DNA of 64,000 nt from Kineosporia sp. NBRC 101731 (lineage in GTDB: Bacteria > Actinomycetota > Actinomycetes > Actinomycetales > Kineosporiaceae): contig NZ_BSTC01000003.1 in the NCBI RefSeq assembly GCF_030269305.1, positions 1 to 64,000 on the forward strand, given 5' to 3'. Position 1 is the first letter of the stretch, and each line of letters starts with the position of its first letter. Below, one piece after another: positions 1 through 64,000 of the stretch. The notes beneath the pieces are model-generated. The model worked only from the letters and a program-made list of their open reading frames with translations. It had not been told where the DNA came from and searched no databases. The translations under genes were made by a program, and so were the position numbers.

Positions 1-2
1 CC

Positions 3-233
3 GAGCCCGCGGTGGAGAAACTGATCGAGAAAGATCTGATGAACTCGACCGAGCGCACAGCCCGCCGCACCCGCCGCTGGCAGAACGACCTGGCCTGGCA
101 CGCCAACCGGCAAGACCGGCTACGCCGGGCGGCTGCATCGGTGTCCAGTTCCCCGGTAGGACGTCCGTCTCCCCGGCCTCCGTGGGGGGAGGGCACGGAA
201 AAGCTTGCAGACTACGGAAGTCCACCTTTCTAA
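3..233 (+). CDS. possible 3' end of a gene entering from the left edge
   Basis: An open frame runs in from the left edge and stops at 231-233. Its first 40 or so codons are rich in charged residues (EKLIEKDL, RTARRTRRW) with GC-rich third positions, so it may be the C-terminal tail of a basic protein. The last 30 codons (SPRPPWGEG...) look non-coding, so the true end is uncertain. No family is recognised and a chance open frame is quite possible. Confidence 0.2.
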   Translation, partial: EPAVEKLIEKDLMNSTERTARRTRRWQNDLAWHANRQDRLRRAAASVSSSPVGRPSPRPPWGEGTEKLADYGSPPF

Positions 234-316
234 CCGGTCTGCGCAGAGAAGGCGACGCGGGAGAATGGAGAGTGATGCGGGGATGATGTCAGAGTCTGGC
301 AGGCGGGCTGACCAGT

Positions 317-351
317 GCCGAGCCGAGCCGAGCCGAGCCGAGCCGAGCCGG
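317..351. repeat. GCCGA pentanucleotide tandem repeat
   Basis: Six perfect copies of the 5-bp unit GCCGA plus one imperfect copy (GCCGG). It lies in the gap between the window's first open frame and the 3' end of pgl and is not part of a convincing gene. A 5-bp unit makes it a plausible slippage site. Confidence 0.85.
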
Positions 352-365
352 GCCAAACGAAGAAC

Positions 366-395
366 GGCGCCGGGATCAGAAGAGATCCCGACGCC
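366..395 (-). terminator. hairpin downstream of pgl
   Basis: A 12-bp stem (366-377 with 384-395, one mismatch) closes a 6-nt AGAAGA loop. It lies about 85 bp beyond the pgl stop codon on the minus strand, at the end of the tkt-to-pgl gene block. There is no T-run, as is common for terminators in high-GC actinomycetes, so the role is inferred. Confidence 0.45.
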
Positions 396-416
396 GTCCG
401 GATGGCGGTCCACTGG

Positions 417-472
417 AACACGGGCACCACTAAAACACGGGCACCACTAAACACGGGCACCACTAAAACACG
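417..472. repeat. three 16-17 bp direct repeats
   Basis: Three consecutive near-identical units built on ACACGGGCACCACTAAA, with periods of 17 and 16 bp, sit between the terminator-like hairpin and the pgl stop codon. There are no spacers between units, so this is a simple tandem array and not a CRISPR. Confidence 0.8.
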
Positions 473-480
473 CTGGACGC

Positions 481-1245
481 CTACAACTTCGAAGCGGCCG
501 CCCGGTCAAGCAGCCACAGTGTGCGCTCGGTGCCCCGCACCGCACCGGCGGGCAGGTCCACACCGCCGAGCGCCTGGGAGACAGCCTCGGCCTTGCCCTC
601 GCCACCGGCGAGCAGCCAGACCTGACGGGCCGCGCCGATGGCACCCAGGGTCAGCGAGATCCGCTCCGGCGGAGGCTTCGGCGACTCACGCACGGCGATC
701 GCCGTGCCCTCCGTCACCGCGTAGCCGGGGTGACCCGGGAACAGCGAGGCCACATGGCCGTCCGGGCCGACGCCGAGCATGAGCACGTCGAACGCCGGGA
801 CCCCGGGAACCGCAGACCCGCTGGGGGAGAGCTGTTCCCGTGACGCGGCGGCGGCCGTGGCCAGCTCCGCGGTGTAGGCCGCGGCGGCACTGTCCAGGTC
901 GTCCCCGAACTCGCCGTCCGAAGCAGCCATCACGTGCACCCGCTGCGGTTCCAGCGGCAGCGCGTCCAGCAGGTACCCGCGAGCCTGTACCTCGTTGCGC
1001 TCCGCGTCACCGGCGGGCAGGAACCGCTCGTCGCCCCACCAGAGGTCGACACGGCTCCAGTCCACGGTGTCACGGGCCGGTGAGCTCGCGACCGCCTTGA
1101 GCAGCGCGCCACCGTTCGAACCCCCGGTGAGCACCACGTGCGCCACACCCCGGGCGTTCTGGGCGTCGCTGATCGCGGTGATCAGGCGGGCCGCCGTGGC
1201 GGTGGCCAGCTGCTCGCCGTCGGCGAAGACGAAACGCTCGCTCAT
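481..1245 (-). CDS. pgl: 6-phosphogluconolactonase
   Basis: Hydrolyses 6-phosphogluconolactone to 6-phosphogluconate, the second oxidative step of the pentose phosphate pathway, in the cytosol. The 254-residue protein has the family's N-terminal VLTGGSNGG phosphate-binding loop, the WWGDERF block and the central GVGPDGHVASLFPGH motif, and matches the usual length of SugarP_isomerase-type DevB/Pgl enzymes. The ATG start overlaps the opcA stop by 4 bp, so it is probably translationally coupled as the last gene of the zwf-opcA-pgl group. A hairpin follows about 85 bp downstream. Confidence 0.95.
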   Translation of the reverse strand: MSERFVFADGEQLATATAARLITAISDAQNARGVAHVVLTGGSNGGALLKAVASSPARDTVDWSRVDLWWGDERFLPAGDAERNEVQARGYLLDALPLEPQRVHVMAASDGEFGDDLDSAAAAYTAELATAAAASREQLSPSGSAVPGVPAFDVLMLGVGPDGHVASLFPGHPGYAVTEGTAIAVRESPKPPPERISLTLGAIGAARQVWLLAGGEGKAEAVSQALGGVDLPAGAVRGTERTLWLLDRAAASKL

Positions 1246-2171
1246 GCGGGCACCGCACCCTTCAGGCGCGGCATGCCCTTTGTGAGGACGTCGCTGAAGA
1301 GCTCGTCCTCCTCGAGCCGGCGCAGCTCCTCGATCAGGCAGTCCACGTCGGTGCGGCGGTGCAGCGCGACCCGGCGTACGGGCTGGCCGGGCTGGGTCAT
1401 GGTGGCGACCGTGCCGTCCTCCCGCACGATCGAGATGTCACCGGAGGCGCGGGTCAGCGTGACACCGACCATGCCGGTGCCGGCCTCGGTGTGCTCGATC
1501 GTGACCGGGCACTCCAGTGCGTAGGCCAGCCAGGCGGCCATCAGCTCGACGCTCGGCTTGTCCTGCGCGCCCCGCACGACAGCCGAGGTGACCTCCTCGT
1601 ACGGCGGCTGGTCCAGCGCCGCCGCGAGCAGGGCCCGCCAGCGGGTGATCCGGCTCCAGGACAGGTCGGTGGTGCCCGGGGCGGTGACCGAGGCCAGACG
1701 GGACAGGGCCGCGCGCGGGTCGGCCGCCTTCGAGGAGTCGACGATGCGGCGGGTGGCCATGGTGCCGATGCGCTCGTTCACCGGGTCGGCCGGGGGCTCG
1801 CCGGCCCACCAGACCACGACCGGTGCGTCCGGCAGCAGCAGCGGGGTGACCAGGGCGGAGCCATGGTTGGCGAGCTCACCGAACAGGCGCAGCACCACGA
1901 CCTCGGCGGCCCCGGCGTCACCGCCGACCCGGATCTGCGCGTCCAGCCGGGAGTCGCCGTCGGTGGAACCCCGCACGATCACCAGCACGCGGGAGGGATG
2001 CTCCCGGCTGGCGTCGTTCGCCGTGCCGATGGCGTCGTCCGAACCAGATTCGTCGGTGACCAGGATCAGCGTGAGTACGCGCCCCTGGGCGACCGCGCCG
2101 CTCTCGCTGCGGGCCTCGACGAGCCGCTTGCTGATCTCGTTGGTGGTGGTGTTCGGCAGGTCGACGATCAC
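1242..2171 (-). CDS. opcA: glucose-6-phosphate dehydrogenase assembly protein OpcA
   Basis: OpcA is an actinobacterial and cyanobacterial protein needed for assembly or redox activation of glucose-6-phosphate dehydrogenase. The 309-residue product starts at a GTG (VIVDLPNTTTNEI), overlapping the zwf stop by 4 bp, and ends overlapping pgl. It carries the family's features: an N-terminal helix leading into a strand (RVLTLILVT), the PDAPVVVWWAGEPP segment and a C-terminal half with LYALECPV-like and RRVALHRR segments. An upstream in-frame ATG would give a longer product, but the conserved start and zwf overlap favour the GTG. The zwf-opcA-pgl order is typical of Actinomycetota. Confidence 0.93.
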   Translation of the reverse strand: MIVDLPNTTTNEISKRLVEARSESGAVAQGRVLTLILVTDESGSDDAIGTANDASREHPSRVLVIVRGSTDGDSRLDAQIRVGGDAGAAEVVVLRLFGELANHGSALVTPLLLPDAPVVVWWAGEPPADPVNERIGTMATRRIVDSSKAADPRAALSRLASVTAPGTTDLSWSRITRWRALLAAALDQPPYEEVTSAVVRGAQDKPSVELMAAWLAYALECPVTIEHTEAGTGMVGVTLTRASGDISIVREDGTVATMTQPGQPVRRVALHRRTDVDCLIEELRRLEEDELFSDVLTKGMPRLKGAVPA

Positions 2172-3712
2172 GGGACCCTCCAGCTGCGTCCGTCGCGGGA
2201 AAGCATGTCGTGGGCAGAGGCCGGGCCCCACTGGCCGGGGTAGTAGGCCTCGGGCTGCTTGCCGGCGCTCTCCCAGTGCTTGGTGAAGGGGTCGAGGATC
2301 TTCCAGGAGAGCTCGACCTCCTCGTGGCGCGGGAACAGCGGCGGGTCGCCGAGCAGGACGTCGAGGATGAGCCGCTCGTAGGCCTCGGGGGAGGACTCGG
2401 TGAACGATTCGCCGTAGCTCATGTCCATGTTGACGTCGCGCACCTCCATCGCCGTGCCGGGCACCTTGGACCCGAAGCGGATGGTGACGCCCTCGTCGGG
2501 CTGTACGCGGATCACGATGGCGTTCTGGCCGAGCTCGCCGGTCGCGGTGTTGTCGAACGGCAGGAACGGGGCTCGCTTGAACACCACGGCGATCTCGGTG
2601 ACGCGGCGGCCCAGGCGCTTGCCGGCCCTCAGATAGAACGGCACCCCGGCCCAGCGACGGGTGTCGATGTCCAGGCGCAGTGCCGCGAAGGTCTCGGTGA
2701 TCGAGTCGGGCGCGATGCCGTCCTCCTCGAGGAAGCCGATGACCGCCTCGTTACCCTGGTAGCCCTTCGAGTACTGCCCTCGGGCGGCCGCCGAATCCAG
2801 GTCGGTGGGCACGCGTACCGCGGAGAGCACCTTCTCCTTCTCCGCGCGCAGGTCCTTGGCGTCGAAGGAGATGGGCTCCTCCATCGCGGTCAGCGCGAGC
2901 AGCTGGAGCAGGTGGTTCTGGATCACGTCGCGGGCCGCGCCGATGCCGTCGTAGTAGCCGGCCCGGCCACCGATACCGATGTCCTCAGCCATCGTGATCT
3001 GCACGTGGTCCACGTAGTGGGCGTTCCAGATCGGCTCCCACAGCTGGTTCGCGAAGCGCAGCGCCAGCAGGTTCTGCACCGTCTCCTTACCCAGGTAGTG
3101 GTCGATGCGGAACACCGAGTCGGGCGGGAACACCGACTCCACGACCTCGTTCAGCTCACGGGCGCTCTCGAGGTCGTGCCCGAAGGGCTTCTCGATGACG
3201 ACGCGGCGCCAGGAGTCACCGTCCTGGCGGGACAGGCCGGAGCGGGCCAGCTGCTTGGTCACCACCGGGAACGCACCCGGCGGGATGGACAGATAGAAAC
3301 CGTAGTTGCCGCCGATGCCGCGCGTCGTGTCCAGCTCGGCCAGGACCTCGGCGAGCCGGTCGAACGCGGCGTCGTCGTCGAAGTTGCCCTGCACGAAGCG
3401 CAGACCTTCCGCCAGCTGCTCCCACACCTCGGCGCGGAACGGCGTGCGGGCGTAGCGGCTCACCGACGACCGGACCTGCTCGGCGAAGTCGGCGTCGGAC
3501 CAGTCGCGGCGGCCGTAGCCGACCAGGGAGAAGCCCGGCGGCAGCAGCCCGCGGTTGAACAGGTCGTAGATGGCCGGCATCAGCTTCTTGCGGGCCAGGT
3601 CGCCGGTGACCCCGAACATCACCAGGCCACTGGGCCCCGCGATCCTGGGGAGCCTGCGGTCACGGTCGTCGCGCAGCGGATTCTCGCTGGCACTCACCCG
3701 GGTCGGGCTCAC
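2168..3712 (-). CDS. zwf: glucose-6-phosphate 1-dehydrogenase
   Basis: Oxidises glucose 6-phosphate to 6-phosphogluconolactone with reduction of NADP, the entry step of the oxidative pentose phosphate pathway. The 514-residue protein has the N-terminal nucleotide-binding motif GVTGDLARKKL (near residues 34-44), the catalytic block RIDHYLGKETVQNLL (near 201-215) and the C-terminal G6PD domain. The GTG start at 3712 is chosen because AAAGGA lies 6 nt ahead; a longer open frame exists but lacks a site. It overlaps opcA by 4 bp. The 176-bp gap to pgi contains a strong terminator hairpin, so zwf probably has its own promoter there. Confidence 0.96.
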   Translation of the reverse strand: MSPTRVSASENPLRDDRDRRLPRIAGPSGLVMFGVTGDLARKKLMPAIYDLFNRGLLPPGFSLVGYGRRDWSDADFAEQVRSSVSRYARTPFRAEVWEQLAEGLRFVQGNFDDDAAFDRLAEVLAELDTTRGIGGNYGFYLSIPPGAFPVVTKQLARSGLSRQDGDSWRRVVIEKPFGHDLESARELNEVVESVFPPDSVFRIDHYLGKETVQNLLALRFANQLWEPIWNAHYVDHVQITMAEDIGIGGRAGYYDGIGAARDVIQNHLLQLLALTAMEEPISFDAKDLRAEKEKVLSAVRVPTDLDSAAARGQYSKGYQGNEAVIGFLEEDGIAPDSITETFAALRLDIDTRRWAGVPFYLRAGKRLGRRVTEIAVVFKRAPFLPFDNTATGELGQNAIVIRVQPDEGVTIRFGSKVPGTAMEVRDVNMDMSYGESFTESSPEAYERLILDVLLGDPPLFPRHEEVELSWKILDPFTKHWESAGKQPEAYYPGQWGPASAHDMLSRDGRSWRVP

Positions 3713-3828
3713 CGTTGTTCCTTTCAGAGCTAACGACAAACGAAAATGGTGGACGCCGGTCACGCCGGCGTACGCACGTACTGGGGGCCAAGTCCGGCGA
3801 AGCGCCCGGCATTCCCGTCACGTACACG

Positions 3829-3874
3829 CGAAGGGTGGTTCTGCTGGTCCGGGGACCAGCAGAACCACCCTTCG
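3829..3874 (-). terminator. strong terminator hairpin after pgi
   Basis: A perfect 22-bp inverted repeat with a minimal loop lies between the pgi stop (3889) and the zwf start. It is a long, GC-rich stem without a clear T-run. The position suggests it ends the tkt/tal/pgi transcript and separates it from zwf-opcA-pgl. Confidence 0.75.
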
Positions 3875-3888
3875 TCGGGCACTGGTGA

Positions 3889-5559
3889 CTACCTGCTGAG
3901 CACCTGGATCAGCTGGGCCAGCCCGGCCTTACGGTCGGTCAGGTGCAGGCGCAGCACCGGACGGTCGTGCTCGGCGAGCACGGTGGCGTCACCGGCGGCC
4001 TGGGCCGCGATGAGCTGACCGAAGGTGAACGGCCGGTCCGGGATCTCCAGGTCGTCCGCGGAGTCCGCGGTGATCTGGAGGTAGACCCCGACCGGGGCGC
4101 CGCCCTTGTGGAACTGCCCGGTGGAGTGCAGGAACCGCGGTCCCCACCCGAAGGTGACGGGGCGGCTCGTGTGCTTCGCCAGGGCGTCGCGCACCTGCGC
4201 CAGCTCGCTCTCGGCGAGCCGGTCGAGGTAGGCCATGACGGACAGGTAACCGCGGCCCGGCAGCTGCGCGAGCAGCGCGTCCACGGCCGCCTCGACGGTG
4301 GTGGCACCCTTGAGAAGACCGGGCGTGGCCCGGATCTCGATGCCACCGTCGACGGCCTCGGCCGTCTCCGGCTCGGGGCGGGCGTCGAGCATGCCGCGGG
4401 CGGCGGCCTTCGCGCTCTCCACGTCGGGCTGGTCGAACGGGTTGATCCCGATCAGGCGCCCGGCCACCACGGTGGCGTACTCCCAGAGCAGCATCTGCGC
4501 CCCGAGAGGCCCGTTCACCGTGACCGCGGCCACGGCGGAGGAGTCGGAGGGCGCCGCGGTGGCGTCCGAACCGACCGGTGCCAGTCGCACGACGACCGTG
4601 TCGTCGCCGGGGGTGGTGACGTCGGCCGCCGTGGGGGAGGCGACGACCGGCAGCAGGCCGGTGCCCTCCTTGCCCGTGGACTCGGCGATCAACTGCTCGA
4701 CCCAGTCGCCGAAACCGCTGATGCCCGAGCCGTAGTCGGCGAAGACGGTCTTGTCGCGGAAGCCGCCCGAGGGAGCCGGCGAGCCACCGATGACGGCGCC
4801 CAGCACCAGGCCCGGGTTGGCCTCGCTGTCCTCGGCCAGCTGGTCGCTGACCCCGGCCGCCTCGTCGAGCAGCTGGCCGATGTCCGCCCCGGCCAGACCG
4901 GACGGCACCAGGCCGAACGCGGTCAGTGCCGAGTAACGGCCGCCGATGGTCGGGTCGGCCTGGAAGATCGCCCGGTAACCGGCCTCCTGGGAGGCCTTCT
5001 CCAGCGGCGAGCCCGGGTCGGTGACCACGACGATGCGGCTCTTGGCGTCGATGCCGGCCTTGGTGAAGGCGTCTTCGAAGATCCGGCGCTGACTGTCGGT
5101 CTCGAGCGTGCCACCGGACTTGCTGGAGACCACGATCACCGTGCGCTCCAGCTCGACCAGGGCGGCGCGGACCTGACCGGGATCGGTCGAGTCGAGCACC
5201 ACCAGGTCGACACCCGCGGTCTGGGTGATGACCTCGGGAGCCAGCGACGAGCCGCCCATGCCGCACAGCACGACCCGGTCGATGCCCTCGGCGAGCAGCT
5301 CGGCCCGCAAGGACTCGATCGGCTCGACCAGCGGCCGGGAGGAGTCGGCCAGGCCGACCCAGCCGAGCCGGACGGAGGCCTCGGAGACCGCGGCCTCTCC
5401 CCAGAGGGTGGGGTCCTTGGCCAGGATCCGGGAGGCCACCTTGTCGGCGACCAGCGTGGCGAGGTGCTTCTCGAGCGCCTTCAGTGCGTCCGGGCCGGCC
5501 GGGGTGACGGTCACGTCAGCAGCCACGTCGTCGGCGGGCCATACGTCAGCCTCGCTCAC
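3889..5559 (-). CDS. pgi: glucose-6-phosphate isomerase
   Basis: Interconverts glucose 6-phosphate and fructose 6-phosphate, linking glycolysis to the pentose phosphate pathway. The product is 556 residues. Recognisable PGI blocks are [25 protein letters not shown] (phosphate-binding SIS-like loop), [15 protein letters not shown] and the C-terminal [11 protein letters not shown] segment. The GTG start overlaps the tal stop as GTGA, implying coupling to tal. An open frame extends far upstream into tal in another frame, but that part is a shadow. The form resembles the actinobacterial PGI that sits beside transaldolase (sometimes fused with it in other taxa); here the two are separate genes. 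Confidence 0.93.
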
Positions 5560-6677
5560 TCGGACACCCGGGCCTTGGCCCGCTCGAGCTCGTCGGTGAT
5601 GGAACCGAGCAGCTCGCCCCAGCTCTTCTCGAACTTGTCCAGGCCCTCGACCTCGAGCAGGTTCACCACGTCGTTGTAGTCGACGCCGGCGTTCGCCAGG
5701 GCGTCCATCGTGGCGGTGGCGGCGGCGTAGGAGCCGGTCACCGTGTCGCCGGTGATGACGCCGTGGTCGAAGGTCGCCTCGAGCGTGGCGCCCGGCATGG
5801 TGTTGACCGTGTCCTTCGCGACCAGCTCGGTCACGTACAGGGTGTCGGGCAGCTTCGGGTCCTTCACACCGGTGGAGGCCCACAGCGGACGCTGCACGTT
5901 GGCGCCGGCCGCGGCCAGCTCGCTCCAGCGGGCGGTCGCGATGGACTCCTCGAACGCCTGGTAGGCGAGCTGGGCGTTGGCCAGGCCGGCCTTGCTCTTC
6001 AGCGCCAGGGCCTCGTCGGAGCCGATCGCGGTCAGGCGCTTGTCGATCTCGGTGTCCACGCGGGACACGAAGAACGAGGCGACGGAACGGATGGTGGAGA
6101 GGTCGATGCCCTTGGCCTTGGCCTGCTCCAGGCCGGCCAGGTAGGCGTCGATGACGGCGCGGTAGCGCTCGAGGCTGAAGATCAGGGTGACGTTGACGCT
6201 GATGCCCTCGCCGATCACGGCGGTGATCGCGGGCAGGCCCTCGACGCTCGCCGGGATCTTGATCATGGCGTTGGCGCGGTCGACGGTCGCCCAGAGCTTC
6301 TTGGCGCTGTCGATCGTGCCGGCGGTGTCACGGGCCAGACGCGGGTCGACCTCGATGGACACCCGGCCGTCCTGGCCCTTGGTGTTGTCGAACAGCGGCT
6401 TGAAGACGTCGCAGGCGCTGCGCACGTCGTCGGTCGTGATCTCGAAGACCGCGAGGTCGACATCCGCGTTCTTCTTGGCCAGGGCGTCGACCTGGTCCTG
6501 GTAGCGGTCACCCTTGGAGAGGGCGTTCGCGAAGATCGTGGGGTTGGTGGTGACCCCGACGACGCCGCGCTCGTCGATCAGCTTCTGCAGGTCGCCGCTT
6601 TCCAGCAGCTCACGGGAGAGGTCGTCGAGCCAGACCGAGACGCCATTAGCGGCAAGGTCTTTCGTAGCGTTGGACAA
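5556..6677 (-). CDS. tal: transaldolase
   Basis: Transfers a dihydroxyacetone unit in the non-oxidative pentose phosphate pathway. The 373-residue length fits the longer actinobacterial Tal subfamily. Visible motifs are [13 protein letters not shown] near the N terminus, [16 protein letters not shown] with the Schiff-base lysine, and [12 protein letters not shown]. The TTG at 6677 is taken as the start because GGAGG lies 6 nt ahead and the protein then begins [22 protein letters not shown], as in homologues; a start 13 codons upstream is possible but lacks a site. It overlaps pgi by 4 bp. Confidence 0.93.
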
Positions 6678-6733
6678 GATGTGCCTCCGGTTGCGGTCGC
6701 CGTGCGGCGTCCGCACGGCTCATCGTCGAAACC

Positions 6734-6774
6734 GGCCCTGCCGCCTGGGACTGCGTCGGCACAGGCGGCGGGCC
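6734..6774 (-). terminator. weak hairpin between tkt and tal
   Basis: An imperfect stem of about 13 bp (6734-6747 with 6762-6774, one bulge) lies about 60 bp after the tkt stop. It could attenuate read-through from tkt into tal, but it lacks a T-run and is not perfect. Confidence 0.3.
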
Positions 6775-6833
6775 GGGTGGTTCTGGTCGTGCTAGTGGTG
6801 CTGGTGATGCGAGGAGCTGCCGGGTGCCGAGGC

Positions 6834-8945
6834 TCAGGCCTCGGTGCCGCGCAGGCTCTCCTTGGCGGCGTTCACCACGGCCTCGGAGGTGATGCCGTAC
6901 TCCTGGTAGATCCGCTTGTAGTCAGCGGAGGCGCCGTAGGTCTCGACGGAGACGCTGCGACCGGCGTCACCGACGAAGTCGCGCCAGCCGAGGGCCAGAC
7001 CGGCCTCGACCGAGACACGGGCCTTCACCGTGTGGGGCAGCACGCTCGCCTTGTAGTTGGCGTCCTGCTCGTTGAACCACTCGACGCACGGCATCGATAC
7101 CACGCGGGTCGGGATTCCCTCGGCCTGCAGGGTCGCCCGGGCCTCGACCGCGAGCTGGAGCTCGGAGCCGGTACCGATGAGGACGACCTTCGGGTCGCCG
7201 CCGTCGGCCTCGGCCAGGATGTACCCACCGCGGGCCACACCCTCGGGGCCGTTGAAGCCGGGGGCCTCACGGTCGAAGGTGGGGAGGTTCTGGCGGGACA
7301 GGATCAGGCCGACCGGGCCGGAGTTGCGCTCCAGCAGAGCACGCCACGCCCACGCCGTCTCGTTGGCGTCACCGGGACGCACGATCGAGAGGTTCGGGAT
7401 CGCGCGCAGGGCGGCCAGGTGCTCGACCGGCTGGTGCGTCGGGCCGTCCTCGCCCAGACCGATGGAGTCGTGGGTCCAGACGTAGGTGACCGGGATGTTC
7501 ATCAGCGACGTGAGCCGGACGGCGCCGCGCATGTAGTCGCTGAACTGCAGGAAGGTACCGCCGTAGGGGCGGGTGTTCCCGTGCAGGCGGATACCGGCCA
7601 GGATCGAGCCCATCGCGTGCTCGCGGATGCCGAAGTGCAGCGTGCGGCCGTACGGGTTACCGGTCCAGGTCTCCGTCGAACGGTGTGACGGGATGAAGGA
7701 CGGCTCGCCCTTCATCGTGGTGTTGTTGGACTCGGCCAGGTCGGCCGAGCCGCCCCACAGTTCGGGCAGCACCGGGGCCAGGGCGTCGAGGACGGCGCCG
7801 GAGGCCTTGCGGGTGGAGACGTCCTTGCCGGCCGGGAAGGTCGGCAGCGCGCTCTCCCAGCCGTCGGGCAGACGCCCGGCGGCGAGACGCTCGTGCAGCG
7901 AGGCCTGCTCGGGGTTCGCGGCCTCCCACTTCTTGAAGCCCTCGAGCCACTGCGTCTTCAGCGCCGCACCACGGTCGACCGCGCCGCGGACGTGCTTGAA
8001 CACCTCGGGCTCGACGACGAAGTCCTGGTCGGTCGGGAAACCGAGCAGTTCCTTCGTGGCCTTGATCTCGTCCAGGCCGAGCGCGGAACCGTGCGAACCG
8101 CCGGTGCCCTGCTTGGTCGGGGCCGGCCACGCGATGATCGTGCGCAGCAGGATGATCGACGGCTTCGAGGTCTCGGCCTTGGCCGCCTCGATCGCGTCGT
8201 GGAGGGCCTGGACGTCCTCGACGTACTCGCCGGTGACGGTCCAGTCCACCTTCTGCACGTGCCAGTGGTACGCCTCGTACCGCTTGGCAACGTCTTCGGT
8301 GAAGGCGATGTCGGTGTCGTCCTCGATGGAGATGTGGTTCTGGTCGTAGATCACGACCAGGTTGCCCAGCTCCTGGTGACCGGCGATCGACGAGGCCTCG
8401 GCGGTGACGCCTTCCTGCAGGTCACCGTCGGACGCGATCACGAAGATGTTGTGGTCGAACGGGCTCGTGCCCGGAGCGGCCTCGGGGTCGAACAGGCCAC
8501 GCTCACGACGGGCGGCCATCGCCATGCCCACGGCGGAGGCGAGGCCCTGGCCCAGCGGGCCGGTGGTGATCTCGACGCCGGCCGTGTGGCCGTACTCCGG
8601 GTGGCCCGGGGTCAGCGAGCCCCAGGTGCGCAGCGCCTTGAGGTCTTCCAGCTCGAGGCCGTAGCCGGCCAGGAAGAGCTGCACGTACTGCGTGATGCTG
8701 GAGTGGCCGGCGGAGAGCACGAACCGGTCACGACCGACCCAGTTCGGGTCGGTGGGGTCGTGCTTCATGACCTTCTGGTAGAGCATGTAGGCCGCGGGGG
8801 CGAGGCTCATGGCCGTGCCGGGGTGCCCGTTGCCGACCTTCTGCACCGCGTCCGCGGCGAGCAGGCGCACGGTGTCCACCGCGCGCTTGTCCAGGTCGGT
8901 CCATTCGAACCTGTCATTGGCGCTTGTTGCCGCGGTGTCTGTCAC
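6834..8945 (-). CDS. tkt: transketolase
   Basis: Thiamine-diphosphate enzyme that moves two-carbon units between sugar phosphates. The 703-residue product has all three domains: the N-terminal TPP domain (GNGHPGTAMSLAP; IASDGDLQEG with a later YDQN giving the GDG-N motif), the pyrimidine domain (GIREHAMGSILAGI; THDSIGLGEDGPTHQPVEHL) and the C-terminal domain (VSMPCVEWF). The GTG start at 8945 gives the usual N terminus VTDTAATSANDRFEWTDLDKRAVDTVRLLAADAVQ; GGAAGGA lies about 13 nt ahead. It is the first gene of the pentose-phosphate block and divergent from ctaB. Confidence 0.95.
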   Translation of the reverse strand: MTDTAATSANDRFEWTDLDKRAVDTVRLLAADAVQKVGNGHPGTAMSLAPAAYMLYQKVMKHDPTDPNWVGRDRFVLSAGHSSITQYVQLFLAGYGLELEDLKALRTWGSLTPGHPEYGHTAGVEITTGPLGQGLASAVGMAMAARRERGLFDPEAAPGTSPFDHNIFVIASDGDLQEGVTAEASSIAGHQELGNLVVIYDQNHISIEDDTDIAFTEDVAKRYEAYHWHVQKVDWTVTGEYVEDVQALHDAIEAAKAETSKPSIILLRTIIAWPAPTKQGTGGSHGSALGLDEIKATKELLGFPTDQDFVVEPEVFKHVRGAVDRGAALKTQWLEGFKKWEAANPEQASLHERLAAGRLPDGWESALPTFPAGKDVSTRKASGAVLDALAPVLPELWGGSADLAESNNTTMKGEPSFIPSHRSTETWTGNPYGRTLHFGIREHAMGSILAGIRLHGNTRPYGGTFLQFSDYMRGAVRLTSLMNIPVTYVWTHDSIGLGEDGPTHQPVEHLAALRAIPNLSIVRPGDANETAWAWRALLERNSGPVGLILSRQNLPTFDREAPGFNGPEGVARGGYILAEADGGDPKVVLIGTGSELQLAVEARATLQAEGIPTRVVSMPCVEWFNEQDANYKASVLPHTVKARVSVEAGLALGWRDFVGDAGRSVSVETYGASADYKRIYQEYGITSEAVVNAAKESLRGTEA

Positions 8946-9317
8946 GACGATCCGGATCCTTCCCTTGCATGGTCTTCTCAAGATCGAGCCTAGACCCGGC
9001 GGGTATACCCAGCCGTTCCAGACGCGGGTGAACTCTTTCAGGCGAGCTGGCACCGTTGGTGTCCGGACAGATTTTACGTCAGCCCGACGACAACGAGGTC
9101 ACGAGGGGTGGGTGTGAGATCCGCCCGCTGACCGTTTCGGAACGCAGGCGCTGGTCCTGAACTGCGCAGACACCGCGATCGCGGATCGCTCCGGTGCATC
9201 ACTAGGGTTACCCGGACGTTCTGCCGAGCTTCTAGAAGGGTTACGGGGTGCCGCGTCGGAAGAGCCAAGAGCCCCGCGTAGAGTGACGACCGTCCGAATC
9301 TGAACATCGAGGGAATT
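8946..9317. promoter_or_regulatory. divergent promoter region between tkt and ctaB
   Basis: This 372-bp gap separates the divergent starts of tkt and ctaB and must hold both promoters. On the minus strand a TATACC hexamer within the palindrome GGGTATACCC at 9001-9010 is a plausible -10 for tkt. TAGGGT in CACTAGGGTTACCC near 9203 is a weak -10 candidate for ctaB. Small open frames here lack ribosome binding sites. Confidence 0.45.
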
Positions 9318-10346
9318 GTGACTGCAGTCGAACCTCGCCCGGCACCGGCCTCGGGGCTGACGGCGCCGCCAACGCATGTCCCGACCGTGCCCGCGCTGAG
9401 GGCCGCCTTCCCGGAGCTGACGGGTGAGAGCGAGCTCTTCCTCGTCCGCGCCCGCCGCAGCCTGAAGGTGCGCCGGACGGTGCTCGCCTATGTCGCGCTG
9501 ACCAAGCCCCGCATCATCGAGCTGCTGCTCGTCACCACTGTGCCGGCGATGATGCTCGCCGAGCGGGGCGTGCCGTCGCTGTGGCTGGTCCTCGCCACGC
9601 TCTTCGGGGGATCCCTGGCGGCGGGCAGTGCCAACGCGCTGAACATGTACATCGACCGCGACATCGACGCGGAGATGAAGCGCACCGGCAACCGCCCGCT
9701 GGTCACCGGTGAGGTGAGCCCCCGCGGCGCCCTCACCTTCGGGCTGGCCCTGGGCGCGATCTCCGTGGTGGTGCTGGCCGTTCTGGTGAACGTGCTCTCG
9801 GCGCTGCTCGGTCTCGCGGCCATCCTGCTGTACGTCGTGGGTTACACGATGATCCTGAAACGCCGCACCCCGCAGAACATCGTGTGGGGCGGCGTGGCGG
9901 GCTGCCTGCCCACGCTGATCGGCTGGTCGGCCGTCACGAACAGCCTCGACTGGGCGCCGTTCGTGCTGTTCGGCATCGTCTTCCTCTGGACCCCGCCGCA
10001 CTACTGGCCGCTGTCGATCAAGTACCGCGAGGACTACGCCAAGGCCGGCGTGCCGATGCTGCCCGTGGTCGCCGACCCGGTCGTGGTCGGCCGGCAGATC
10101 GTCGTCTACTCGTGGGCCATGGTGCTCTGGTCGTTCCTGCTGATCCCGGCCGCCGACACCGGCTGGCTCTACACGATCGGTGCGGCGGTGTCCGGCGGGT
10201 ACTTCCTGCTGGAGGCGCACCGGCTGTACGGCCGGGCCAAGCGGCAGGAGGCCGAGCTCAAGCCGATGCGGCTGTTCCACGGCTCGATCACCTACCTGAC
10301 CGTGGTGTTCCTGGTGGTCGCGCTCGACCCGCTGCTGCACTTCTGA
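9318..10346 (+). CDS. ctaB: protoheme IX farnesyltransferase (heme O synthase)
   Basis: Membrane prenyltransferase that attaches farnesyl diphosphate to heme B to make heme O for cytochrome oxidase. The 342-residue UbiA-family protein has the first Asp-rich motif in [20 protein letters not shown], the [17 protein letters not shown] loop, the [18 protein letters not shown] motif and about eight or nine hydrophobic segments. The start is a GTG with GAGGGA 4-5 nt ahead. The location next to tkt is the usual one for ctaB in Actinomycetota. A terminator hairpin follows 33 bp after the stop. Confidence 0.96.
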
Positions 10347-10379
10347 GCCATTTCTCACGGCTTCTTACAGCTTCTTACA

Positions 10380-10415
10380 GCGGGGTCGGAACACTTCTCG
10401 GTGTTCCGGCCCCGC
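10380..10415 (+). terminator. terminator hairpin after ctaB
   Basis: A 15-bp stem (10380-10394 with 10401-10415, one G-T wobble) closes the loop TTCTCG, 33 bp after the ctaB stop. It has no T-run but is compact and GC-rich. Confidence 0.7.
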
Positions 10416-10449
10416 CGCGGTTTGTCCCGGGCCTGACATCCTGACGTCC

Positions 10450-11346
10450 ATGCGGATCGGACTTCAGGTCAACAAATTCACCTGGGACGGCGGCCCGGCC
10501 GAGATCGGCACGACGTTCGGGAGGATCGCCCGGGACGCCGATCAGGCCGGACTGTCGAGTTTTTGGGTGATGGATCACTTTTTCCAGATCTTCGGTGGTT
10601 CCGAGCTGGAGATGCTCGAGGCCTACACCGCGCTGGGTTACGCGGCCGCCCTGACCGAGCGGATCACACTCGGCACGCTGGTGACCGGCGTGACCTACCG
10701 GCATCCGGGCCTGCTGATCAAGACCGTCACCACGCTCGACGTGCTCTCCGGGGGCCGTGCCTGGCTCGGGATCGGCACGGCCTGGCACGAGGAGGAGCAC
10801 CGTGGTCTCGGCGTGCCCTACCCCCCGACGGCCGAGCGGTTCGAGCGTCTGGAGGAAACGCTGCAGATCGCGCACCGGATGTGGGACGGCGACGAGAGTC
10901 CTTTCGAGGGCCGGTACTACCAGCTGGAGCGGCCCCTGAACTCCCCGCCGGCCCTGAACCGGCCGAAGATCCTCATCGGCGGCGGCGGGGAGAAGAAGAC
11001 GCTGCGCCTTCTCGCCCGGTACGGCGACGCCTGCAACCTGTTCGACGGCCCGGACCCGGCCGTGATCCCGCACAAGCTCGCTGTGCTGCGGGGGCACTGC
11101 GAAGCGACGGGCCGGGACTACGCGCAGATCCACAAGACCGTGCTGAGCAACCTGTTCCTCACCCGGGACGGCGCGGACGGGCGCAGCGAGACGCCGGCCC
11201 AGGCGATCGAGCGGCTTTCGAAGCTGGCTGCGCTCGGTGTGGACGAGGTCATCGTCAACAGCCGGGTGGTGTCGCAGCCCAGGGTGTTCGACCTCTTCGC
11301 TGAAGTGGCCGAAGGGCTGGCCGGGGTCGTGCCGGCCGGACGCTGA
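10450..11346 (+). CDS. LLM-class F420-dependent oxidoreductase
   Basis: A 298-residue luciferase-like TIM-barrel protein. The N terminus MRIGLQVNKFTWDGGP, the SFWVMDHF segment, TLGTLVTGVTYRHPGLLIKTVTTLDVLSGGRAWLG (split here by the usual barrel strands) and the IGGGGEKKTLRLLARYGDACN block are characteristic of F420-dependent oxidoreductases of actinomycetes. Substrate cannot be deduced. It stands alone between a terminator and the GGDEF-EAL gene, on the same strand as both neighbours. Confidence 0.88.
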   Translation: MRIGLQVNKFTWDGGPAEIGTTFGRIARDADQAGLSSFWVMDHFFQIFGGSELEMLEAYTALGYAAALTERITLGTLVTGVTYRHPGLLIKTVTTLDVLSGGRAWLGIGTAWHEEEHRGLGVPYPPTAERFERLEETLQIAHRMWDGDESPFEGRYYQLERPLNSPPALNRPKILIGGGGEKKTLRLLARYGDACNLFDGPDPAVIPHKLAVLRGHCEATGRDYAQIHKTVLSNLFLTRDGADGRSETPAQAIERLSKLAALGVDEVIVNSRVVSQPRVFDLFAEVAEGLAGVVPAGR

Positions 11347-11462
11347 GCTTCCTTTGCGTGCACACCCGCCGGTCGTCGCTGGGCCGTCCGGGTCAACTGC
11401 CCGCGGCCGCGCGAAAACTCGTGACGCTGTGTACTTGATTCGGTTCGGGCCCGGCCGATCTG

Positions 11463-14054
11463 GTGGTCATGAAGGAGACGACGGGCGTCCTGGTGGCCCG
11501 GCCCCTACCGCTCGTCCTCCCTCTTCTGGGGCTTCTCACCCTGGTCGTCATGGCCGGTCACCCGGACCTGCAGCCGTGGTTGCTGCTGGCCGGGACGTGG
11601 GTCTCCGTGGGTACGACGCTCGGTGGGATCGCCTGGTACCGGCCCGCCGAGTGGTTCACCTGGTGCCTGGTCGCGGGAATGCTGGCGTTGTGGGGCGGTG
11701 CGGGTCTGGTCGACCTGCTGTTCGGAAGCGGTGCGGTGCTCGGCGCGGTGCTGGTGTCGGCGGGGCAGGTCTGTGCGGTGGGCGTCGTGATCCGGCTGTT
11801 CTGGATCCGGCGCCGCGGTGAGGATGCGGGCAGCACGGGTACGGATGCAGGCAAGAGCGCTGGTACGGACGCGGGCAAGAGCGTGGGTAGGGACGCGGGC
11901 AAGAGTGTCGGTACGGATGCGGGCAAGGCTGGTGCAGGTGTCAGTGGTGCGGGCGGTGTCGGTAGTGCGGGTGGTGTCGGTAGTGCGGGTGGTGTCGGTA
12001 GTGCGGGCGGTGTCGGTAGTGCGCGCAGTGTCAGTGGTACGACCGGTTTCGGTGGTGCGAGCAGCGTCAGTGGTGCGGGCAGTGTCAGTGGTGCGGGCAG
12101 CGCGAGTGGTGTGAGTTCGGGTGTTGCTGACGGGAAGACGCGGTGCATCTCCTTCCCCGGCGCCGGCGAGGAGTTCGGCGGGCGCGGTGACCGGTTGTCC
12201 CGGTACGCCGACCTGCTGCTCCTCGTCGGCGTCTTCGGCGTGGTGGTCGCCCAGATGGTGGCGACCGTGCACGTCCTGCCCAACGGTGTCTCGGTCACGG
12301 CCGCGATCGTCCCGGTCGTGGACGTCGTGCTCGGCGGTCTGCTGGTGCGGTTCCTGATCTCCCGGGACCAGGTGCCGCGCAGCACCTTCCTGGGCGTGGC
12401 CGCAGCCTTCCTGACCATCGTCAACGATCTCGTGGTCGTGGTCGGGACGGGGGAGCGCGCCCCGGCGAGTGCCCTGCTCGGCCGGCTGGCGGCCGCGGTC
12501 GCGGTCGGGCTGTTCATCTGGGCCCCGCTGGAACCCTCGATGCGGGCGGCCTTCTCGCCCGCGTCCCTCCTTCGTCGCCGTTCCGAGTCGTCGCGCCTGA
12601 TCGCGCTGATGCCGCTCGCGGCCGTGCCGGTGCTGCTGTACCTGGTGGGCCGGGACGACGCCGGCCGGCTTCCCGATCTGGTCTATGTGCTGACCGGTGT
12701 GCTGGTGGCCCTCGTGGCGCTGGTGCGGGGGGCCGCCGCGGTGCTCGACAACGAGCGCCTGATCGAGAGGGACTGGTACACCGGCCTCCTCAACCGTCGC
12801 GGGATGGTACGGGCCTTCCTCGAGCTCGATCCGTCACCGGAACGGCCCTGGCAGGTGGCCCTCCTCGACATCGACGACTTCAAGCAGGTCAACGACACGT
12901 TCGGGCACTACGCCGGGGACGACCTGCTGGTCCAGATCGCCCGTCGGCTGCGCGGTCAGCTCGGGCCCGGGGCGGTCATCGCCCGGCCCGGCGGCGACGA
13001 GTTCCTGCTCATGCTCCCGCCCGGCCACCTGCCCGTCGACGCGATCCGCGAGCGGGTGTTCACGACACCGTTCACCGTCGCCGGGCACGAGATGCCGGTG
13101 CGGGCCAGCTTCGGTGTCACCGAGGTCAGTGACCCCGGGCGCGACGAGGCCGAGGTGCTGACCGAGGCGGACATCGCCCTCTACTCGGCCAAGGCCGCGG
13201 GCCGCAACACCGTGGTGGTGTACGACCCGAAGCAGCGCGAGCAGGTGCTCGGCCGCCAGACCATGCTCACCGACCTGCGTCGCACGATGGACGGGGACAC
13301 CACGGCCGGTGTCTTCGAGGTCTACTACCAGCCACTGGTGGAGCTCGGTACCGGTCTGATCACCGGCTGCGAGGCCCTGATGCGCTGGCGGCACGCCGAG
13401 CGTGGCATCGTGCGCCCCGACGACTTCTTCGGCCTGGCCGAGACCTCCGGCCTGGCTGGTGAACTCGACCGCTGGGTACTGCAGGAGGCGCTCGGCCAGG
13501 TCGCGGCCTGGGGGGCCGAGGGCATCGGCTCGATCTACGTCAGCGTGAATCTCGGTCGCACCAGCATGCTGGACCCCCGCCTGGCCGACGCCACGCTGGA
13601 GTCCTTGGCGTGCGCCGGGGTGCGGGCCTCGCAGCTTCACCTGGAGATCACCGAGCATGACGAACTGCCGCCCGAGGCGGGCGCTCTGGCGCTGGCCCTG
13701 CTCACCGAGGCCGGTGTGCGCGTGAGCCTGGACGACTTCGGTATCGGCTACACCTCACTGGCCTACCTGCACCGTTACCCGGTGCGCCAGCTCAAGCTCG
13801 ACCGCTCGATCACCTGCAACCTGCAGACCGCGCAGACCTCACCCCTGCTCGAGGGGATCGTGGCTCTGGCCCGCTCGCTCAAGGTCGACGTGGTGGCCGA
13901 GGGCATCGAGACCGAGCCCCAGCGCGAGCGCCTGGCCGATCTGGGCATCGCCTACGGCCAGGGGTACCACCTCTGCCGTCCCCAGCCGGCGGCCCTGATG
14001 ACGACTCTGTTGCGCGAAGCCGGCGCCGCGAAGCTGATCCCCATCTCGTCGTGA
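11463..14054 (+). CDS. membrane diguanylate cyclase/phosphodiesterase (GGDEF-EAL)
   Basis: An 863-residue c-di-GMP enzyme. The first 115 residues hold about four membrane segments; residues about 120-220 are a Gly/Ser/Val/Asp/Lys-poor-complexity linker made of tandem repeats; further membrane segments follow to about 430. The GGDEF domain has an intact RPGGDEF (near 507-513). The EAL domain has CEALMRW (near 634), an LDDFGIGYTSL loop, KLDRSI and AEGIET, so both catalytic activities look possible. Its VNLGRTSM and EITEHDEL segments are only mildly divergent. GTG 11463 and ATG 11469 are alternative starts; neither has a good ribosome site. It is likely autonomous. Confidence 0.92.
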   Translation: MVMKETTGVLVARPLPLVLPLLGLLTLVVMAGHPDLQPWLLLAGTWVSVGTTLGGIAWYRPAEWFTWCLVAGMLALWGGAGLVDLLFGSGAVLGAVLVSAGQVCAVGVVIRLFWIRRRGEDAGSTGTDAGKSAGTDAGKSVGRDAGKSVGTDAGKAGAGVSGAGGVGSAGGVGSAGGVGSAGGVGSARSVSGTTGFGGASSVSGAGSVSGAGSASGVSSGVADGKTRCISFPGAGEEFGGRGDRLSRYADLLLLVGVFGVVVAQMVATVHVLPNGVSVTAAIVPVVDVVLGGLLVRFLISRDQVPRSTFLGVAAAFLTIVNDLVVVVGTGERAPASALLGRLAAAVAVGLFIWAPLEPSMRAAFSPASLLRRRSESSRLIALMPLAAVPVLLYLVGRDDAGRLPDLVYVLTGVLVALVALVRGAAAVLDNERLIERDWYTGLLNRRGMVRAFLELDPSPERPWQVALLDIDDFKQVNDTFGHYAGDDLLVQIARRLRGQLGPGAVIARPGGDEFLLMLPPGHLPVDAIRERVFTTPFTVAGHEMPVRASFGVTEVSDPGRDEAEVLTEADIALYSAKAAGRNTVVVYDPKQREQVLGRQTMLTDLRRTMDGDTTAGVFEVYYQPLVELGTGLITGCEALMRWRHAERGIVRPDDFFGLAETSGLAGELDRWVLQEALGQVAAWGAEGIGSIYVSVNLGRTSMLDPRLADATLESLACAGVRASQLHLEITEHDELPPEAGALALALLTEAGVRVSLDDFGIGYTSLAYLHRYPVRQLKLDRSITCNLQTAQTSPLLEGIVALARSLKVDVVAEGIETEPQRERLADLGIAYGQGYHLCRPQPAALMTTLLREAGAAKLIPISS
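11821..12117 (+). repeat. in-frame tandem repeats inside the GGDEF-EAL gene
   Basis: Two kinds of tandem DNA repeat follow each other: about five copies of a 21-bp unit encoding GTDAGKS-like heptads, then copies of an 18-bp unit encoding GGVGSA/VSGAGS-like hexads. All units are multiples of three, so copy changes would keep the reading frame. They form a flexible loop between two membrane blocks. Confidence 0.85.
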
Positions 14055-14074
14055 TCAGGTGACACCCTGGGCGC

Positions 14075-14968
14075 ATGTCACGAACGCCCCCGTCCGACGT
14101 GGAGATCACCGCCGACACGGTGCGCCGATTGCTGCGCGAGCAACATCCTGACCTGGCGCCCGAGCCGGTCACCGTGCTCGCGAACGGCTGGGACAACGTC
14201 ATCGCCCGGGTCGGTGACGATCTGCTGGCCCGACTTCCGCGTCGTGAGAAGGCCGCGCAACTGGTTCTTGCCGAGCAGGCCTGGCTTCCCACGCTGGCCC
14301 CGCGACTTCCGCTCTCGGTTCCGGTGCCGGTGCGTACCGGCGTCCCCACGTCTTTCTACCCCTACGCCTGGAGTCTCACGCCGTGGCTGCCCGGCCGCCC
14401 GGTGGTGTCGGGCGACGGCGGGACGGCCGAGATCGACCCGCTGGGAACGGCTCTCGCGCTGGGGGAGTTTCTCGGCGCCCTGCATCACCCCGCGCCGCCG
14501 CACGCTCCCACCCACCTGACCCGGGGCGTCCCCCTGCTCGATCGCCGGGTTCTTGACGACCGCAATGCGGCCCTCGTGGCTGACGGGGCCCACCTCGTCG
14601 AAGCCCTGGAGACCGGCCGGGACGTGAAACCGTGGCCGCACGAGCCGCTCTGGCTGCACGGTGACCTGCATCCGGCCAACATTCTGGTGCACGAGGGGCA
14701 GATCGGCGCGGTCATCGACTTCGGCGACATCACCGCGGGCGATCCGGCCACCGACCTGGCCGTGGCCTGGATGCTCGTCCCGGCGCATACCCGGGACGCG
14801 TTCTGGGGGCAGTATGCGCAGGCTGTGCCCTTTCTCGACGAGAACCTGGTGGTCCGGGCCCGGGCCTGGGCCGCCGCGTTCGCCCTGGTCTTCCTCGCGA
14901 ACTCCGCGGACAATCCGCAGATGGCGGCGATCGGGCGGGCGACCTCCCGGGCCCTGAGAGCTGAATGA
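14075..14968 (+). CDS. aminoglycoside phosphotransferase family kinase
   Basis: A 297-residue protein of the APH/choline-kinase fold. It has the catalytic loop LWLHGDLHPANILV (near residues 190-203) and the metal-binding VIDFGDI (near 212-218). The N-terminal lobe contains ANGWDNVIARVGDDLLARLPRR in place of a glycine-rich loop. Such genes are often called phosphotransferase or putative antibiotic kinase, but the substrate is not evident and resistance cannot be claimed. It begins 20 bp after the GGDEF-EAL stop, so it may be cotranscribed. Confidence 0.85.
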   Translation: MSRTPPSDVEITADTVRRLLREQHPDLAPEPVTVLANGWDNVIARVGDDLLARLPRREKAAQLVLAEQAWLPTLAPRLPLSVPVPVRTGVPTSFYPYAWSLTPWLPGRPVVSGDGGTAEIDPLGTALALGEFLGALHHPAPPHAPTHLTRGVPLLDRRVLDDRNAALVADGAHLVEALETGRDVKPWPHEPLWLHGDLHPANILVHEGQIGAVIDFGDITAGDPATDLAVAWMLVPAHTRDAFWGQYAQAVPFLDENLVVRARAWAAAFALVFLANSADNPQMAAIGRATSRALRAE

Positions 14969-15039
14969 CGGACGATGTGAGCCTTTTGGTCCCCAGGGCC
15001 CCTGGGTGAGGGGCGGGAGTGCGGTGTTACGGTCGCGAT

Positions 15040-15345
15040 ATGCGTCTTCCCACGGCAGCAGTCACGGCAGGTTCTCTCATCGGGGGCTGGCAGGTCGCCC
15101 GCCGCACCGGCGTCCGGCCCCTGGGCGGTGTGGTGCTCGCGGCCGGCGGGGCGCTGGCCGGCCGGGAATGGGCGCGCAAGACCGGGCCCGTGACCACCGG
15201 CGTGCTCGTCGCCACGTACGTCGGGGCCTTCGGCCTCAGCCATCCCCTGGCCAAGAAGGTCGGCGCCTGGCCCTCGGTGCTCGCGGTCTCGGCCGTCACC
15301 GCCGCGGCCTCGTACGTGGTGTCCGACCGGCGCCGGACGCCTTGA
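15040..15345 (+). CDS. small membrane protein of unknown function
   Basis: A 101-residue protein with two or three hydrophobic, Gly/Ala-rich stretches (LGGVVLAAGGALAG, TTGVLVATYVGAFGLS, AVSAVTAAASYVV) and a basic C terminus. The ATG at 15040 is preferred over one seven codons upstream because MRLPTAAVTAG gives a compact start. No family recognised. Its stop codon lies inside the 17-bp repeats that precede the TusA-like gene. Confidence 0.6.
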   Translation: MRLPTAAVTAGSLIGGWQVARRTGVRPLGGVVLAAGGALAGREWARKTGPVTTGVLVATYVGAFGLSHPLAKKVGAWPSVLAVSAVTAAASYVVSDRRRTP

Positions 15346-15384
15346 TCGCGCTGACCCCTTGATCGCGCTGACCCCTTGATGCGG
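15340..15384. repeat. 17-bp tandem repeat at a gene end
   Basis: The unit CCTTGATCGCGCTGACC starts at 15340 and again at 15357, with a third partial copy at 15374. It covers the stop codon of the small membrane protein and repeats a TGA in each unit, ahead of the TusA-like gene. Confidence 0.75.
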
Positions 15385-15392
15385 AGGTGGAC

Positions 15393-15707
15393 ATGGATGC
15401 AGAGGTGGACATGACCGAGCCTCTCGTCGTCGACGGCACCGGGATGCTCTGCGTGCGCCTGCTGATCAAGCTGCGCGGGGTGGTGGCACAGGCGGATCCG
15501 GGCACGGTCGTGCACGTGCTCACCACCGATCCGGCCGCGCCCATCGACCTGCCGTCGTGGTGCCACCTCACCGGTCATGAATATCTCGGGCCGGTCGGGG
15601 AGCACCCCGCCCATGTGGTGCACGCGGTGAAGGTGACGGCCGGTGCGCGACGCACCCGCCCCGATCGTCCATGGCATCTGGAACCGGAATCCGGGCCGTC
15701 CGATTGA
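15393..15707 (+). CDS. TusA/SirA-like sulfurtransferase homologue
   Basis: A 104-residue protein resembling TusA: the core DGTGMLCVRLLIKLRGVVAQ matches the alpha1 region and TTDPAAPIDLPSWCHLTGHEYLG matches the conserved DPATxxDIPxFCxxxGHE segment. The active-site CPxP motif reads CVRL, so the Cys is kept but both prolines are lost; sulfur transfer may be altered. The start is ambiguous because the ribosome site and start are duplicated in tandem: GGAGGTGGAC-ATG at 15393 and AGAGGTGGAC-ATG at 15411. The first has the better site. No sulfur-metabolism neighbours are visible. Confidence 0.72.
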   Translation: MDAEVDMTEPLVVDGTGMLCVRLLIKLRGVVAQADPGTVVHVLTTDPAAPIDLPSWCHLTGHEYLGPVGEHPAHVVHAVKVTAGARRTRPDRPWHLEPESGPSD

Positions 15708-15876
15708 CACGAATGGCGTCGGCATTCGACAGACCGTGCGCTTCGCGAATGCCGGGACCGGATAAAACGTCCGTCTGCGTAGTCGTCTGGTCCGTCCGGG
15801 TGAATGGTGCCCTCGGCAATTAGTCGGTGGCCACCCCGAATTACTCCTCGCCACAATCTCGCCCTATGCTCTGCTC

Positions 15877-16197
15877 ATGGCGCAGAGAACAATTGTGGAA
15901 TTCACCGACGACCTCAACGGAAAGCCCGCGGCCGAGACGGTCACGTTCTCGCTCGACGGCAAGACCTATGAGATCGACGTGACCGACAAGAACGCCGCGA
16001 AATTGCGTCAGGCTTTCGAGCCCTGGACCGAGAGCGCGCGTCGTCTCACCAAGTCCGGCCGCACCATCCGTAAGGTCGCCACCGACGTCGACACCGCTGC
16101 TGTGCGTGCCTGGGCCGCCAGTAACGGCATCGAGGTCTCCGCCCGTGGCCGTATCTCCTCGACCGTGCTCGAGCAGTACCGCGCCGCCGGAAACTGA
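15877..16197 (+). CDS. lsr2: Lsr2-family nucleoid-associated protein
   Basis: A 106-residue xenogeneic silencer that binds AT-rich DNA. The N-terminal dimerisation part (VEFTDDLNGKPAAETVTFSLDG) and the C-terminal DNA-binding part (VRAWAASNGIEVSARGRIS, with the RGR AT-hook-like triplet) are both present at the expected spacing. No Shine-Dalgarno is visible, but TATGCT lies about 10 bp ahead of the ATG, suggesting a leaderless transcript. A 169-bp gap precedes it. In actinomycetes Lsr2 typically represses acquired loci such as biosynthetic clusters. Confidence 0.95.
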   Translation: MAQRTIVEFTDDLNGKPAAETVTFSLDGKTYEIDVTDKNAAKLRQAFEPWTESARRLTKSGRTIRKVATDVDTAAVRAWAASNGIEVSARGRISSTVLEQYRAAGN

Positions 16198-16245
16198 TCG
16201 AAACCCGATCGAACGCGGGCCGGTTGTTCCTCTAGGTTGACCGGC

Positions 16246-17019
16246 ATGCATCCCGCGGTGGAAAGACTCTTCTCCTGTGCCGGGCGCACGGCGCTGATCA
16301 CGGGCTCCAGCTCTGGAATCGGGCTGAGCATGGCCGAGGCGATCGGCCGGGCCGGTGCACAGGTGATTCTCGTGGCGCGTCGTGAGGCGCAGCTCCGGGA
16401 GAACACAGAGCGACTGCGGGACGACGGCGTGGAGGCCGGCTGGATCACGGCCGACCTCTCCGACCGTGACGAAGCGGCGCGCGTGGCCGAGCAGGCGCAG
16501 ACCCGGTTCGGTCCTGTCGACATTCTGGTGCACTCGGCCGGCCTGAACCTGCGGCCCCCGATGGACGAGCTCACTCCCGGCGACTACGACCGCATGATGG
16601 CCGTCAACGTCGACGCCGCCTTTCTGCTCGGTCAGGCCCTCGGCCCGGTGATGGCCGCACGTGGCTGGGGCCGGATCATCAACATCGCCTCGCAGCAGTC
16701 GGTGCGGGCGTTCGGCAACAGCGGCGCCTACGGCATCTCCAAGGCCGCGGTCACCGGCCTCACCCGTTCCCAGTCCGAGGCCTGGTCGTCGCGGGGCGTG
16801 TGCTGCAACGCCGTCGGCCCGGGGTTCGTGAGAACCCCGCTCACCGAGCCCACCTTCGCCATCCCCGGCCGGGCCGAGGCACTCGCCGCCCGCACCCAGA
16901 TGCTCCGCAACGGTGAACTTCCCGATTTCGCGGGCGTCGCGGTCTGGCTGGCCTCGGACGCCTCCGCCTACGTGACCGGGCAGACCGTCTTCGTGGACGG
17001 CGGGTTCTCGGTCGCCTGA
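16246..17019 (+). CDS. SDR-family oxidoreductase
   Basis: A 257-residue classical short-chain dehydrogenase. It shows the GSSSGIG cofactor loop, the VHSAGLN motif (variant of NNAG), NIASQQS with the catalytic Ser, YGISK with the catalytic Tyr and Lys, and the C-terminal VFVDGGFSVA seen in 3-oxoacyl-ACP/gluconate-5-dehydrogenase-like members. The Arg-Arg after strand 2 (VARRE) favours NADP. The ATG at 16246 is used. A perfect terminator hairpin follows 20 bp downstream. Confidence 0.88.
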   Translation: MHPAVERLFSCAGRTALITGSSSGIGLSMAEAIGRAGAQVILVARREAQLRENTERLRDDGVEAGWITADLSDRDEAARVAEQAQTRFGPVDILVHSAGLNLRPPMDELTPGDYDRMMAVNVDAAFLLGQALGPVMAARGWGRIINIASQQSVRAFGNSGAYGISKAAVTGLTRSQSEAWSSRGVCCNAVGPGFVRTPLTEPTFAIPGRAEALAARTQMLRNGELPDFAGVAVWLASDASAYVTGQTVFVDGGFSVA

Positions 17020-17039
17020 ACCGATCTCGATCCGCACTC

Positions 17040-17080
17040 CAGCACAGGACGCCGGTGGTCACCACCGGCGTCCTGTGCTG
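17040..17080 (+). terminator. perfect terminator hairpin after the SDR gene
   Basis: A perfect 20-bp inverted repeat (17040-17059 with 17061-17080) around a single central base, effectively a 19-bp stem with a TCA loop, followed by TCGGTTTGGG. It separates the SDR gene from the HxlR-linked pair. Confidence 0.8.
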
Positions 17081-17132
17081 TCGGTTTGGGCACGGGTTTC
17101 GCACAGCCCTCAGGGATCTGCCCGCTGGCGTT

Positions 17133-17164
17133 CTGGCCATCTGGCCATCTGGCCATCTGGCCAT
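17133..17164. repeat. CTGGCCAT octamer repeated four times
   Basis: Four exact head-to-tail copies of CTGGCCAT lie just before the promoter-like region of the NAD(P)-binding protein gene. The unit is not a multiple of three and the region is not coding. Confidence 0.85.
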
Positions 17165-17190
17165 CTTGATACTATCTTTTCGGTAGTAGC
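17165..17190 (+). promoter_or_regulatory. operator-like inverted repeat upstream of the HxlR-linked pair
   Basis: TACTATC and GGTAGTA (17170-17176 and 17182-17188, one mismatch) form an inverted repeat with a TTTTC spacer, 30 bp before the GTG start at 17218. HxlR-family proteins commonly bind such short palindromes near their own operon promoter, so this is a good candidate operator for the HxlR protein encoded two genes on. Confidence 0.5.
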
Positions 17191-17217
17191 TATCCGCCAG
17201 CAAGTAAGGAGCCCGTC

Positions 17218-17856
17218 GTGGCCAAGGTCGTTGTCTTCGGAGTCACGGGATATGCCGGTAGCCGGATCGGGGTCGAGCTCGTGTCCCGTGGTCACAAGGT
17301 GGTCGGCGTCGCGCGCCACACCCAGGACGTGGACGGCCGCATCCAGGTGCTTACCGGGTCGATTCACGACGCCGCGTTCGTCGCGGACGCGGTGAAGGGC
17401 GCCCAGCAGATCGTCGTGGCGCTGCGTGCGGAGCCGGGCGAGGAGGGGGAGCCGCAGCTGATCGACGCGCTGCCGCTGCTCACCCGCCTCTCGATCGAGA
17501 ACGGCGCCCGCCTGAGCTTCGTCGGTGGGGCCGGTTCGCTGAAGGTCGCCGAGGGCGGCCCGGCGCTGGTCGAGGGCGCGGAGTTCCCGGACGCGTACAA
17601 GGGCGAGGCGCTCAGCCACCAGGCGATTCTCGGGGCCCTGCGGGAGAGCGATGCCGCTCTGGACTGGTTCTACGTCAGCCCGGCCCCGGCCTTCGGTTCC
17701 TGGAACCCGGGCGAGCGCACGGGCAGCTTCCGGGTCGGCGGCGACGTGCTGCTGCCCGGCGCCGAAACCGTTTCGGGTGACGACTACGCGATCGCCTATG
17801 TTGATGAGATCGAGGCGGGGGTGCACCGGCGCGAGCGCATCGGTGTTGCTTACTGA
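17218..17856 (+). CDS. NAD(P)-binding protein, NmrA/atypical SDR type
   Basis: A 212-residue protein with a Rossmann motif at the N terminus (VVVFGVTGYAGSRIG) and the NAD(P)H-binding domain pattern of atypical SDR or NmrA-like proteins (SFVGGAGSLKV, YKGEALSHQAIL, YVSPAPAFG). Such proteins are frequently paired with HxlR regulators and linked to quinone or electrophile stress; the substrate here is unknown. The GTG start has AAGGAG 6 nt ahead. The HxlR gene follows after 25 bp, so the two form an operon. Confidence 0.8.
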   Translation: MAKVVVFGVTGYAGSRIGVELVSRGHKVVGVARHTQDVDGRIQVLTGSIHDAAFVADAVKGAQQIVVALRAEPGEEGEPQLIDALPLLTRLSIENGARLSFVGGAGSLKVAEGGPALVEGAEFPDAYKGEALSHQAILGALRESDAALDWFYVSPAPAFGSWNPGERTGSFRVGGDVLLPGAETVSGDDYAIAYVDEIEAGVHRRERIGVAY

Positions 17857-17881
17857 GCCTTCTTGTGTCGGAGAGGATGTC

Positions 17882-18259
17882 GTGAACCAGGACCGGCCGT
17901 TCGACCCGTACAGCCCGGACTGTCCCAGCCGGGGGCTCGTCGACCGGATCGGCGACCGGTGGACGATCCTGATCATCGGCGTCCTCTCCGCCGGCCCGGC
18001 GCGGTACCGCGACCTGGCCGAGAAGGTCGGGGGGATCTCGCCGAAGATGCTGTCGCAGACGCTGAAGGCCCTGGAGCGCGACGGGCTGATCGTGCGGCAG
18101 GCCTTCGCCGAGGTGCCGCCCCGGGTGGTCTACGAGCTCACCGCGGCCGGGCGCACGCTGGAACCCCTGCTGCTCGGCCTGGAGGAGTGGGCCAAACGGC
18201 ACATGCCTGGGGTGCTGGAGTCCCGGGCCCGCTACGACGGGGTCCCGAAGGCCGGTTGA
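17882..18259 (+). CDS. HxlR-family transcriptional regulator
   Basis: A 125-residue winged-helix protein with the family signature DCPSRGLVDRIGDRWTILI at the N terminus and the wing segment RVVYELTAAGR. The N-terminal Cys in PDCPSR is in the position used for thiol-based sensing in several HxlR members. The GTG start has GGAGAGG about 6 nt ahead. It follows the NAD(P)-binding protein by 25 bp and probably regulates that pair through the inverted repeat at 17170-17188. Confidence 0.88.
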   Translation: MNQDRPFDPYSPDCPSRGLVDRIGDRWTILIIGVLSAGPARYRDLAEKVGGISPKMLSQTLKALERDGLIVRQAFAEVPPRVVYELTAAGRTLEPLLLGLEEWAKRHMPGVLESRARYDGVPKAG

Positions 18260-18577
18260 CCGCACCCTGTCCGGTGCTCCCGGCCCGTCCGATCACGCGA
18301 AACCGCTCACGTGAGACCGCTCACGTACGAGAGGGTGCGCTTCGTGGTCGGTCGCGCCGGTTCCGGCCGGTCCGGGCCGGGGTAGGACGGTGCTGACCTC
18401 GGCGGCTGTGTCCGGCAGCCGGGTGCCCGGTGAATCCCGGCCGCCCGGCCCGCTGAGCTCAAATGCACTCCAACGTGGCGCGGATCACGTTCGTGCGGTT
18501 GCCAAATCGCGCAATATCCGGAGGATGAAACCAGGAGGACCTGACGCTGTGTCGTCAGCCTTTACTGGAGGTTCATC
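18260..18577. other. 318-bp gap
   Basis: Contains two copies of GACCGCTCACGT-like sequence and the palindrome CTCACGTGAG at 18306-18315, close after the HxlR stop. No supported gene. An 18-codon open frame ending at 18581 overlaps the next start, but its GGAGG touches its ATG, so translation is doubtful. Confidence 0.45.
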
Positions 18578-18841
18578 GTGAATGCCCTGAGCCCAATGCT
18601 TTCCCGCGACGATCTCTTCGAGAGTGAGTTCGAGGACGAAGACGTCGCCGAAGAGTCCGAGCCGATCGTCGCGGTCACCCGCGACGCGGAGACCGGCTAC
18701 GTGTCCGTCGTGCTCAATGAGCGTGCACGTCAGGCACTTTCCGCCGTGATGAAATGCATCGACGACGACTGTCTCTCCGAGAACTACGACTACTCCTGGG
18801 ATGCCGAACGGGTTCTCGCAAGCTTACGTTCGGCGCTGTAG
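18578..18841 (+). CDS. small acidic protein of unknown function
   Basis: An 87-residue protein, strongly acidic at the N terminus (ESEFEDEDVAEESEP), followed by a folded-looking half (VTRDAETGYVSVVLNERARQALSAVMKC). The GTG start has GGAGG 6-7 nt ahead, and a rho-independent terminator with a T5 run follows, which supports a real gene. No family recognised. It converges on the epoxide hydrolase gene with a 15-bp gap. Confidence 0.65.
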   Translation: MNALSPMLSRDDLFESEFEDEDVAEESEPIVAVTRDAETGYVSVVLNERARQALSAVMKCIDDDCLSENYDYSWDAERVLASLRSAL

Positions 18842-18856
18842 TACGGCATCGATCAG

Positions 18857-20014
18857 CTATTGATCAGTATGGGCCCGGGCTCGCGAGACAACGCGGCCCC
18901 GGGCCTTTTTCATACTCTGCAAACTCTTGCGTACTTCCTGCACGAAGACGTCAGGCTGTTCCCACGCACCGAAGTGCCCACCCCGCGCCGGTTCACCCCA
19001 GTGCACGATCTGGGTGTACCGATGCTCGGCCCAGTGCCTCGAGGGCCGCGGCACCTCGCGCGGGAACACGGTGGCGGCCGTCGGCACCTCGATCCGCGGC
19101 AGCGCGTCCGGGTCGGTGAACCAGGCGCTGACCTCGGCGATGCTCTCCGCGTACAACCGGGCCGACGAGGCGCCGCTGCGCGTGAACCAGTACAGGCTGA
19201 GGTTGTCGAAGATCTGCCGCCGGGTCAGGACCTCGCCGTCGGTCCAGGCCAGGAGCTTCTCGCCGATCCACGCCAGCAACGCCGCGGGGGAGTCGGCGAG
19301 CGCGTAACCGATGGTCTGGGGTCGGGTCTGATGAACGGCCGAGTACGCCGAGCCCTGCGCCGCCCGTTGCGCCAGTTCGTCCCGGGCATCGCGTTCGGCC
19401 GGGGTGGGCACCTCGCCGGGATCGGGTGCTGCCAGGGGCGGCACCAGATGGATCCCGAAAATCCGCTGTGGATGCTGCATGCCGATGCAGGTGCTGATGC
19501 TCGTGCCCCAGTCGCTGCCCGAGGCGACGAATTCCGGGTACCCCAGCTCCGCCATCAGAGCGGCCCAGGCGTTCGCGATCCGGTGCACGGTCCACCCCGG
19601 CTCGACCGGCTTCCCGCTGAACCCGTACCCCGGCAGCGACGGCACCACCACGTGGAAGGCCGGCTCACCGCTGGTCAAAGGCTCCAGCGCATCTTCGTAT
19701 TCGAGGAACGACCCGGGCCAGCCGTGGGTGAGCAGCAGGGGAGTGGCATCGGGGTCGACCGACCGCACGTGCAGGAAGTGGACGTCCAGGCCATCGATCC
19801 GGGTGACGAACTGCGGGATCCGGTTCAGGCGCCGTTGTGTGCGCGGCCAGTCGTAACCGTGCGCCCACTCCTCACACAGCTCCTGGACCAGCGACAGCGC
19901 AAGCCCTTGCGTGCGGTCCGTCCTCGTGCCGGCATCCGGCCAGCGGGTGTTCTCCAGGCGCCGGCGCAGGTCCTGGAGATCGTCGTCGGCGATGTCGATG
20001 AGGAAGGGGCGCAT
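18857..20014 (-). CDS. epoxide hydrolase, EHN-type alpha/beta hydrolase
   Basis: A 385-residue protein. The N terminus MRPFLIDIADDDLQDLRRRL is the epoxide-hydrolase N-terminal (EHN) domain; the hydrolase domain has HGWPGS (oxyanion hole), ASGSDWGTSIS with the nucleophilic Asp, and RGGHFGAWEQPD with the catalytic His. It likely opens epoxides to diols. The ATG at 20014 is preferred; a GTG four codons upstream is possible but its GGAAGGG is too close. The last codons (KKARGRVVSRARAHTDQ) run through the terminator of the convergent gene, so the tail may be an unselected extension. Confidence 0.88.
   Translation of the reverse strand: MRPFLIDIADDDLQDLRRRLENTRWPDAGTRTDRTQGLALSLVQELCEEWAHGYDWPRTQRRLNRIPQFVTRIDGLDVHFLHVRSVDPDATPLLLTHGWPGSFLEYEDALEPLTSGEPAFHVVVPSLPGYGFSGKPVEPGWTVHRIANAWAALMAELGYPEFVASGSDWGTSISTCIGMQHPQRIFGIHLVPPLAAPDPGEVPTPAERDARDELAQRAAQGSAYSAVHQTRPQTIGYALADSPAALLAWIGEKLLAWTDGEVLTRRQIFDNLSLYWFTRSGASSARLYAESIAEVSAWFTDPDALPRIEVPTAATVFPREVPRPSRHWAEHRYTQIVHWGEPARGGHFGAWEQPDVFVQEVRKSLQSMKKARGRVVSRARAHTDQ
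18872..18910 (+). terminator. rho-independent terminator with T-run
   Basis: GGCCCGGG at 18872-18879 pairs with CCCGGGCC at 18898-18905 and is followed by TTTTT. It lies 30 bp after the small acidic protein's stop. It also lies inside the last codons of the convergent epoxide hydrolase gene. Confidence 0.75.
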
Positions 20015-20098
20015 GCCCCAGCTCACCCCTTCCCGGATGACGGCGCCACTGCGGGTACAGTCCGGATTCTTTCGCACCGGACGGAGGGGAGGAGTGTC

Positions 20099-20752
20099 GT
20101 GCGCGACCTGCGGATCTGTTATGTCGGTGATTCCTTCGTCGCCGGTGCCGGCGACCGGTCGGGGCTGGGTTGGGTGGGCCGGGTCGGCCGGGCGGCGATG
20201 GTGGACGAGGAACGTCTCGGGTTCGTCTACACCGGGTACAACCTCGGAGTGCGGAGGGACACCGCGCCGATGGTCGCGGCCCGGTTCGTCGCCGAGGTGA
20301 CTGCGCGGCTGGTCCCGGCGCAGGACCGCCGGGTGGTGCTCTCGTTCGGCGCCAATGACACGACGATCGAGAACGGGTCGCGGCGGGCGGAGACGGAGGA
20401 GACCGTGGCGGCGCTGCACCGGATCCACCGGGACATTCACGGGGACATTCACGAGGACATCCACCGGGGCGCCCACCGGGATCTGGAGGGTACCCGCCTG
20501 TTCGTGGTCGGGCCCCCGGCCGTCGACGACGACGCCCACAACGAGCGGATCGGGGCCCTGAGCGTGGTGCTCGAACGGGAGGCGGCGCTTCTGTCGGTCC
20601 CGTTCGTGCCGGCCTTCCCGGTGACGGAGCAGGACCCGGTGTGGCGGCGGCAGGTGCGCGAGGGAGACGGCGCACATCCGGACGCGGGTGGGTACGAGGT
20701 GCTGGCGGAGCTGGTCCGCGACCCGATCCTGCAGTGGATGAGTGGTGGATGA
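20099..20752 (+). CDS. SGNH/GDSL-family hydrolase
   Basis: A 217-residue esterase-like protein. Block I is YVGDSFVAGAGD with the nucleophilic Ser, block III is SFGANDT, and block V is DGAHPDAGGY with the catalytic Asp-His pair. There is no signal peptide, so it is probably cytosolic. The GTG start has GGAGGGGAGG just ahead. A short degenerate repeat near the middle encodes IHRDIHGDIHEDIHRGAH. It is divergent from the epoxide hydrolase gene with only 84 bp between starts, so they share a promoter region. Confidence 0.85.
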   Translation: MRDLRICYVGDSFVAGAGDRSGLGWVGRVGRAAMVDEERLGFVYTGYNLGVRRDTAPMVAARFVAEVTARLVPAQDRRVVLSFGANDTTIENGSRRAETEETVAALHRIHRDIHGDIHEDIHRGAHRDLEGTRLFVVGPPAVDDDAHNERIGALSVVLEREAALLSVPFVPAFPVTEQDPVWRRQVREGDGAHPDAGGYEVLAELVRDPILQWMSGG

Positions 20753-20972
20753 GTGGTGGATGAGCGTGGCGGTGTCACGCCCCGTTGAAGAACTGTCGGC
20801 CCGGGTCACCGCTCGGAGCCGTTCGGGGTACGGCTGCTCCGAATGACGTGATCCGGGTCCCGAACGGCGACACTCCGTCAACACCTCGACCCGCGGGACG
20901 ACAGGGGGTGCGAACCAGAGACCGGCCGAGGTCCATCAGGGATGCCCGGCCCGATCCCGGGAGGACCCGTCC

Positions 20973-21563
20973 ATGCGTGCAGCCACCCGTCGGCGGATCG
21001 CCGTTCCGGCCGCCATTGTCTCGGGTGTGCTGGTCAGCGGGTTGCTCGTGTGGCACACGTCGTACGCGGCGTTCACCGCCTCGTCCGCCAACCTCGGCAG
21101 CAGCTTCCAGGCCGGATCGGTGGCGATCAGCGACAACGACGCCGGCTCGGCGCTGTTCACCGCGACCGCGATCTCTCCCGGTGCCTCGGCGCAGAACTGC
21201 ATCACGGTCACCTACGGCGGCACCCTGCCGGGGAGCGTCAGACTCGCCGCGGCCTACACGGACACGGTGACAGCGGGAGCGAACGACCTGGCGCAGTACC
21301 TCACCTTCAAGATCGAGGAGGTCGGGCTGACCGGAACCTGCGACACCCCCAGCGGTATGACCGCGGTCGAGATCCTGGCCTCGGCGACCACCCTGGCGAC
21401 GAAGGTGAGCGGGCTGGCGGCGCCGGGCTCCGACATCAACTGGAACAGCGCGAGTAACGGGCAGCAGAGGCGTTACCGGTTCAGCTACGTCCTCCAGGAC
21501 AACAACAACGCCCAGAACAAGACCGCAGGCGTCGGTTTCACCTGGACGGCGTCGAGCCTCTGA
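20973..21563 (+). CDS. TasA/camelysin-like exported protein with SipW-type signal
   Basis: A 196-residue exported protein. A basic start and a hydrophobic helix (VPAAIVSGVLVSGLLVW) lead to HTSYAAFTASSANLGSSFQAGSVAISD, the pattern of SipW-dependent signal peptides and the N terminus of camelysin/TasA-like proteins. A beta-rich domain with two Cys residues (QNCITV, GTCDTP) follows. By analogy it may form surface filaments or a matrix component. The ATG has GGGAGGA about 7 nt ahead. The stop overlaps the next start (TGATG), so it is coupled to the signal peptidase gene, its probable processing enzyme. Confidence 0.78.
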   Translation: MRAATRRRIAVPAAIVSGVLVSGLLVWHTSYAAFTASSANLGSSFQAGSVAISDNDAGSALFTATAISPGASAQNCITVTYGGTLPGSVRLAAAYTDTVTAGANDLAQYLTFKIEEVGLTGTCDTPSGMTAVEILASATTLATKVSGLAAPGSDINWNSASNGQQRRYRFSYVLQDNNNAQNKTAGVGFTWTASSL

Positions 21564-22129
21564 TGACCGTCCGACGCTTCGGGAGCGGCCTGCTCTCCAC
21601 CGGCCAGCTCCTCTCGATCGTGGCGCTCGCGATCGCCGGTGGGCTGCTGGTCTGGGCGGTCCTCCCGATGGCGCTCGGGATGTCCACGCACGCCGTGGTC
21701 TCGGGCTCGATGACGCCCCAGGTGGACGTGGGCGACGTGCTCGTCTCCCGTGAGATCGGTCCCGACTCCCTGAAGCCGGGCATGGTGGTGCTGTTCAAGG
21801 ATCCGTCGCGACCGGAACGCGTGGTCTCGCACCGGATCAAGGAGATTCACGACGACGGGTCGCTGACCACCCAGGGCGATGCGAACCCGAGTGTGGACCC
21901 GGTCCCCGTCCCGGTCGGCAACGTGCTCGGGGTGGCCGCTCTGCGCATCCCGTGGATCGGGTACCCGGCCGTGTGGTTCGGCAACGGCAACTACGGACTG
22001 GTGCTGCTGACCCTGATCGGGCTGACGACGGCCACCTCGCTGGCCGCCTGGCCCGATCCGAAACCGGTCGGCCCGCCGCCCGGTGAGGAACCCTGGCCCT
22101 GGCTGGTGCACCTGCGGACGCCGGTCTGA
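21563..22129 (+). CDS. sipW: SipW-type signal peptidase I
   Basis: A 188-residue membrane signal peptidase. A hydrophobic helix is followed by VVSGSMTPQ with the nucleophilic Ser near residue 49, and by RVVSHRIKEI with His near residue 90 where bacterial type I enzymes have Lys. The Ser-His dyad is the hallmark of the ER/archaeal/SipW group. A second hydrophobic segment (GLVLLTLIGLTTATSLAAW) is near the C terminus, as in SipW. It starts within the stop of the TasA-like gene. The most economical reading is a dedicated peptidase for that one substrate. Confidence 0.85.
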   Translation: MTVRRFGSGLLSTGQLLSIVALAIAGGLLVWAVLPMALGMSTHAVVSGSMTPQVDVGDVLVSREIGPDSLKPGMVVLFKDPSRPERVVSHRIKEIHDDGSLTTQGDANPSVDPVPVPVGNVLGVAALRIPWIGYPAVWFGNGNYGLVLLTLIGLTTATSLAAWPDPKPVGPPPGEEPWPWLVHLRTPV

Positions 22130-22164
22130 TCAGAGAACGTCGTGCCTGATCAGAGGACGTCGTG
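22127..22164. repeat. 20-bp tandem duplication covering two convergent stops
   Basis: TGATCAGAGAACGTCGTGCC is repeated at once as TGATCAGAGGACGTCGTG. The first TGA ends the signal peptidase gene, and the second copy's TGATCA supplies the stop of the convergent kinase gene on the other strand. TGATCA reads as a stop on both strands. Confidence 0.8.
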
Positions 22165-22683
22165 TTCGGGTCGTGGGTCGCTGCCGGACCGGGAGAGCCC
22201 GGAACGCGGCTGTTGCAGCAGCTGGAGGAGCTCGTCGGGCGGGCTGTCGGGCACCTCGGCCCACACGGTCTTCACGCCGCCGTCGACGTACCAGCCGGCG
22301 CCGGAGGTCAGGGACAGCACGATGGCCAGGCCCCGCCCGCCGATCTGGTCGGTGTCGAGGGAACCGACCGTGGGCCGCAGATCGGGGGCCCCGTCGTCGA
22401 TACCGATCAGCCAGGCCCGGGCCGTGGAGCGCAGCCACGCGCGCACCGGCTGCCGACCGTGACGCAGGGCGTTGCCCGCCAGCTCGGTGAACACCACTTC
22501 CAGCCGTCGCACGGGTGCGGCCAGCAGCGGATAGGCGGAGGGCATCACCAGGGGTGGGTCCCGCACGCAGAGGGCCGTCAGCGCCTGCCGGGTCGGGCCG
22601 AGGGCCGCATACCCGGTGACCGGCCAGGTGCCCTGCGTGCTGCGCAGGAGTTCAGGGGGACGTTCCTGGGGCAATGAAAGAAT
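22150..22683 (-). CDS. anti-sigma/serine kinase, HATPase_c family
   Basis: A protein of about 177 residues with a GHKL ATPase domain like RsbW/SpoIIAB: N-box VVFTELAGNALRHG, G1-like IGIDDGAPDL and the G2-like GGRGLAIVLSL. It probably binds a sigma factor or phosphorylates a STAS partner such as the one encoded just upstream on the same strand. The start is unclear: AGGAG lies 7 nt ahead of an ATT at 22683, a TTG follows at 22674, and a TTG at 22755 is also in frame. It converges on the signal peptidase gene. Confidence 0.82.
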   Translation of the reverse strand: MLSLPQERPPELLRSTQGTWPVTGYAALGPTRQALTALCVRDPPLVMPSAYPLLAAPVRRLEVVFTELAGNALRHGRQPVRAWLRSTARAWLIGIDDGAPDLRPTVGSLDTDQIGGRGLAIVLSLTSGAGWYVDGGVKTVWAEVPDSPPDELLQLLQQPRSGLSRSGSDPRPEHDVL

Positions 22684-22852
22684 GACGAAGCTCCTAGCCG
22701 GTCGTCGCAGCGTCCTGCTCGGCCGGGCCGAACGCGGAAGAAAACCTGAAAGCAAGGTCGGCCTCGTACGGTCAGACTATGGTGCGCCCGCACCGGCCGC
22801 GCGGCGGAGTGATGCACGCGACGGGTTGCCGACCGAAGCCGGTCGAAGCCGG

Positions 22853-23299
22853 TCAGGGTGTGGGGAGCCCGTCCGGGCCGGGCCGGCCCTCGACCCACTC
22901 GAAGAGCGTGCCGGCGCCGGCGACCGACAGCATCTCCTCGACCAGCGGGGCGGGACCACAGAGAGTGATGGTGCCGCCCTGGGAACGGATCGACGCGGCC
23001 ACCCGTACCAGGAACGAGATGCCCACCGAATCGATCATGACCACGTGCCGTACATCGACCATGATCGGCATGTCCCGCTCGATCGCGTAGCCGCCGGCTT
23101 CCTCGAGCTCCTGCGTCTGGTCGATGTCGATGGTGCCGTGCAGCAGGACGACCACGTAGCCGTCCTGGTCGTAGACGGACACGTCACCGCGGGCCGCCGG
23201 TTGCGGGCGCAGGCGGGGCCGGGGACTGCCGTCCACGTCGACCGAGTGCAAATGCCTCGGGCGTGCTCCCGCCAGGTCCGTGTCTTCCTCGTCCTTCAT
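22853..23299 (-). CDS. STAS-domain anti-sigma factor antagonist
   Basis: A 148-residue protein with a STAS domain from about residue 45: VVLLHGTIDIDQTQELEEA, then VMIDSVGISFLVRVAASIRSQGG, where the Ser after Asp is the usual phosphorylation site, and a final ITLCGPAPLVEEMLSVAG. The N terminus is charged and probably disordered. ATG 23299 is used; a GTG eight codons upstream is an alternative. It precedes the HATPase kinase on the same strand and is divergent from the GAF-PP2C phosphatase, completing a partner-switching set. Confidence 0.88.
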   Translation of the reverse strand: MKDEEDTDLAGARPRHLHSVDVDGSPRPRLRPQPAARGDVSVYDQDGYVVVLLHGTIDIDQTQELEEAGGYAIERDMPIMVDVRHVVMIDSVGISFLVRVAASIRSQGGTITLCGPAPLVEEMLSVAGAGTLFEWVEGRPGPDGLPTP

Positions 23300-23461
23300 G
23301 GATTCCCGCCCGTCCGCCTGCACCGATCACGATTTCGTGCGTCCTGTCACCCTACGAGAGGGCACCGGAGATCAGGTCCGCCCGGGCAGCAATCCCGTTT
23401 CTGGAATCTGTGCATGATAATCACTCCGTGCATATCTGGTGGCGCGGGCAGGATCCGCAGC

Positions 23462-25153
23462 GTGGATGAGGCGACGCCGGACCGGTCCGCCGCGCCGCAC
23501 GAGGCCTGGCTCAGCCTGGACCGTTACACCCAACTGGTGCGTGACGTACTGAACACCCCGGCCGCCATCGTCTCGGTGCTGACCGAGCACGCTCAGACCT
23601 TTCCCGGGGCCTCCGGACTGCCCGAACCCTGGCAGAGCCAGCGCTGGACCCCACTGGTGCACTCGGTCTGCCTGCTGGTGGTGGACAGTGGCGCCCCGGT
23701 CGCCGTCCCCGACGCCCGTCTGGACCATCGCACGAGCCACAGCCCGTCCATCGAGGAACTGGATCTCGTCGCCTACCTCGGGGTGCCGCTCAGCCAGGGT
23801 GGTCAGGTGGTCGGGGCCCTGTGCGCCATCGACAGTGAGCCCCGGACCTGGACCGATCGCGACATCGACCTGCTCACCGGCCTGGGCGCGGCCTGCTCGG
23901 CGGAACTGACCCTGCGTGACTCGCGCGCCCGGGCCCGGGCCCGTCAGCAGGAGGCGGAGTCGGCCCGCGACGCCGCCGAACGGGACGGCTACCAGGCCCG
24001 TACCGCGCAGAAGCACTTGGAGCTGCGCACCGCCGCCTCCGAACGTTCGGATCGTCAGTCCCGGCTGCTGCTGTCCATGGCCGAGGCCCTGACGGCGACC
24101 ACGACCGTCGACAGCGTGATCCAGGTCGTGCAGCACGCCGCCACCACCTTCCTCGACGCCGAGAGCGCGCAGTTCGACCTGGCCGAGAGCGATGTGCCCG
24201 TCGTCCCGGACGGAGGTGACCCGCGCCGCTCGCTGCGCGTGCCGCTGTCCGGTTCCCTGCCCGGTGAACTGGCCCTGACCTGGTCCAGCGACGAGGAGAC
24301 CCGAGCCTGGAGCGAGGCGGCCGAGCAACAGCAGGCCGAGGTGGTGGAGATCGTCACCTCGCTGGCCCACTACGCCTCCACCGCGCTGGACCGCGCCATC
24401 CTGCTGCAGGAGCGCCGCAGTGCCGCGGCCACGCTGCAGCACGCCATGCTGACCACCCTGCCCACCCGCCCCGATCTCGAGCTCGCGGCCCGCTATGTGC
24501 CCGCGGCCAGCTCCAACCAGGTCGGTGGCGACTGGTACGACGCGGTCGCCATCCCCACCCAGGACGACGGCGGCCCCGAGCACATGGCCGTCGTCATCGG
24601 TGACGTGGCCGGTCACGACATCGACGCCGCCGCCACGATGGGCCAGGTCCGCAGCGTGTTGCGGGGGTTGCTGGTCGACAGCCCGCGCCCGCCGGCCGAG
24701 ATGATCACCCGGCTCGACCGGGCGCTGGCGCGGCTCGGCCTCGCCACCTGCTCGACGCTGGTGCTGGCCATGCTCTACCGCAACCCCGGCGAGACGACGG
24801 CCGGGCGCCTGGCCTGGGCCAGCGCGGGTCATCCCCAGCCCGTCCTGATCCGCGCCGACGGTACGACCGAACTTCTGGACGGCGTGCCCGACCTGCTGCT
24901 GGGCATCCCGCTGGAGCTGCCCCGGCAGACCCGTCACACCGAGCTGAACCGCGGCGACACGCTCGTCCTCTACACCGACGGCCTGATCCAGAAACCCGGC
25001 CGCCCCCTGGCCGAGGGGCAGCAGCGCCTGATGGCCAGCGCCGCCGAGCACCAGGGACTACCGCTGAAGGAGGCACTCGACCGGGTGCTGCAGGACCTGA
25101 TCACCGGGGCCCCGGACGACGACTGCGCGGTGCTGGGGCTGCGGCTGGTCTGA
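23462..25153 (+). CDS. GAF-domain PP2C (SpoIIE-type) serine phosphatase
   Basis: A 563-residue cytosolic phosphatase. An N-terminal GAF-like domain (about 15-160; LVAYLGVPLSQGGQVVGALCAID) is followed by a coiled-coil stretch (RARARARQQEAESARDAAE), a second diverged sensor segment, and a C-terminal PP2C/SpoIIE domain (about 330-563) with the metal-binding blocks GGDWYDA, IGDVAGHDIDAAATM, LVLYTDGLIQ and DDDCAVLGLRL. It should dephosphorylate the STAS antagonist encoded divergently. GTG 23462 is preferred (GGCAGGA ahead); an ATG at 23414 would add 16 residues. Confidence 0.88.
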   Translation: MDEATPDRSAAPHEAWLSLDRYTQLVRDVLNTPAAIVSVLTEHAQTFPGASGLPEPWQSQRWTPLVHSVCLLVVDSGAPVAVPDARLDHRTSHSPSIEELDLVAYLGVPLSQGGQVVGALCAIDSEPRTWTDRDIDLLTGLGAACSAELTLRDSRARARARQQEAESARDAAERDGYQARTAQKHLELRTAASERSDRQSRLLLSMAEALTATTTVDSVIQVVQHAATTFLDAESAQFDLAESDVPVVPDGGDPRRSLRVPLSGSLPGELALTWSSDEETRAWSEAAEQQQAEVVEIVTSLAHYASTALDRAILLQERRSAAATLQHAMLTTLPTRPDLELAARYVPAASSNQVGGDWYDAVAIPTQDDGGPEHMAVVIGDVAGHDIDAAATMGQVRSVLRGLLVDSPRPPAEMITRLDRALARLGLATCSTLVLAMLYRNPGETTAGRLAWASAGHPQPVLIRADGTTELLDGVPDLLLGIPLELPRQTRHTELNRGDTLVLYTDGLIQKPGRPLAEGQQRLMASAAEHQGLPLKEALDRVLQDLITGAPDDDCAVLGLRLV

Positions 25154-25185
25154 GGTCCGGTCTAGTCAGGTCTGGTCAGGTCTGC

Positions 25186-26124
25186 TCACCGCACCGGGTG
25201 CGCCGCCAGCTTCGCGGCCAGGGAAGCGTTGCGGCGCAGGAACGATGACCACTCGTCGGGGCTGTCCGGGTCGTTGTCCGGTTCCCGGGTGGGGTTGCTG
25301 CCGCCTCGGGGGGAGACCTTCTGGTGCCAGTCGTACAGGCGGCCCGCCTTCACCCGGAGCCGGAACTGCATGTCGTCGCTCCAGCCCACGAGGTCGGCGT
25401 CGGCGCCGCCGTGAACGGTCGCCCGCTGGGGTGAGGTGATCCAGGTCAGGGCCTCGATCTCGTCCTGGATCCGGGCCGCCAGCTCGAAGAGCAGCTCGCC
25501 TGCGGCGGCGTCGCGTCGCTCCTGCAGTTCTTTCAGCGCGCTCGGCCCGGCCTCGCCGGCCCGGCCGAGTACGGCCGCGATCGTCGCCAGCAGGGCCGGC
25601 CGGTCCAGCGCGGTCACGCCCCGGGTCGCGGCCAGGTCACGCTCGGCCCCGACCAGCCGGGAACCGGTGTAGGCCAGGGGATAGCAGCGGGCCAGGGCGG
25701 AGATCGCGGTGCGGGCCCGGCCCGAGCCCAGGTAGGGCCCGAAGAAGAGCCGGCCGTCGGCCGGGTCGGGCCGGAACGTCAGGTCCAGACGGGGTGAGCC
25801 GGGAGAGTCGTCCAGCCGCAGCCAGACCGGCGACTCCAGGCCCCCGCGCACCCGGTTCCAGCGCGGCTTGCGGTGTTCCAGCAGATTGCGTTCGGCCCAG
25901 GCCGCCTCGTGCTCGGAATCGCAGACCAGAGCCTCGATCCGGGCCACCTGCGGCATCATCCGGCGCAGCCGGGGCCGGTCGCGCAGGTCGCCCCAGTACG
26001 AGCCGACGCGACGGCGCAGGTGTACCGCCCTCCCGACGTACAGCACCTTGCCGGTGTCGTCGCGGAACCGGTAGACGCCCGGTTCGGCGGGCAGCAGGGC
26101 CACTGCGGCCGGACGTGTGCTCAC
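25186..26124 (-). CDS. UvrC/Cho-like GIY-YIG nuclease
   Basis: A 312-residue protein. The GIY-YIG domain starts near residue 12 (AEPGVYRFRDDTGKVLYVGRAVHLRRRVGSY, split by a short loop), with the later AERNLLEHRKPRWN giving the catalytic Glu region of UvrC-type nucleases. A UVR-like helix pair follows (LKELQERRDAAAGELLFELAARIQDEIEAL). It lacks the C-terminal RNase H-like and HhH parts of full UvrC, so it resembles the shorter Cho-type incision nuclease. The GTG at 26124 gives the compact start. It converges on the PP2C gene. Confidence 0.8.
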   Translation of the reverse strand: MSTRPAAVALLPAEPGVYRFRDDTGKVLYVGRAVHLRRRVGSYWGDLRDRPRLRRMMPQVARIEALVCDSEHEAAWAERNLLEHRKPRWNRVRGGLESPVWLRLDDSPGSPRLDLTFRPDPADGRLFFGPYLGSGRARTAISALARCYPLAYTGSRLVGAERDLAATRGVTALDRPALLATIAAVLGRAGEAGPSALKELQERRDAAAGELLFELAARIQDEIEALTWITSPQRATVHGGADADLVGWSDDMQFRLRVKAGRLYDWHQKVSPRGGSNPTREPDNDPDSPDEWSSFLRRNASLAAKLAAHPVR

Positions 26125-26513
26125 CCGCCGCACTCTACGGCCGCCCGGTGCGAGCCCGGAGCCCCCTCTCCTGATGCCCTCCGGGTGAAGGACCTCGCGT
26201 TCGGGCAAACCCGCGATGGGCGCGGCCGGATCGGCGGATCATCAAGCCGGGTGTCATTGATCATGAAGGGAGCCAAAAAACGAGGACTCATTCATCGGCT
26301 TGTACGCCGGCTCATCCACCGGCTCATCCACCGACCCGTACGCCGGCCCGGACCGCCGTCGCGGGTCTCATCACCCAGGGCCAGCACGCCCTACGGCATG
26401 AGGGGGACCTGCGGGAGGCCCGGCGCCGGTTCGAGGAGGCCTGGACCCGGGCGGACCGGGCGAGTCTTCCCCGGGAGAGGGCGCAGGCCGCTCTCGGTCT
26501 CGGTGGCCTGTGG
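26125..26513. other. gap that appears to hold the broken 5' end of the next regulator
   Basis: From about 26340 the frame of the downstream regulator encodes a convincing TPR helix pair (GLITQGQHALR, EARRRFEEAW), yet no ATG, GTG or TTG occurs in that frame before 26514. An ATG at 26263 opens a different frame rich in Arg/Leu/His repeats. A 12-bp duplication (GGCTCATCCACC twice) lies between. A frameshift or an unusual start is likely. Confidence 0.5.
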
Positions 26514-28514
26514 GTGCACGAGTACCGTGAGGACGCGCTACGGGCCAGGGTTCTCGCCCGGCAGGAATGGTGTGCGCGGCATCCGGAGACCCCGGCCGAT
26601 CTCGCCCTGGCCCTGCGGGCCCGGGTGGCCGCCGAACTGGACTACCAGGACGGTACCCATGCCCGCATCCTGGCGGTGCTCGAAAAGGTTCGGGAAGTCG
26701 GTGATCCCGAGATCCTGGCGACGGTGCTGAGTCTGGCCCACCACTGCCTGCTCGGGCCGCAGCACGGTGACCTGCGCACCCGGCTGGCCGAGGAACTTCT
26801 GCTCACCGCGGGGCGCTCCGACCGACCCGGTGACGCACTGGCCGGGATGCTCTGGCTGACCGTCGACCAGTACTTGGGCGGTGACCCGCACGCCGGGCGA
26901 TCGCTCGCCCGGCTGCGGGAGGCGCTGAAACAGCACGACCATCAGGCCTTCGGCTACGCTGCCGCGGCCATCGAGGTGATGCTGGCGATCCGCGAGGGGC
27001 AACTGGACCGGGCCGAGGTGATGGCCGCCGAGTGCGCCGCGCTGGGTGAACGCTGTGGTGACGCCGACGCGAGCGGCTGGTACCGCGGGCAGCTGATCAC
27101 GATCCGCTGGTTCCAGGGCCGTCTGGGGGAGCTCCTTCCGGTGCTGAGGGCCGAGGTCGACTCGTACGCCCTCGGCGCGCAGGACGATTCGCTGTTCTCG
27201 GCGCTCGCGGTCTCGGCCGTGGCTGCCGGTGACGACCTGGTCGCGGCGGGGGCCGTGGCCCGGCTGGGTGGGCCGGGGCTGGGTAGCTGCGGGCTGAGTG
27301 CCGTCCCGGCGTCGAGTGCCTGGCTGGTGACCGTGAACGGTGCGGCCGAGGCCGCGTTCCGTCTGCAGGACAGGGAACTGGCGTCGACGGTCTACCGCCT
27401 GCTGATACCGCACCAGGACCTGCCGGTCTGCGGCAGCCTGGCCATCACCTGCTTCGGGTCGGCCCACCAGGCGCTCGGGCTGGCGGCCCTGACGGTGGGT
27501 GGCGTCCCGGCCGGGATCTACCACCTGCGCCGGGCGGTGCAAGGCAATCTGGCGCTGGGTCACTGGCCGGCCCACTGCCTTTCGCTGCACCGGCTGGGCC
27601 ACGCGCTGCTGCGGTACGGAAACTCCCAGGAGCGCAGAGAAGCCTCGGATCTGCTGGCGGCCGCCGAGCGGGAGGCCGCCCGGCTCGGGATGATCCTGCC
27701 CACTCAGCCGACCCCGATGTCCGCCCCGGCCCGAAATCCCGAACCGGCAACGACGTCCACCATGAACTCGATGAGTGAGCAAGTCCGGATCCGCCTGCTG
27801 GGAACGGCCGGGATCGTGGTGAACGGGGAGGTCCAGGTGATCCCGGGCCGGCGCCGCCGGACGGTGCTGAGCGTGCTGGCCCTGAACGCCGGTGAACTCG
27901 TCGGGGCCGATCGTCTCGTCGACATCGTCTGGGGCGAGAAGGTTCCCCGTACCGCGGCCAACACCCTGCAGAGCCACGTCTCCTACCTGCGCCGGGTACT
28001 GGGACCCGCGGCGCGCATCATCAGCCAGTCACAGGGGTACGTGCTCGACCTGCCCCGCACGGCGGTCGACGCCGGTCTGGCCGAGCACCTGATCCGGGCC
28101 CAGGGCGACGGTCCGCCGACGGCGGCCGGCGTGCGTCCCCTCACCGAGGCGCTCGCCCTCTGGCACGGAGAACCCCTGGGCGACGTGGAGAGCCACCCGT
28201 GGTTCGAGGTCCAGGCCCAGCACCTGGGGCAACTGCGGCTGCGGGGCACGAAGATGCTGGCCCGGGCGCACCTGCTGACCCGGCAGAACACCCGGGCCGT
28301 GGACCTGCTGACCCCGGCGGTGCGGGAACACCCGCTGGACGAGCAGCTGTACGAACTCCTGATGCTCGCCCACCACCGCCAGGGTCTGTCCGGCCAGGCT
28401 CTGGCCGTCTTCGAGAATGCGCGCGCAACATTGGGGTCGGAGCTGGGTGCCGATCCCAGCGGGCCGCTGCGCGAGCTGCACATCGCGATCCTCCGCCAGG
28501 ACCCGGGGCTGTAG
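26514..28514 (+). CDS. TPR-SARP transcriptional regulator, probably with damaged or non-standard 5' end
   Basis: At least 666 residues. Roughly the first 420 are TPR-like helical repeats (for example ADLALALRARVAAELDYQD, EREAARLG). After a Thr/Pro linker, a SARP module follows: an OmpR-type winged helix (IRLLGTAGIVVNGEVQV ... LVDIVWGEKVPRTAANTLQSHVSYLRRVLG) and a bacterial transcriptional activation domain ending at SGPLRELHIAILRQDPGL. In AfsR-like proteins the SARP module is at the N terminus and TPRs at the C terminus; here the order is reversed. The frame clearly continues upstream of the only available start (GTG 26514), so the gene may be frameshifted. Confidence 0.75.
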   Translation: MHEYREDALRARVLARQEWCARHPETPADLALALRARVAAELDYQDGTHARILAVLEKVREVGDPEILATVLSLAHHCLLGPQHGDLRTRLAEELLLTAGRSDRPGDALAGMLWLTVDQYLGGDPHAGRSLARLREALKQHDHQAFGYAAAAIEVMLAIREGQLDRAEVMAAECAALGERCGDADASGWYRGQLITIRWFQGRLGELLPVLRAEVDSYALGAQDDSLFSALAVSAVAAGDDLVAAGAVARLGGPGLGSCGLSAVPASSAWLVTVNGAAEAAFRLQDRELASTVYRLLIPHQDLPVCGSLAITCFGSAHQALGLAALTVGGVPAGIYHLRRAVQGNLALGHWPAHCLSLHRLGHALLRYGNSQERREASDLLAAAEREAARLGMILPTQPTPMSAPARNPEPATTSTMNSMSEQVRIRLLGTAGIVVNGEVQVIPGRRRRTVLSVLALNAGELVGADRLVDIVWGEKVPRTAANTLQSHVSYLRRVLGPAARIISQSQGYVLDLPRTAVDAGLAEHLIRAQGDGPPTAAGVRPLTEALALWHGEPLGDVESHPWFEVQAQHLGQLRLRGTKMLARAHLLTRQNTRAVDLLTPAVREHPLDEQLYELLMLAHHRQGLSGQALAVFENARATLGSELGADPSGPLRELHIAILRQDPGL

Positions 28515-28630
28515 CGGTTCCCGTTTCAGCGCCGTTCCAGCGGTGCCGGGCAGGGTTGATACCAGCAGACGATCGATCGGCCCGGACCGGAAATGCTTTC
28601 GGTTCGGATGTTTCCGAGAGGAATCTCTGA

Positions 28631-29191
28631 ATGCGCTCTATCGTAGGTCGTTTACTCGCCGCCACCGTGCTGGTGGCCGGCGCGCTGATCCCGGCCGGGG
28701 CTGCGGCGAACGCCGCGTCATCGTCCGACGCCCCGGTGAAGCCACTGCTCAGTGGTGTCTTCAAGCAGATCAAGAACTCCGGCACCAACCTGTGCCTGGA
28801 GCCGGAGAACCAGTCCACGGCCGTGGGGGCCAATCTCGTGCAGATGCCGTGCGTGAGCAGCGGCGTCGAGGGTCAGGCCCAGGGCTGGCAGCCCCTCTAC
28901 GTCGGGAATAATCACTACAAGTTCGTGAACCAGCTCAGCGGGCTGTGCATGAGAAACCGGGCCACGACCAACGGGTCGGTCGTCCACCAGTGGGGTTGCG
29001 CCACGATCAGCGATGAGGAGTACAACACCGGTGCGACGCTGCCCGCCGTCGCCAAGATCGAGTCCCGGCTCCACTGGACGGACAGTGGCGCCTGCCTCGA
29101 CGTACCGGGCGGCCTGGCCACGATCGGTGCCCGCCTGCAGATGTACAAGTGCAACGGCACCCCGGCCCAGATCTGGGTCAACGGCTTCTGA
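28631..29191 (+). CDS. secreted ricin-type beta-trefoil lectin domain protein
   Basis: A 186-residue exported protein: a signal peptide (about 1-29, VGRLLAATVLVAGALIPAGAAANA) followed by a single RICIN/beta-trefoil domain. The repeated units NSGTNLCLEP, QLSGLCMRN and TDSGACLDVPGG with terminal QxW-like motifs (AQIWVNGF) are visible. No catalytic domain is attached. It likely binds glycans outside the cell. It is followed by a perfect terminator hairpin and converges on the SMP-30 gene. Confidence 0.85.
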   Translation: MRSIVGRLLAATVLVAGALIPAGAAANAASSSDAPVKPLLSGVFKQIKNSGTNLCLEPENQSTAVGANLVQMPCVSSGVEGQAQGWQPLYVGNNHYKFVNQLSGLCMRNRATTNGSVVHQWGCATISDEEYNTGATLPAVAKIESRLHWTDSGACLDVPGGLATIGARLQMYKCNGTPAQIWVNGF

Positions 29192-29201
29192 GCCGTAGAG
29201 G

Positions 29202-29234
29202 GCGCCTCCGGAAGGACGGGCCTTCCGGAGGCGC
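29202..29234. terminator. bidirectional terminator hairpin
   Basis: A perfect 14-bp stem (29202-29215 with 29221-29234) with loop ACGGG lies exactly between the convergent lectin gene (stop 29191) and SMP-30 gene (stop at 29235). It can serve both directions. Confidence 0.8.
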
Positions 29235-30098
29235 TCACGGCTGGGCCGGTTCCAGTGGCGCGGGCCGCCAGGGCGTGGTGGGCAGTCCGCGGTGGGTCGT
29301 GCGGAGCGTCAGCACGCAGCCCGCCCGATCGGTTCGGGGGACGCCCGCCACCGCCTGGTCCGCGGTGGTCACCACCAGCAGGTCGAGGCCGGGGCCGGTG
29401 AACGCGCAGCTCGTGGTCAGGGGCGCGCCCGTGTCGAATTCCTCGAGCAGCACGCCGCGCGGCGAGAGCACACGGATCTGCCCGGCTCCCCAGACCGCGA
29501 CCCAGAGGTTGCCGGCCGTGTCGACGGTCAGGCCGTCGGCGCCGCCCATCGCGACCAGCAGGTGCCGCCGGCCGGTGGCACCGGTGTCCGGGTCGTAGGA
29601 ACGTCTCCAGATCATCCCGGGGACGGTGTCGACCTGGTACATCGTGGCGCCGTCGGGGCTCCAGCCCAGACCGTTCGACAGGCTCAGGTCGTCATCGACC
29701 ACGGTGACGCCGCCGTCGTGCTCCAGACGCCAGAGGCGCTCGGAACCCCGGCGGCCGTCCAGGGCCATGCTGCCGATCAGGAAACGCCCGTCCGGGTCGC
29801 ACTTCCCGTCGTTGAGGCGGCTGTTCACCCGGTCCGGCACCAGGGACACGGTGGCGACCACGTCACCCGGCACGTCCACGTGTTCCAGCCCGCGCTGCCG
29901 GGCCAGCAGCAGGTCACCGGCCTCGCTGTGGATCACCGCGCTCAGCGTGGGTTCCCGTTTGAGCACCACCCTCGGCGAGTCCAGACCCTCCCAGACCCGG
30001 CCACCCTCGATGTCCACCCAGCGCACGATCTCGCGTTCGGCGTCCCACATCGGGCCCTCACCGAGCACGCAGTGCGCACCGTCGACGATCTCGAACAT
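29235..30098 (-). CDS. SMP-30/gluconolactonase family lactonase
   Basis: A 287-residue six-bladed propeller of the regucalcin/sugar lactonase family. Metal-ligand regions are recognisable: LGEGPMW (Glu), SRLNDGKCDPDGRF (Asn), LSNGLGWSPDG (Asn) and GGADGLTVDTAGNLW (Asp). The C-terminal TSCAFTGPGLDLLVVTTA is the family signature. It likely hydrolyses an aldonolactone. It is divergent from two dehydrogenase genes, which could make the lactone or its precursor, so the three look like a sugar or polyol oxidation set. Confidence 0.9.
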   Translation of the reverse strand: MFEIVDGAHCVLGEGPMWDAEREIVRWVDIEGGRVWEGLDSPRVVLKREPTLSAVIHSEAGDLLLARQRGLEHVDVPGDVVATVSLVPDRVNSRLNDGKCDPDGRFLIGSMALDGRRGSERLWRLEHDGGVTVVDDDLSLSNGLGWSPDGATMYQVDTVPGMIWRRSYDPDTGATGRRHLLVAMGGADGLTVDTAGNLWVAVWGAGQIRVLSPRGVLLEEFDTGAPLTTSCAFTGPGLDLLVVTTADQAVAGVPRTDRAGCVLTLRTTHRGLPTTPWRPAPLEPAQP

Positions 30099-30422
30099 GC
30101 TCGTGCGACTCCCTCGGCTACCGGTCACTGATCGCGCCGGCCAGGGGGCCCGGATCGTCCCCCGAGCACCACGCGTCACTGCGCACGCGCTGAACGGTAA
30201 CCATCTCCACGCCCACCCGACCAGACCCCGGCACCAAACGGTCACCAACGGTCGGAAAGCCACAGTCGAACCGGGTGCCGGAGGGGGGACACCGTCGCGC
30301 AGGAGTGCGGCGCCCGGCCTGCGCCGGGCTGCTCGCCGGCCCTGGTTCCGGGACGATTCGTAACGTATAAGGGTGTTTCGTCCGGCTCCGCCGGTTCCGT
30401 CCGGTCCAAGGAGTGGTCCCGC
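30099..30422. promoter_or_regulatory. divergent promoter region, SMP-30/dehydrogenases
   Basis: A 324-bp gap between divergent starts. A TATAAG hexamer at about 30366 is a candidate -10 for the plus-strand dehydrogenase operon. No convincing palindromic operator or small gene was seen. Confidence 0.4.
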
Positions 30423-31448
30423 ATGCGCGCGCTGGTACTCGAAGATTTTCACCGCCTGGTCGTGGCCGATCGGCCCGACCCGGTCGCCGGGCCGCACGAT
30501 GTGGTGCTGGACGTCGCCTTCACCGGCATCTGCGGCTCCGACCTGCACGGATACACCGGCGTCAGCGGTCGCCGCGAGCCCGGCCAGGTGATGGGTCACG
30601 AGAGCGTGGGCCGGATCCGATCGGTGGGCGGCGAGGTCACCGGTCTGCACACCGGTCAGGTGGTGACGTTCAACCCGGTGGTGGCGCCGCCGACCCCGGC
30701 CTGGGCCGGCCGGGAGCATCTTCACCCGGGCAAGTACGTGCTCGGGGTGCGGCCCGACATCGACGCCGCCTTCGCCGAGCAGGTGCTGGTGCCCGCGCGC
30801 AACGTTGTGCCCCTGCCCGACGGCATGCCGATCGAGCACGGTGCGCTGATCGAGCCGGTCGCCGTGGCCGTGCACGCCGTGCGCCGTGCCGGGGCGCGGG
30901 ACGCCCGCAACACGCTGGTCGTGGGTGGCGGGCCGATCGGTCAGGCGGTGGTGCTGGCGCTGCGGCACGCCGGGGTCGATCCTGTTCTCGTGAGCGAGAC
31001 CGAGGCAGCGCGGCGGGAACTGGTCGAGCAACTGGGAGCGGTGGCGATCGACCCCCTGGATGCTGCCACCGGCCCGCTGGCCGAACGGGTGGAGGCCCGG
31101 TTCGGGCGGCTGGCCGACGTCACCATCGATGCCGTGGGGGTGGACGCGAGCCTCGCCGACGCCCTGATCGCCACCCGGGTGGGTGGCGTGGTCTGCCTCG
31201 TCGGCCTGGGGCAGCCCCGGGTGTCCCTCGACGCGTTCGAGATCACCACCACGGAACGGTCCCTGGTGGGCAGCTTCACCTACTCGGTCGACGACTTCCG
31301 CGAAGCCGTGCGGCTCGTCGCGCAGGAGACCACCGCATCCTCCACCCTGATCAGTCGCGTCGTGCCCCTGGACGAGGCCCCGGCTGCCTTCGCATCGCTG
31401 GCGGCGGGCGACGGGACGCCGGGCAAGGTGCTGGTGGCGCTGTCGTGA
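30423..31448 (+). CDS. zinc-type alcohol/polyol dehydrogenase lacking the structural-zinc cysteines
   Basis: A 341-residue MDR dehydrogenase of the sorbitol/threonine/2,3-butanediol dehydrogenase group. The catalytic zinc site is present (GICGSDLHGY; GHESVGRI; the later Glu in ALIEPVAVAVHA) and the Rossmann motif is VVGGGPIGQAV. The lobe that normally holds four Cys for a structural zinc reads FNPVVAPPTPAWAGREHLHPG, with none. It starts at ATG 30423 and its stop overlaps the next gene's GTG (GTGA), so the two are cotranscribed. Confidence 0.85.
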   Translation: MRALVLEDFHRLVVADRPDPVAGPHDVVLDVAFTGICGSDLHGYTGVSGRREPGQVMGHESVGRIRSVGGEVTGLHTGQVVTFNPVVAPPTPAWAGREHLHPGKYVLGVRPDIDAAFAEQVLVPARNVVPLPDGMPIEHGALIEPVAVAVHAVRRAGARDARNTLVVGGGPIGQAVVLALRHAGVDPVLVSETEAARRELVEQLGAVAIDPLDAATGPLAERVEARFGRLADVTIDAVGVDASLADALIATRVGGVVCLVGLGQPRVSLDAFEITTTERSLVGSFTYSVDDFREAVRLVAQETTASSTLISRVVPLDEAPAAFASLAAGDGTPGKVLVALS

Positions 31449-32461
31449 AAGCCTTGGTCGTCACCGGTCCGGGGCAGGCCGGGGTGCACGACGTGCCGGC
31501 ACCGAAAGTGGCTGCCGGACAGGTGATCGTCGACGTCGAACGGGTCGGGGTCTGCGGCACCGACGCGGAGTTCTTCTCCGGGCACATGTCCTACCTGGCC
31601 ACCGGGCACGCCGCCTACCCCCTGCGCATCGGTCACGAATGGTGCGGCCGCGTCAGCGAGGTCGGGCCCGGGGTCGACCCCTCCTGGCTCGGGCGACGGG
31701 TCTGCGGCGACACCATGCTGGGCTGCGGCACCTGCCGGCGGTGCGTCGGCGGCCGGCAGCACCTCTGCGAGGACCGGTACGAGATCGGCATCCGCGGCGG
31801 CTGGCCCGGCGCACTCGCCGAGCAACTGCCCGTGCCGGTGTCAGCCCTGGTCGCCCTGCCCGACGCGGTGGACGAGGTGGCCGGCGCCCTGATCGAGCCG
31901 TCGGCGAACGCCCTGCGGGCGGTGCGGGGCGCTGCGGTACAGCCGGGCTCGCGACTACTCGTGGTCGGGCCGGGTGCGATCGGGCTGCTGAGCGCGCTGA
32001 TCGCCCGGGCCGCCGGCGCCGAGGTGAGTATTGCCGGTCAGACTCCCGAAAGTCTGCTCTTCGCGTCCACGCTCGGGTTCGACCAGGTCTCGACCCTGGA
32101 GCAGGTGAACCGGGCGAAGGGTTTCGACGCGGTGATCGACGCCGCAGGTGGCCCGGACGTTCCCGCGCTCGCCGCCGAGCTGGTCGATCCCGGCGGCCGC
32201 GTCGTGTTCATCGGGCTCGCGGCCGGGCCCAGCCAGGTGGACACCCGCTCGCTGGTGCTGAAAGACGTCACTGCGGTGGGAGTTCTGTCCGGGTCGGGTG
32301 CCCTGGCGGGCGCGGCCGACCTTTTCGCCCAGGGCGTGGTGGATCCGCGTCCGCTGGTCGCGGCCACCGTCCCGCTGGAGGGGGTGGCGCCGGTGCTGGC
32401 CGGGCGCCGGCCCGGAAATGCGGGGCCGGGCCCGAAGATCCACGTGGACCCACGGCTGTGA
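31445..32461 (+). CDS. zinc-dependent alcohol/polyol dehydrogenase
   Basis: A 338-residue MDR enzyme related to its upstream neighbour. Here both zinc sites are present: GVCGTDAEFF and GHEWCGRV (catalytic), and CGTCRRCVGGRQHLC (structural). The cofactor motif is VVGPGAIGLLSA. It overlaps the upstream gene by 4 bp. Together with the divergent SMP-30 lactonase it suggests oxidation of a sugar or polyol to a lactone and acid; the substrate is not deducible. Confidence 0.87.
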   Translation: MKALVVTGPGQAGVHDVPAPKVAAGQVIVDVERVGVCGTDAEFFSGHMSYLATGHAAYPLRIGHEWCGRVSEVGPGVDPSWLGRRVCGDTMLGCGTCRRCVGGRQHLCEDRYEIGIRGGWPGALAEQLPVPVSALVALPDAVDEVAGALIEPSANALRAVRGAAVQPGSRLLVVGPGAIGLLSALIARAAGAEVSIAGQTPESLLFASTLGFDQVSTLEQVNRAKGFDAVIDAAGGPDVPALAAELVDPGGRVVFIGLAAGPSQVDTRSLVLKDVTAVGVLSGSGALAGAADLFAQGVVDPRPLVAATVPLEGVAPVLAGRRPGNAGPGPKIHVDPRL

Positions 32462-32478
32462 CCGACGGGAGTTCGGGC

Positions 32479-32496
32479 AGGTTTTGCATGATCACG
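32479..32496. repeat. lone arm of the 83-bp palindromic repeat family
   Basis: AGGTTTTGCATGATCACG here is identical over 18 nt to the outer part of the right arm of the palindrome at 61895-61977. It lies between two convergent genes. The matching left arm is absent, so it is a remnant or a half-element. Confidence 0.7.
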
Positions 32497-32511
32497 AAGA
32501 AATTCATGCGT

Positions 32512-33102
32512 TCAGGCGGCTGACAGCACCGCCACGATGAAGTCCGAGTCCGGTGCGAACGGGCGCAGGTCCCAGGTGCTCAGCAGGAGCTCGGCGACCA
32601 GGTCGGCCCGGTTCGCGTCGCCGAGGAAGTCGTCGAACTCGTAGCCACGACCGGCTCCGAAACCGATGACGACGCGTCCGCCCGGTAGCAGATGCCGACG
32701 GAAACGCCGCAGGATCTCGCCCCGGGTGGAGGGGGCGCAGAACGTCATCACGTTGCCGGCGCAGACGATCACGTCGAAGGCGGTGCCGGGCAGGTCGAGC
32801 TCGGAGAGGTCGCCGACGAGCCAGGTCGGGCCCTGGTGGTCGTCCTCGGCGGCGGTGATGAGGGTCGGGTCGATGTCCACCCCGATCACCTCGTGGCCCT
32901 GCCCCGCCAGATACCCACCGAGCCGGCCCGGACCACAGCCCGCGTCGAGAATCTTCGATCCCCGCGGCACCATCGCGTCGATCATCCGGCCCTCACCGTC
33001 GAGATCGGCGCCCTGCTCCGCCATGGCCCGGAAACGGTCGATGTACCACTGGGAATGACTGGGATCGTCTTCCACCCGGCGTAGCCAGAGGTTCTCCTGC
33101 AT
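32512..33102 (-). CDS. class I SAM-dependent methyltransferase
   Basis: A 196-residue methyltransferase. Motif I is ILDAGCGPGRLGGYLA, followed by the acidic strand end VIGVDIDPTL, motif II VGDLSELDLPG and post-II VIVCAGNVMTF. It begins MQENLWLRRVEDDPSHSQWYIDRF, a form widespread in actinomycetes with unknown substrate. Start ATG 33102 has AGAGGTGG ahead; a longer open frame upstream has no site. It converges on the dehydrogenase operon. Nothing ties it to lipid methylation. Confidence 0.85.
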   Translation of the reverse strand: MQENLWLRRVEDDPSHSQWYIDRFRAMAEQGADLDGEGRMIDAMVPRGSKILDAGCGPGRLGGYLAGQGHEVIGVDIDPTLITAAEDDHQGPTWLVGDLSELDLPGTAFDVIVCAGNVMTFCAPSTRGEILRRFRRHLLPGGRVVIGFGAGRGYEFDDFLGDANRADLVAELLLSTWDLRPFAPDSDFIVAVLSAA

Positions 33103-33169
33103 GCCCGTTCCACCTCTGTTGTCACTCGATACCTGACGTCTGAAGGGCATCCTAGAGGGGAGCAGACGG

Positions 33170-33619
33170 TCACAACGGACCCAGGACCTCCTCCGGCGAC
33201 GCGTCCAGGGCCAGCCCTTCGAGCACGGTGAGGAGCATGCGTTCCTCGTACCGGAAGTGGCTCTCCATGATCGCGGCCACACCCTGGAGATGCCGCTGCA
33301 GTTCGCCTGGCGTCGCGGCCCGGTCGACGGCCGCCTGCAGGCCGCTGATCAGGTGACCGATCATCGAGTGGTCCTGCTCCAGTTTCCGCAGCGTGCTCTG
33401 CAATTGCGGGTGCGCCGCCGCGATCGCCGGGAACAGGGTGCGGTCCTCTCCCCGGTGATGCCCGTCGAGGGCCGAGCAGAACCCGTGACAGAACAGCAGA
33501 AGATCGCGGGGGTCCGAGGTGTCCCGGGTGACGGCGAGGGCCTGGCGCAGCCGCGCGTGCACCCGCCGCAGTTCATGACTCCAGGCCACCAGCCTGGCCT
33601 TCTCGCCGCCCTCAGACAC
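33170..33619 (-). CDS. hemerythrin HHE-domain protein
   Basis: A protein of about 149 residues with an HHE four-helix bundle. Iron-ligand positions are recognisable in RRVHARL, DGHHRGEDRTLFP, LEQDHSMIGHL and ESHFRYEERMLL. It probably binds oxygen or nitric oxide at a di-iron centre. The start is uncertain: GTG 33619 fits the domain start, but no good ribosome site is seen, and the open frame extends to 33697. Confidence 0.8.
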   Translation of the reverse strand: MSEGGEKARLVAWSHELRRVHARLRQALAVTRDTSDPRDLLLFCHGFCSALDGHHRGEDRTLFPAIAAAHPQLQSTLRKLEQDHSMIGHLISGLQAAVDRAATPGELQRHLQGVAAIMESHFRYEERMLLTVLEGLALDASPEEVLGPL

Positions 33620-33721
33620 GAGGGGGCGAAGGGAACGACGTGAGCATCGTCGTACTCCTTCAGCTCCGGCGCCTCCACACCTGACACGGCCTGCCACCGA
33701 TGCGCGACGCTGGGTACGAGA

Positions 33722-36043
33722 TTACAGCACCTGCACCGTGCCTGTCGTGGCCCGGCCGTCGCGCTGTGAGGGCACCAGCACGCCGTCACCGTCGGCCGCG
33801 ATGGCGGTGAGGGTCCAGACGTAGGTGCCCGGCACGCGGTTCCCGCTGCGACGCCGGCCGTCCCATCGCAGATCTCGCACGCTGCCGGACCCGGTGTCGC
33901 TGCCGTGCAGGTACTGGATCGTCCGGCCGCGGGGATCAGTGATCTTCAGACGGACGTCCCGGAGCGGCTTGGTGGCGTCGAACTGCGGTCGCCAGATGGC
34001 CCCGGAACGTATCCGGGGCCCCGCCAGCGTTCCGAAAAGCCTTGGCCGGTAACGGTGAGGGAAGAGGAGCTGGGCATCGACACGGGACTTCCGGTCGGGG
34101 TCGTACGTCTCCCGGGCGACCGCACCGTCATCCACACTGATCCGGTCGATCCGGCCCGGCAGTCTCACCGGTTCCGCGTGCGGGTCGGTGAGGTCGAGCA
34201 CCCGGCCGTCGTAGAAACCGTTGACCCAGCCCAGCATGCCTTCGGCCAGGGTGATGTTGATCCGCGTCGCCCCGCTCCTCGCCCCGACCGGGACCTTCCG
34301 CTCCGCGCCCGTCCTCAGATTCTTCACCACGATCACCCTGGACCGGCAGTTCACCCAGGCGACGGTGTCCGCCCAGATCGCCACCTGCTGCTGGTCGCTG
34401 CACACCCCTGCCTGTGGACCGCGGAGCCGTCGTGGACGTGGGTGCCGGGCATCGTCCAGCCAGACGCTGTTGCCGACCGAGCCGAAGGCGCCCTGGTCGA
34501 TTCGGGTGTAGACGAGGGTCGAGCCGAACAGGTCGATCGAGTCGATCGACAGGTGGTCCTCGGGGCGGTAGAGAACTGTTCCGTCGGGCCGGTAGACGAT
34601 GCCCTGGACCGCCGCGAATGGGCCGGAGAGGTTGACGTTGCCACCCCATCCCTCGATGCGCCCGGTGACGGCCGTGCCGTCGAACAGGCGGGTGCTGTCA
34701 CTGAGGCGATCGGGTGGTGACGGGTCGTTGAGCACGCTGCGACCGGCGGACACCGCGAACTGGGGTGTCAGGCTGTAGGCATACCCGCTCATCGGGACCG
34801 GGAACTGCTTCTCCGCGGTGAGGCGCACCGGTGACCGGCCGGACATCTTCCGCGACCACAGAGTTTGACCGACCGTGCCGGCCAGTGAGTCGTCGGCCCA
34901 GTACAGGCGCCCGGCGTTGAGCGTGGGGTCGGTCTGGGGGAAGCCGTAGGCGGGGACGGTCGCGGTGCGCGTGACCCTACCGTCGGGGGCGACCGCGTAC
35001 ACGCCCGCGGTGCGGGAGTCGCCCCCGACCGCGGTGAGGAACCGGTCTCCCACGGCGGCCAGTCCTCGGCTGCCGGCCGGGACCTCCACCGAGCGGACGT
35101 CGTCGCCGTCGGCCACCCGTAGGAAGGTGTGGTGGTCGGCCGAGGCCAGGTAGGCGACACCGCCGTCCCCGCTCACCAGGGAGGGTTCTACGGAACTCGC
35201 CGGGTCCGGGCCCGGTACGGCCGAGCTGCTCACCTCACCTCCGTGCAGGCCCCGACGGTGGAGCATGGCCGTCCCCGGGTCGGCCTGGGTGAGCCAGGCG
35301 ACCTGCCCGGCCCCGACGGCGACCTGGACGACCGGATCAGCGGGATCGGCGATCGTGCGGCGCGAGCCGTCCGCGAGGGAGATCAGGTCGACGTGGTGTG
35401 CGGAATCCTCGTCCGTCCAGCCCTCCACCACGTACCCGTCGCCGGGGGCGAGGATCCGGCCGCCGTGCAGCCGGCCGAGATCGCGGCCGCCCAGCGACGG
35501 CGGGTCGGTGTTCAGCGGAGTGTCCTCGAACAGCCGGGCATCAGTGATCGGGGTGACGGAACTGCCGGCGGCCTGGGTGCTCAGCCAATGGTCCCCGACC
35601 ACGGCCAGGGGCTCACCGATCGCGCCGGCCAGGACATCGTCACCGGTGCGCAGATGCATCCGGTGGGCCTCGTAACCGTATTTCGGGATCTGTGACGTCA
35701 CCCAGGCCAGGGACGATCCTCCGACACCGACCAGCCGCAGCGACATGTTGTGTCTCGCCTCGCCGAAGGTACGGGCGGTGAGCCGGGATCCCTCGACCCC
35801 GGTGAGAACCGTCCCGACGCCCCAGCTCTCCTGCGCGGTGCCCTGTTCGACCGCCACACCCCCGGCGGAGGCGCCGATGAGCCGGAGGGAGGTCGCCAGG
35901 GTGTGTTCCGGTACTGATACCGGCCCTGGGATTGGCTCTGGGACCGGCCCGGCAGCGGCCGCGGCCGGACCGGCGGTGATGGTCACCAGCGCCAAGGCGA
36001 ATCCGGCCACACCGGACGAACACCGAAAAATGCTGTCCAGCAT
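33722..36043 (-). CDS. large secreted beta-propeller-like protein with a FlgD-type C-terminal domain
   Basis: A 773-residue exported protein. A signal peptide ends near ITAGPAAAAA, followed by a Pro-rich stretch. The body consists of repeated blade-like segments (for example VAYLASADHHTFLRVADGD, AVAPDGRVTRTATVPAYG, LFDGTAVTGRIEGWGG), suggesting a beta-propeller. The last 90 residues (LKITDPRGRTIQYLHG ... GTYVWTLTAIAADGDG) resemble FlgD/Ig-like sorting or adhesion domains. ATG 36043 has GGGGGAA ahead. It is divergent from the lanthipeptide operon, and the 211-bp gap holds the SARP repeat array. Role unknown. Confidence 0.75.
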   Translation of the reverse strand: MLDSIFRCSSGVAGFALALVTITAGPAAAAAGPVPEPIPGPVSVPEHTLATSLRLIGASAGGVAVEQGTAQESWGVGTVLTGVEGSRLTARTFGEARHNMSLRLVGVGGSSLAWVTSQIPKYGYEAHRMHLRTGDDVLAGAIGEPLAVVGDHWLSTQAAGSSVTPITDARLFEDTPLNTDPPSLGGRDLGRLHGGRILAPGDGYVVEGWTDEDSAHHVDLISLADGSRRTIADPADPVVQVAVGAGQVAWLTQADPGTAMLHRRGLHGGEVSSSAVPGPDPASSVEPSLVSGDGGVAYLASADHHTFLRVADGDDVRSVEVPAGSRGLAAVGDRFLTAVGGDSRTAGVYAVAPDGRVTRTATVPAYGFPQTDPTLNAGRLYWADDSLAGTVGQTLWSRKMSGRSPVRLTAEKQFPVPMSGYAYSLTPQFAVSAGRSVLNDPSPPDRLSDSTRLFDGTAVTGRIEGWGGNVNLSGPFAAVQGIVYRPDGTVLYRPEDHLSIDSIDLFGSTLVYTRIDQGAFGSVGNSVWLDDARHPRPRRLRGPQAGVCSDQQQVAIWADTVAWVNCRSRVIVVKNLRTGAERKVPVGARSGATRINITLAEGMLGWVNGFYDGRVLDLTDPHAEPVRLPGRIDRISVDDGAVARETYDPDRKSRVDAQLLFPHRYRPRLFGTLAGPRIRSGAIWRPQFDATKPLRDVRLKITDPRGRTIQYLHGSDTGSGSVRDLRWDGRRRSGNRVPGTYVWTLTAIAADGDGVLVPSQRDGRATTGTVQVL

Positions 36044-36131
36044 GATGTTCCCCCCGTTGTTGAGGTCGGACCCTAGCCCGGGCGTCGCTGCCCGGTCAAA
36101 GTTCGGGATCAATGGACGCCCTCTGGCCTGC

Positions 36132-36197
36132 GGTGACGCAGTGGTGAGAGCGAAGTGAAAGTCGAGTGAAAGAGGAGTGAAAGACGCCGGGCATAGC
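36132..36197 (+). promoter_or_regulatory. SARP-type operator array and -10 of the lanthipeptide operon
   Basis: Five direct repeats start at 36132, 36143, 36154, 36165 and 36176, each exactly 11 bp apart: GGTGACGC, GGTGAGAG, then three identical AGTGAAAG. The last ends at 36183, and a -10-like CATAGC begins 8 bp later at 36192. Direct heptamers with 11-bp pitch ending 8 bp before the -10 are the known arrangement of SARP binding sites (as for ActII-ORF4 and DnrI). A SARP is encoded at 43001-43753. The first gene starts at 36255. Confidence 0.8.
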
Positions 36198-36254
36198 GTC
36201 GTGGGTGTCAGCGAGGAACGGACCGGACGAGGAACGGACCGGAGAGGGAGCGTC

Positions 36255-36611
36255 ATGAAGCACTCGGAGTTTCCGGTGATCTACCCCGAGGTCGACACCA
36301 TTCGCCAGGTCCAGGAACTGCTGATCCTGGCCTCGGCGCTGCGCCCGGACGGCGAGCTGGCCGGGGCGCTGCGGGTGGCTCTCGACGTTCCGGGGCATTG
36401 CGTGAGCAGCCGGATGGAGCCGGTGACCGACATTCATCCGCACACCCTCAAGTACTGGCTGGAAAAGCTCTGGATGTCCGGCGACCTCGGCCCGGCCGAG
36501 CGGCGCCTCGTGGAGTTCCAGAACACCAGCGACAACATGGTCGCCGCGACCCGTGAGCTGCTCGATTTCGAGCGTGACTCCGGATTCCGGCTGGTGGCCG
36601 AAAAGGTCTAG
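36255..36611 (+). CDS. cinorf7: Cinorf7/DurN-like lysinoalanine-forming protein
   Basis: A 118-residue protein, first gene of the lanthipeptide operon. In cinnamycin and duramycin clusters a protein of about this size (Cinorf7, DurN) directly precedes the precursor gene and promotes the lysinoalanine cross-link between Ser6-derived dehydroalanine and Lys19. Size, position and composition fit: a small helical protein (VDTIRQVQELLILASALRPDG, LKYWLEKLWMSGDL, MVAATRELLDFERDSGF). The ATG at 36255 has GGAGAGGGAG ahead; a start 26 codons upstream would lie inside the SARP array. Assignment rests on context and general resemblance. Confidence 0.8.
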   Translation: MKHSEFPVIYPEVDTIRQVQELLILASALRPDGELAGALRVALDVPGHCVSSRMEPVTDIHPHTLKYWLEKLWMSGDLGPAERRLVEFQNTSDNMVAATRELLDFERDSGFRLVAEKV

Positions 36612-36668
36612 CCGCCAGAGCGGTTAGTAAGAAGAGCACGATCCGCACACCATCGAGGAGGCACCATC

Positions 36669-36905
36669 GTGAACACCACGCTTCTCCAGCAGGCCGCTGT
36701 CGACAGCGAGTTCCGCGCCCTCATCGAGGCCGACCCCACCCGGTTCGGGGTCACCGGCGCCACGTTGCCGGCCGAGGTCGAGGCACCGGACCAGGAATCG
36801 CTGGACTTCTTCACCGAGGGAGTTTCCTCCCTGGAGATCTACGCCTGCGAGTCCTCGTGCAGCTTCGGTCCGTTCACCATCGTGTGTGACGGCGGAACCA
36901 AGTAG
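36669..36905 (+). CDS. cinA: cinnamycin/duramycin-type lanthipeptide precursor
   Basis: A 78-residue precursor, the same length as cinnamycin CinA, with a 59-residue leader ending SLEIYA and a 19-residue core CESSCSFGPFTIVCDGGTK. Cinnamycin is CRQSCSFGPFTFVCDGNTK. Cys1, Ser4, Cys5, Ser6, Thr11, Cys14, Asp15, Thr18 and Lys19 are all kept, so rings 1-18, 4-14 and 5-11, the 6-19 lysinoalanine and hydroxy-Asp15 can form. Changes are Glu2, Ser3, Ile12 and Gly17. The leader ends in an AxA-like site (IYA), as in cinnamycin (AFA), consistent with cleavage by a general signal peptidase. The GTG start has GAGGAGG 8 nt ahead. Confidence 0.95.
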   Translation: MNTTLLQQAAVDSEFRALIEADPTRFGVTGATLPAEVEAPDQESLDFFTEGVSSLEIYACESSCSFGPFTIVCDGGTK

Positions 36906-36925
36906 GTCGCACCCCCGGATCTCCT

Positions 36926-36960
36926 GGTGGGCCGGTCGTCCCCACGGCGACCGGCCCACC
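36926..36960 (+). terminator. hairpin between precursor and LanM genes
   Basis: A perfect 13-bp stem (36926-36938 with 36948-36960) with a 9-nt loop lies 20 bp after the precursor stop and 68 bp before the LanM start. It could act as a leaky terminator or 3' stabiliser giving more precursor mRNA than synthetase mRNA. Confidence 0.65.
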
Positions 36961-37028
36961 GGGGGCCACCTCGTCCTTCCGGCCACGCGTACCGGCCACA
37001 CCTACCGTCCGCATCAGGAGGGCTGATC

Positions 37029-40000
37029 ATGACCAGCACCGTGGTCCGCGACGAAACCGTCACGGGCAGTGCCCCTTCGCTCCGGCTGGCGGCGCGCGCG
37101 GCCAATCTGGCCGAGCGCACCGCCGTGGTCCGGCAGCTGGAACGCCAGGGTCGTCTGCCCGGCGCGCAGGAGGTGCCGCCCGCCGATGCCTTCCAGACCT
37201 GGCGCAACGAGCGCACAGCGGGGAAACTCGCGGACAAGTTCGGCCAGGAGGCCCTTCACCGTAACCACCCGCCGCGTCACACGAAGGACGACATCGCCCA
37301 CATCCTTGAGTTCTACCGGCGTTTCGAGGAAACCCTGGCCCTGGAGGAACACCCGGGCGATCAGGCGGAATATCTGGAACACCTGCAGGAGAGCTGGCTG
37401 CCGACCTACCGCGCCGCCCTGCACGGCTATGTTCCCCCCGCCACCAAGCGGTACGACCGTCTGGCGGTCGCCTGCGCACCGTTCCTGGAGCTGCTGGAGA
37501 CCGAACTGAGGGCCGAGGTGGCCCTGGCCGGAACGGACTTCGCGCCCCAGGTGGTCGAGGAGCTCGGCCACCACCTGCTCGGCCGGTTCGAGCTCGCCGT
37601 GGCCTGGGCTCTGGAGGCCGAGGCCAACGTGCACCTCAGCCGGACCGGCCAGAAGCCCGAAACAGGCGACTACCTGGCCTTCCTGGACGCCACCTTCCGC
37701 GACGAGAGCGCCTACCACGAGTTCTATCTGCGTTTCCCGGTGCTGGGACGCTGGCTCGCCGAGGCCACCGGCCTGGCCCTGCAGACCGGGCGTGACCTCA
37801 TCACCCGGCTCGACGCCGACGGGGACCTGCTCGCGATCGAGCGGGTCACCGCCGTGCGTCCCGGGAAGTCCGACTACCACGCCGGGGGCCGCACGGTCGT
37901 CATGGTCGAGGTGGAGACGGCCCAGGGCCCCACGTCGTACGTCTACAAGCCGCGCGACATCAGCGCCGAGGCCGCCGTGCAGAAGCTCCTCGGGATCCTG
38001 AGCGCCGAGGCGGGCACCGGATCGGCCGGGCGCCGCGTGTGGCTGCGGCCCGGGTACGGCTACGAGGAGATGATCCCGGCCGGCCGCAACCACGTCGAGA
38101 CCTTGGAGCAGGCCCGGCAGGTCTACCGCGACCTGGGTGCGCACCTGGCGACGTTCTACGTGCTCGGCGGCACCGACCTGCACCTGGAGAACATCATCGT
38201 CGCCGACGGCCACGCCCACGTGTGCGACTGCGAGACGGTACTCGGGGTGCTGCCGACCGGTCAGAGCCGTCCGGCGGGAACGCTTCTCGACTCGGTGTTC
38301 AAGACTGCCCTGCTGGAGTGGCCGAGCTCGAAGCAGGGCGAGGGCACGATGCGGATCAGTGGGTACGCCGGGGGCGAGGCCTACGAGATGCCCGTGCCGG
38401 TGGCCACGGTCAACGACACCACGCTGAGTTTCGAGGCCGGGGTGCGGCACCGGGCCGGGATCCGGGTGGAACCGGATGCGGCGAACCGGGTCTTCCTCAA
38501 CGGTGAGCTGGTGCGGCCCGAAGACCACGTGGCCGACATCATCGAGGGTTTCGGGCAGGTCTACGCCTGGTTCGAGGCCGATCCGAAGCGCACGGCCGGT
38601 CTGGTGCGGGAGCTCTTCGGCCGGGCGCCGATCCGGTTCATCAACTGGGGCACCCAGATCTACAGCCAGCTGCTGATGGCCTCGCGGCACCCGCGCTGCC
38701 TGACCGACCCGCTCGAGGTGGACTGGCTCTTCAACACGATGCGCACGTTCCCCCGCACCTGGGACGCCGACGGTGTGCTGGCCGACCGGGAATTGCGCTC
38801 GATGTGGCGGCTCGACGTGCCCATCTTCACCGCCCCGGCCGATGCCGCCCACCTGGTGCACGACCACGACGAGCGCCTGGACAGCCCGCTCGACGCCAGC
38901 CCGGCCGAGTTCGCCGCCGGGCGCATCGCCCGTCTGGACCGGGCGAACCGCGAGCAGCAGCACCGGTACATCGCCGCGAGCCTGTCCGCCGCCGAGATCA
39001 GCAACCCCGACTTCGTGGAGACCTGCCTCGACCACGCCGCCCGCATCGGTGAGCACCTGTGCGAGCAGCTGCGGCCCGACGATGCGCCGGCTCCCTGGGA
39101 GTCGTGGGACACCAGCCGGGACATCGACGGCGACCAGGGCATGGCCCGGGTCGACGTGGAGGCCGATCTTTATCTCGGTTCTGCCGGGATCGCGCTGTTC
39201 CTGGCCCATCTCGACGCCGCCCGGCCCGACCCGCGCTTCCGCGCCGCCGCCCGCCGGGGCCTGGACCACGCGCTGCGGGAGGTCGACCTGACCCGGCCCG
39301 GCGCCTTCCAGGGCGTGGGCGGGCTCGTCTACCTGCTCAACCACCTGGGAAAGCTGTGGGACGACGCGTCGCTCACCGCGACGGCCCGGGAGTTCCTGCC
39401 GCGCCTGGCCCATCTGGCCGAGATCCACGACTCGAACGACATTCTCACCGGCCGGGCCGGCCTGGTGCCGGTGCTGCTCGGCCTCGCCCCCGATCCGTCC
39501 GACGTGAGTGATCCGGCCGTGGCCCTGGCCCACCGGTGCGGCGAACTCCTGCTGGACCGGGCCGTGGAAGGTGACCACGACGTCCTCAGTTGGCCCCTGA
39601 CCGAACCCGACGAAGCGACCGGCAACCTGACCGGATTCGCCCACGGCGCCGGGGGTATCGGGTGGGCCCTGATCCTGCTGGGCACCACCGCCGGTCGGGA
39701 CGACTGGACCGCGGCGGGTCGGCGGGCATTTGCCTACGAGGCGAGCCATTACGACGGCGACGTACAGGACTGGTACGACCTGCGCCGGCGGGGCGGGGGC
39801 GTGCAGAAGAACGGCCGCCACTACGCGAACGCCTGGTGCAACGGCGCCGCCGGTATCGGCCTGAGCCGGATCTCGGCCTGGCACCTGCTGGGAGGTGACG
39901 ACGAGCTGATGCTGCGCGAGGCCCATCAGGGGCTGGCCGCCACCCTGCGCAACCTCACCCAGCTGCGCAACGACACGCTCTGCCACGGCAGGTCGGGGAA

Positions 40001-40247
40001 TGCCGAGCTGCTGCTGCGTTTCGCCCTGCTGAAAGAGGAGCCGGCGTTCCAGCTGGAGGCCAATGTGCAGGTGCAGAGCCTGTGGCGCAGCGTCGACGAG
40101 GCGCTGGCCGGAACCGCCGAGGGCACCGCCGGATTCTTCCCGGGGCTCATGCTCGGGCTCTCCGGGTTCGGTCTGCACCTGCTGCGGCTGGCCCGTCCCG
40201 ATCAGGTGCCCTCGGTCCTGCTGCTCGACCCCCCTAACGACCTCTGA
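37029..40247 (+). CDS. cinM: class II lanthipeptide synthetase LanM
   Basis: A 1072-residue bifunctional enzyme that dehydrates Ser/Thr of the precursor and forms the thioether rings. The N-terminal dehydratase (DUF4135-type kinase-like) has TSYVYKPRDISAEAAV, GYGYEEMIPAGRNH and the GGTDLHLENIIVADGHAHV block with Asp and His near residues 383 and 385. The C-terminal LanC-like cyclase has zinc ligands in NAWCNGAAGIGLSR (Cys near 937) and TLCHGRSGNAELL (Cys and His near 985-986). Length is close to CinM. The ATG at 37029 has AGGAGGG 6 nt ahead; an in-frame earlier start lacks a site. Confidence 0.95.
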   Translation: MTSTVVRDETVTGSAPSLRLAARAANLAERTAVVRQLERQGRLPGAQEVPPADAFQTWRNERTAGKLADKFGQEALHRNHPPRHTKDDIAHILEFYRRFEETLALEEHPGDQAEYLEHLQESWLPTYRAALHGYVPPATKRYDRLAVACAPFLELLETELRAEVALAGTDFAPQVVEELGHHLLGRFELAVAWALEAEANVHLSRTGQKPETGDYLAFLDATFRDESAYHEFYLRFPVLGRWLAEATGLALQTGRDLITRLDADGDLLAIERVTAVRPGKSDYHAGGRTVVMVEVETAQGPTSYVYKPRDISAEAAVQKLLGILSAEAGTGSAGRRVWLRPGYGYEEMIPAGRNHVETLEQARQVYRDLGAHLATFYVLGGTDLHLENIIVADGHAHVCDCETVLGVLPTGQSRPAGTLLDSVFKTALLEWPSSKQGEGTMRISGYAGGEAYEMPVPVATVNDTTLSFEAGVRHRAGIRVEPDAANRVFLNGELVRPEDHVADIIEGFGQVYAWFEADPKRTAGLVRELFGRAPIRFINWGTQIYSQLLMASRHPRCLTDPLEVDWLFNTMRTFPRTWDADGVLADRELRSMWRLDVPIFTAPADAAHLVHDHDERLDSPLDASPAEFAAGRIARLDRANREQQHRYIAASLSAAEISNPDFVETCLDHAARIGEHLCEQLRPDDAPAPWESWDTSRDIDGDQGMARVDVEADLYLGSAGIALFLAHLDAARPDPRFRAAARRGLDHALREVDLTRPGAFQGVGGLVYLLNHLGKLWDDASLTATAREFLPRLAHLAEIHDSNDILTGRAGLVPVLLGLAPDPSDVSDPAVALAHRCGELLLDRAVEGDHDVLSWPLTEPDEATGNLTGFAHGAGGIGWALILLGTTAGRDDWTAAGRRAFAYEASHYDGDVQDWYDLRRRGGGVQKNGRHYANAWCNGAAGIGLSRISAWHLLGGDDELMLREAHQGLAATLRNLTQLRNDTLCHGRSGNAELLLRFALLKEEPAFQLEANVQVQSLWRSVDEALAGTAEGTAGFFPGLMLGLSGFGLHLLRLARPDQVPSVLLLDPPNDL

Positions 40248-40272
40248 AAGAACCGATGGAAGGAGAACCCTC

Positions 40273-41184
40273 ATGTCCGTCCACGCGTCCGAGGCATTCC
40301 TCCGGGTCATGCACGACACCCCCGAGGTGGCCCAGCAGCTGAAGGCGACCACCGGCATCCAGGAGGTGGTCAGGCTGGGGCACCGGCACGGGTTTGATTT
40401 CACCGAGGGCGATTTCCGCGAGGCATCGACGGTCTTCCGCCCCTCCGGAGCGGCGTCCGCCCCGGTGAAGTCCCTCTCCAAGCCGAGGAACACGACCTTC
40501 CTGCACCACGAGTACAGTCTGGACGAGGTGGAGGGGTTCGAGCCGGTCCTGGCCGAACTGCCGCGGCTGAAGGTGAAGCCACCGACGGTCGACCTGGCCG
40601 AGTTCGACCGCAGCTACCGGCCCGACGACGCCTCGTCCACCAACCGCTCGCCCTCCGACCCGGCCTACCAGGAGTGGCACCGGGCGATGAAGCAGGGGAG
40701 CTGGCTGGACCCGGAAGGTGTGAAGCGTCAGGTGCGCCGCGACTTCCACCTCGTGAACCTCGACGAGACCATCGAGTACCCTGGCTACGACGCCTACTTC
40801 GACGCGAAGACCCGCACCGTGGCGGCGCTGGAGAAACTCTTCGGCACCGAGATCCGGTTTTCCGGCAGCATGTGGTACCCGCCGCACAGCTACCGCCTCT
40901 GGCACACCAACGAGGACCAGCCCGGTTGGCGGATGTACGTGGTCGACGTGGACCGGCCGTTCGAGAACGGGCACGACACGTCGTTCTTCCGCTACCAGAA
41001 CCCGCAGACCGGCCAGATCGTCACCCTGCACGAGAAGCCGCGTATCGTCAGGTTCTTCAAGGCCGAGCAGGATCCCGACCGGTTGTTCTGGCACTGCATC
41101 GTCAACCCGACCGACCGGCACCGCTGGAGTTTCGGGTTCGTGGTGCCCGACGACTGGCAGGACAAGATCCGGATCCGGTCATGA
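40273..41184 (+). CDS. cinX: CinX-type Fe(II)/2-oxoglutarate Asp hydroxylase with Nif11-like N terminus
   Basis: A 303-residue protein in the position of CinX/DurX, which beta-hydroxylate Asp15 of the core. The C-terminal half has an iron-oxygenase look: YRLWHTNEDQPGWRMYVVD with a candidate metal-binding His near residue 211, a second His in LFWHCIVNP near 274, and a following RHRWSF that could bind 2-oxoglutarate. The first 50 residues (SEAFLRVMHDTPEV ... EVVRLGHRHGFDFTEGDF) closely follow the Nif11-like leader pattern. ATG 40273 has AGGAGAACCC ahead. The stop overlaps the transporter ATG as ATGA. Confidence 0.85.
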   Translation: MSVHASEAFLRVMHDTPEVAQQLKATTGIQEVVRLGHRHGFDFTEGDFREASTVFRPSGAASAPVKSLSKPRNTTFLHHEYSLDEVEGFEPVLAELPRLKVKPPTVDLAEFDRSYRPDDASSTNRSPSDPAYQEWHRAMKQGSWLDPEGVKRQVRRDFHLVNLDETIEYPGYDAYFDAKTRTVAALEKLFGTEIRFSGSMWYPPHSYRLWHTNEDQPGWRMYVVDVDRPFENGHDTSFFRYQNPQTGQIVTLHEKPRIVRFFKAEQDPDRLFWHCIVNPTDRHRWSFGFVVPDDWQDKIRIRS

Positions 41185-42119
41185 CGAGCGCACCGGCCGT
41201 CGAGGCCCGGGACGTGTACAAGAGTTACCCGGGTGTCGACGCGGTGCGCGGTCTGGACCTGACCGTCGGGCAGGGGGAGTTCTTCGGCTTCCTCGGCCCG
41301 AACGGGGCCGGTAAGTCGACGACGATCTCGATGCTGTGCACGCTGGTGCGCCCGACCCGCGGCCGCATCGAGATCGCCGGGCACGACACGCAGAAGGTGC
41401 CCGACCGCGTCCGTAGGCAACTGGGTCTGGTCTTCCAGGAAGACACGCTGGACGGCGAGCTGACGGCGGGTGAGAACCTGCGGTTCCACGCCGACCTCTA
41501 CGCACTGCCCCGGGTCGGCCTGCGCGAGCAGATCGAGGCCAAGCTCGCCCTGGTCGGTCTGCGCGAACGCCGCGACAGCCTGGTCCGCACCTTCTCGGGA
41601 GGCATGCGACGGCGGCTGGAGATCGCCCGGGGCCTGCTGCACCGGCCCCGGGTGCTCTTCCTCGACGAGCCCACCGTCGGGCTGGACCCGCAGTCGCGCA
41701 ACGGCATCTGGGAGCACCTGCGCGCCGCCCGCCGCCAGGAGGGCACCACGCTCTTCCTCACCACGCACTACCTGGACGAGGCCGAGCAGTGCGACCGGAT
41801 CGCGATCATCGACGGCGGGCGGATCGTGGCCCAGGGCACCCCCGACGAGCTGAAGGCGGTCATCGGGGCGGCCCGGATCGGGCTGCGGACCGGGGACGAC
41901 CGGGCGGCGGCCCGGACCCTGCGGGAGAAGTTCGGTCTGGAGGCGGATCCGGTGGACGACGGGCAGGGTCTGCGGTTCCGGGCGAAGGACGGCGCCCGCC
42001 TGGTGCCGCGGCTGTGCGCCGGGCTCGACGTCCCGGTCTTCGAGGTCACCGTGACCCGGCCCAGTCTGGACGACGTGTTCCTGCACCACACCGGCCGCAC
42101 CATCCGGGAGGAGGGCTGA
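41181..42119 (+). CDS. cinT: ABC transporter ATP-binding protein, DrrA/CinT type
   Basis: A 312-residue ATPase. Walker A is GPNGAGKSTT, the Q-loop is LVFQEDTLDGELTAGENL, the signature is TFSGGMRRRLEIARGL, and Walker B is VLFLDEPTVGLDPQ, followed by the switch His in FLTTHYLDEAEQ. The C-terminal extension is like DrrA (daunorubicin-type exporters). It overlaps cinX by 4 bp and is followed directly by the permease gene. It probably exports the lanthipeptide and may contribute to self-protection. Confidence 0.93.
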   Translation: MTSAPAVEARDVYKSYPGVDAVRGLDLTVGQGEFFGFLGPNGAGKSTTISMLCTLVRPTRGRIEIAGHDTQKVPDRVRRQLGLVFQEDTLDGELTAGENLRFHADLYALPRVGLREQIEAKLALVGLRERRDSLVRTFSGGMRRRLEIARGLLHRPRVLFLDEPTVGLDPQSRNGIWEHLRAARRQEGTTLFLTTHYLDEAEQCDRIAIIDGGRIVAQGTPDELKAVIGAARIGLRTGDDRAAARTLREKFGLEADPVDDGQGLRFRAKDGARLVPRLCAGLDVPVFEVTVTRPSLDDVFLHHTGRTIREEG

Positions 42120-42120
42120 C

Positions 42121-42999
42121 ATGAGCGTGATCACGAGGGTCGCGGAGCCGACGGAGTACGCCGGGCCCGGCGTCCGGGAACGGGTGCGGCAGGAGCTGCG
42201 GGCCGGGTGGATGGTCTGGCGCCGCGAGATGCTGCACCTGCTGCGTGACCGCACCCGGGTGGTGATGTCGCTGTTGCAGCCGTTCCTGTTCCTGCTCGTG
42301 CTCGGCGTCGGGCTGTCCCGGCTGATCGACTCGGTCGGGACCGCACCGGGCGCCGGGCCCGCCTACCTGGTGTTCCTGTTCCCGGGCGTGCTGGTGATGG
42401 CCGTGCAGGCCCCGGCCGTCTCGGTCGGGGCGTCGATCGTCTGGGACCGGCAGAGCGGTTTCCTGCGGGAGATGCTCGTGGCCCCGGTGCGCCGCAGCAC
42501 CCTGCTCATCGGCAAGTGCCTGGGCGGGGCCACGGTGGCGGCCGTGCAGGGGGCGGTGGTGCTGGTCGTGGCCGGTGTGGTCGGCGTCCCCTACCGGCTC
42601 GACCTGTTCCTGCTGCTGTTTGCCGAACTGCTGCTGGCCTCGCTGGTGATGACGGCGCTGGGTGCCGTGGTGGCCGTGACCATCCAGCGGATGGCCACCT
42701 TCCATACGGTGCTGGGCGCGCTGATCACCCCGGTGCTGTTCCTGTCCGGCGCGATGTTCCCGCTGGCCTCGATGCCGGCCTGGATGGCGGCCCTGGCCGT
42801 GCTGAACCCGCTGACCTACGTCATCGACGTGATGCGCCGCACCGTCGGGGCCTTCACCACCACCGACGGCACCCCGCTGGCCGGGCCGGTGACCTGGGCG
42901 GGCCGGGAACTGCCGGTGGCGCTGGAGGTCGGGCTGGTGGTGGGCTTCGTGGTGGTGCTGCTGGGCGTGGCCGTGCGCCGGTTCTCCCGGGCCGAATAG
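42121..42999 (+). CDS. cinH: ABC transporter permease, ABC-2/DrrB/CinH type
   Basis: A 292-residue permease with six hydrophobic segments (for example SLLQPFLFLLVLGVGLS, AYLVFLFPGVLVMAVQAPAVS, GAVVLVVAGVVGVPY, LLASLVMTALGAVVAVTI). The FLREMLVAPVRRSTLLIGKCLGG segment is the ABC-2 signature also seen in DrrB. GGAGGAGGG precedes the ATG, one base after the ATPase stop. It is the last gene of the lanthipeptide operon; the SARP gene converges on it with a single base between stops. Confidence 0.93.
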   Translation: MSVITRVAEPTEYAGPGVRERVRQELRAGWMVWRREMLHLLRDRTRVVMSLLQPFLFLLVLGVGLSRLIDSVGTAPGAGPAYLVFLFPGVLVMAVQAPAVSVGASIVWDRQSGFLREMLVAPVRRSTLLIGKCLGGATVAAVQGAVVLVVAGVVGVPYRLDLFLLLFAELLLASLVMTALGAVVAVTIQRMATFHTVLGALITPVLFLSGAMFPLASMPAWMAALAVLNPLTYVIDVMRRTVGAFTTTDGTPLAGPVTWAGRELPVALEVGLVVGFVVVLLGVAVRRFSRAE

Positions 43000-43000
43000 C

Positions 43001-43753
43001 TCAGGGTTCCTCGCTGCGCAGGATCGCCAGGTGCAGCTGCTGCAGGTCGACCCCCGGATCGACGCCGAACTCGTTGCGCAGCTGGTTCTTGAGGCGCCCG
43101 TAGGCCTGGAGTGCCTCCACCTTCCGCCCTCCGCGGTAGAGGGCCAGCATCAGCTGGCGCCACAGCCGCTCGCGGTACCGGTGGCGGCCGGTGAGTGCCT
43201 TGAGCTCGGCCACCACGTCGTCGTGGTGGCCGAGCTCGATGTGCACGTCGTTGCGCCGCTCCACCACCTGGAGCCGTTCTTCCTGCAGCGTCGGCACCAC
43301 GTCGCGGTGCAGCGAGTCGCTGGCGACCCCCGACAGCACCGGGCCCTGCCACAGACCCAGGGCCTCGTCGAGCAGGTGCGACTCGGTGTCGAGGTCATGA
43401 CACCGGTCGGCCCGCTCGGCCTGGGCCGACAGCTCGCGGAACCGCAGCAGGTCCAGCTCGGCCGCGTCGGTCGTGATCAGGTAGCCCCCGGCGGCCGTCT
43501 CGAGCTTCGGCATCGGGTCGAGGGTCTGCCGCAGCCGGGTGACGTAGGTGTGCAACGCCGCCCGGGGGCGCTGGGGAGGTTTCGACCCCCACACCCGGTC
43601 GACGATCTCGTCCACCGACACCACCCGGTTCGGGTTCAGCAGCAGGGTGGCCAGCAGCGTGCGCTGCCGGCCGGCCGGTACCTCGATCCGCCGCGTGCCC
43701 ACCCTCACGTCCAGCGGCCCGAGAACCGCGTACCGACGGGTGTCGTCCGTCAT
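43001..43753 (-). CDS. cinR1: SARP-family activator, CinR1-like
   Basis: A 250-residue small SARP. An N-terminal OmpR-type winged helix (YAVLGPLDVRVGTRRIEVPAGRQRT split over the first strands; VDEIVDRVWGSKPPQRPRAALHTYVTRLRQTLD) is followed by the activation domain (LDLLRFRELSAQAERA ... QALQAYGRLKNQLRNEFGVDPG). Cinnamycin is controlled by the SARP CinR1. Gene position at the cluster end and the 11-bp repeat array before the first biosynthetic gene support a direct activator role. ATG 43753 has a GGTGGGGG-type site; an ATG four codons upstream is possible. Confidence 0.92.
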   Translation of the reverse strand: MTDDTRRYAVLGPLDVRVGTRRIEVPAGRQRTLLATLLLNPNRVVSVDEIVDRVWGSKPPQRPRAALHTYVTRLRQTLDPMPKLETAAGGYLITTDAAELDLLRFRELSAQAERADRCHDLDTESHLLDEALGLWQGPVLSGVASDSLHRDVVPTLQEERLQVVERRNDVHIELGHHDDVVAELKALTGRHRYRERLWRQLMLALYRGGRKVEALQAYGRLKNQLRNEFGVDPGVDLQQLHLAILRSEEP

Positions 43754-44163
43754 TGATGCCCCCACCCCGTGTGCGACTCAGATATCAGTGACCCGCCGGT
43801 CTCCCCACGCGGCGGGACTGAATGGTGACCCGGTCGCCCACGTTAACGGATATCGACCGCACGGCAATTCGGCAGCGATCTTTATCTTCACGAACTAGTC
43901 ACGAGGACAAGCAGTTTCGCGGTTTTCACCATGCGTCAGGTGTCGGGCGAAAGACTCCTGGTTTCATTGAAACTGCTGGTGGGCGGCTATTCCCGGACTG
44001 TCCCGAATGTTTCCGGGGAGTATTTCGGGACGGTGAACGGAGCGGTTGTCCGGTACCTACTCCCGCGTTTTCATGAGTTCGGTCCTCACGGAATCCTCAT
44101 GATCGGTCCTCCAGTGTCTTCCCGCCGGGGTGAAAGGATCGCCTCCGGTGGGAGAGGACCGTC
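43754..44163. promoter_or_regulatory. region upstream of the SARP gene
   Basis: This 410-bp non-coding stretch is visibly less GC-rich than its surroundings. It contains the perfect palindrome GTTTCATTGAAAC (43961-43973), the palindrome CGTTAACG (about 43841) and a 7-bp-stem hairpin (44001-44007 with 44024-44030). The SARP promoter must be here. An 84-codon open frame across 43822-44076 has no site and no protein-like composition. Confidence 0.5.
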
Positions 44164-44253
44164 ATGACCGGGACCTTCGTCGACATCACCCGGGAGCGCC
44201 CGGCCGACCGGTGGGACGACCTGCTGCGCCGGGTGGTCTGCTGTCTGCCTTGA
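44164..44253 (+). CDS. 29-codon small open frame ending in Cys-Cys-Leu-Pro
   Basis: ATG 44164 has GGGAGAGG 5-6 nt ahead, a strong ribosome site. The peptide begins MTGTFVDITRERPADRW and ends VVCCLP, 72 bp before the GNAT start. Short leader peptides with clustered Cys codons near the end act as cysteine-responsive attenuators in other actinobacteria, so a leader role is conceivable. It could also be the remnant of a longer gene. Confidence 0.4.
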   Translation: MTGTFVDITRERPADRWDDLLRRVVCCLP

Positions 44254-44325
44254 CCGTGGTTGCCCGGCAAAGCTCCTCCGTGATGCACTGCCCACGACGT
44301 AGCGATCTCTCGAGGGAACGGCACC

Positions 44326-45042
44326 ATGACGAACGACTCCAGCAACGGGCCGACCCACCCGCTCGACCGCCCGTCGTACAGTTCCCTCACCGGCCCGCAC
44401 CGGCGGTTCGCGATCGGCACCGCCCGCGCCGTGCGCTACCCGGCCGACGTCTCCCCGATGAACGGGATGTCCGACGCGGCCGACCCGCAGGCCTGGGCCG
44501 ACCTGGGTGAACTGACCGGCCCCGGCCAGACCGTGCTCCTGCCCGGCCCGGCGAGCACCATCGATCACCTTCCGGCGGGTTGGGAGGTCGTGATGAACCT
44601 GCCCGGCGTGCAGCTGGTGGCCACCGACGCACTCGTCACCGCGCCCGACCCGGAGCTCCTGACGCTCGGCGCCGGTGACGTGGACGACATGCTCGATCTG
44701 GTGGCCCGCACCGAGCCCGGCCCGTTCGAGCGCCGCACCATCGATCTCGGCACCTACCGGGGCGTGCGGATCGACGGCAAGCTGGTGGCGATGGGTGGCG
44801 AGCGCTTCTACCCGCCGGGCTACACCGAGATCAGCGCGGTCTGCACCGATCCCGCCCAGCGGGGCCGGGGCCTGGCCAGTCGCGTGATCCGGGCCGTCGC
44901 CCACGGCATCCGCGAGCGCGGTGACGTACCGATGCTGCACACGGCGGCCGTCAACACCACCGCCGTGCGTCTCTACGAGGGCCTGGGGTTCGCGGTCCGC
45001 TGGCACCCGACCTTCTTCGTGTTCCGCACGCCCGCCGCGTAA
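44326..45042 (+). CDS. GNAT-family N-acetyltransferase
   Basis: A 238-residue protein. The C-terminal half is a GNAT domain: the acetyl-CoA loop is CTDPAQRGRGLASRVIRAVAHGIRERG, preceded by GYTEISAV and followed by NTTAVRLYEGLGFAVR, as in FR47-like acetyltransferases. The N-terminal 100 residues are a diverged GNAT-like half (FAIGTARAVRYPADVSPMNGM). ATG 44326 is used. The acceptor substrate is unknown. It lies between the Cys-rich small open frame and a GST-like gene. Confidence 0.85.
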   Translation: MTNDSSNGPTHPLDRPSYSSLTGPHRRFAIGTARAVRYPADVSPMNGMSDAADPQAWADLGELTGPGQTVLLPGPASTIDHLPAGWEVVMNLPGVQLVATDALVTAPDPELLTLGAGDVDDMLDLVARTEPGPFERRTIDLGTYRGVRIDGKLVAMGGERFYPPGYTEISAVCTDPAQRGRGLASRVIRAVAHGIRERGDVPMLHTAAVNTTAVRLYEGLGFAVRWHPTFFVFRTPAA

Positions 45043-45104
45043 AGTCTACTAATCTTGTCCTCTTCGCCGACCGCACGAGCGCCGCGGCTCACCGCAGCAC
45101 CCTG

Positions 45105-45806
45105 GTGATCGCGCTCGCCGGGCTCGGCGACGTGGTCACGGTGTCGATGGTGGACGAGGCCCCGGCGCCGGTGTCCCGGCACCGCCATCGGCTTCCCGGT
45201 CTGGAGGAGGCCTATCGGGCCACCGACGCGCAGTTCGCCGGGCCGGCCATCGTGCCGGCCCTCTGGGACCGCGACACCTACCGTGTGGTGAGCAACGATT
45301 ACCCCACTCTGGAGCGGGATCTCGCCACTGAGTTCGCCGACTGGTCCACCACCGGCGTCCAGCTCTACCCACGCGACCGGCAGGCCGAGATCGACGAACT
45401 GGACCGGTGGCTCGGCCCGGTCGTCGACCAGGGGCCCTCGCGGCTGCGGATCGGCAGTGACCGTAACGGCGAGCGGGCCCGCGCCCTGCTGAACAAGGCC
45501 TTCGCCCGTCTCGACCGCACTCTGTCGAACTCGCGTTACCTTCTGGGAGAACGACTCACGCTGGCCGACGTGCGTCTGTGGGTGACGCTCGTACGTTTCG
45601 GGGCCGACGTGGGCCGCCCACAGCGGATCTCGGCCGAGCTCCAGCGGTTCGCCAGTCTCTGGGCCTACGCACAGAATCTCTACGAACGTGAGGAGTTCCG
45701 CGTCACCACCGACGCCGAAGCGCTGCGGCGCCCGTCGTTCGGGGCCTGGCACAGAGCTTTTCGTGAGGACCGGCGCACGGAGAGTGACGGGCCTCAAGGG
45801 CACTGA
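45105..45806 (+). CDS. GST-omega/glutathionyl-hydroquinone-reductase-like protein, N terminus atypical
   Basis: The C-terminal 180 residues clearly match the ECM4/YqjG family: PALWDRDTYRVVSNDYP, GVQLYPRDRQAEIDELDRWL, and the helical domain RYLLGERLTLADVRLWVTLVRFGAD. Homologues carry a catalytic CPWA motif in the thioredoxin-like domain; here the aligned region, readable upstream of the GTG as FADRTSAAAHRSTLVIALAGL, has SAAA. No ATG, GTG or TTG is available upstream in frame, so about 40-60 N-terminal residues are missing or the true start is non-standard. Possibly a decaying gene. Confidence 0.65.
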   Translation: MIALAGLGDVVTVSMVDEAPAPVSRHRHRLPGLEEAYRATDAQFAGPAIVPALWDRDTYRVVSNDYPTLERDLATEFADWSTTGVQLYPRDRQAEIDELDRWLGPVVDQGPSRLRIGSDRNGERARALLNKAFARLDRTLSNSRYLLGERLTLADVRLWVTLVRFGADVGRPQRISAELQRFASLWAYAQNLYEREEFRVTTDAEALRRPSFGAWHRAFREDRRTESDGPQGH

Positions 45807-45907
45807 CCCTGGCGTTAACGATGGTTCAGGTGCGGTTCAGGGTCCGGGCGCGACCATGCCAGCGTGGTCCCCAGAAACTGCGTGACGCGCCGTGTGGATG
45901 TCCGGTC

Positions 45908-47500
45908 GTGAGCCAGAGGAAAGCCCAGCGGGATCTGGAGCGACAGCTCGACGGAGCGCGACCGATGCGTCACTCCCGCGGTCACCGGTACGGAGGCTGG
46001 GGCAAGTACGTGCTCGGCACCGTGGTGCTGCTGGTCGCGAGCACCGCCGGCGGCGGGGCGTACGTCTACCAGCACCTGAACGGGAACATCGCGTCGTCGG
46101 CCCTGTTCAGCGGCACGACCGGCAGTGCGGGCGTGCAGAAGGCCGACGAGCAGGGCCGCTTCCCGATCAATGTCCTGGTGATCGGCACGGACTCGCGGCA
46201 GGGCGAGAACTGCAAGCTCGGAGGGGCCTGTGACGACACCGGTTCCAACGCCGACGTCGAGCTGCTGGTGCACGTCTCGGCCGACCGCACCAACATCACC
46301 GCGATGAGCATTCCCCGCGACACGATGACGGACATGCCCGGCTGCGAGGACTCGACCACCGGCCGGAGCGTCGGGGCCCGCTTCGGGCAGATCAACAGCG
46401 CCCTGGCCTACGGCCCGGGCTGTTCGGTGGCCGCGATCCACCAGCTCACCGGCATCACGATCGACCACTTCGCGATGGTCGACTTCGCCGGCGTCATCAA
46501 GATGTCCGACGCCACCGGCGGCGTGCAGGTCTGCGTCAGCGGAGACGTCTACGACACCTACTCGCACCTGAAGCTGTCCAAGGGCAAACACACGCTCAAG
46601 GGCGAGGCGGCCCTGCAGTTCGTGCGTACGCGCCACGGTTTCGGCGACGGCAGCGACCTGGGCCGCACCTACGGCCAGCACGCGTTCCTGTCCGCGTCCA
46701 TCCGTTCCCTCAAGGACAAGGGCACGCTGCTCAACCCGACCAAGTTGTACGGGGTGGCGAACGCGGCGACCAGCGCCCTCACGGTGGACGAGGGCCTCGA
46801 CAGCATCCCGAAGCTGATCGACCTGGCCACGGAGTTCAACAAGGTCGACACCGACCGCATCACCTTCACCACGATGCAGACGGCGGCCGACCCGGACAAC
46901 GCCAACCGGGTGGTGCCCGCGGCGGCCGCCCAGAAGCTGTTCGCCACGATCGCCGAGGACCAGTCGCTCTCCAAGGCGAAGTCGACGACCTCCACCCCCA
47001 CGGTTGCCGCCACGACGGCCGAGGTCGAGCAGGCGGCCAGCACCAGCTTCACCGTCGAGGTGCGCAACCGCGGCGGCCAGGACGGCCGGGCCTCCGCGCT
47101 GACCCAGGTACTTCAGAAGCAGGGCTACGACCAGGCCGTCACCGACTCCTCGTCCGGTGATCTGGAGAGCCGCACCGCTGTGCTCTACCCCAAGGGCAAG
47201 GTCGACCAGGCCCAGCAGCTCGCCGCCGACCTGGACGTGCCCTCGTCCCTGTTGCAGAAGAGCACGGACGTCGACGAGGTCACCCTGGTCATCGGCCAGG
47301 ACTGGAGCACCGGCAACACCTATCCCAAGAGCACGACCAAGCAGCGCAAGGAAGCCCTCACCGACTCCCACGCCTCGACCGCCAAGAAGGCCGAGTGCGT
47401 GCCGGTGAGCACCTACAACACGGTGAAGTACAACGGCGTCCCGATGACTCCGGGCCAGGCCTACGCGGCGGCGACCAGCAAGAAGGACTCGGACGACTAA
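45908..47500 (+). CDS. LytR-CpsA-Psr (LCP) family cell-wall glycopolymer transferase
   Basis: A 530-residue membrane-anchored protein. A cytoplasmic basic stretch and one membrane helix (VLGTVVLLVASTAGGGAYVY) precede the LCP domain: NVLVIGTDSRQGEN, DVELLVHVSADRTNITAMSIPRDTM, and LQFVRTRHGFGDGSDLGRTYGQ with the conserved Arg residues. A C-terminal LytR_C domain (TVEVRNRGGQDGRASALTQVLQKQGY) follows. It attaches polymers to peptidoglycan outside the membrane. GTG 45908 is chosen; ATG 45965 is an alternative. Its TAA overlaps the convergent kinase stop. Confidence 0.9.
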   Translation: MSQRKAQRDLERQLDGARPMRHSRGHRYGGWGKYVLGTVVLLVASTAGGGAYVYQHLNGNIASSALFSGTTGSAGVQKADEQGRFPINVLVIGTDSRQGENCKLGGACDDTGSNADVELLVHVSADRTNITAMSIPRDTMTDMPGCEDSTTGRSVGARFGQINSALAYGPGCSVAAIHQLTGITIDHFAMVDFAGVIKMSDATGGVQVCVSGDVYDTYSHLKLSKGKHTLKGEAALQFVRTRHGFGDGSDLGRTYGQHAFLSASIRSLKDKGTLLNPTKLYGVANAATSALTVDEGLDSIPKLIDLATEFNKVDTDRITFTTMQTAADPDNANRVVPAAAAQKLFATIAEDQSLSKAKSTTSTPTVAATTAEVEQAASTSFTVEVRNRGGQDGRASALTQVLQKQGYDQAVTDSSSGDLESRTAVLYPKGKVDQAQQLAADLDVPSSLLQKSTDVDEVTLVIGQDWSTGNTYPKSTTKQRKEALTDSHASTAKKAECVPVSTYNTVKYNGVPMTPGQAYAAATSKKDSDD

Positions 47501-48822
47501 ACGCTGGTCGGCAGGTGCATCTCCAGCCGGGCGCCGCCCAGGGTGGAGGTGTCCAGCCGGGCCGAGCCGCCGGCGTCCCGGGCGGCCTCGGCGATGATCG
47601 CCAGGCCCAGGCCGGCGCCGCCGCGGTCCCGGTCGCGGGAGTCGTCACGCCGCTCGAAGCGGCGAAAGACGCGCTCGCGGTCCTCGACCGGAACTCCGGG
47701 GCCGTCGTCGTCCACCCGCAGCACCGCGTGGCCACCGTCGTCGTGCAGGCCGAGAGCGACGGTGGTGCGGGCGTGACGGCGGGCGTTCTCGGCGGCGTTG
47801 CGCACGGCCCGGGTCATCAGGGCGATGTCGGCGACCACGCGGGCCGGGCCCACCCCGGTCGCGTCGACCCGCACGCCCAGGGCCCGTAGTCGGGCGCCCT
47901 CGGCCAGCACCAGGTCGTCCAGGTCGATCTCCTGCCGGTTCACCGAGCGCCGCTCGTCCACCCGGGCCAGCAGCAACAGGTCGCTGACCAGTTCCTCGAG
48001 TCGGGCGGCCTCGGTGTCCACCACCTCGGCCAGGCCGGTGAGCGTGGTGGCGTCCGGGTGCAGCAGGGCCACCTGGGCGTGCTGACGGATGGCGGCCACG
48101 GGGGAGCGCAGCTCGTGCGAGGCGTCCGACACGAACCGCTGCTGCACGTGCCGGGCGGTCTCCAGGCGGGCGAGCATGTGGTTCATCGTCTCGGCCATCC
48201 GCGCCACCTCGTCCCGTCCGGGCGGGGCCACGATGCGCCCCGAGGGGTCGTCGCCGATCTTCTCCACGTCGGAACGGATCTGCTCGACGGGGCGCAGCGA
48301 GCGCCCGACCACCGTCCAGGTGAGCGCCGCGACGAACAGGCTCACCGCCGGCACCCCCGCCCCCAGCAGCCAGCTCGCCGAGCGGGTGGCGTCGTCCGCA
48401 CCCTCCAGCGAGCGCGCCACCACGATGTACTGCACGACGCCGTCCTGAAGGCGCACCCGGCTGGAGCGCACGGTCCAGCGTTCGCCCATCAGCCGCACGA
48501 CCCGGGGCCGGCCACTGACCGGCAGGGGCGGCACCTCGGCGAAGTCGTCGTCCGCGACGGCCACCACGTGCCCGCCGCGCTGCAGCTGGATGATCACCTC
48601 GTCGGCCTCGAAGGGGGGCAGCACGCCGCCCGCCTCGGTCTCGCGGGCGAGCTGCACCGCCTGCTGACGCGCGGTGGTGGACTGCGCCCGGCTCACCTGG
48701 GAACGCAGCAGCAGGACGAACCCGGTGGCGCCGAGGGCGAGCACCAGCAGCACGATGATCGTGGTGGCGGTGGTGATGCGGACCCGCAGGGAGGTCGAGG
48801 CGTACCGCCGGCGCTCACGCAT
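47497..48822 (-). CDS. sensor histidine kinase
   Basis: A 441-residue two-helix membrane kinase. The first helix is TIIVLLVLALGATGFVLLL and the second is GAGVPAVSLFVAALTWTVVG, enclosing an extracytoplasmic sensor of about 120 residues. HAMP, HisKA (RFVSDASHELRSPVAAIRQHA with the phospho-His) and HATPase domains follow (AVRNAAENARRHA; DDGPGVP; GGAGLGLAII). It overlaps its response regulator by 8 bp. It is not obviously tied to the lanthipeptide cluster 4 kb away. Confidence 0.93.
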   Translation of the reverse strand: MRERRRYASTSLRVRITTATTIIVLLVLALGATGFVLLLRSQVSRAQSTTARQQAVQLARETEAGGVLPPFEADEVIIQLQRGGHVVAVADDDFAEVPPLPVSGRPRVVRLMGERWTVRSSRVRLQDGVVQYIVVARSLEGADDATRSASWLLGAGVPAVSLFVAALTWTVVGRSLRPVEQIRSDVEKIGDDPSGRIVAPPGRDEVARMAETMNHMLARLETARHVQQRFVSDASHELRSPVAAIRQHAQVALLHPDATTLTGLAEVVDTEAARLEELVSDLLLLARVDERRSVNRQEIDLDDLVLAEGARLRALGVRVDATGVGPARVVADIALMTRAVRNAAENARRHARTTVALGLHDDGGHAVLRVDDDGPGVPVEDRERVFRRFERRDDSRDRDRGGAGLGLAIIAEAARDAGGSARLDTSTLGGARLEMHLPTSV

Positions 48823-49489
48823 CGTCCACCAGCCGGTACCCGGCGCCGCGCACGGTCACGACGGTCTCCACCCCGAACGGCCGGTCGATCTTGGCCCGCA
48901 GGTGCGCCACGTACACCTCGACGATGTTCGGGTCGCCCTCGAAGTCGTCGTCCCACACCCCGTTGAGGATGTCCTGCTTCGACATCACCGTGCCCGCGCG
49001 CCGGGCCAGGAAGGCCAGCACCGCGAACTCCCGGCTGGTCAGGGTGATCGGTGTGCGGCCGCGCCGCACCTCGCGGGAGGCCGGGTCGACCACCAGCGTG
49101 CCGACGGTCAGCAGGGTCGGGCGCTCGGGCCGTCCCCGCCGGACCAGGGCGCGCAACCGGGCCACCAGCACCGGGAACTCGACCGGTTTGACCACGTAGT
49201 CGTCGGCGCCGGTGTCGAGCCCCTCGACCTGGTCCCAGGCTCCGTCCTTGGCCGTGAGCATCATGATCGGGGTCCAGTTCTGCTCGTCGCGCAGGGTGCG
49301 GCAGACCTCGTACCCGTTGAGCCCGGGCATCATCACGTCCAGCACCATCGCGTCGTACTGCACCTCGCGGGCCCGCCAGAGCCCGTCGATCCCGTTCTCG
49401 GCGACATCCACCGAAAAGCCTTCCGCGACCAGTCCCCGGCGGATGCCCTCGGCGAACCGGGCCTCGTCGTCAACCACCAGGACTCGCAC
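48815..49489 (-). CDS. OmpR-family response regulator
   Basis: A 224-residue regulator. The receiver domain has VLVVDDEARFAEGI, the phospho-Asp in AMVLDVMMPGLNGYEV, the Thr/Ser in IMMLTAKD and the Lys in YVVKPVEFP. The DNA-binding domain has ITLTSREFAVLAFLARRAGTVMSKQDILNGVWD and ends VRGAGYRLVDDA. It precedes its kinase with an 8-bp overlap. Targets are unknown; the convergent LCP gene suggests an envelope role, but that is inference. Confidence 0.94.
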   Translation of the reverse strand: MRVLVVDDEARFAEGIRRGLVAEGFSVDVAENGIDGLWRAREVQYDAMVLDVMMPGLNGYEVCRTLRDEQNWTPIMMLTAKDGAWDQVEGLDTGADDYVVKPVEFPVLVARLRALVRRGRPERPTLLTVGTLVVDPASREVRRGRTPITLTSREFAVLAFLARRAGTVMSKQDILNGVWDDDFEGDPNIVEVYVAHLRAKIDRPFGVETVVTVRGAGYRLVDDA

Positions 49490-49541
49490 GGCAGCAGTCT
49501 GCCTCCTGGCGGTTGAATCCCTGCTGAAGGGGTGGGGCGAG

Positions 49542-49571
49542 TCACCGGGCCGGGTTCCCGGCCCGGTGACC
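49542..49571 (-). terminator. terminator hairpin after the GH16 gene
   Basis: A perfect 14-bp stem (49542-49555 with 49558-49571) with a minimal loop lies 9 bp beyond the GH16 stop on the minus strand, and between it and the response regulator start. Confidence 0.75.
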
Positions 49572-49579
49572 CCGGGGTT

Positions 49580-50917
49580 TCAGTGCCGGAAGGTGAAACT
49601 GTCCAGGTCGACGAAGTCACTCGGTTGCCCGGACGAGAACGTCAGGTAGACGTCGTGCGTGCCGGTCACGCCCGACAGTGATCCCGGCACCTCCCGGTAG
49701 CTCTGCCAGCCACCGGTATTGGCGACCGCGATGGTCGAGACCGGGCTCGCCGTGGCGCTGTCCAGCCTCACCTCGATCAGGCCGCTGACCCCGGCGGCGG
49801 CCCCGGACGCGACCTTGGCGGCGAAGGTGTGGGCCGCCGAGGAACCGAAGTTCACGCCGTTGTACACGGCCCGGTCGCCGTTCGCGATGTAGCCCAGCTT
49901 CTTGCCGCCGCCGTCCACGTCAGCGATCTGGGTACCGACCTGGCTGGTGTAGCTCTCGGCCTCGATGGTGGCGTAGGCGTCCCGGTTCCCGCCGGTCGGG
50001 GGAGGGGTGGTGCCGCCCCCGCTCCTGCTCGAGACCGTCACGTAGTCGACGGTCATCGGGACCCCGGAGGCCGTGGACGCGGTCGGGTTGCCTGGCCAGC
50101 CGCCGCCGATCGCCACGTTGAGGATCAGGAAGAAGCCGTGGTGCGTGGCGTTGTTCCACGTCGTGGCGTCCATCTGGCTCGCCGAGACGGAGTGGAACTG
50201 CTGCCCGTCGATGTACCAGCGCAACTGCTCGGGCGAGGTGCTGCGGTCGAGTTCCACCGCGTAGGTGTGGAACCCGCCCTGCAGGGTGGGACTGAAGCCG
50301 GACCTGCTGCCGCCCAGCCCGTTGTACTCGTTGCACGGCCCGCCGGGCGCGACCCCGCAGTGCAGGGTGCCGTAGCCGGTGTTCACCCCGTTGACGTTCT
50401 CCATCACGTCGATCTCACCGACGCCGGGCCAGTTGGTGTAGTTGCCGCGGAAGGCGTCACCGAGCGACCAGAAGGCCGGCCAGATGCCCTGCGCGGCGGC
50501 CCCGGTCACGTTCGGGAGCTGGATCCGGCTCTCGAACCGCACCACTCCGCCCGCCGGGGCGGCGAAATCGGTGCGCTGGGTCTCGATCCGGGCGGAGGTC
50601 CAGTTGCCGGAAGAGTCGCGCAGCGGGGTGATCCGCAGGTTCCCGTTGCCGTCGAGACTGACGTTCTGGGTGCGGTTGGTCATCTCCTCGATCTCACCGG
50701 TGCCCCAGTTCCCGGCGCCGCCGGGATAGCTGTGCCCGAGATCGAAGAGCCAGTTCCCCGAGGAGGGAAGGGTGTTCGCGGTGCCGTTGAAGTCGTCCGA
50801 CCAGACGGTGGTGAAACCGGACGGCGGGGCGGGCACGGCGGCGGTGGCCGGGGTGCTGCCCAGGAAAACGGCCACGCACGCGGTGGCCAGAAGGGCGGAG
50901 GTACGTCGGAAAGACAT
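49580..50917 (-). CDS. secreted GH16 endo-beta-glucanase with CBM6-like module
   Basis: A 445-residue exported hydrolase. A signal peptide ends near TPATAA. The GH16 domain has the catalytic WPGVGEIDVMENVNG (two Glu and Asp) and WPAFWSLGD, typical of laminarinase/beta-1,3-glucanase types. A Gly/Pro linker (GGGTTPPPTGGN) leads to a C-terminal carbohydrate-binding module of family 6 type (YATIEAESYTSQVG ... DFVDLDSFTF). The ATG has AGAGGA 8 nt ahead. It lies downstream of the chitinase gene, from which a terminator separates it. Confidence 0.92.
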   Translation of the reverse strand: MSFRRTSALLATACVAVFLGSTPATAAVPAPPSGFTTVWSDDFNGTANTLPSSGNWLFDLGHSYPGGAGNWGTGEIEEMTNRTQNVSLDGNGNLRITPLRDSSGNWTSARIETQRTDFAAPAGGVVRFESRIQLPNVTGAAAQGIWPAFWSLGDAFRGNYTNWPGVGEIDVMENVNGVNTGYGTLHCGVAPGGPCNEYNGLGGSRSGFSPTLQGGFHTYAVELDRSTSPEQLRWYIDGQQFHSVSASQMDATTWNNATHHGFFLILNVAIGGGWPGNPTASTASGVPMTVDYVTVSSRSGGGTTPPPTGGNRDAYATIEAESYTSQVGTQIADVDGGGKKLGYIANGDRAVYNGVNFGSSAAHTFAAKVASGAAAGVSGLIEVRLDSATASPVSTIAVANTGGWQSYREVPGSLSGVTGTHDVYLTFSSGQPSDFVDLDSFTFRH

Positions 50918-50965
50918 GTCAGAGAATCCTCTTCGTCGAGGTTCGCCAAGGTTCCGCGGGAGAGA

Positions 50966-51004
50966 GGGCGCCCGGCCCTGTGTCAGGGTGAGGGCCGGGC
51001 GCCC
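50966..51004 (-). terminator. terminator hairpin after the chitinase gene
   Basis: A perfect 14-bp GC-rich stem (50966-50979 with 50991-51004) with an 11-nt loop lies 22 bp after the chitinase stop and before the GH16 start, so the two exoenzyme genes are separately transcribed. Confidence 0.8.
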
Positions 51005-51025
51005 CGATGTGGTGTCTGCCCAGTA

Positions 51026-52504
51026 TCAACCCAGGCCGCTGGAGACGGCCTTCGTCAGCTCGGCGCCGGTGGTGTCACCGGACAGTTCCCAGGCGAAGGC
51101 TCCGCCCAGGCTCTGCTGCTTGGCGTACGTCATCTTCCCGGCGATGGTGGCGGGCGTGTCGTAGCTCCACCAGTTGCTGCCGCACTTGGCGTACGCGGTG
51201 CCGGCCACGGTGCCGGTGGACGGGCACGAGGTCTTGAGCACCTTGTAGTCCTCGATACCGGCCTCGTAGGTGCCCGGCGCCGGCCCGGTGGCGGAACCAC
51301 CCGGTGCCGCCTGGGAGACTCCGGTCCAGCCCCGGCCGTAGTAGCCGATGCCCAGAAGCAGCTTGCTGCTGGGGATCCCGAGGCTCTTCAGCTTCGCGAT
51401 CGCCGTGGCCGAGTCGAAGCCGGTGATCGGGGCCCCGCTGTAACCGGTCAGCGGCGAGTGCGGGGCGGTCGGGCCGTCGGCGTCGAACGCACCGTAGAAG
51501 TCGTACGTCATCGGCAGGTACCAGTCCACGTACTGGGCCGCCCCGGCGTAGTCGGCCTTCTCGATCTTGCCGCCGGAGGTGCCGTCGGCGGTGATCGCGG
51601 AGGTGACCAGGTCGCTCCCGAACGAGGTGCGCAAGGCTGCCATCAGCTTGCGGTAGGCGTCGAAACCGCTGGTGTCGGTGGTCAGGCCGGTGGCGTTCGG
51701 GTACTCCCAGTCGATGTCGATCCCGTCGAAGACATCGGCCCAGCGGGGGTCTTCGACCAGGGCCCGGCAGGACTGGGCGAAGGCGGTGGGGTCGGCCGCC
51801 GCCGCACCGAAGCCGCCCGACCAGGTCCAGCCGCCGAACGACCAGATCACCTTGAGGTTCGGGTACTTCTTCTTCAGCTGGCGCAGCTGGTTGAAGTTCC
51901 CGGCGACCGCCTGGTCCCAGGTGTCGGCCGTACCGCTCACGGAATCCGCTGCGGTGAAGGTCTTCTGGTAGTCGGCGTAGGCGTCGCCGATGGCGCACTT
52001 GCCCCCGGTGACGTTACCGAAGGCGTAGTTGATGTGCGTCAGTTTCGCGGCGGCACCGCTGGTGTCCAGCGCCTTGACCTGGAAGTTGCGCTGGTAGGTG
52101 CTCCACTCGGTGTAGTAGCCGACGACCTTCTTGCCGCTGGTGCCCGGCGGGTCGGTCGTGGGAGGTGTCGTGGGTGGAGTCGTCGGAGGTGTGGTGGGGG
52201 GTGTGGTCGGAGGTGTGGTCGGGTCGGTTCCGCCACAGACTCCTCCGTCCACCCAGACGTCCTGGGCGTTCGCCCCCGGAACGTCGCCGTACGTCCACCA
52301 TTTCGCGGTCCAGGTATGACCGTTGTAGGTGACGACGGCGCCGCCGGTGTAGGCGACGTCCTTGGCCCAGGTGGCTCCGGAGCAGGTGGCCGCGGCCGCC
52401 GACATCGGTGTGGCGGCCTGGGCTCCCATCGGTGACATCGTCGCGACCAGCGCGACTGCTGCCGCGGCGGACAGGCCGACGGCAAGCAAACGAGCACGCT
52501 TCAT
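51026..52504 (-). CDS. secreted GH18 chitinase with N-terminal chitin-binding module
   Basis: A 492-residue exported chitinase. Signal peptide (about 1-31, MKRARLLAVGLSAAAAVALV), then a CBM5/12-like chitin-binding module (ATWAKDVAYTGGAVVTYNGH), a Thr-Pro linker made of TPPT units, and a GH18 barrel with the catalytic DGIDIDWEYPN motif (acid Glu) and WSFGGWTWSGGF. It degrades chitin outside the cell. ATG 52504 has AAGGGGA ahead; 37 further upstream codons in frame are not protein-like. Confidence 0.93.
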   Translation of the reverse strand: MKRARLLAVGLSAAAAVALVATMSPMGAQAATPMSAAAATCSGATWAKDVAYTGGAVVTYNGHTWTAKWWTYGDVPGANAQDVWVDGGVCGGTDPTTPPTTPPTTPPTTPPTTPPTTDPPGTSGKKVVGYYTEWSTYQRNFQVKALDTSGAAAKLTHINYAFGNVTGGKCAIGDAYADYQKTFTAADSVSGTADTWDQAVAGNFNQLRQLKKKYPNLKVIWSFGGWTWSGGFGAAAADPTAFAQSCRALVEDPRWADVFDGIDIDWEYPNATGLTTDTSGFDAYRKLMAALRTSFGSDLVTSAITADGTSGGKIEKADYAGAAQYVDWYLPMTYDFYGAFDADGPTAPHSPLTGYSGAPITGFDSATAIAKLKSLGIPSSKLLLGIGYYGRGWTGVSQAAPGGSATGPAPGTYEAGIEDYKVLKTSCPSTGTVAGTAYAKCGSNWWSYDTPATIAGKMTYAKQQSLGGAFAWELSGDTTGAELTKAVSSGLG

Positions 52505-52728
52505 GGCGTTCCCCTTCAGGGCGGGAGTCATGATTAGTGAAGAGTCTTTACGTATTGCTGTTCTCAAAAGATACCCATACAAGGCACGTAAAGGGAAGTA
52601 TTCAAAATTCCGCACACCGCATTTACGGGAGATTGAAAACCCGGGGTGACGTGGGCGTCCTTACGTTTCGGGCCGGTTAATTTGCGCCCGGTGGTAAGGC
52701 TTTCGAGCTCATCGGGATCAGGACGGGA

Positions 52729-53313
52729 TCAGGAACGGCCCAGTCCGGCCAGGCCGGCGTGGATGAAGGTCGTGAGGGTCTCGATCGCCTCGTCGTCGCT
52801 CGTGTGCGGCGGGGTCGCGGTGGCGAACGACCACATCAGCCGGCTGACGATCGTCGCGGCCACGATCGGGTCGCCCGGCAGGGCCAGGCCCGACAGGTGC
52901 TCGGCGAGGTGCCGCAGATCGGGCTCCAGCATCTCGTCCTGGCGCCGGGCGAACGCCGCGTCCACGGTGGAGGCCTGTTGCAGGGCGACCAGCACGGTGC
53001 GGTGCTGCTGCTGGAAGTCCCAGAAGCTCGCGACGTGCCAGCGCACCGCCTCGCGGTCGCGGAAGTCGTCGGGATGGCCGTGTTCCAGGGCCCGCAGGTT
53101 GTCGTCGGTCCGGGTGAGCAGGTCGGCCAGCAGGGCCTCGAGCACGCTCTCCTTGCCGGTGAAGTGCTTGTAGAACGAGCCGGTCGCGCGCCCGGCCTCC
53201 GCGGTGATGTCGGTGATCTTCGCCTTCAGGTACCCGGTGCGGGCGAACACCCTCACGGCGGCGGCCTTCAGCTCCAGTTCGGTCTGGGCCGCCTGCTGTT
53301 TGCGCACGGACAT
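52729..53313 (-). CDS. TetR-family regulator
   Basis: A 194-residue repressor. The N-terminal HTH is typical: ELKAAAVRVFARTGYLKAKITDITAEAGRATGSFYKHFTGKE. The rest is a helical ligand-binding domain. ATG 53313 has GGAGG 8 nt ahead. It is divergent from a FAD monooxygenase gene with 53 bp between starts and probably controls it. Confidence 0.9.
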   Translation of the reverse strand: MSVRKQQAAQTELELKAAAVRVFARTGYLKAKITDITAEAGRATGSFYKHFTGKESVLEALLADLLTRTDDNLRALEHGHPDDFRDREAVRWHVASFWDFQQQHRTVLVALQQASTVDAAFARRQDEMLEPDLRHLAEHLSGLALPGDPIVAATIVSRLMWSFATATPPHTSDDEAIETLTTFIHAGLAGLGRS

Positions 53314-53330
53314 TCGTCTCACCTCCGGGG

Positions 53331-53360
53331 TTGACGCGACCCTATCGCCGTTCTTATGGT
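53331..53360 (+). promoter_or_regulatory. promoter of the FAD monooxygenase gene
   Basis: TTGACG (53331-53336) and TATGGT (53355-53360) are 18 bp apart, and the ATG follows 6 bp after the -10. No Shine-Dalgarno is present, so the transcript is probably leaderless. Confidence 0.55.
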
Positions 53361-53366
53361 GAACTC

Positions 53367-54776
53367 ATGTTCAGTGAATCAGAATTCACCGTAATCGTCG
53401 GTGCCGGGCCGACCGGCCTGACCCTGGCCCGCGAGCTGCAACGGCGCCAGGTGCCCTTCCGCCTGCTCGAGAAGTCCCCGGCGCCGTTCGAGGGATCGCG
53501 GGGCAAAGGGCTGCAACCGCGCTCCCTGGAGGTGCTCGACGATCTCGGGCTGCTGCCGGACTTCCTGGCGGTCGGCAGCGAATACCCGCCCCTGCTCATC
53601 CATCTGCCCGACGGAACCACGACCACCCGCCGGATGGACGAGCACCACGAGCCCACCGCGTCCGTCCCCTACCCGAACAGCCTGATGGTGCCCCAGTGGC
53701 GCACCGGCCAGTTGCTGGCGCAGGGGCTGCCGATCGAGTTCGGCGTGGGGGTGGAGGCCCTGGCCCAGGACGAGCGTGGCGTACATCTCACGCTCGAGGA
53801 CGGTGAGCATCTCACGGCCCGGTACGTGGTGGGTGCCGATGGTGGACGCAGCACTGTACGTCGGGCTCTCGGCGTCGGTTTCGAGGGGGAGACGCACGAG
53901 TCCGAGCAGTTGTTCATCGCCGACGTGAAGCTGACCGGCCTGGGCCGGGACAGCTGGCACATCTGGCCGGACGCCGACGGCCGGTCGATGCGCCTGGGTC
54001 TGTGTCCCCTGGCCGGGACCGACGACTTCCAGCTCTACTCACCGGACATGGATGCCTCGGTCGAGGAACTCGTGGCGTCGGCCGACCCCTCGATCACCGT
54101 CACCCACGTCGGCTGGACCTCCCGTTGGCGGGCGAACATCCGCATGGCGTCACGCTTCCGGGTGGGTAACGTCTTTCTCGCGGGTGACGCGGCCCACGTT
54201 CACCCACCGGCCGGTGGGCAGGGGCTCAACACCGGAATCCAAGACGCGTACAACCTCGGCTGGAAGCTCGCGGCCGCCCGGGAAGGTGATGGCGCCCTGC
54301 TGGACACCTATGAGGCGGAGCGGCTTCCGGTCGCCGCGGCGGTGCTCGGCATCAGCACGCAGCTGTACGGGCGGGCGGTGCGGCGTCAGGACGACGCCCT
54401 GCGCCGCGACGATCCGGTACTCAAACAGCTCTCCCTGACCTACCGTGAGGGCCCGCTCGCCTGCGAACACCGCACCGAACCGGGCCTTCTGCAGGCGGGC
54501 GATCGGGCTCCGGACGCTCCGCTGCACGACGGGCGCCGCGTCTTCGACCTGCTGCGGGGCCCGCACGCCACCTTGCTCGCGATCGGCTGGGAGGGCGAGC
54601 TTCCCGAGCTCGGGATTCCCGCCCACCGCATCGACGAGGCCCGGGAGATCTACGACGGCGAAGGGCTGTTCCTGGTGCGCCCCGACAACTACCTGGGCTG
54701 TGTGACCTCTTCGGTGGAAGACATCACTGCCTACCTGAAGCAGATCGGCCTGATCAGCGGGCCGGAAACCGCCTGA
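53367..54776 (+). CDS. FAD-dependent aromatic monooxygenase (PheA/TfdB/RIFMO-like)
   Basis: A 469-residue class A flavoprotein. It has the FAD GxGxxG motif in VIVGAGPTGLTLARELQ, the DG motif in VVGADGGRSTVRRALG, the GD motif in FLAGDAAHVHPPAGGQGLNTGIQDAYNLGWKL (split over a loop), and a C-terminal thioredoxin-like tail (LLQAGDRAPDAPLHDGRRVFDLL). Members hydroxylate phenols or aromatic antibiotics; substrate not deducible. The divergent TetR gene suggests induction by the substrate. Its stop directly abuts that of the convergent small membrane protein. Confidence 0.9.
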   Translation: MFSESEFTVIVGAGPTGLTLARELQRRQVPFRLLEKSPAPFEGSRGKGLQPRSLEVLDDLGLLPDFLAVGSEYPPLLIHLPDGTTTTRRMDEHHEPTASVPYPNSLMVPQWRTGQLLAQGLPIEFGVGVEALAQDERGVHLTLEDGEHLTARYVVGADGGRSTVRRALGVGFEGETHESEQLFIADVKLTGLGRDSWHIWPDADGRSMRLGLCPLAGTDDFQLYSPDMDASVEELVASADPSITVTHVGWTSRWRANIRMASRFRVGNVFLAGDAAHVHPPAGGQGLNTGIQDAYNLGWKLAAAREGDGALLDTYEAERLPVAAAVLGISTQLYGRAVRRQDDALRRDDPVLKQLSLTYREGPLACEHRTEPGLLQAGDRAPDAPLHDGRRVFDLLRGPHATLLAIGWEGELPELGIPAHRIDEAREIYDGEGLFLVRPDNYLGCVTSSVEDITAYLKQIGLISGPETA

Positions 54777-55076
54777 TCAGACGAATTCCGGGATCTGAAC
54801 GGTCTGGGGAGGAGCTGGTACGGAGGCCGCTGCGGCGCTCTGGCGGCGCGCCAGGAGGGTGGTGACCACGGCGTGGGTGCCGATGGCCGCCCAGAGGAGG
54901 TTGGAGACCGCACTGGGCCAGGCCCCGTACATCGAACTGGCGATGCCGCCGGCCATGCCGCCGATCGCGTTGAGGAGTGAGTAGCGCAGGGACGTGGCCG
55001 TCCAGCGCCCCCGGCTCAGGAGGACATAGGCGCCGAAAGTGCCCATGGTGCCCAGCCAGCCGAGCATTGCCGCCAT
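54777..55076 (-). CDS. small CBU_0592-like membrane protein
   Basis: A 99-residue protein with three hydrophobic segments: MLGWLGTMGTFGAYVLLS, SLLNAIGGMAGGIASSMYG and VSNLLWAAIGTHAVVTTLL, the pattern of the CBU_0592 family of small integral membrane proteins of unknown role. ATG 55076 has GAAAGAAGG ahead; an upstream open frame to 55175 is not protein-like. It is divergent from the LysR gene and ends exactly against the monooxygenase stop. Confidence 0.75.
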   Translation of the reverse strand: MAAMLGWLGTMGTFGAYVLLSRGRWTATSLRYSLLNAIGGMAGGIASSMYGAWPSAVSNLLWAAIGTHAVVTTLLARRQSAAAASVPAPPQTVQIPEFV

Positions 55077-55202
55077 CGGAGCAGCCTTCTTTCGATCGTG
55101 AGGGAGGGAGCCGGATCGCCGTCTCCCGGCCATGATGATGAGACTCCGGACGCCTTCAGCACAATTGCACTTCACTGCATCCGGCGTTTAGCGTTGCTGA
55201 AC

Positions 55203-56123
55203 ATGAGGATCGACCCCCGCCGACTCCGGTTCCTCCTGGCCATCGCGCGGGAAGGAGGGGTGCTCGCGGCGGCCGACGAGTTGGGTGTCACGCCGTCTGC
55301 CGTTTCCCAGCAGTTGGCCCGGCTGGAGGCCGAAACCGGTTGCGCGCTCGTCACTCGGACGGCGCACGGCATCCTGCTCACCGAGGCCGGGCAGGCCCTG
55401 GTGGAGACGGCCGAGGAGATCGAGCGGGCCCTGAACCTGGTGCGCGCCAAACTGCTCGAGGACGAGGTGGACCCGGTCGGCACGGTGCGCGTCGGGATCT
55501 TCCAGACCTTCCTGCGGGTCGTCTTCGCCCCCAGCCTGCCGGAGTGGAAACAACGTCATCCCCGCCTGCGGTTCGAGGTGCGGGAAGACGACCAGGAAGA
55601 GCTGCTGCGGATGCTGCGATCGGGTGACCTGGACCTGGTGGTGCTGGAACTGGACTCCCAGCAGGCCTCGCCCCGGTTGCCGAAGAACATGACCGAGACA
55701 CCCCTGCTCGACGAGCCCTGGCGTCTGGTCGTGCCGGCCGGGGCGACCCAGGTCGACGTGGTCGACCTGGCCAAGCAGTCCCTGCCCTGGCTCGGCCCCG
55801 ACGCCTCGGCCGCCGGTTCCCAGGCCACCCACCGGGTCCGCCGCGCCCTGGGGATCTCGGGCCCGACCGTGCACCGCTACCAGGACATCCAGACCGCGCT
55901 CGCCCTGGTCGCGGCGGGGGAGGGCGTGGCCCTGGTGCCGTCACTGGCCCTGATCGGCCAGTCGCACCCGGGGGTCAGCCCGCTCGAGATGCCGGGGCTC
56001 GGCACCCGCCGCATCGTGCTGCGGCGCTACGAGGGCCGCAACGTCCCCGAGGCCCAGGACGTGGCGGTCACGCTGATCCGCGAGGCCGCCGCGGCGGTGA
56101 GTCTGGAGGAATCGGTCAGCTGA
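55203..56123 (+). CDS. LysR-family regulator
   Basis: A 306-residue regulator with an N-terminal winged helix (RRLRFLLAIAREGGVLAAADELGVTPSAVSQQLARLE, split by the turn) and a periplasmic-binding-like effector domain (VGTVRVGIFQTFLRVVFAP; LDLVVLELD; ALVAAGEGVALVPSLAL). ATG 55203 matches the usual family start. It is divergent from the small membrane protein gene, with a 126-bp gap, and precedes the DAGK-like gene by 37 bp. Confidence 0.9.
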   Translation: MRIDPRRLRFLLAIAREGGVLAAADELGVTPSAVSQQLARLEAETGCALVTRTAHGILLTEAGQALVETAEEIERALNLVRAKLLEDEVDPVGTVRVGIFQTFLRVVFAPSLPEWKQRHPRLRFEVREDDQEELLRMLRSGDLDLVVLELDSQQASPRLPKNMTETPLLDEPWRLVVPAGATQVDVVDLAKQSLPWLGPDASAAGSQATHRVRRALGISGPTVHRYQDIQTALALVAAGEGVALVPSLALIGQSHPGVSPLEMPGLGTRRIVLRRYEGRNVPEAQDVAVTLIREAAAAVSLEESVS

Positions 56124-56160
56124 CCGTGCCGTTCCGCCCCGGTGACGCCATGATCAGTGC

Positions 56161-57033
56161 ATGCCGTTCGACCGGGTCGTCCTGATCTTCAACCCCCACA
56201 GCACCGGTGACGCGAAGGGCAAGGCCCACCAATTGCGGGACGAGGTGCTCGCCGGCCGTCCCGATGCGCGGGTCGAGTTGCTGCCCACCGAGTTCGCCGG
56301 ACACGCACGCACCCTGGCCCGCGAGGCCGCGGGTGACGGGCGTCCTCTGATCGTCTCTGTGAGTGGTGACGGCGGGTACAACGAAGTGGTGAACGGGATC
56401 ATGGACGCCGGTGACACCCACGCCGTGGCCACCGTGGTGGCCGCCGGTAACGCGAACGACCACCACCGTGTGACCGCCCCGCGTCCTCTGCCCGAGGCCC
56501 TCGCGGAAGACGAGGTGCGGCGGATGGACCTGCTGCGCCTGAGCGTCAACGGCGAGAAGCTCGCCCGGTACGCGCACTCCTACATCGGATTCGGGATCAC
56601 CCCGGTGGTCGCGGTCGAGCTGGAGAAGGGCACCAAGGGGTCGCTGCGCGAGATCGTCACCGTGGTGCGCTCGTTCAACAACTTCCGGCCGCTGCGGGTC
56701 GAGCTGGCCGACGGCGGGCGCATCGCCATCGACAGCCTGGTGTTCTCGAACATCCCGCAGATGGCCAAGGTGCTCAAGCTCAGCGACAACGGCGACCCGG
56801 AGGACGGCCTCTTCGAGGTCACCCTGACACCTCACGAACCGCGGTGGCGGGCGGTCACCAAGGCCGTGCACGCCGCCACCACCGGGCTCGGCGAGCAGCC
56901 GAGCGTCACCGACTACCGGTTCACCGCGCTGAAGGCGGCGCCGCTGCAGATCGACGGTGAGGTGCTGGAGATCGAGGAAGGCGACCGGGTGCAGATCGAG
57001 ATCGCGCCGGGGGCCCTGGCCGTGCTGCGCTGA
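56161..57033 (+). CDS. diacylglycerol-kinase-type lipid kinase
   Basis: A 290-residue DAGK_cat family protein. VVLIFNPHSTGDAKGKA is the N-terminal phosphate-binding segment, and SVSGDGGYNEVVNGIMD corresponds to the GGDGTxNEVVNG motif with small changes. The C-terminal half has the typical LQIDGEVLEIEEGDRVQIEIAPGAL. It likely phosphorylates a membrane lipid or related alcohol. It follows the LysR gene on the same strand. Confidence 0.87.
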   Translation: MPFDRVVLIFNPHSTGDAKGKAHQLRDEVLAGRPDARVELLPTEFAGHARTLAREAAGDGRPLIVSVSGDGGYNEVVNGIMDAGDTHAVATVVAAGNANDHHRVTAPRPLPEALAEDEVRRMDLLRLSVNGEKLARYAHSYIGFGITPVVAVELEKGTKGSLREIVTVVRSFNNFRPLRVELADGGRIAIDSLVFSNIPQMAKVLKLSDNGDPEDGLFEVTLTPHEPRWRAVTKAVHAATTGLGEQPSVTDYRFTALKAAPLQIDGEVLEIEEGDRVQIEIAPGALAVLR

Positions 57034-57067
57034 CCCGAGCAGTCGTTTTTCGTGGTTCGTCACCGCA

Positions 57068-58156
57068 TCAGCTGACGAAGAAGTCTTCCAGCAGCTGGGT
57101 GAACGCTGAGGGCTGGTCGAGGTGTACGACGTGGGTGGCGTCGATCGTCCGGTAGGTGCCATGGGTCAGCAGTGACGCCGCCCGCTGTCCGTCCTGCGTG
57201 GTCATTGCTCCGTTCAACGTGCCGTCGGCCAGCGTCGAGGTCTCGGCCTGGAGCAGCAGCACCGGGCAGGTGATCGTGCGCAGGGCCTGGGCGTGGTCGA
57301 ACCCGGCGTTCCAGGTGCCGTCGTGGAAGGCCGCGCCGAAGCGGGGGTCGAACTGATCCATGCCCCGCACGAAGAGCCGCGTGGTGTCGTCGGGCAGGAA
57401 GCGGATCTCCACCGGCTCGCCGGGGTTCGCTCCCCGGTACGACTTCACGGCCGCGGTCAGCACCTTCGCCGAGCCCTTGAAAGCGTGCTTGTCGAAGAAC
57501 GTGCTGTTGCTGTCGATCCAGAACAGCAGGAAGTCGTCCACGTCCTGGGCCACGGCGTCGGCGCAGGTCGCGAACGACCGGTCGGCGATGGTGCCGGCGA
57601 TCCGGTCGGCCTCGGAGGAGAACAGAGGCGGGTCTTCCAGCATCGCCGCCCGCACCAGGTCGGGGCGGTTCGCCGCGAGCCAGGTGGTCAGCAGCCCGCC
57701 GGAGGAGTTACCGGTGACGAAGGCCGGGCCGGTCGTCGCCGTCATGAAGTCGGCCAGGTCGGTCCCGATCCGCCGTACCGTCATTGCATAACCTTCCGGC
57801 ACGGTGGTCGCGCCGTGCCCCGGGTAATCGATGTCGAAGACGTGGAACGACCGCGACAGTGCGGGCAACACCCGGCTATAACTGAACCAGTCCATGTGCT
57901 GGGCGTGCAGCAGCACCAGGGCCGGGCCGTGGTCGGGCCCCTCCGCATAACTCAGGTTCACGCCGTTGACCAGGGCCGTCTTCTGCAGGAAGCCGGCGGC
58001 GGCCACCTTCTCCTGCCAGGGGTCGACGTAGCTGTCGATCTGGTGGTTCACCACCGCCAGGCCGCCCACCGAAACGAGGGCCAAGGCGCCGACCGTGGCA
58101 CCCAGCCACTGTCGCCGGGAAAGGTGGTGCGGGGGTGCGACGTCAGAGATGTTCAT
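57068..58156 (-). CDS. membrane-anchored or Tat-exported alpha/beta hydrolase
   Basis: A 362-residue hydrolase. The N terminus SRRQWLGATVGALALVSVGGLAVV resembles a Tat signal or a membrane anchor. The hydrolase domain has VLLHAQHMDW (oxyanion region), FVTGNSSGGLLTTWLA with the nucleophilic Ser, and a C-terminal DATHVVHLDQP with the catalytic His. Substrate unknown. It converges on the DAGK-like gene with 34 bp between stops. Confidence 0.85.
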   Translation of the reverse strand: MNISDVAPPHHLSRRQWLGATVGALALVSVGGLAVVNHQIDSYVDPWQEKVAAAGFLQKTALVNGVNLSYAEGPDHGPALVLLHAQHMDWFSYSRVLPALSRSFHVFDIDYPGHGATTVPEGYAMTVRRIGTDLADFMTATTGPAFVTGNSSGGLLTTWLAANRPDLVRAAMLEDPPLFSSEADRIAGTIADRSFATCADAVAQDVDDFLLFWIDSNSTFFDKHAFKGSAKVLTAAVKSYRGANPGEPVEIRFLPDDTTRLFVRGMDQFDPRFGAAFHDGTWNAGFDHAQALRTITCPVLLLQAETSTLADGTLNGAMTTQDGQRAASLLTHGTYRTIDATHVVHLDQPSAFTQLLEDFFVS

Positions 58157-58261
58157 GAATCCGTCCGGGCTGGGTCAGGGTGACGGTCACCATTCGAGTG
58201 CCCGTCGCTGTCGCCAGGACGACCGTTCGCTGACGGTTGGCTGACGATCATCCAGTTCGGC

Positions 58262-58861
58262 TCAGGCCCGGGCCGCACCCCGGACGAACTGTTCCACCGC
58301 GGTGTTCGCCAGCCCTTCGAGCAGTTCCGGCGGCGCCAGGTGACCGTTGGTCATCGCGGCGATGCCGTGCATGGTCGCGAACAGCACGATGCCGACCTGG
58401 TCGATCGGTCCGTCCCGCAGCACACCCTGCTCCTGCCCCTCCCGGAGCAGATCTTCCATCAGGGCGAACGACGGCTGGGCTGCCGCCATGAACACGTCGG
58501 CGTTCTCGCCGTGCTTGCGCGAGAACATCAGCTCCAGCAGCGCCGCGTCGCGGGTGGCGAACCGCGTGTAGGTCTGGGCCAGCGCTTTCAGGCGGGCCAC
58601 GAAATCGTCACCGGCCCCCGCCACAGCCGTGCGCAGTTCTGTGTCGATCCGCTGGAAACCGTTGACGGCCAGCGCGTCGAGCAGGGACTGGCGGTCGGGG
58701 AAATGGCGGCGCGGCGCGGCGTGACTGACGCCCACCTGACGGGCCAGGTCACGCAGCGACAGCGCATCGACGCCGCTCTCGCGGGTGGTCTGCTCGGCCG
58801 CCGCGAGTAGCGCCGCGCGCAGGTTTCCGTGGTGGTAGCGCTCGTCGGTCCCGTCTGGCAC
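58262..58861 (-). CDS. TetR-family regulator
   Basis: A 199-residue repressor: HHGNLRAALLAAAEQTTRESGVDALSLRDLARQVGVSHAAPRRHFPDRQSLLDALA is a standard TetR HTH (given here in shorter pieces: LSLRDLARQVGVSHAAPRRH is the recognition part), followed by a ligand domain with VGIVLFATMHGIAAMTNG, as in TetR_C_33-type proteins. GTG start. It is divergent from an SDR gene with only 45 bp between starts, and the gap is filled by a long palindrome. Confidence 0.88.
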   Translation of the reverse strand: MPDGTDERYHHGNLRAALLAAAEQTTRESGVDALSLRDLARQVGVSHAAPRRHFPDRQSLLDALAVNGFQRIDTELRTAVAGAGDDFVARLKALAQTYTRFATRDAALLELMFSRKHGENADVFMAAAQPSFALMEDLLREGQEQGVLRDGPIDQVGIVLFATMHGIAAMTNGHLAPPELLEGLANTAVEQFVRGAARA

Positions 58862-58879
58862 GGCCCCATCCTAGCCGCA

Positions 58880-58915
58880 TGTAGGCGTTGACTACATAAG
58901 TAGTCGATGCCTACA
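58880..58915. promoter_or_regulatory. palindromic operator between TetR and SDR genes
   Basis: Two 16-bp arms (58880-58895 and 58900-58915, two mismatches) around ATAA. The outer halves read TGTAGGC and GCCTACA, and the inner halves GACTAC and GTAGTC. The position, between the divergent starts and covering the presumed SDR start at 58907, fits an operator for the TetR protein controlling both genes. Confidence 0.8.
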
Positions 58916-59797
58916 TTGTTGTCTGTGTCTACATTCAGCGTCCCCTCCCAGCACGGCCGCACGGTCGTCGTCACCGGCGCCAGTAGCGGGATCGGCCAGG
59001 CGGCGGCCCGGGCGCTCGACGCCGCCGGTGCGCATGTCGTTCTCGCCGTGCGCAGTCCCGAGAAGGGGCACCGGGCCGCCGCATCCATGCCGGGGTCGAC
59101 CGAGGTGCGCGTTCTGGACCTCTCCGAACTGGCGTCGGTGCGCGCGTTCGCCGCCGGGTTCGACCGGCCCGTCGATCTTCTCGTCAACAACGCCGGCATC
59201 ATGATGCCGCCGCTCCGGCGCACCCCCGACGGCTTCGAGTCCCAGCTCGGCACCAATCATCTCGGGCACTTCGCGCTGACCAATCTGCTCCTGCCCCAGA
59301 TCACCGGTCGCGTCGTCACCGTCTCGTCCAACGGTCACCGGGCCGGTTCCATCGACTTCGACGATCTCAACTGGGAACGTCGCCCCTACCGGCCTTTTCC
59401 TGCCTACGCCCAGTCGAAGCTGGCGAATCTGCTGTTCACGGCCGAGCTTCAGCGCCGCTTGACGGCTGCGGGTTCCCCGGTGATCGCAACCGCCGCCCAT
59501 CCGGGGCTGGCGGCGACCAACCTCGGGCACTCGTTCAGCGACCGGGCCGGGCTCTCCCTGCTCGCCCGGGTGAGCAACCGGCTGGCCCAAAGTGAAGACG
59601 GCGGTGCCCTTCCCACCCTCTTCGCCGCGGTCGCCGACGTGCCCGGCAACGCCTATGCCGGCCCGACCGGATTCCTCCGGTCGAGAGGTGAGCCGGGGCT
59701 GATCACCCCGTCGAAGGCCGCTCGGGACGCCGACGTGGCCCGACGATTGTGGACGGTCTCGGAAGAACTGACAGGAGTGCGCTTCCCGTCACTGTGA
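58907..59797 (+). CDS. SDR-family oxidoreductase (retinol-dehydrogenase/WWOX-like)
   Basis: A 296-residue or slightly shorter short-chain dehydrogenase. VVVTGASSGIGQAAARALD is the cofactor site, LLVNNAGIMMPP the NNAG motif, TVSSNGHRAG the catalytic Ser region and YAQSKLANLLF the Tyr-Lys pair. This pattern is that of the retinol dehydrogenase/protochlorophyllide-type group common in actinomycetes. ATG 58907 lies inside the palindromic operator; GTG 58925 would be an alternative start outside it. Confidence 0.88.
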   Translation: MPTLLSVSTFSVPSQHGRTVVVTGASSGIGQAAARALDAAGAHVVLAVRSPEKGHRAAASMPGSTEVRVLDLSELASVRAFAAGFDRPVDLLVNNAGIMMPPLRRTPDGFESQLGTNHLGHFALTNLLLPQITGRVVTVSSNGHRAGSIDFDDLNWERRPYRPFPAYAQSKLANLLFTAELQRRLTAAGSPVIATAAHPGLAATNLGHSFSDRAGLSLLARVSNRLAQSEDGGALPTLFAAVADVPGNAYAGPTGFLRSRGEPGLITPSKAARDADVARRLWTVSEELTGVRFPSL

Positions 59798-59866
59798 GCT
59801 CTGGCGTGCGGTTGTAGGCGTGTGCGGGGGCGGGCTAAGACCTGGACGTGGCCTCCCTCCTCTGTT

Positions 59867-59949
59867 CGTGATCATGCAAAGTGTCCCCGGCCTTCTAGAA
59901 CTGTTCGCTCGAGAGTTCTAGAACTTTGGGGACACCTTGCATGATCACG
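59867..59949. repeat. 83-bp palindromic repeat, copy A
   Basis: Two 36-bp arms (59867-59902 and 59914-59949) around an 11-nt loop. Arms begin CGTGATCATGCAA and end TTCTAGAACT at the loop, with about five mismatches. It has the same size, ends and inner motif as copy B at 61895-61977. It lies between the convergent-free end of the SDR gene and the Lrp gene. Confidence 0.92.
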
Positions 59950-59991
59950 GAAGGATGGGTGGGTGCCATCGCCGAGGTTCACGGGCTGCCG

Positions 59992-60008
59992 AACTAAGAG
60001 CGTTAGTT
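59992..60008. promoter_or_regulatory. inverted repeat before the Lrp gene
   Basis: AACTAA and TTAGTT, perfect 6-bp arms with a GAGCG spacer, end 7 bp before the ATG at 60016. Lrp/AsnC proteins usually bind near their own promoter, so an autoregulatory site is plausible. Confidence 0.45.
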
Positions 60009-60015
60009 TGGGCGG

Positions 60016-60480
60016 ATGGACGAACGAGATGCGGCAATCCTGACTGAGCTGCAGCAGAACGCCCGCCTGACCAACCGGCAGCTGGCGTCGCGGGTGGGGC
60101 TGGCGCCGTCGAGCACCCTGGTGCGCACCCGGGCGCTGGAGCGGTCGGGGGTGCTCGCGGGGTATCACGCCCGCGTCGACCTGACCCGGATCGGGCGCGG
60201 GGTGCAGGCCATGGTCGCGTTCCAGGTGCGGCCGCTGAGTCGTGACGTCATCCAGGGTTTCAAGGCCTTCGCGCTCGCCCAGCCCGAGGTGCTGGCCGTC
60301 TACGTGGTGGCCGGCAGCGAGGACTTCCTGGTGCACGTGGCGGTGCCGAGCGTCGACGCCATGCACAGCATGCTCGTCGACCGGTTCAGCGCCCGTAAGG
60401 AGGTCATCGGGTTCCGGACCTCGCTGCTCTACGAGCACACCGAGAACCGGGCCGTGGCGCCGAGCGAGCTGGACGGCTGA
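60016..60480 (+). CDS. Lrp/AsnC-family regulator
   Basis: A 154-residue regulator. The N-terminal HTH is MDERDAAILTELQQNARLTN followed by RQLASRVGLAPSSTLVRTRALE; the RAM/ligand domain follows (VLAVYVVAGSEDFLVHVAVPS). It has the expected length. The effector is probably an amino acid or related metabolite. It stands alone, between palindrome copy A and the promoter region of the sugar transporter operon. Confidence 0.9.
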   Translation: MDERDAAILTELQQNARLTNRQLASRVGLAPSSTLVRTRALERSGVLAGYHARVDLTRIGRGVQAMVAFQVRPLSRDVIQGFKAFALAQPEVLAVYVVAGSEDFLVHVAVPSVDAMHSMLVDRFSARKEVIGFRTSLLYEHTENRAVAPSELDG

Positions 60481-60868
60481 GTGCAGCTTCTGCCGAACTT
60501 TGTTCGGTGAAGCGAACAATTGTTCGGAGTGGGGCGGGCGTCGTTCGTCGATCTCGTGCGGGCGATGATGCGCGAAGGCCTGGGAAATGCCAAGGATATT
60601 GCGACGGACGGTCCGGATATCTGGCATAACAGTAAGCCTCGGGAAAAGCCATCAATAAGTCTGGCACTGGACGTTGCATTTCGATCGCTTGACGCCTGCT
60701 GTGGGAACAGTAAAACTCCTGGCACGAACCGGCCGGCCGGATTCTCGGGGGTGCTCGGCGGCTGGTCGCAGGAGTTCGCAAACAATTCGATGACTTCGTT
60801 CCCGCACTGCCGTAACCAAAATTGTGAACGTTAACAACGGGGTTGGCGTGGTGCGTCAGGAGGCTGGG
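60481..60868 (+). promoter_or_regulatory. regulatory region of the sugar ABC transporter operon
   Basis: A 388-bp gap of lower GC than its surroundings. It contains two perfect palindromes close together: CCGAACTTTGTTCGG at 60493-60507 and CGAACAATTGTTCG at 60513-60526, with centres about 20 bp apart (two helix turns). Their shared GAAC/GTTC halves suggest one regulator binding twice. An open frame across 60520-60834 has no site or protein-like composition. Confidence 0.6.
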
Positions 60869-61855
60869 ATGTTCAGGAAACGGGCCGGTGTACTGCTCAC
60901 GGCAGCGTTGCTCGTCAGCGTGCTGGGTGCCTGTGGTGACGACGAATCGGGCGACGGCGGCGGTGGCGGTGGTGGCGACAAGCTGACCATTGGCTTCTCC
61001 CAGGTCGGCGCCGAGAGTGGCTGGCGTACGGCCAATACCAAGTCGATCAAGGATTCGGCCAAGGAGGCCGGGGTCGAGCTGAAGTTCTCCGACGCGCAGG
61101 GCAAGCAGGAGAACCAGATCAAGGCGATCCGCTCGTTCATTACCCAGCGGGTCGACGTGATCGCCTTCTCGCCGGTGGTGGAGTCGGGCTGGGACACCGT
61201 GCTGAAGGAGGCCAAGGACGCCGAGATCCCGGTGATTCTCACAGACCGGGCCATCGATTCGACCGATGAAACTCTTTACGAAAGTTTTATCGGTTCGGAT
61301 TTCGTCCTGGAAGGTAAGAAGGCCGGTGAATGGCTGGTCGAGGACGAGAAGGACGAGTCCGGCCCGGTGAATATCGTCGAGCTCCAGGGAACCCCGGGCG
61401 CGGCCCCGGCGAACGACCGTAAGGCCGGTTTTGCCGATGCCATCAAGGCTGATCCGAAGTTCAAGATCATCGCCTCGCAGACGGGTCAGTTCACCCGCAC
61501 CGACGGCAAGCAGGTGATGGAGACCTTCCTCAAGTCGCACCCCGACATCGACGTGCTCTACGCCCACAACGACGACATGGGCCTGGGCGCGATCGAGGCG
61601 ATCGAGGCGGCCGGCAAGACCCCGGGCAAGGACATCAAGATCATCACGGTGGACGCCGTCAAGGACGGCATGACCGCGCTGTCCGAGGGGAAGATCAACT
61701 TCATCGTCGAGTGCAGCCCGCTGCTCGGGCCGCAACTCATGGACCTGGCCAAGACCGTCGCCGACGGCGGCACCGTGGACAAGCGGGTGCTGACGGAGGA
61801 GACGACCTTCACGCCGGAGCAGGCGAAGGAAGTCCTCCCCGAGCGCAAGTACTGA
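60869..61855 (+). CDS. ytfQ: sugar ABC transporter substrate-binding lipoprotein, YtfQ-like
   Basis: A 328-residue lipoprotein with a lipobox LLVSVLGAC, a Gly-rich linker after the Cys, and a type 1 periplasmic-binding domain. TIGFSQVGAESGWRTANTKS, KQENQIKAIRSFITQRVDVIAFSPVV, LKEAKDAEIPVILTDRAID and VLYAHNDDMGLGAIEAI closely follow E. coli YtfQ, the galactofuranose binding protein. The ligand is probably a furanose, but this is inference. ATG 60869 has AGGAGG ahead. The ATPase and permease genes follow, after palindrome copy B. Confidence 0.92.
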   Translation: MFRKRAGVLLTAALLVSVLGACGDDESGDGGGGGGGDKLTIGFSQVGAESGWRTANTKSIKDSAKEAGVELKFSDAQGKQENQIKAIRSFITQRVDVIAFSPVVESGWDTVLKEAKDAEIPVILTDRAIDSTDETLYESFIGSDFVLEGKKAGEWLVEDEKDESGPVNIVELQGTPGAAPANDRKAGFADAIKADPKFKIIASQTGQFTRTDGKQVMETFLKSHPDIDVLYAHNDDMGLGAIEAIEAAGKTPGKDIKIITVDAVKDGMTALSEGKINFIVECSPLLGPQLMDLAKTVADGGTVDKRVLTEETTFTPEQAKEVLPERKY

Positions 61856-61894
61856 GCAACTGACCTGACCGTCCACCCACCCACCCCTTCTGGT

Positions 61895-61977
61895 CGTGAT
61901 CATGCAAAACCTCCCCGGAGTTCTAGAACTGTCGTCGCGGGAGTTCTAGAACACTGGGGAGGTTTTGCATGATCACG
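61895..61977. repeat. 83-bp palindromic repeat, copy B
   Basis: Two 36-bp arms (61895-61930 and 61942-61977) with only two mismatches around an 11-nt loop. It begins CGTGATCATGCAAAACCTCC and carries TTCTAGAACT at the loop side, like copy A. It lies 39 bp after the binding-protein stop and 19 bp before the ATPase ATG, inside the presumed operon. Confidence 0.93.
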
Positions 61978-61996
61978 GGGGAGAGTTTGTGTTTGC

Positions 61997-63520
61997 ATGA
62001 GCGCTGACGATGACGACGTGATTCTCGAGATGACGGGGATCCGCAAGGTTTTCCCCGGGGTGGTGGCGCTGGACGGCGTCGACCTGCGGTTGCGGGCCGG
62101 TGAGGTGCACGCGCTGATGGGGGAGAACGGGGCCGGGAAGTCCACCCTGATCAAGGTTCTCACCGGGGTGTACGACATCGACGGGGGAGGCGTGCGGCTG
62201 GCCGGGCAACCGGTGCGGTTCGCCGGGCCCCTGGCCGCGCAGCAGGCCGGGATCAGCACGGTCTACCAGGAAGTGAATCTCTGCGCGAATCTCTCTGTCG
62301 CGGAGAACATCCTGCTGGGTCGTGAGCCCCGCCGCCTGGGCAAGATCCGGTGGGGTGCCCTGCGGCGCCGGGCCCGGGAACTGCTGGCGGGGCTCGACCT
62401 GGACCTGGACGTCACCGCGCCGCTGAGTACTTATTCGCTGGCGATCCAGCAGATGGTCGCGATCGCCCGGGCCGTCGACATCGACGCCAAGGTGCTCATC
62501 CTCGACGAGCCCACCTCCAGCCTCGACGCCTCCGAGGTGCAGCGGCTCTTCGAGGTGATGCGGCGGCTGAAGAGCCAGGGCGTGGCGATCGTCTTCGTGT
62601 CGCACTTCCTCGACCAGGTCTACGAGGTCGCCGACCGGATGACCGTGCTGCGTAACGGCACGCTGGTGGGGGAGTTCCGGACGGCCGAGCTGCCGCAGAT
62701 GCAGCTGGTGGCCGCGATGATCGGCAAGGAACTGGCCACGCTGGAAGATCTGGAGAAGCAGCCGGCCGGGCGCATCCGGCGGGACGAGCCGTTCCTGGAG
62801 GCCGAGGGCCTGGGTCGCAAGGGCGGGATCGAGCCGTTCACGCTGAGCATTCACGCCGGGGAGATCGTTGGTCTGGCCGGGCTGCTCGGGTCGGGGCGCA
62901 CCGAGCTGGCCCGGTTGCTGTTCGGGGCCGACCGGGCGGACGAGGGCCGGCTGACGATCGACGGCCGGAGCACGGTGTTCCGGACCCCTCGGGCGGCCAT
63001 GACCCGGGGTATCGCCTTCTCGTCGGAGAACCGGCGGACCGAGGGGGTGGTGGGTGACCTGAGCGTGCGCGACAACGTCATCCTGGCGCTGCAGGCCTCG
63101 CGCGGATGGATGCGGCCGGTCTCGCGGCGGCGGGCCGACGAGCTGGTGGACAAGTACATCAAGGCCCTGCAGATCCGCCCGGCCGATCCCGACCGTCTGG
63201 TCAAGGACCTGAGCGGGGGCAACCAGCAGAAGGTGCTGCTGGCGCGATGGCTGATCACGGAGCCCCGGCTGTTCATCGTGGACGAGCCCACGCGCGGCAT
63301 CGATGTCGGGGCCAAGACCGAGATCCAGCGACTCATAGCGGAACTCGCCGACGGCGGGATGGCGGTGCTGTTCGTCAGCGCCGAGCTGGAAGAGGTGCTG
63401 CGTCTCAGCCACAAGATCGAGATCCTGCGGGAGCGTCGTCTGGTGGAGGAACTGGAGAACACCGACACCGTGGACGCGACGAGGATCATGCAGACGATTG
63501 CCGGGGAGCAGGCGTCATGA
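61997..63520 (+). CDS. ytfR: sugar ABC transporter ATP-binding protein, YtfR-like
   Basis: A 507-residue double ATPase of the RbsA/YtfR type. The first domain has GENGAGKSTL (Walker A), LSTYSLAIQQMVAIARA (signature in degenerate form) and VLILDEPTSSLD (Walker B). The second has GLLGSGRTELARLLFG, LSGGNQQKVLLARWL and LFIVDEPTRGIDVG. As in the family, the second Walker A is degenerate. ATG 61997 follows a GGGGGAGAG stretch right after palindrome copy B. The stop overlaps the permease ATG (ATGA). Confidence 0.94.
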   Translation: MSADDDDVILEMTGIRKVFPGVVALDGVDLRLRAGEVHALMGENGAGKSTLIKVLTGVYDIDGGGVRLAGQPVRFAGPLAAQQAGISTVYQEVNLCANLSVAENILLGREPRRLGKIRWGALRRRARELLAGLDLDLDVTAPLSTYSLAIQQMVAIARAVDIDAKVLILDEPTSSLDASEVQRLFEVMRRLKSQGVAIVFVSHFLDQVYEVADRMTVLRNGTLVGEFRTAELPQMQLVAAMIGKELATLEDLEKQPAGRIRRDEPFLEAEGLGRKGGIEPFTLSIHAGEIVGLAGLLGSGRTELARLLFGADRADEGRLTIDGRSTVFRTPRAAMTRGIAFSSENRRTEGVVGDLSVRDNVILALQASRGWMRPVSRRRADELVDKYIKALQIRPADPDRLVKDLSGGNQQKVLLARWLITEPRLFIVDEPTRGIDVGAKTEIQRLIAELADGGMAVLFVSAELEEVLRLSHKIEILRERRLVEELENTDTVDATRIMQTIAGEQAS

Positions 63521-64000
63521 CGTTCTACAAGCACCACCTGTTCTGGCCCTTCGCGGTCTTCGTCCTGCTGCTGGTGCTGAACATCTTCTTCTCGAACAAC
63601 TTCTTCAGCATCACGGTGCACGACGGCCACCTGTACGGCTCGCTGATCGACATCGCGCGGCGCGCGGCTCCCCTGATCCTGGTCGGGGTCGGTATGACGC
63701 TGGTCATCGCGACCGGTGGCATCGACCTGTCGGTGGGCTCGGTGATGGCCGTCAGCGGTGCGCTGTCGTGTCTGCTGATCGGTGACCTGAGTGATCCGGG
63801 CAGTGTCACCGGGGTGCTCGGGGCCGTCGCGGTCGCCCTGCTGCTGTGCCTGGGACTCGGCGTCTGGAACGGATTCCTGGTCTCGGTGATCGGGATCCAG
63901 CCGATCGTGGCCACCCTCATCCTGATGGTCGCGGGCCGGGGCCTGGCCCAGCTGATCACCGGCGGGCAGATCCTCAACGTCACCTCCGCGCCGTACCGGG
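63517..64000 (+). CDS. ytfT: sugar ABC transporter permease, YtfT-like, cut by the window edge
   Basis: The first 161 codons of a permease of the RbsC/YtfT family. Hydrophobic segments are PFAVFVLLLVLNIFF, APLILVGVGMTLVIATGGIDLSVGS (the characteristic GGIDLSVGS motif) and GVLGAVAVALLLCLGLGVWNG, followed by GIQPIVATLILMVAGRGLAQLITGG. It overlaps the ATPase stop. The gene continues beyond 64000; a second permease (YtfU/YjfF-like) may follow outside the window. Confidence 0.93.
   Translation, partial: MTFYKHHLFWPFAVFVLLLVLNIFFSNNFFSITVHDGHLYGSLIDIARRAAPLILVGVGMTLVIATGGIDLSVGSVMAVSGALSCLLIGDLSDPGSVTGVLGAVAVALLLCLGLGVWNGFLVSVIGIQPIVATLILMVAGRGLAQLITGGQILNVTSAPYR

Follow-up and report, generated by a model that had tools for sequence, protein, structure and literature searches.

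A cinnamycin-type lanthipeptide cluster with a new core sequence in Kineosporia sp. NBRC 101731, and the probable basis of its producer's immunity

A 64,000-nucleotide stretch of the Kineosporia sp. NBRC 101731 genome (hereafter the window) encodes a short precursor peptide resembling that of cinnamycin. The locus raises two questions: how new the peptide is, and how its producer would survive a product that binds phosphatidylethanolamine (PE). We consider it likely that the locus is a vertically inherited cinnamycin-type class II cluster, that its product binds PE, and that the producer is immune since it makes no PE.

A complete cluster and its predicted product

The precursor gene, cinA, lies on the forward strand at 36669-36905 and starts with GTG, 10 bases downstream of GAGGAGG. 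An earlier note on this DNA read it as a 78-residue cinnamycin-family precursor, and the translation, two family models and the cluster setting all agree: the protein scores 94.6 bits against the Pfam DurB-like family PF19398 (cut-off 26.6) and 102.3 bits against the NCBIfam model cinnamycin_RiPP NF033431 (cut-off 35). It is not a chance ORF, because it is flanked by a DurN homologue and a LanM gene and scores far above the cut-offs of both models. Alignment with the family divides it into a 59-residue leader (36669-36845) and the 19-residue core CESSCSFGPFTIVCDGGTK (36846-36902), and the AYA that precedes the core is probably a cleavage site of the A-x-A type.

The core fits the family pattern (C1, S/T4, C5, S6, G8, T11, C14, D15, G16, T/S18 and K19), which was checked by an alignment of 11 precursors and a table of 13 cores. 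As the note also held, every cross-link residue is present in the translation (C1, S4, C5, S6, T11, C14, D15, T18 and K19), and F7, G8, P9, F10, T11, V13, C14 and D15 are identical to those of cinnamycin. These features support the assignment of the predicted peptide to the cinnamycin family (class II, type B lanthipeptides) as an ordinary member with a new core. The mature peptide with three thioethers, a lysinoalanine and a hydroxy-Asp (four dehydrations, one hydroxylation) would have a computed [M+2H]2+ of 941.384; the value would be 933.386 without the hydroxyl and 932.379 with Ser3 dehydrated too. For duramycin the same calculation yields 1006.9262, in agreement with the published value.

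The gene belongs to a cinN-A-M-X-T-H cluster that is complete (36255-42999) and adjoins a gene for a SARP regulator. The first gene, cinN (36255-36611, forward), encodes a homologue of DurN (PF19375, 110 bits, cut-off 23.9) that also matches the lysinoalanine synthase in PDB 6c0g (96 bits, E 1.6e-26), and is predicted to form the Ser6-Lys19 bridge. Beyond cinA, cinM (37029-40247, forward) encodes a class II lanthipeptide synthetase with DUF4135 and LANC_like domains (TIGR03897, 480 bits, cut-off 304), presumably responsible for dehydration and thioether formation. The product of cinX (40273-41184, forward) is 44-81% identical to nine CinX proteins of other clusters and, by this homology, a putative Asp15 beta-hydroxylase. 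Export could depend on cinT (41181-42119, forward; ABC transporter ATPase, PF00005) and cinH (42121-42999, forward; ABC-2 permease, PF01061), whose products are 66-76% and 45-76% identical to CinT and CinH, respectively, in seven of the nine loci compared. The SARP activator, a cinR1 homologue (43001-43765, reverse; BTAD, PF03704), is convergent with the cluster; it is 50% identical to the SARP of Streptomyces cinnamoneus and 81% to that of a congener (G005).

Gene order N-A-M-X(-T-H) is identical across the 11 loci compared, S. cinnamoneus included. T and H are absent from the fetched stretch at L028, L029 and L085, and in the metagenome-assembled genome (MAG) BP_184 N-A and M-X-T-H lie on separate scaffolds (L004, L024). 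The SARP gene has a different location in L025, L026 and L084, and none was found in the fetched stretches of L023, L024, L027, L028, L029 and L085. The cinnamycin locus resembles this one in gene order, cross-link residues, SARP and TGAAAG-type upstream repeats, and the kyamicin locus of Saccharopolyspora, as tabulated in PMC6974636 (Table 1), is a similarly compact N-A-M-X-T-H cluster with a SARP.

About 100 bp before cinN, three AGTGAAAG repeats with 11-bp spacing (36154-36183, forward) form a probable SARP binding site; SARP sites have been reported before durN and kyaN (PMC6974636). The congener has AGTGAAAG twice plus CCTGAAAG in its upstream region, and S. cinnamoneus has TGAAAGCG, TGAAACCG and TGAAAGCG. 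Upstream regions of 8 of the 12 clusters were examined for such repeats. The best repeat score was reached in none of 500 single-base shuffles for the window, the congener and S. cinnamoneus, in 2 of 500 for the MAG (where the repeat has another sequence) and in 3 of 500 for Marinactinospora thermotolerans; upstream of L023, L025 and L027 nothing was seen, the best score being reached in 135 to 189 of 500 shuffles. A perfect 16-bp tandem duplication, CGAGGAACGGACCGGA (36212-36243), ends 11 bases before the cinN start.

In the pathway that we propose, the SARP would bind the TGAAAG repeats and turn on the cinNAMX operon. CinM would then dehydrate Ser4, Ser6, Thr11 and Thr18 and make the three thioethers, CinX would hydroxylate Asp15, and CinN would couple Dha6 to Lys19. 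After cleavage of the leader behind AYA, TH would export the 19-mer, which would bind PE in the membranes of competitors. Formation of the thioethers, of hydroxy-Asp15 and of the lysinoalanine is reported for homologues of CinM, CinX and CinN (PMC6974636), and lysinoalanine is reported to be required for activity (PMC5408092).

CinX residues 1-55 (40273-40437) form a Nif11 domain (PF07862), known from RiPP leader peptides and here fused to the hydroxylase. It exceeds the Pfam cut-off in all six CinX proteins scanned from different clusters, only just in S. cinnamoneus, and is possibly a docking domain. The CinX profile matches a Nif11 protein, PDB 9zn4 (E 2e-4). In the structural model, residues 1-50 are helices at pLDDT 85-91 and the rest is poor; a fold search against the PDB with this model (mean pLDDT 67) returned nothing at E<=0.001. 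Outside the cluster, an 844-residue ORF (33722-36256, reverse; the longest reading, with a true start that probably makes it shorter) lies between a hemerythrin gene and cinN, has only a below-cut-off FlgD_ig match, and is missing at that place in the congener. Farther upstream are a gene for a protein with a ricin-B-type lectin domain and a signal-like N-terminus (28631-29191) and, preceding it, a 666-residue ORF (26514-28514) whose C-terminal part looks SARP-like by eye.

Immunity and membrane lipids

In S. cinnamoneus, self-protection is reported to be methylation of its own PE by Cinorf10/CinL (PMC5408092). Our CinL query was the 236-residue S. cinnamoneus ORF of L022, which matches the length given in Table 1 of PMC6974636; this ORF and the CinK, CinR and CinY/CinZ-like ORFs were assigned from their position, length and neighbouring genes rather than taken from an annotated record. 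Across the whole window genome no CinL homologue was found at E<=1e-3 (43 candidates scored), and the congener G005 has only a 22-bit partial match. CinL, CinK, CinR, CinY and CinZ, as assigned, have no match within the 64-kb window, which is the scope of the search for CinK and CinR. The congener has a CinK-like stretch about 4 kb beyond cinN (L072 7508-8209; 42% over 242 residues). The kyamicin cluster retains KyaR and KyaK together with the immunity gene KyaL, in contrast to the window genome with no detected CinL homologue.

The PE pathway was judged by two markers, phosphatidylserine decarboxylase (Psd, PF02666) and phosphatidylserine synthase (PssA, TIGR00473). Psd was found in none of the six genomes that represent the genus, one of which consists of a single contig; the same search detected it in S. 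cinnamoneus, in 12 of 23 genomes overall (two of them duplicates) and in three of five genomes from other genera of the family. The best PssA match in the window genome reaches 38.5 bits (cut-off 107) and is a homologue of phosphatidylcholine (PC) synthase (E 4e-55, 187 bits), which matches five NCBIfam PC-synthase models, all below their equivalog cut-offs. Table 3 of PMC7472656 gives the polar lipids of Kineosporia as PC, DPG, PI and PIM, without PE, at 69-71% GC; the window genome has 69.5% GC and 8.3 Mb. The producer is thus probably immune because it makes no PE, and would need no immunity gene: cinL may be missing because there is nothing to protect. Its membrane probably contains PC made directly from choline instead.

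One alternative, which we regard as unlikely, is that the product binds PE and that immunity comes from another gene, either the TH transporter or a class I methyltransferase gene at 32512-33108. ABC transporters often serve lantibiotic immunity, and the methyltransferase gene lies about 3 kb upstream of the cluster; in the congener its distance from cinN is 0.7 kb. Against this, no Psd was detected in the genus, and comparison with CinL gives no match to the methyltransferase at E<=1e-3. We rejected the methyltransferase as the immunity gene since it is present in the five other genomes of the genus (74-97% identity), four of them without the precursor.

Absence of PE as the source of immunity can be examined across 12 cluster-bearing genomes, in which two entries of the class survey (G518, G594) that share coordinates with G014 and G015 were counted once. 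Near-full-length CinL-like proteins (41-100% identity) are present in five, namely S. cinnamoneus, Nocardiopsis trehalosi, M. thermotolerans, MAG BP_184 and G731, and all five also have Psd with an adjoining PssA gene, over the cut-off in four and at 103 of the 107 bits in G731. No near-full-length CinL was seen in the remaining seven; four of them have short or weak matches (E 1.5e-4 to 4e-4, 22-24 bits), which we read as generic methyltransferases. PF02666 occurs in six of the 12 (G013, G014, G015, G016, G731 and G711) and was not found in the window genome (G000), G005, G017, G018, G020 and G021. The exception to the pairing is thus G711, whose PF02666 protein (1.8e-35) is in our judgement not a lipid Psd, because it carries a PSDC domain and PssA matches in the genome do not exceed 25.2 bits.

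The association between CinL and the PE pathway has a Fisher P of 0.0013 if G711 is taken as lacking PE and of 6/792 = 0.0076 if it is taken as making it; after the non-independent genomes are grouped into seven lineages, P is 0.029. In a tree of CinM and CinX, members of the two classes are intermingled, and deep branches are weak (several have support of 39 to 85). The cluster and the CinL-like gene lie on different contigs in the three Nocardiopsidaceae-like producers, and a further genome, G586, with no cinA, M, N or X in the 14 kb fetched, also has a CinL-like gene. For both reasons the gene may be a housekeeping lipid gene in these organisms; G586 alone provides the background for how often PE-making non-producers have such a gene. 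There is an internal TGA in the M. thermotolerans copy.

On balance we favour the existence of two classes of producer: those that make PE and have a CinL-type methyltransferase, and those without decarboxylase-route PE and without CinL, in which absence of the target would be an alternative form of self-immunity and the core would be free to diversify at seven non-scaffold positions. The second class would comprise this genus, two Actinomadura species, two Oscillatoria and, on our reading of its decarboxylase, G711. No statement of such a dichotomy was found in the part of the literature on the family that was covered. If the lipid argument is true, it provides a simple rule for telling which hosts could harbour or express these clusters in the absence of the methyltransferase, and a directly testable prediction on the membrane lipids of producers.

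Inheritance of the cluster

The precursor is present in two of six genomes of the genus and two of 13 of the family. It was found in two of 396 genomes in a survey of the order and in six of 394 in a survey of the class, five of these over the family cut-off; both surveys are samples, and the window genome is counted throughout. A plasmid search gave no match, and none of 70 pattern matches in viral contigs was confirmed. Two Oscillatoria (cyanobacteria) carry cinN-A-M-X sets (L029 1351-7676 and L028 10538-16535).

In the congener G005, the cluster adjoins the same methyltransferase and hemerythrin genes as in the window. Recent horizontal arrival was considered and rejected: cluster DNA is 77.8% identical between the two genomes, like the matching flank (75.7-78.8%); the other flank has no match in the fetched stretch. 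The nearest relative, G003, has flanks that are 86-95% identical (90 and 92% beside the gap), and about 100 bp there replaces the 10.9 kb that hold the cluster; the alignment ends inside the hemerythrin gene. Descent with later loss fits these observations best.

The replacement in G003 also lends something to the idea that this strain has a silent or decaying cluster, as does the report that no kyamicin-cluster product was seen in the wild-type isolates until the cluster was activated (PMC6974636). We think this improbable: the reading frames of the window cluster are uninterrupted and similar in length to their counterparts for kyamicin, cinnamycin and duramycin, SARP-type repeats are present, and cross-link residues are conserved while the free positions vary.

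That variation is seen in comparison with the congener, which shares genus and gene order with the window. The leaders agree at 52 of 59 residues, one difference being only GTG versus ATG at the start. The congener core, CQTSCSWGPITAICDGTTK, is identical to that of the window at 12 of 19 positions and differs at 2, 3, 7, 10, 12, 13 and 17, which are all seven non-scaffold positions. Changed residues are thus relatively more frequent in the core (7/19) than in the leader (7/59, start codon counted; Fisher P 0.034). NG86 gives dN/dS of 0.37/0.42 for the core and 0.064/0.37 for the leader, LWL85 gives a core dS of 1.13, and YN00 gives no value for the core; the estimates depend on the method, and the case for positive selection on the core is weak.

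The core among its relatives

Twelve other cores were compared with that of the window, drawn from a strict pattern scan of genome contigs, the congener, the class survey and a second precursor of Oscillatoria princeps. The strict scan returned nine stretches, eight of them real; the ninth (L007) is a chance frame match in a genome without CinX. The pattern misses cores with Trp7, such as that of the congener. Across the 13 cores, C1, C5, S6, G8, T11, C14, D15, G16 and K19 are invariant. The nearest to the window core are those of MAG BP_184 and Actinomadura oligospora (16/19 shared), and cinnamycin shares 15 of 19 residues, differing at 2, 3, 12 and 17.

The earlier note had presented the core as new on account of Glu2, Ser3, Ile12 and Gly17, taking residue 2 as basic and Asn17 as constant in the family. 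Neither premise holds. Position 2 is Arg in three of the 13 cores, Glu, Ala and Ser in two each, and Gln, Val, Gly and Lys in one each, so that it is basic in only four. A basic residue 2 is also missing in duramycin C and ancovenin. Position 17 is Thr in six, Asn and Ser in two each, and Gly, Ala and Asp in one each. Ile12 is found in eight of the 12 other cores, where it is the commonest residue (all 13: Ile in nine, Phe in two, Ala and Val in one each). At position 3, which is Ser in four cores, Thr in four, Gln and Ala in two each and Asn in one, Ser also occurs in N. trehalosi, M. thermotolerans and A. oligospora. Ser3 is indeed an additional dehydratable residue beside Ser4, as the note held, but it is not new, since Ser3 or Thr3 adjoins Ser4 or Thr4 in eight of the 13. 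Glu2 and Ser3 occur together in the N. trehalosi core, CESTCSFGPFTFVCDGTSK, which unlike that of the window has Thr4, Phe12, Thr17 and Ser18, in a genome with Psd and PssA. Judged by these cores, the novelty would lie only in Gly17 and in the combination of residues.

No identical core is among the 12 compared, and a full-text search for core strings, the exact core included, matched a single paper, which contains only CSFGPFT; figures and most subscription papers fall outside the scope of a full-text search, and this is weak evidence of absence. Coerumycin of Actinomadura coerulea is described as the product of a cluster of five genes, one for a transporter and the others homologous to Cinorf7, CinA, CinM and CinX (PMC12837462). 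Its motif CxxxCSxGPFTxxCDGxTK is common to the window core, the comparison being at the level of the motif, and it has Thr4 where the window has Ser4. In that paper, the word 'immunity' occurs only in the reference list. With the window peptide, the number of natural cores grows by one in a small family that has a clinical history, duramycin being reported to have reached phase II trials (PMC6974636).

It had further been proposed that the peptide is more acidic and possibly shifted in selectivity. The first is arithmetically true, with a formal net charge of -1 against +1 for cinnamycin, yet the N. trehalosi core also has -1. For the second we find no support. The peptide is reported to surround the PE head group with hydroxy-Asp15 and the backbone atoms of residues 10-13 (PMC8183687); in the window core the head-group residues are kept except for Phe12, which is Ile, and nothing obviously removes the reported contacts. 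A functionally shifted member, in which Glu2, Ser3 and Gly17 alter lipid selectivity or the ring pattern (for instance through a Ser3-Cys14 bridge or through dehydration of Ser3 as a fifth residue), is therefore the least probable of the readings considered and quite doubtful: the charge, the adjoining Ser3 and Ser4, and the divergence of the two congeners at all seven free positions, where some pressure may act, are set against the precedents for Ser3 and Glu2-Ser3 above and the agreement with cinnamycin at positions 7-11 and 13-15.

Some relatives depart further from the common core. The second precursor of O. princeps has the core CGATCSVGVITIVCDGATK, without Phe7, Pro9 and Phe10. In G586, a short ORF ending in CIRTCISGWTIRCDGATF (L083 6663-6929) lies beside cinT/cinH-like genes, with no match to cinM, cinN or cinX in the 14 kb fetched, and we take it for a relic or an unrelated derivative. 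In the precursor of G711 (L085 4130-4339), the core CKTTCSSGPITIVCDGNTK is preceded by GRD and not by an A-x-A site, and a different protease may therefore remove the leader.
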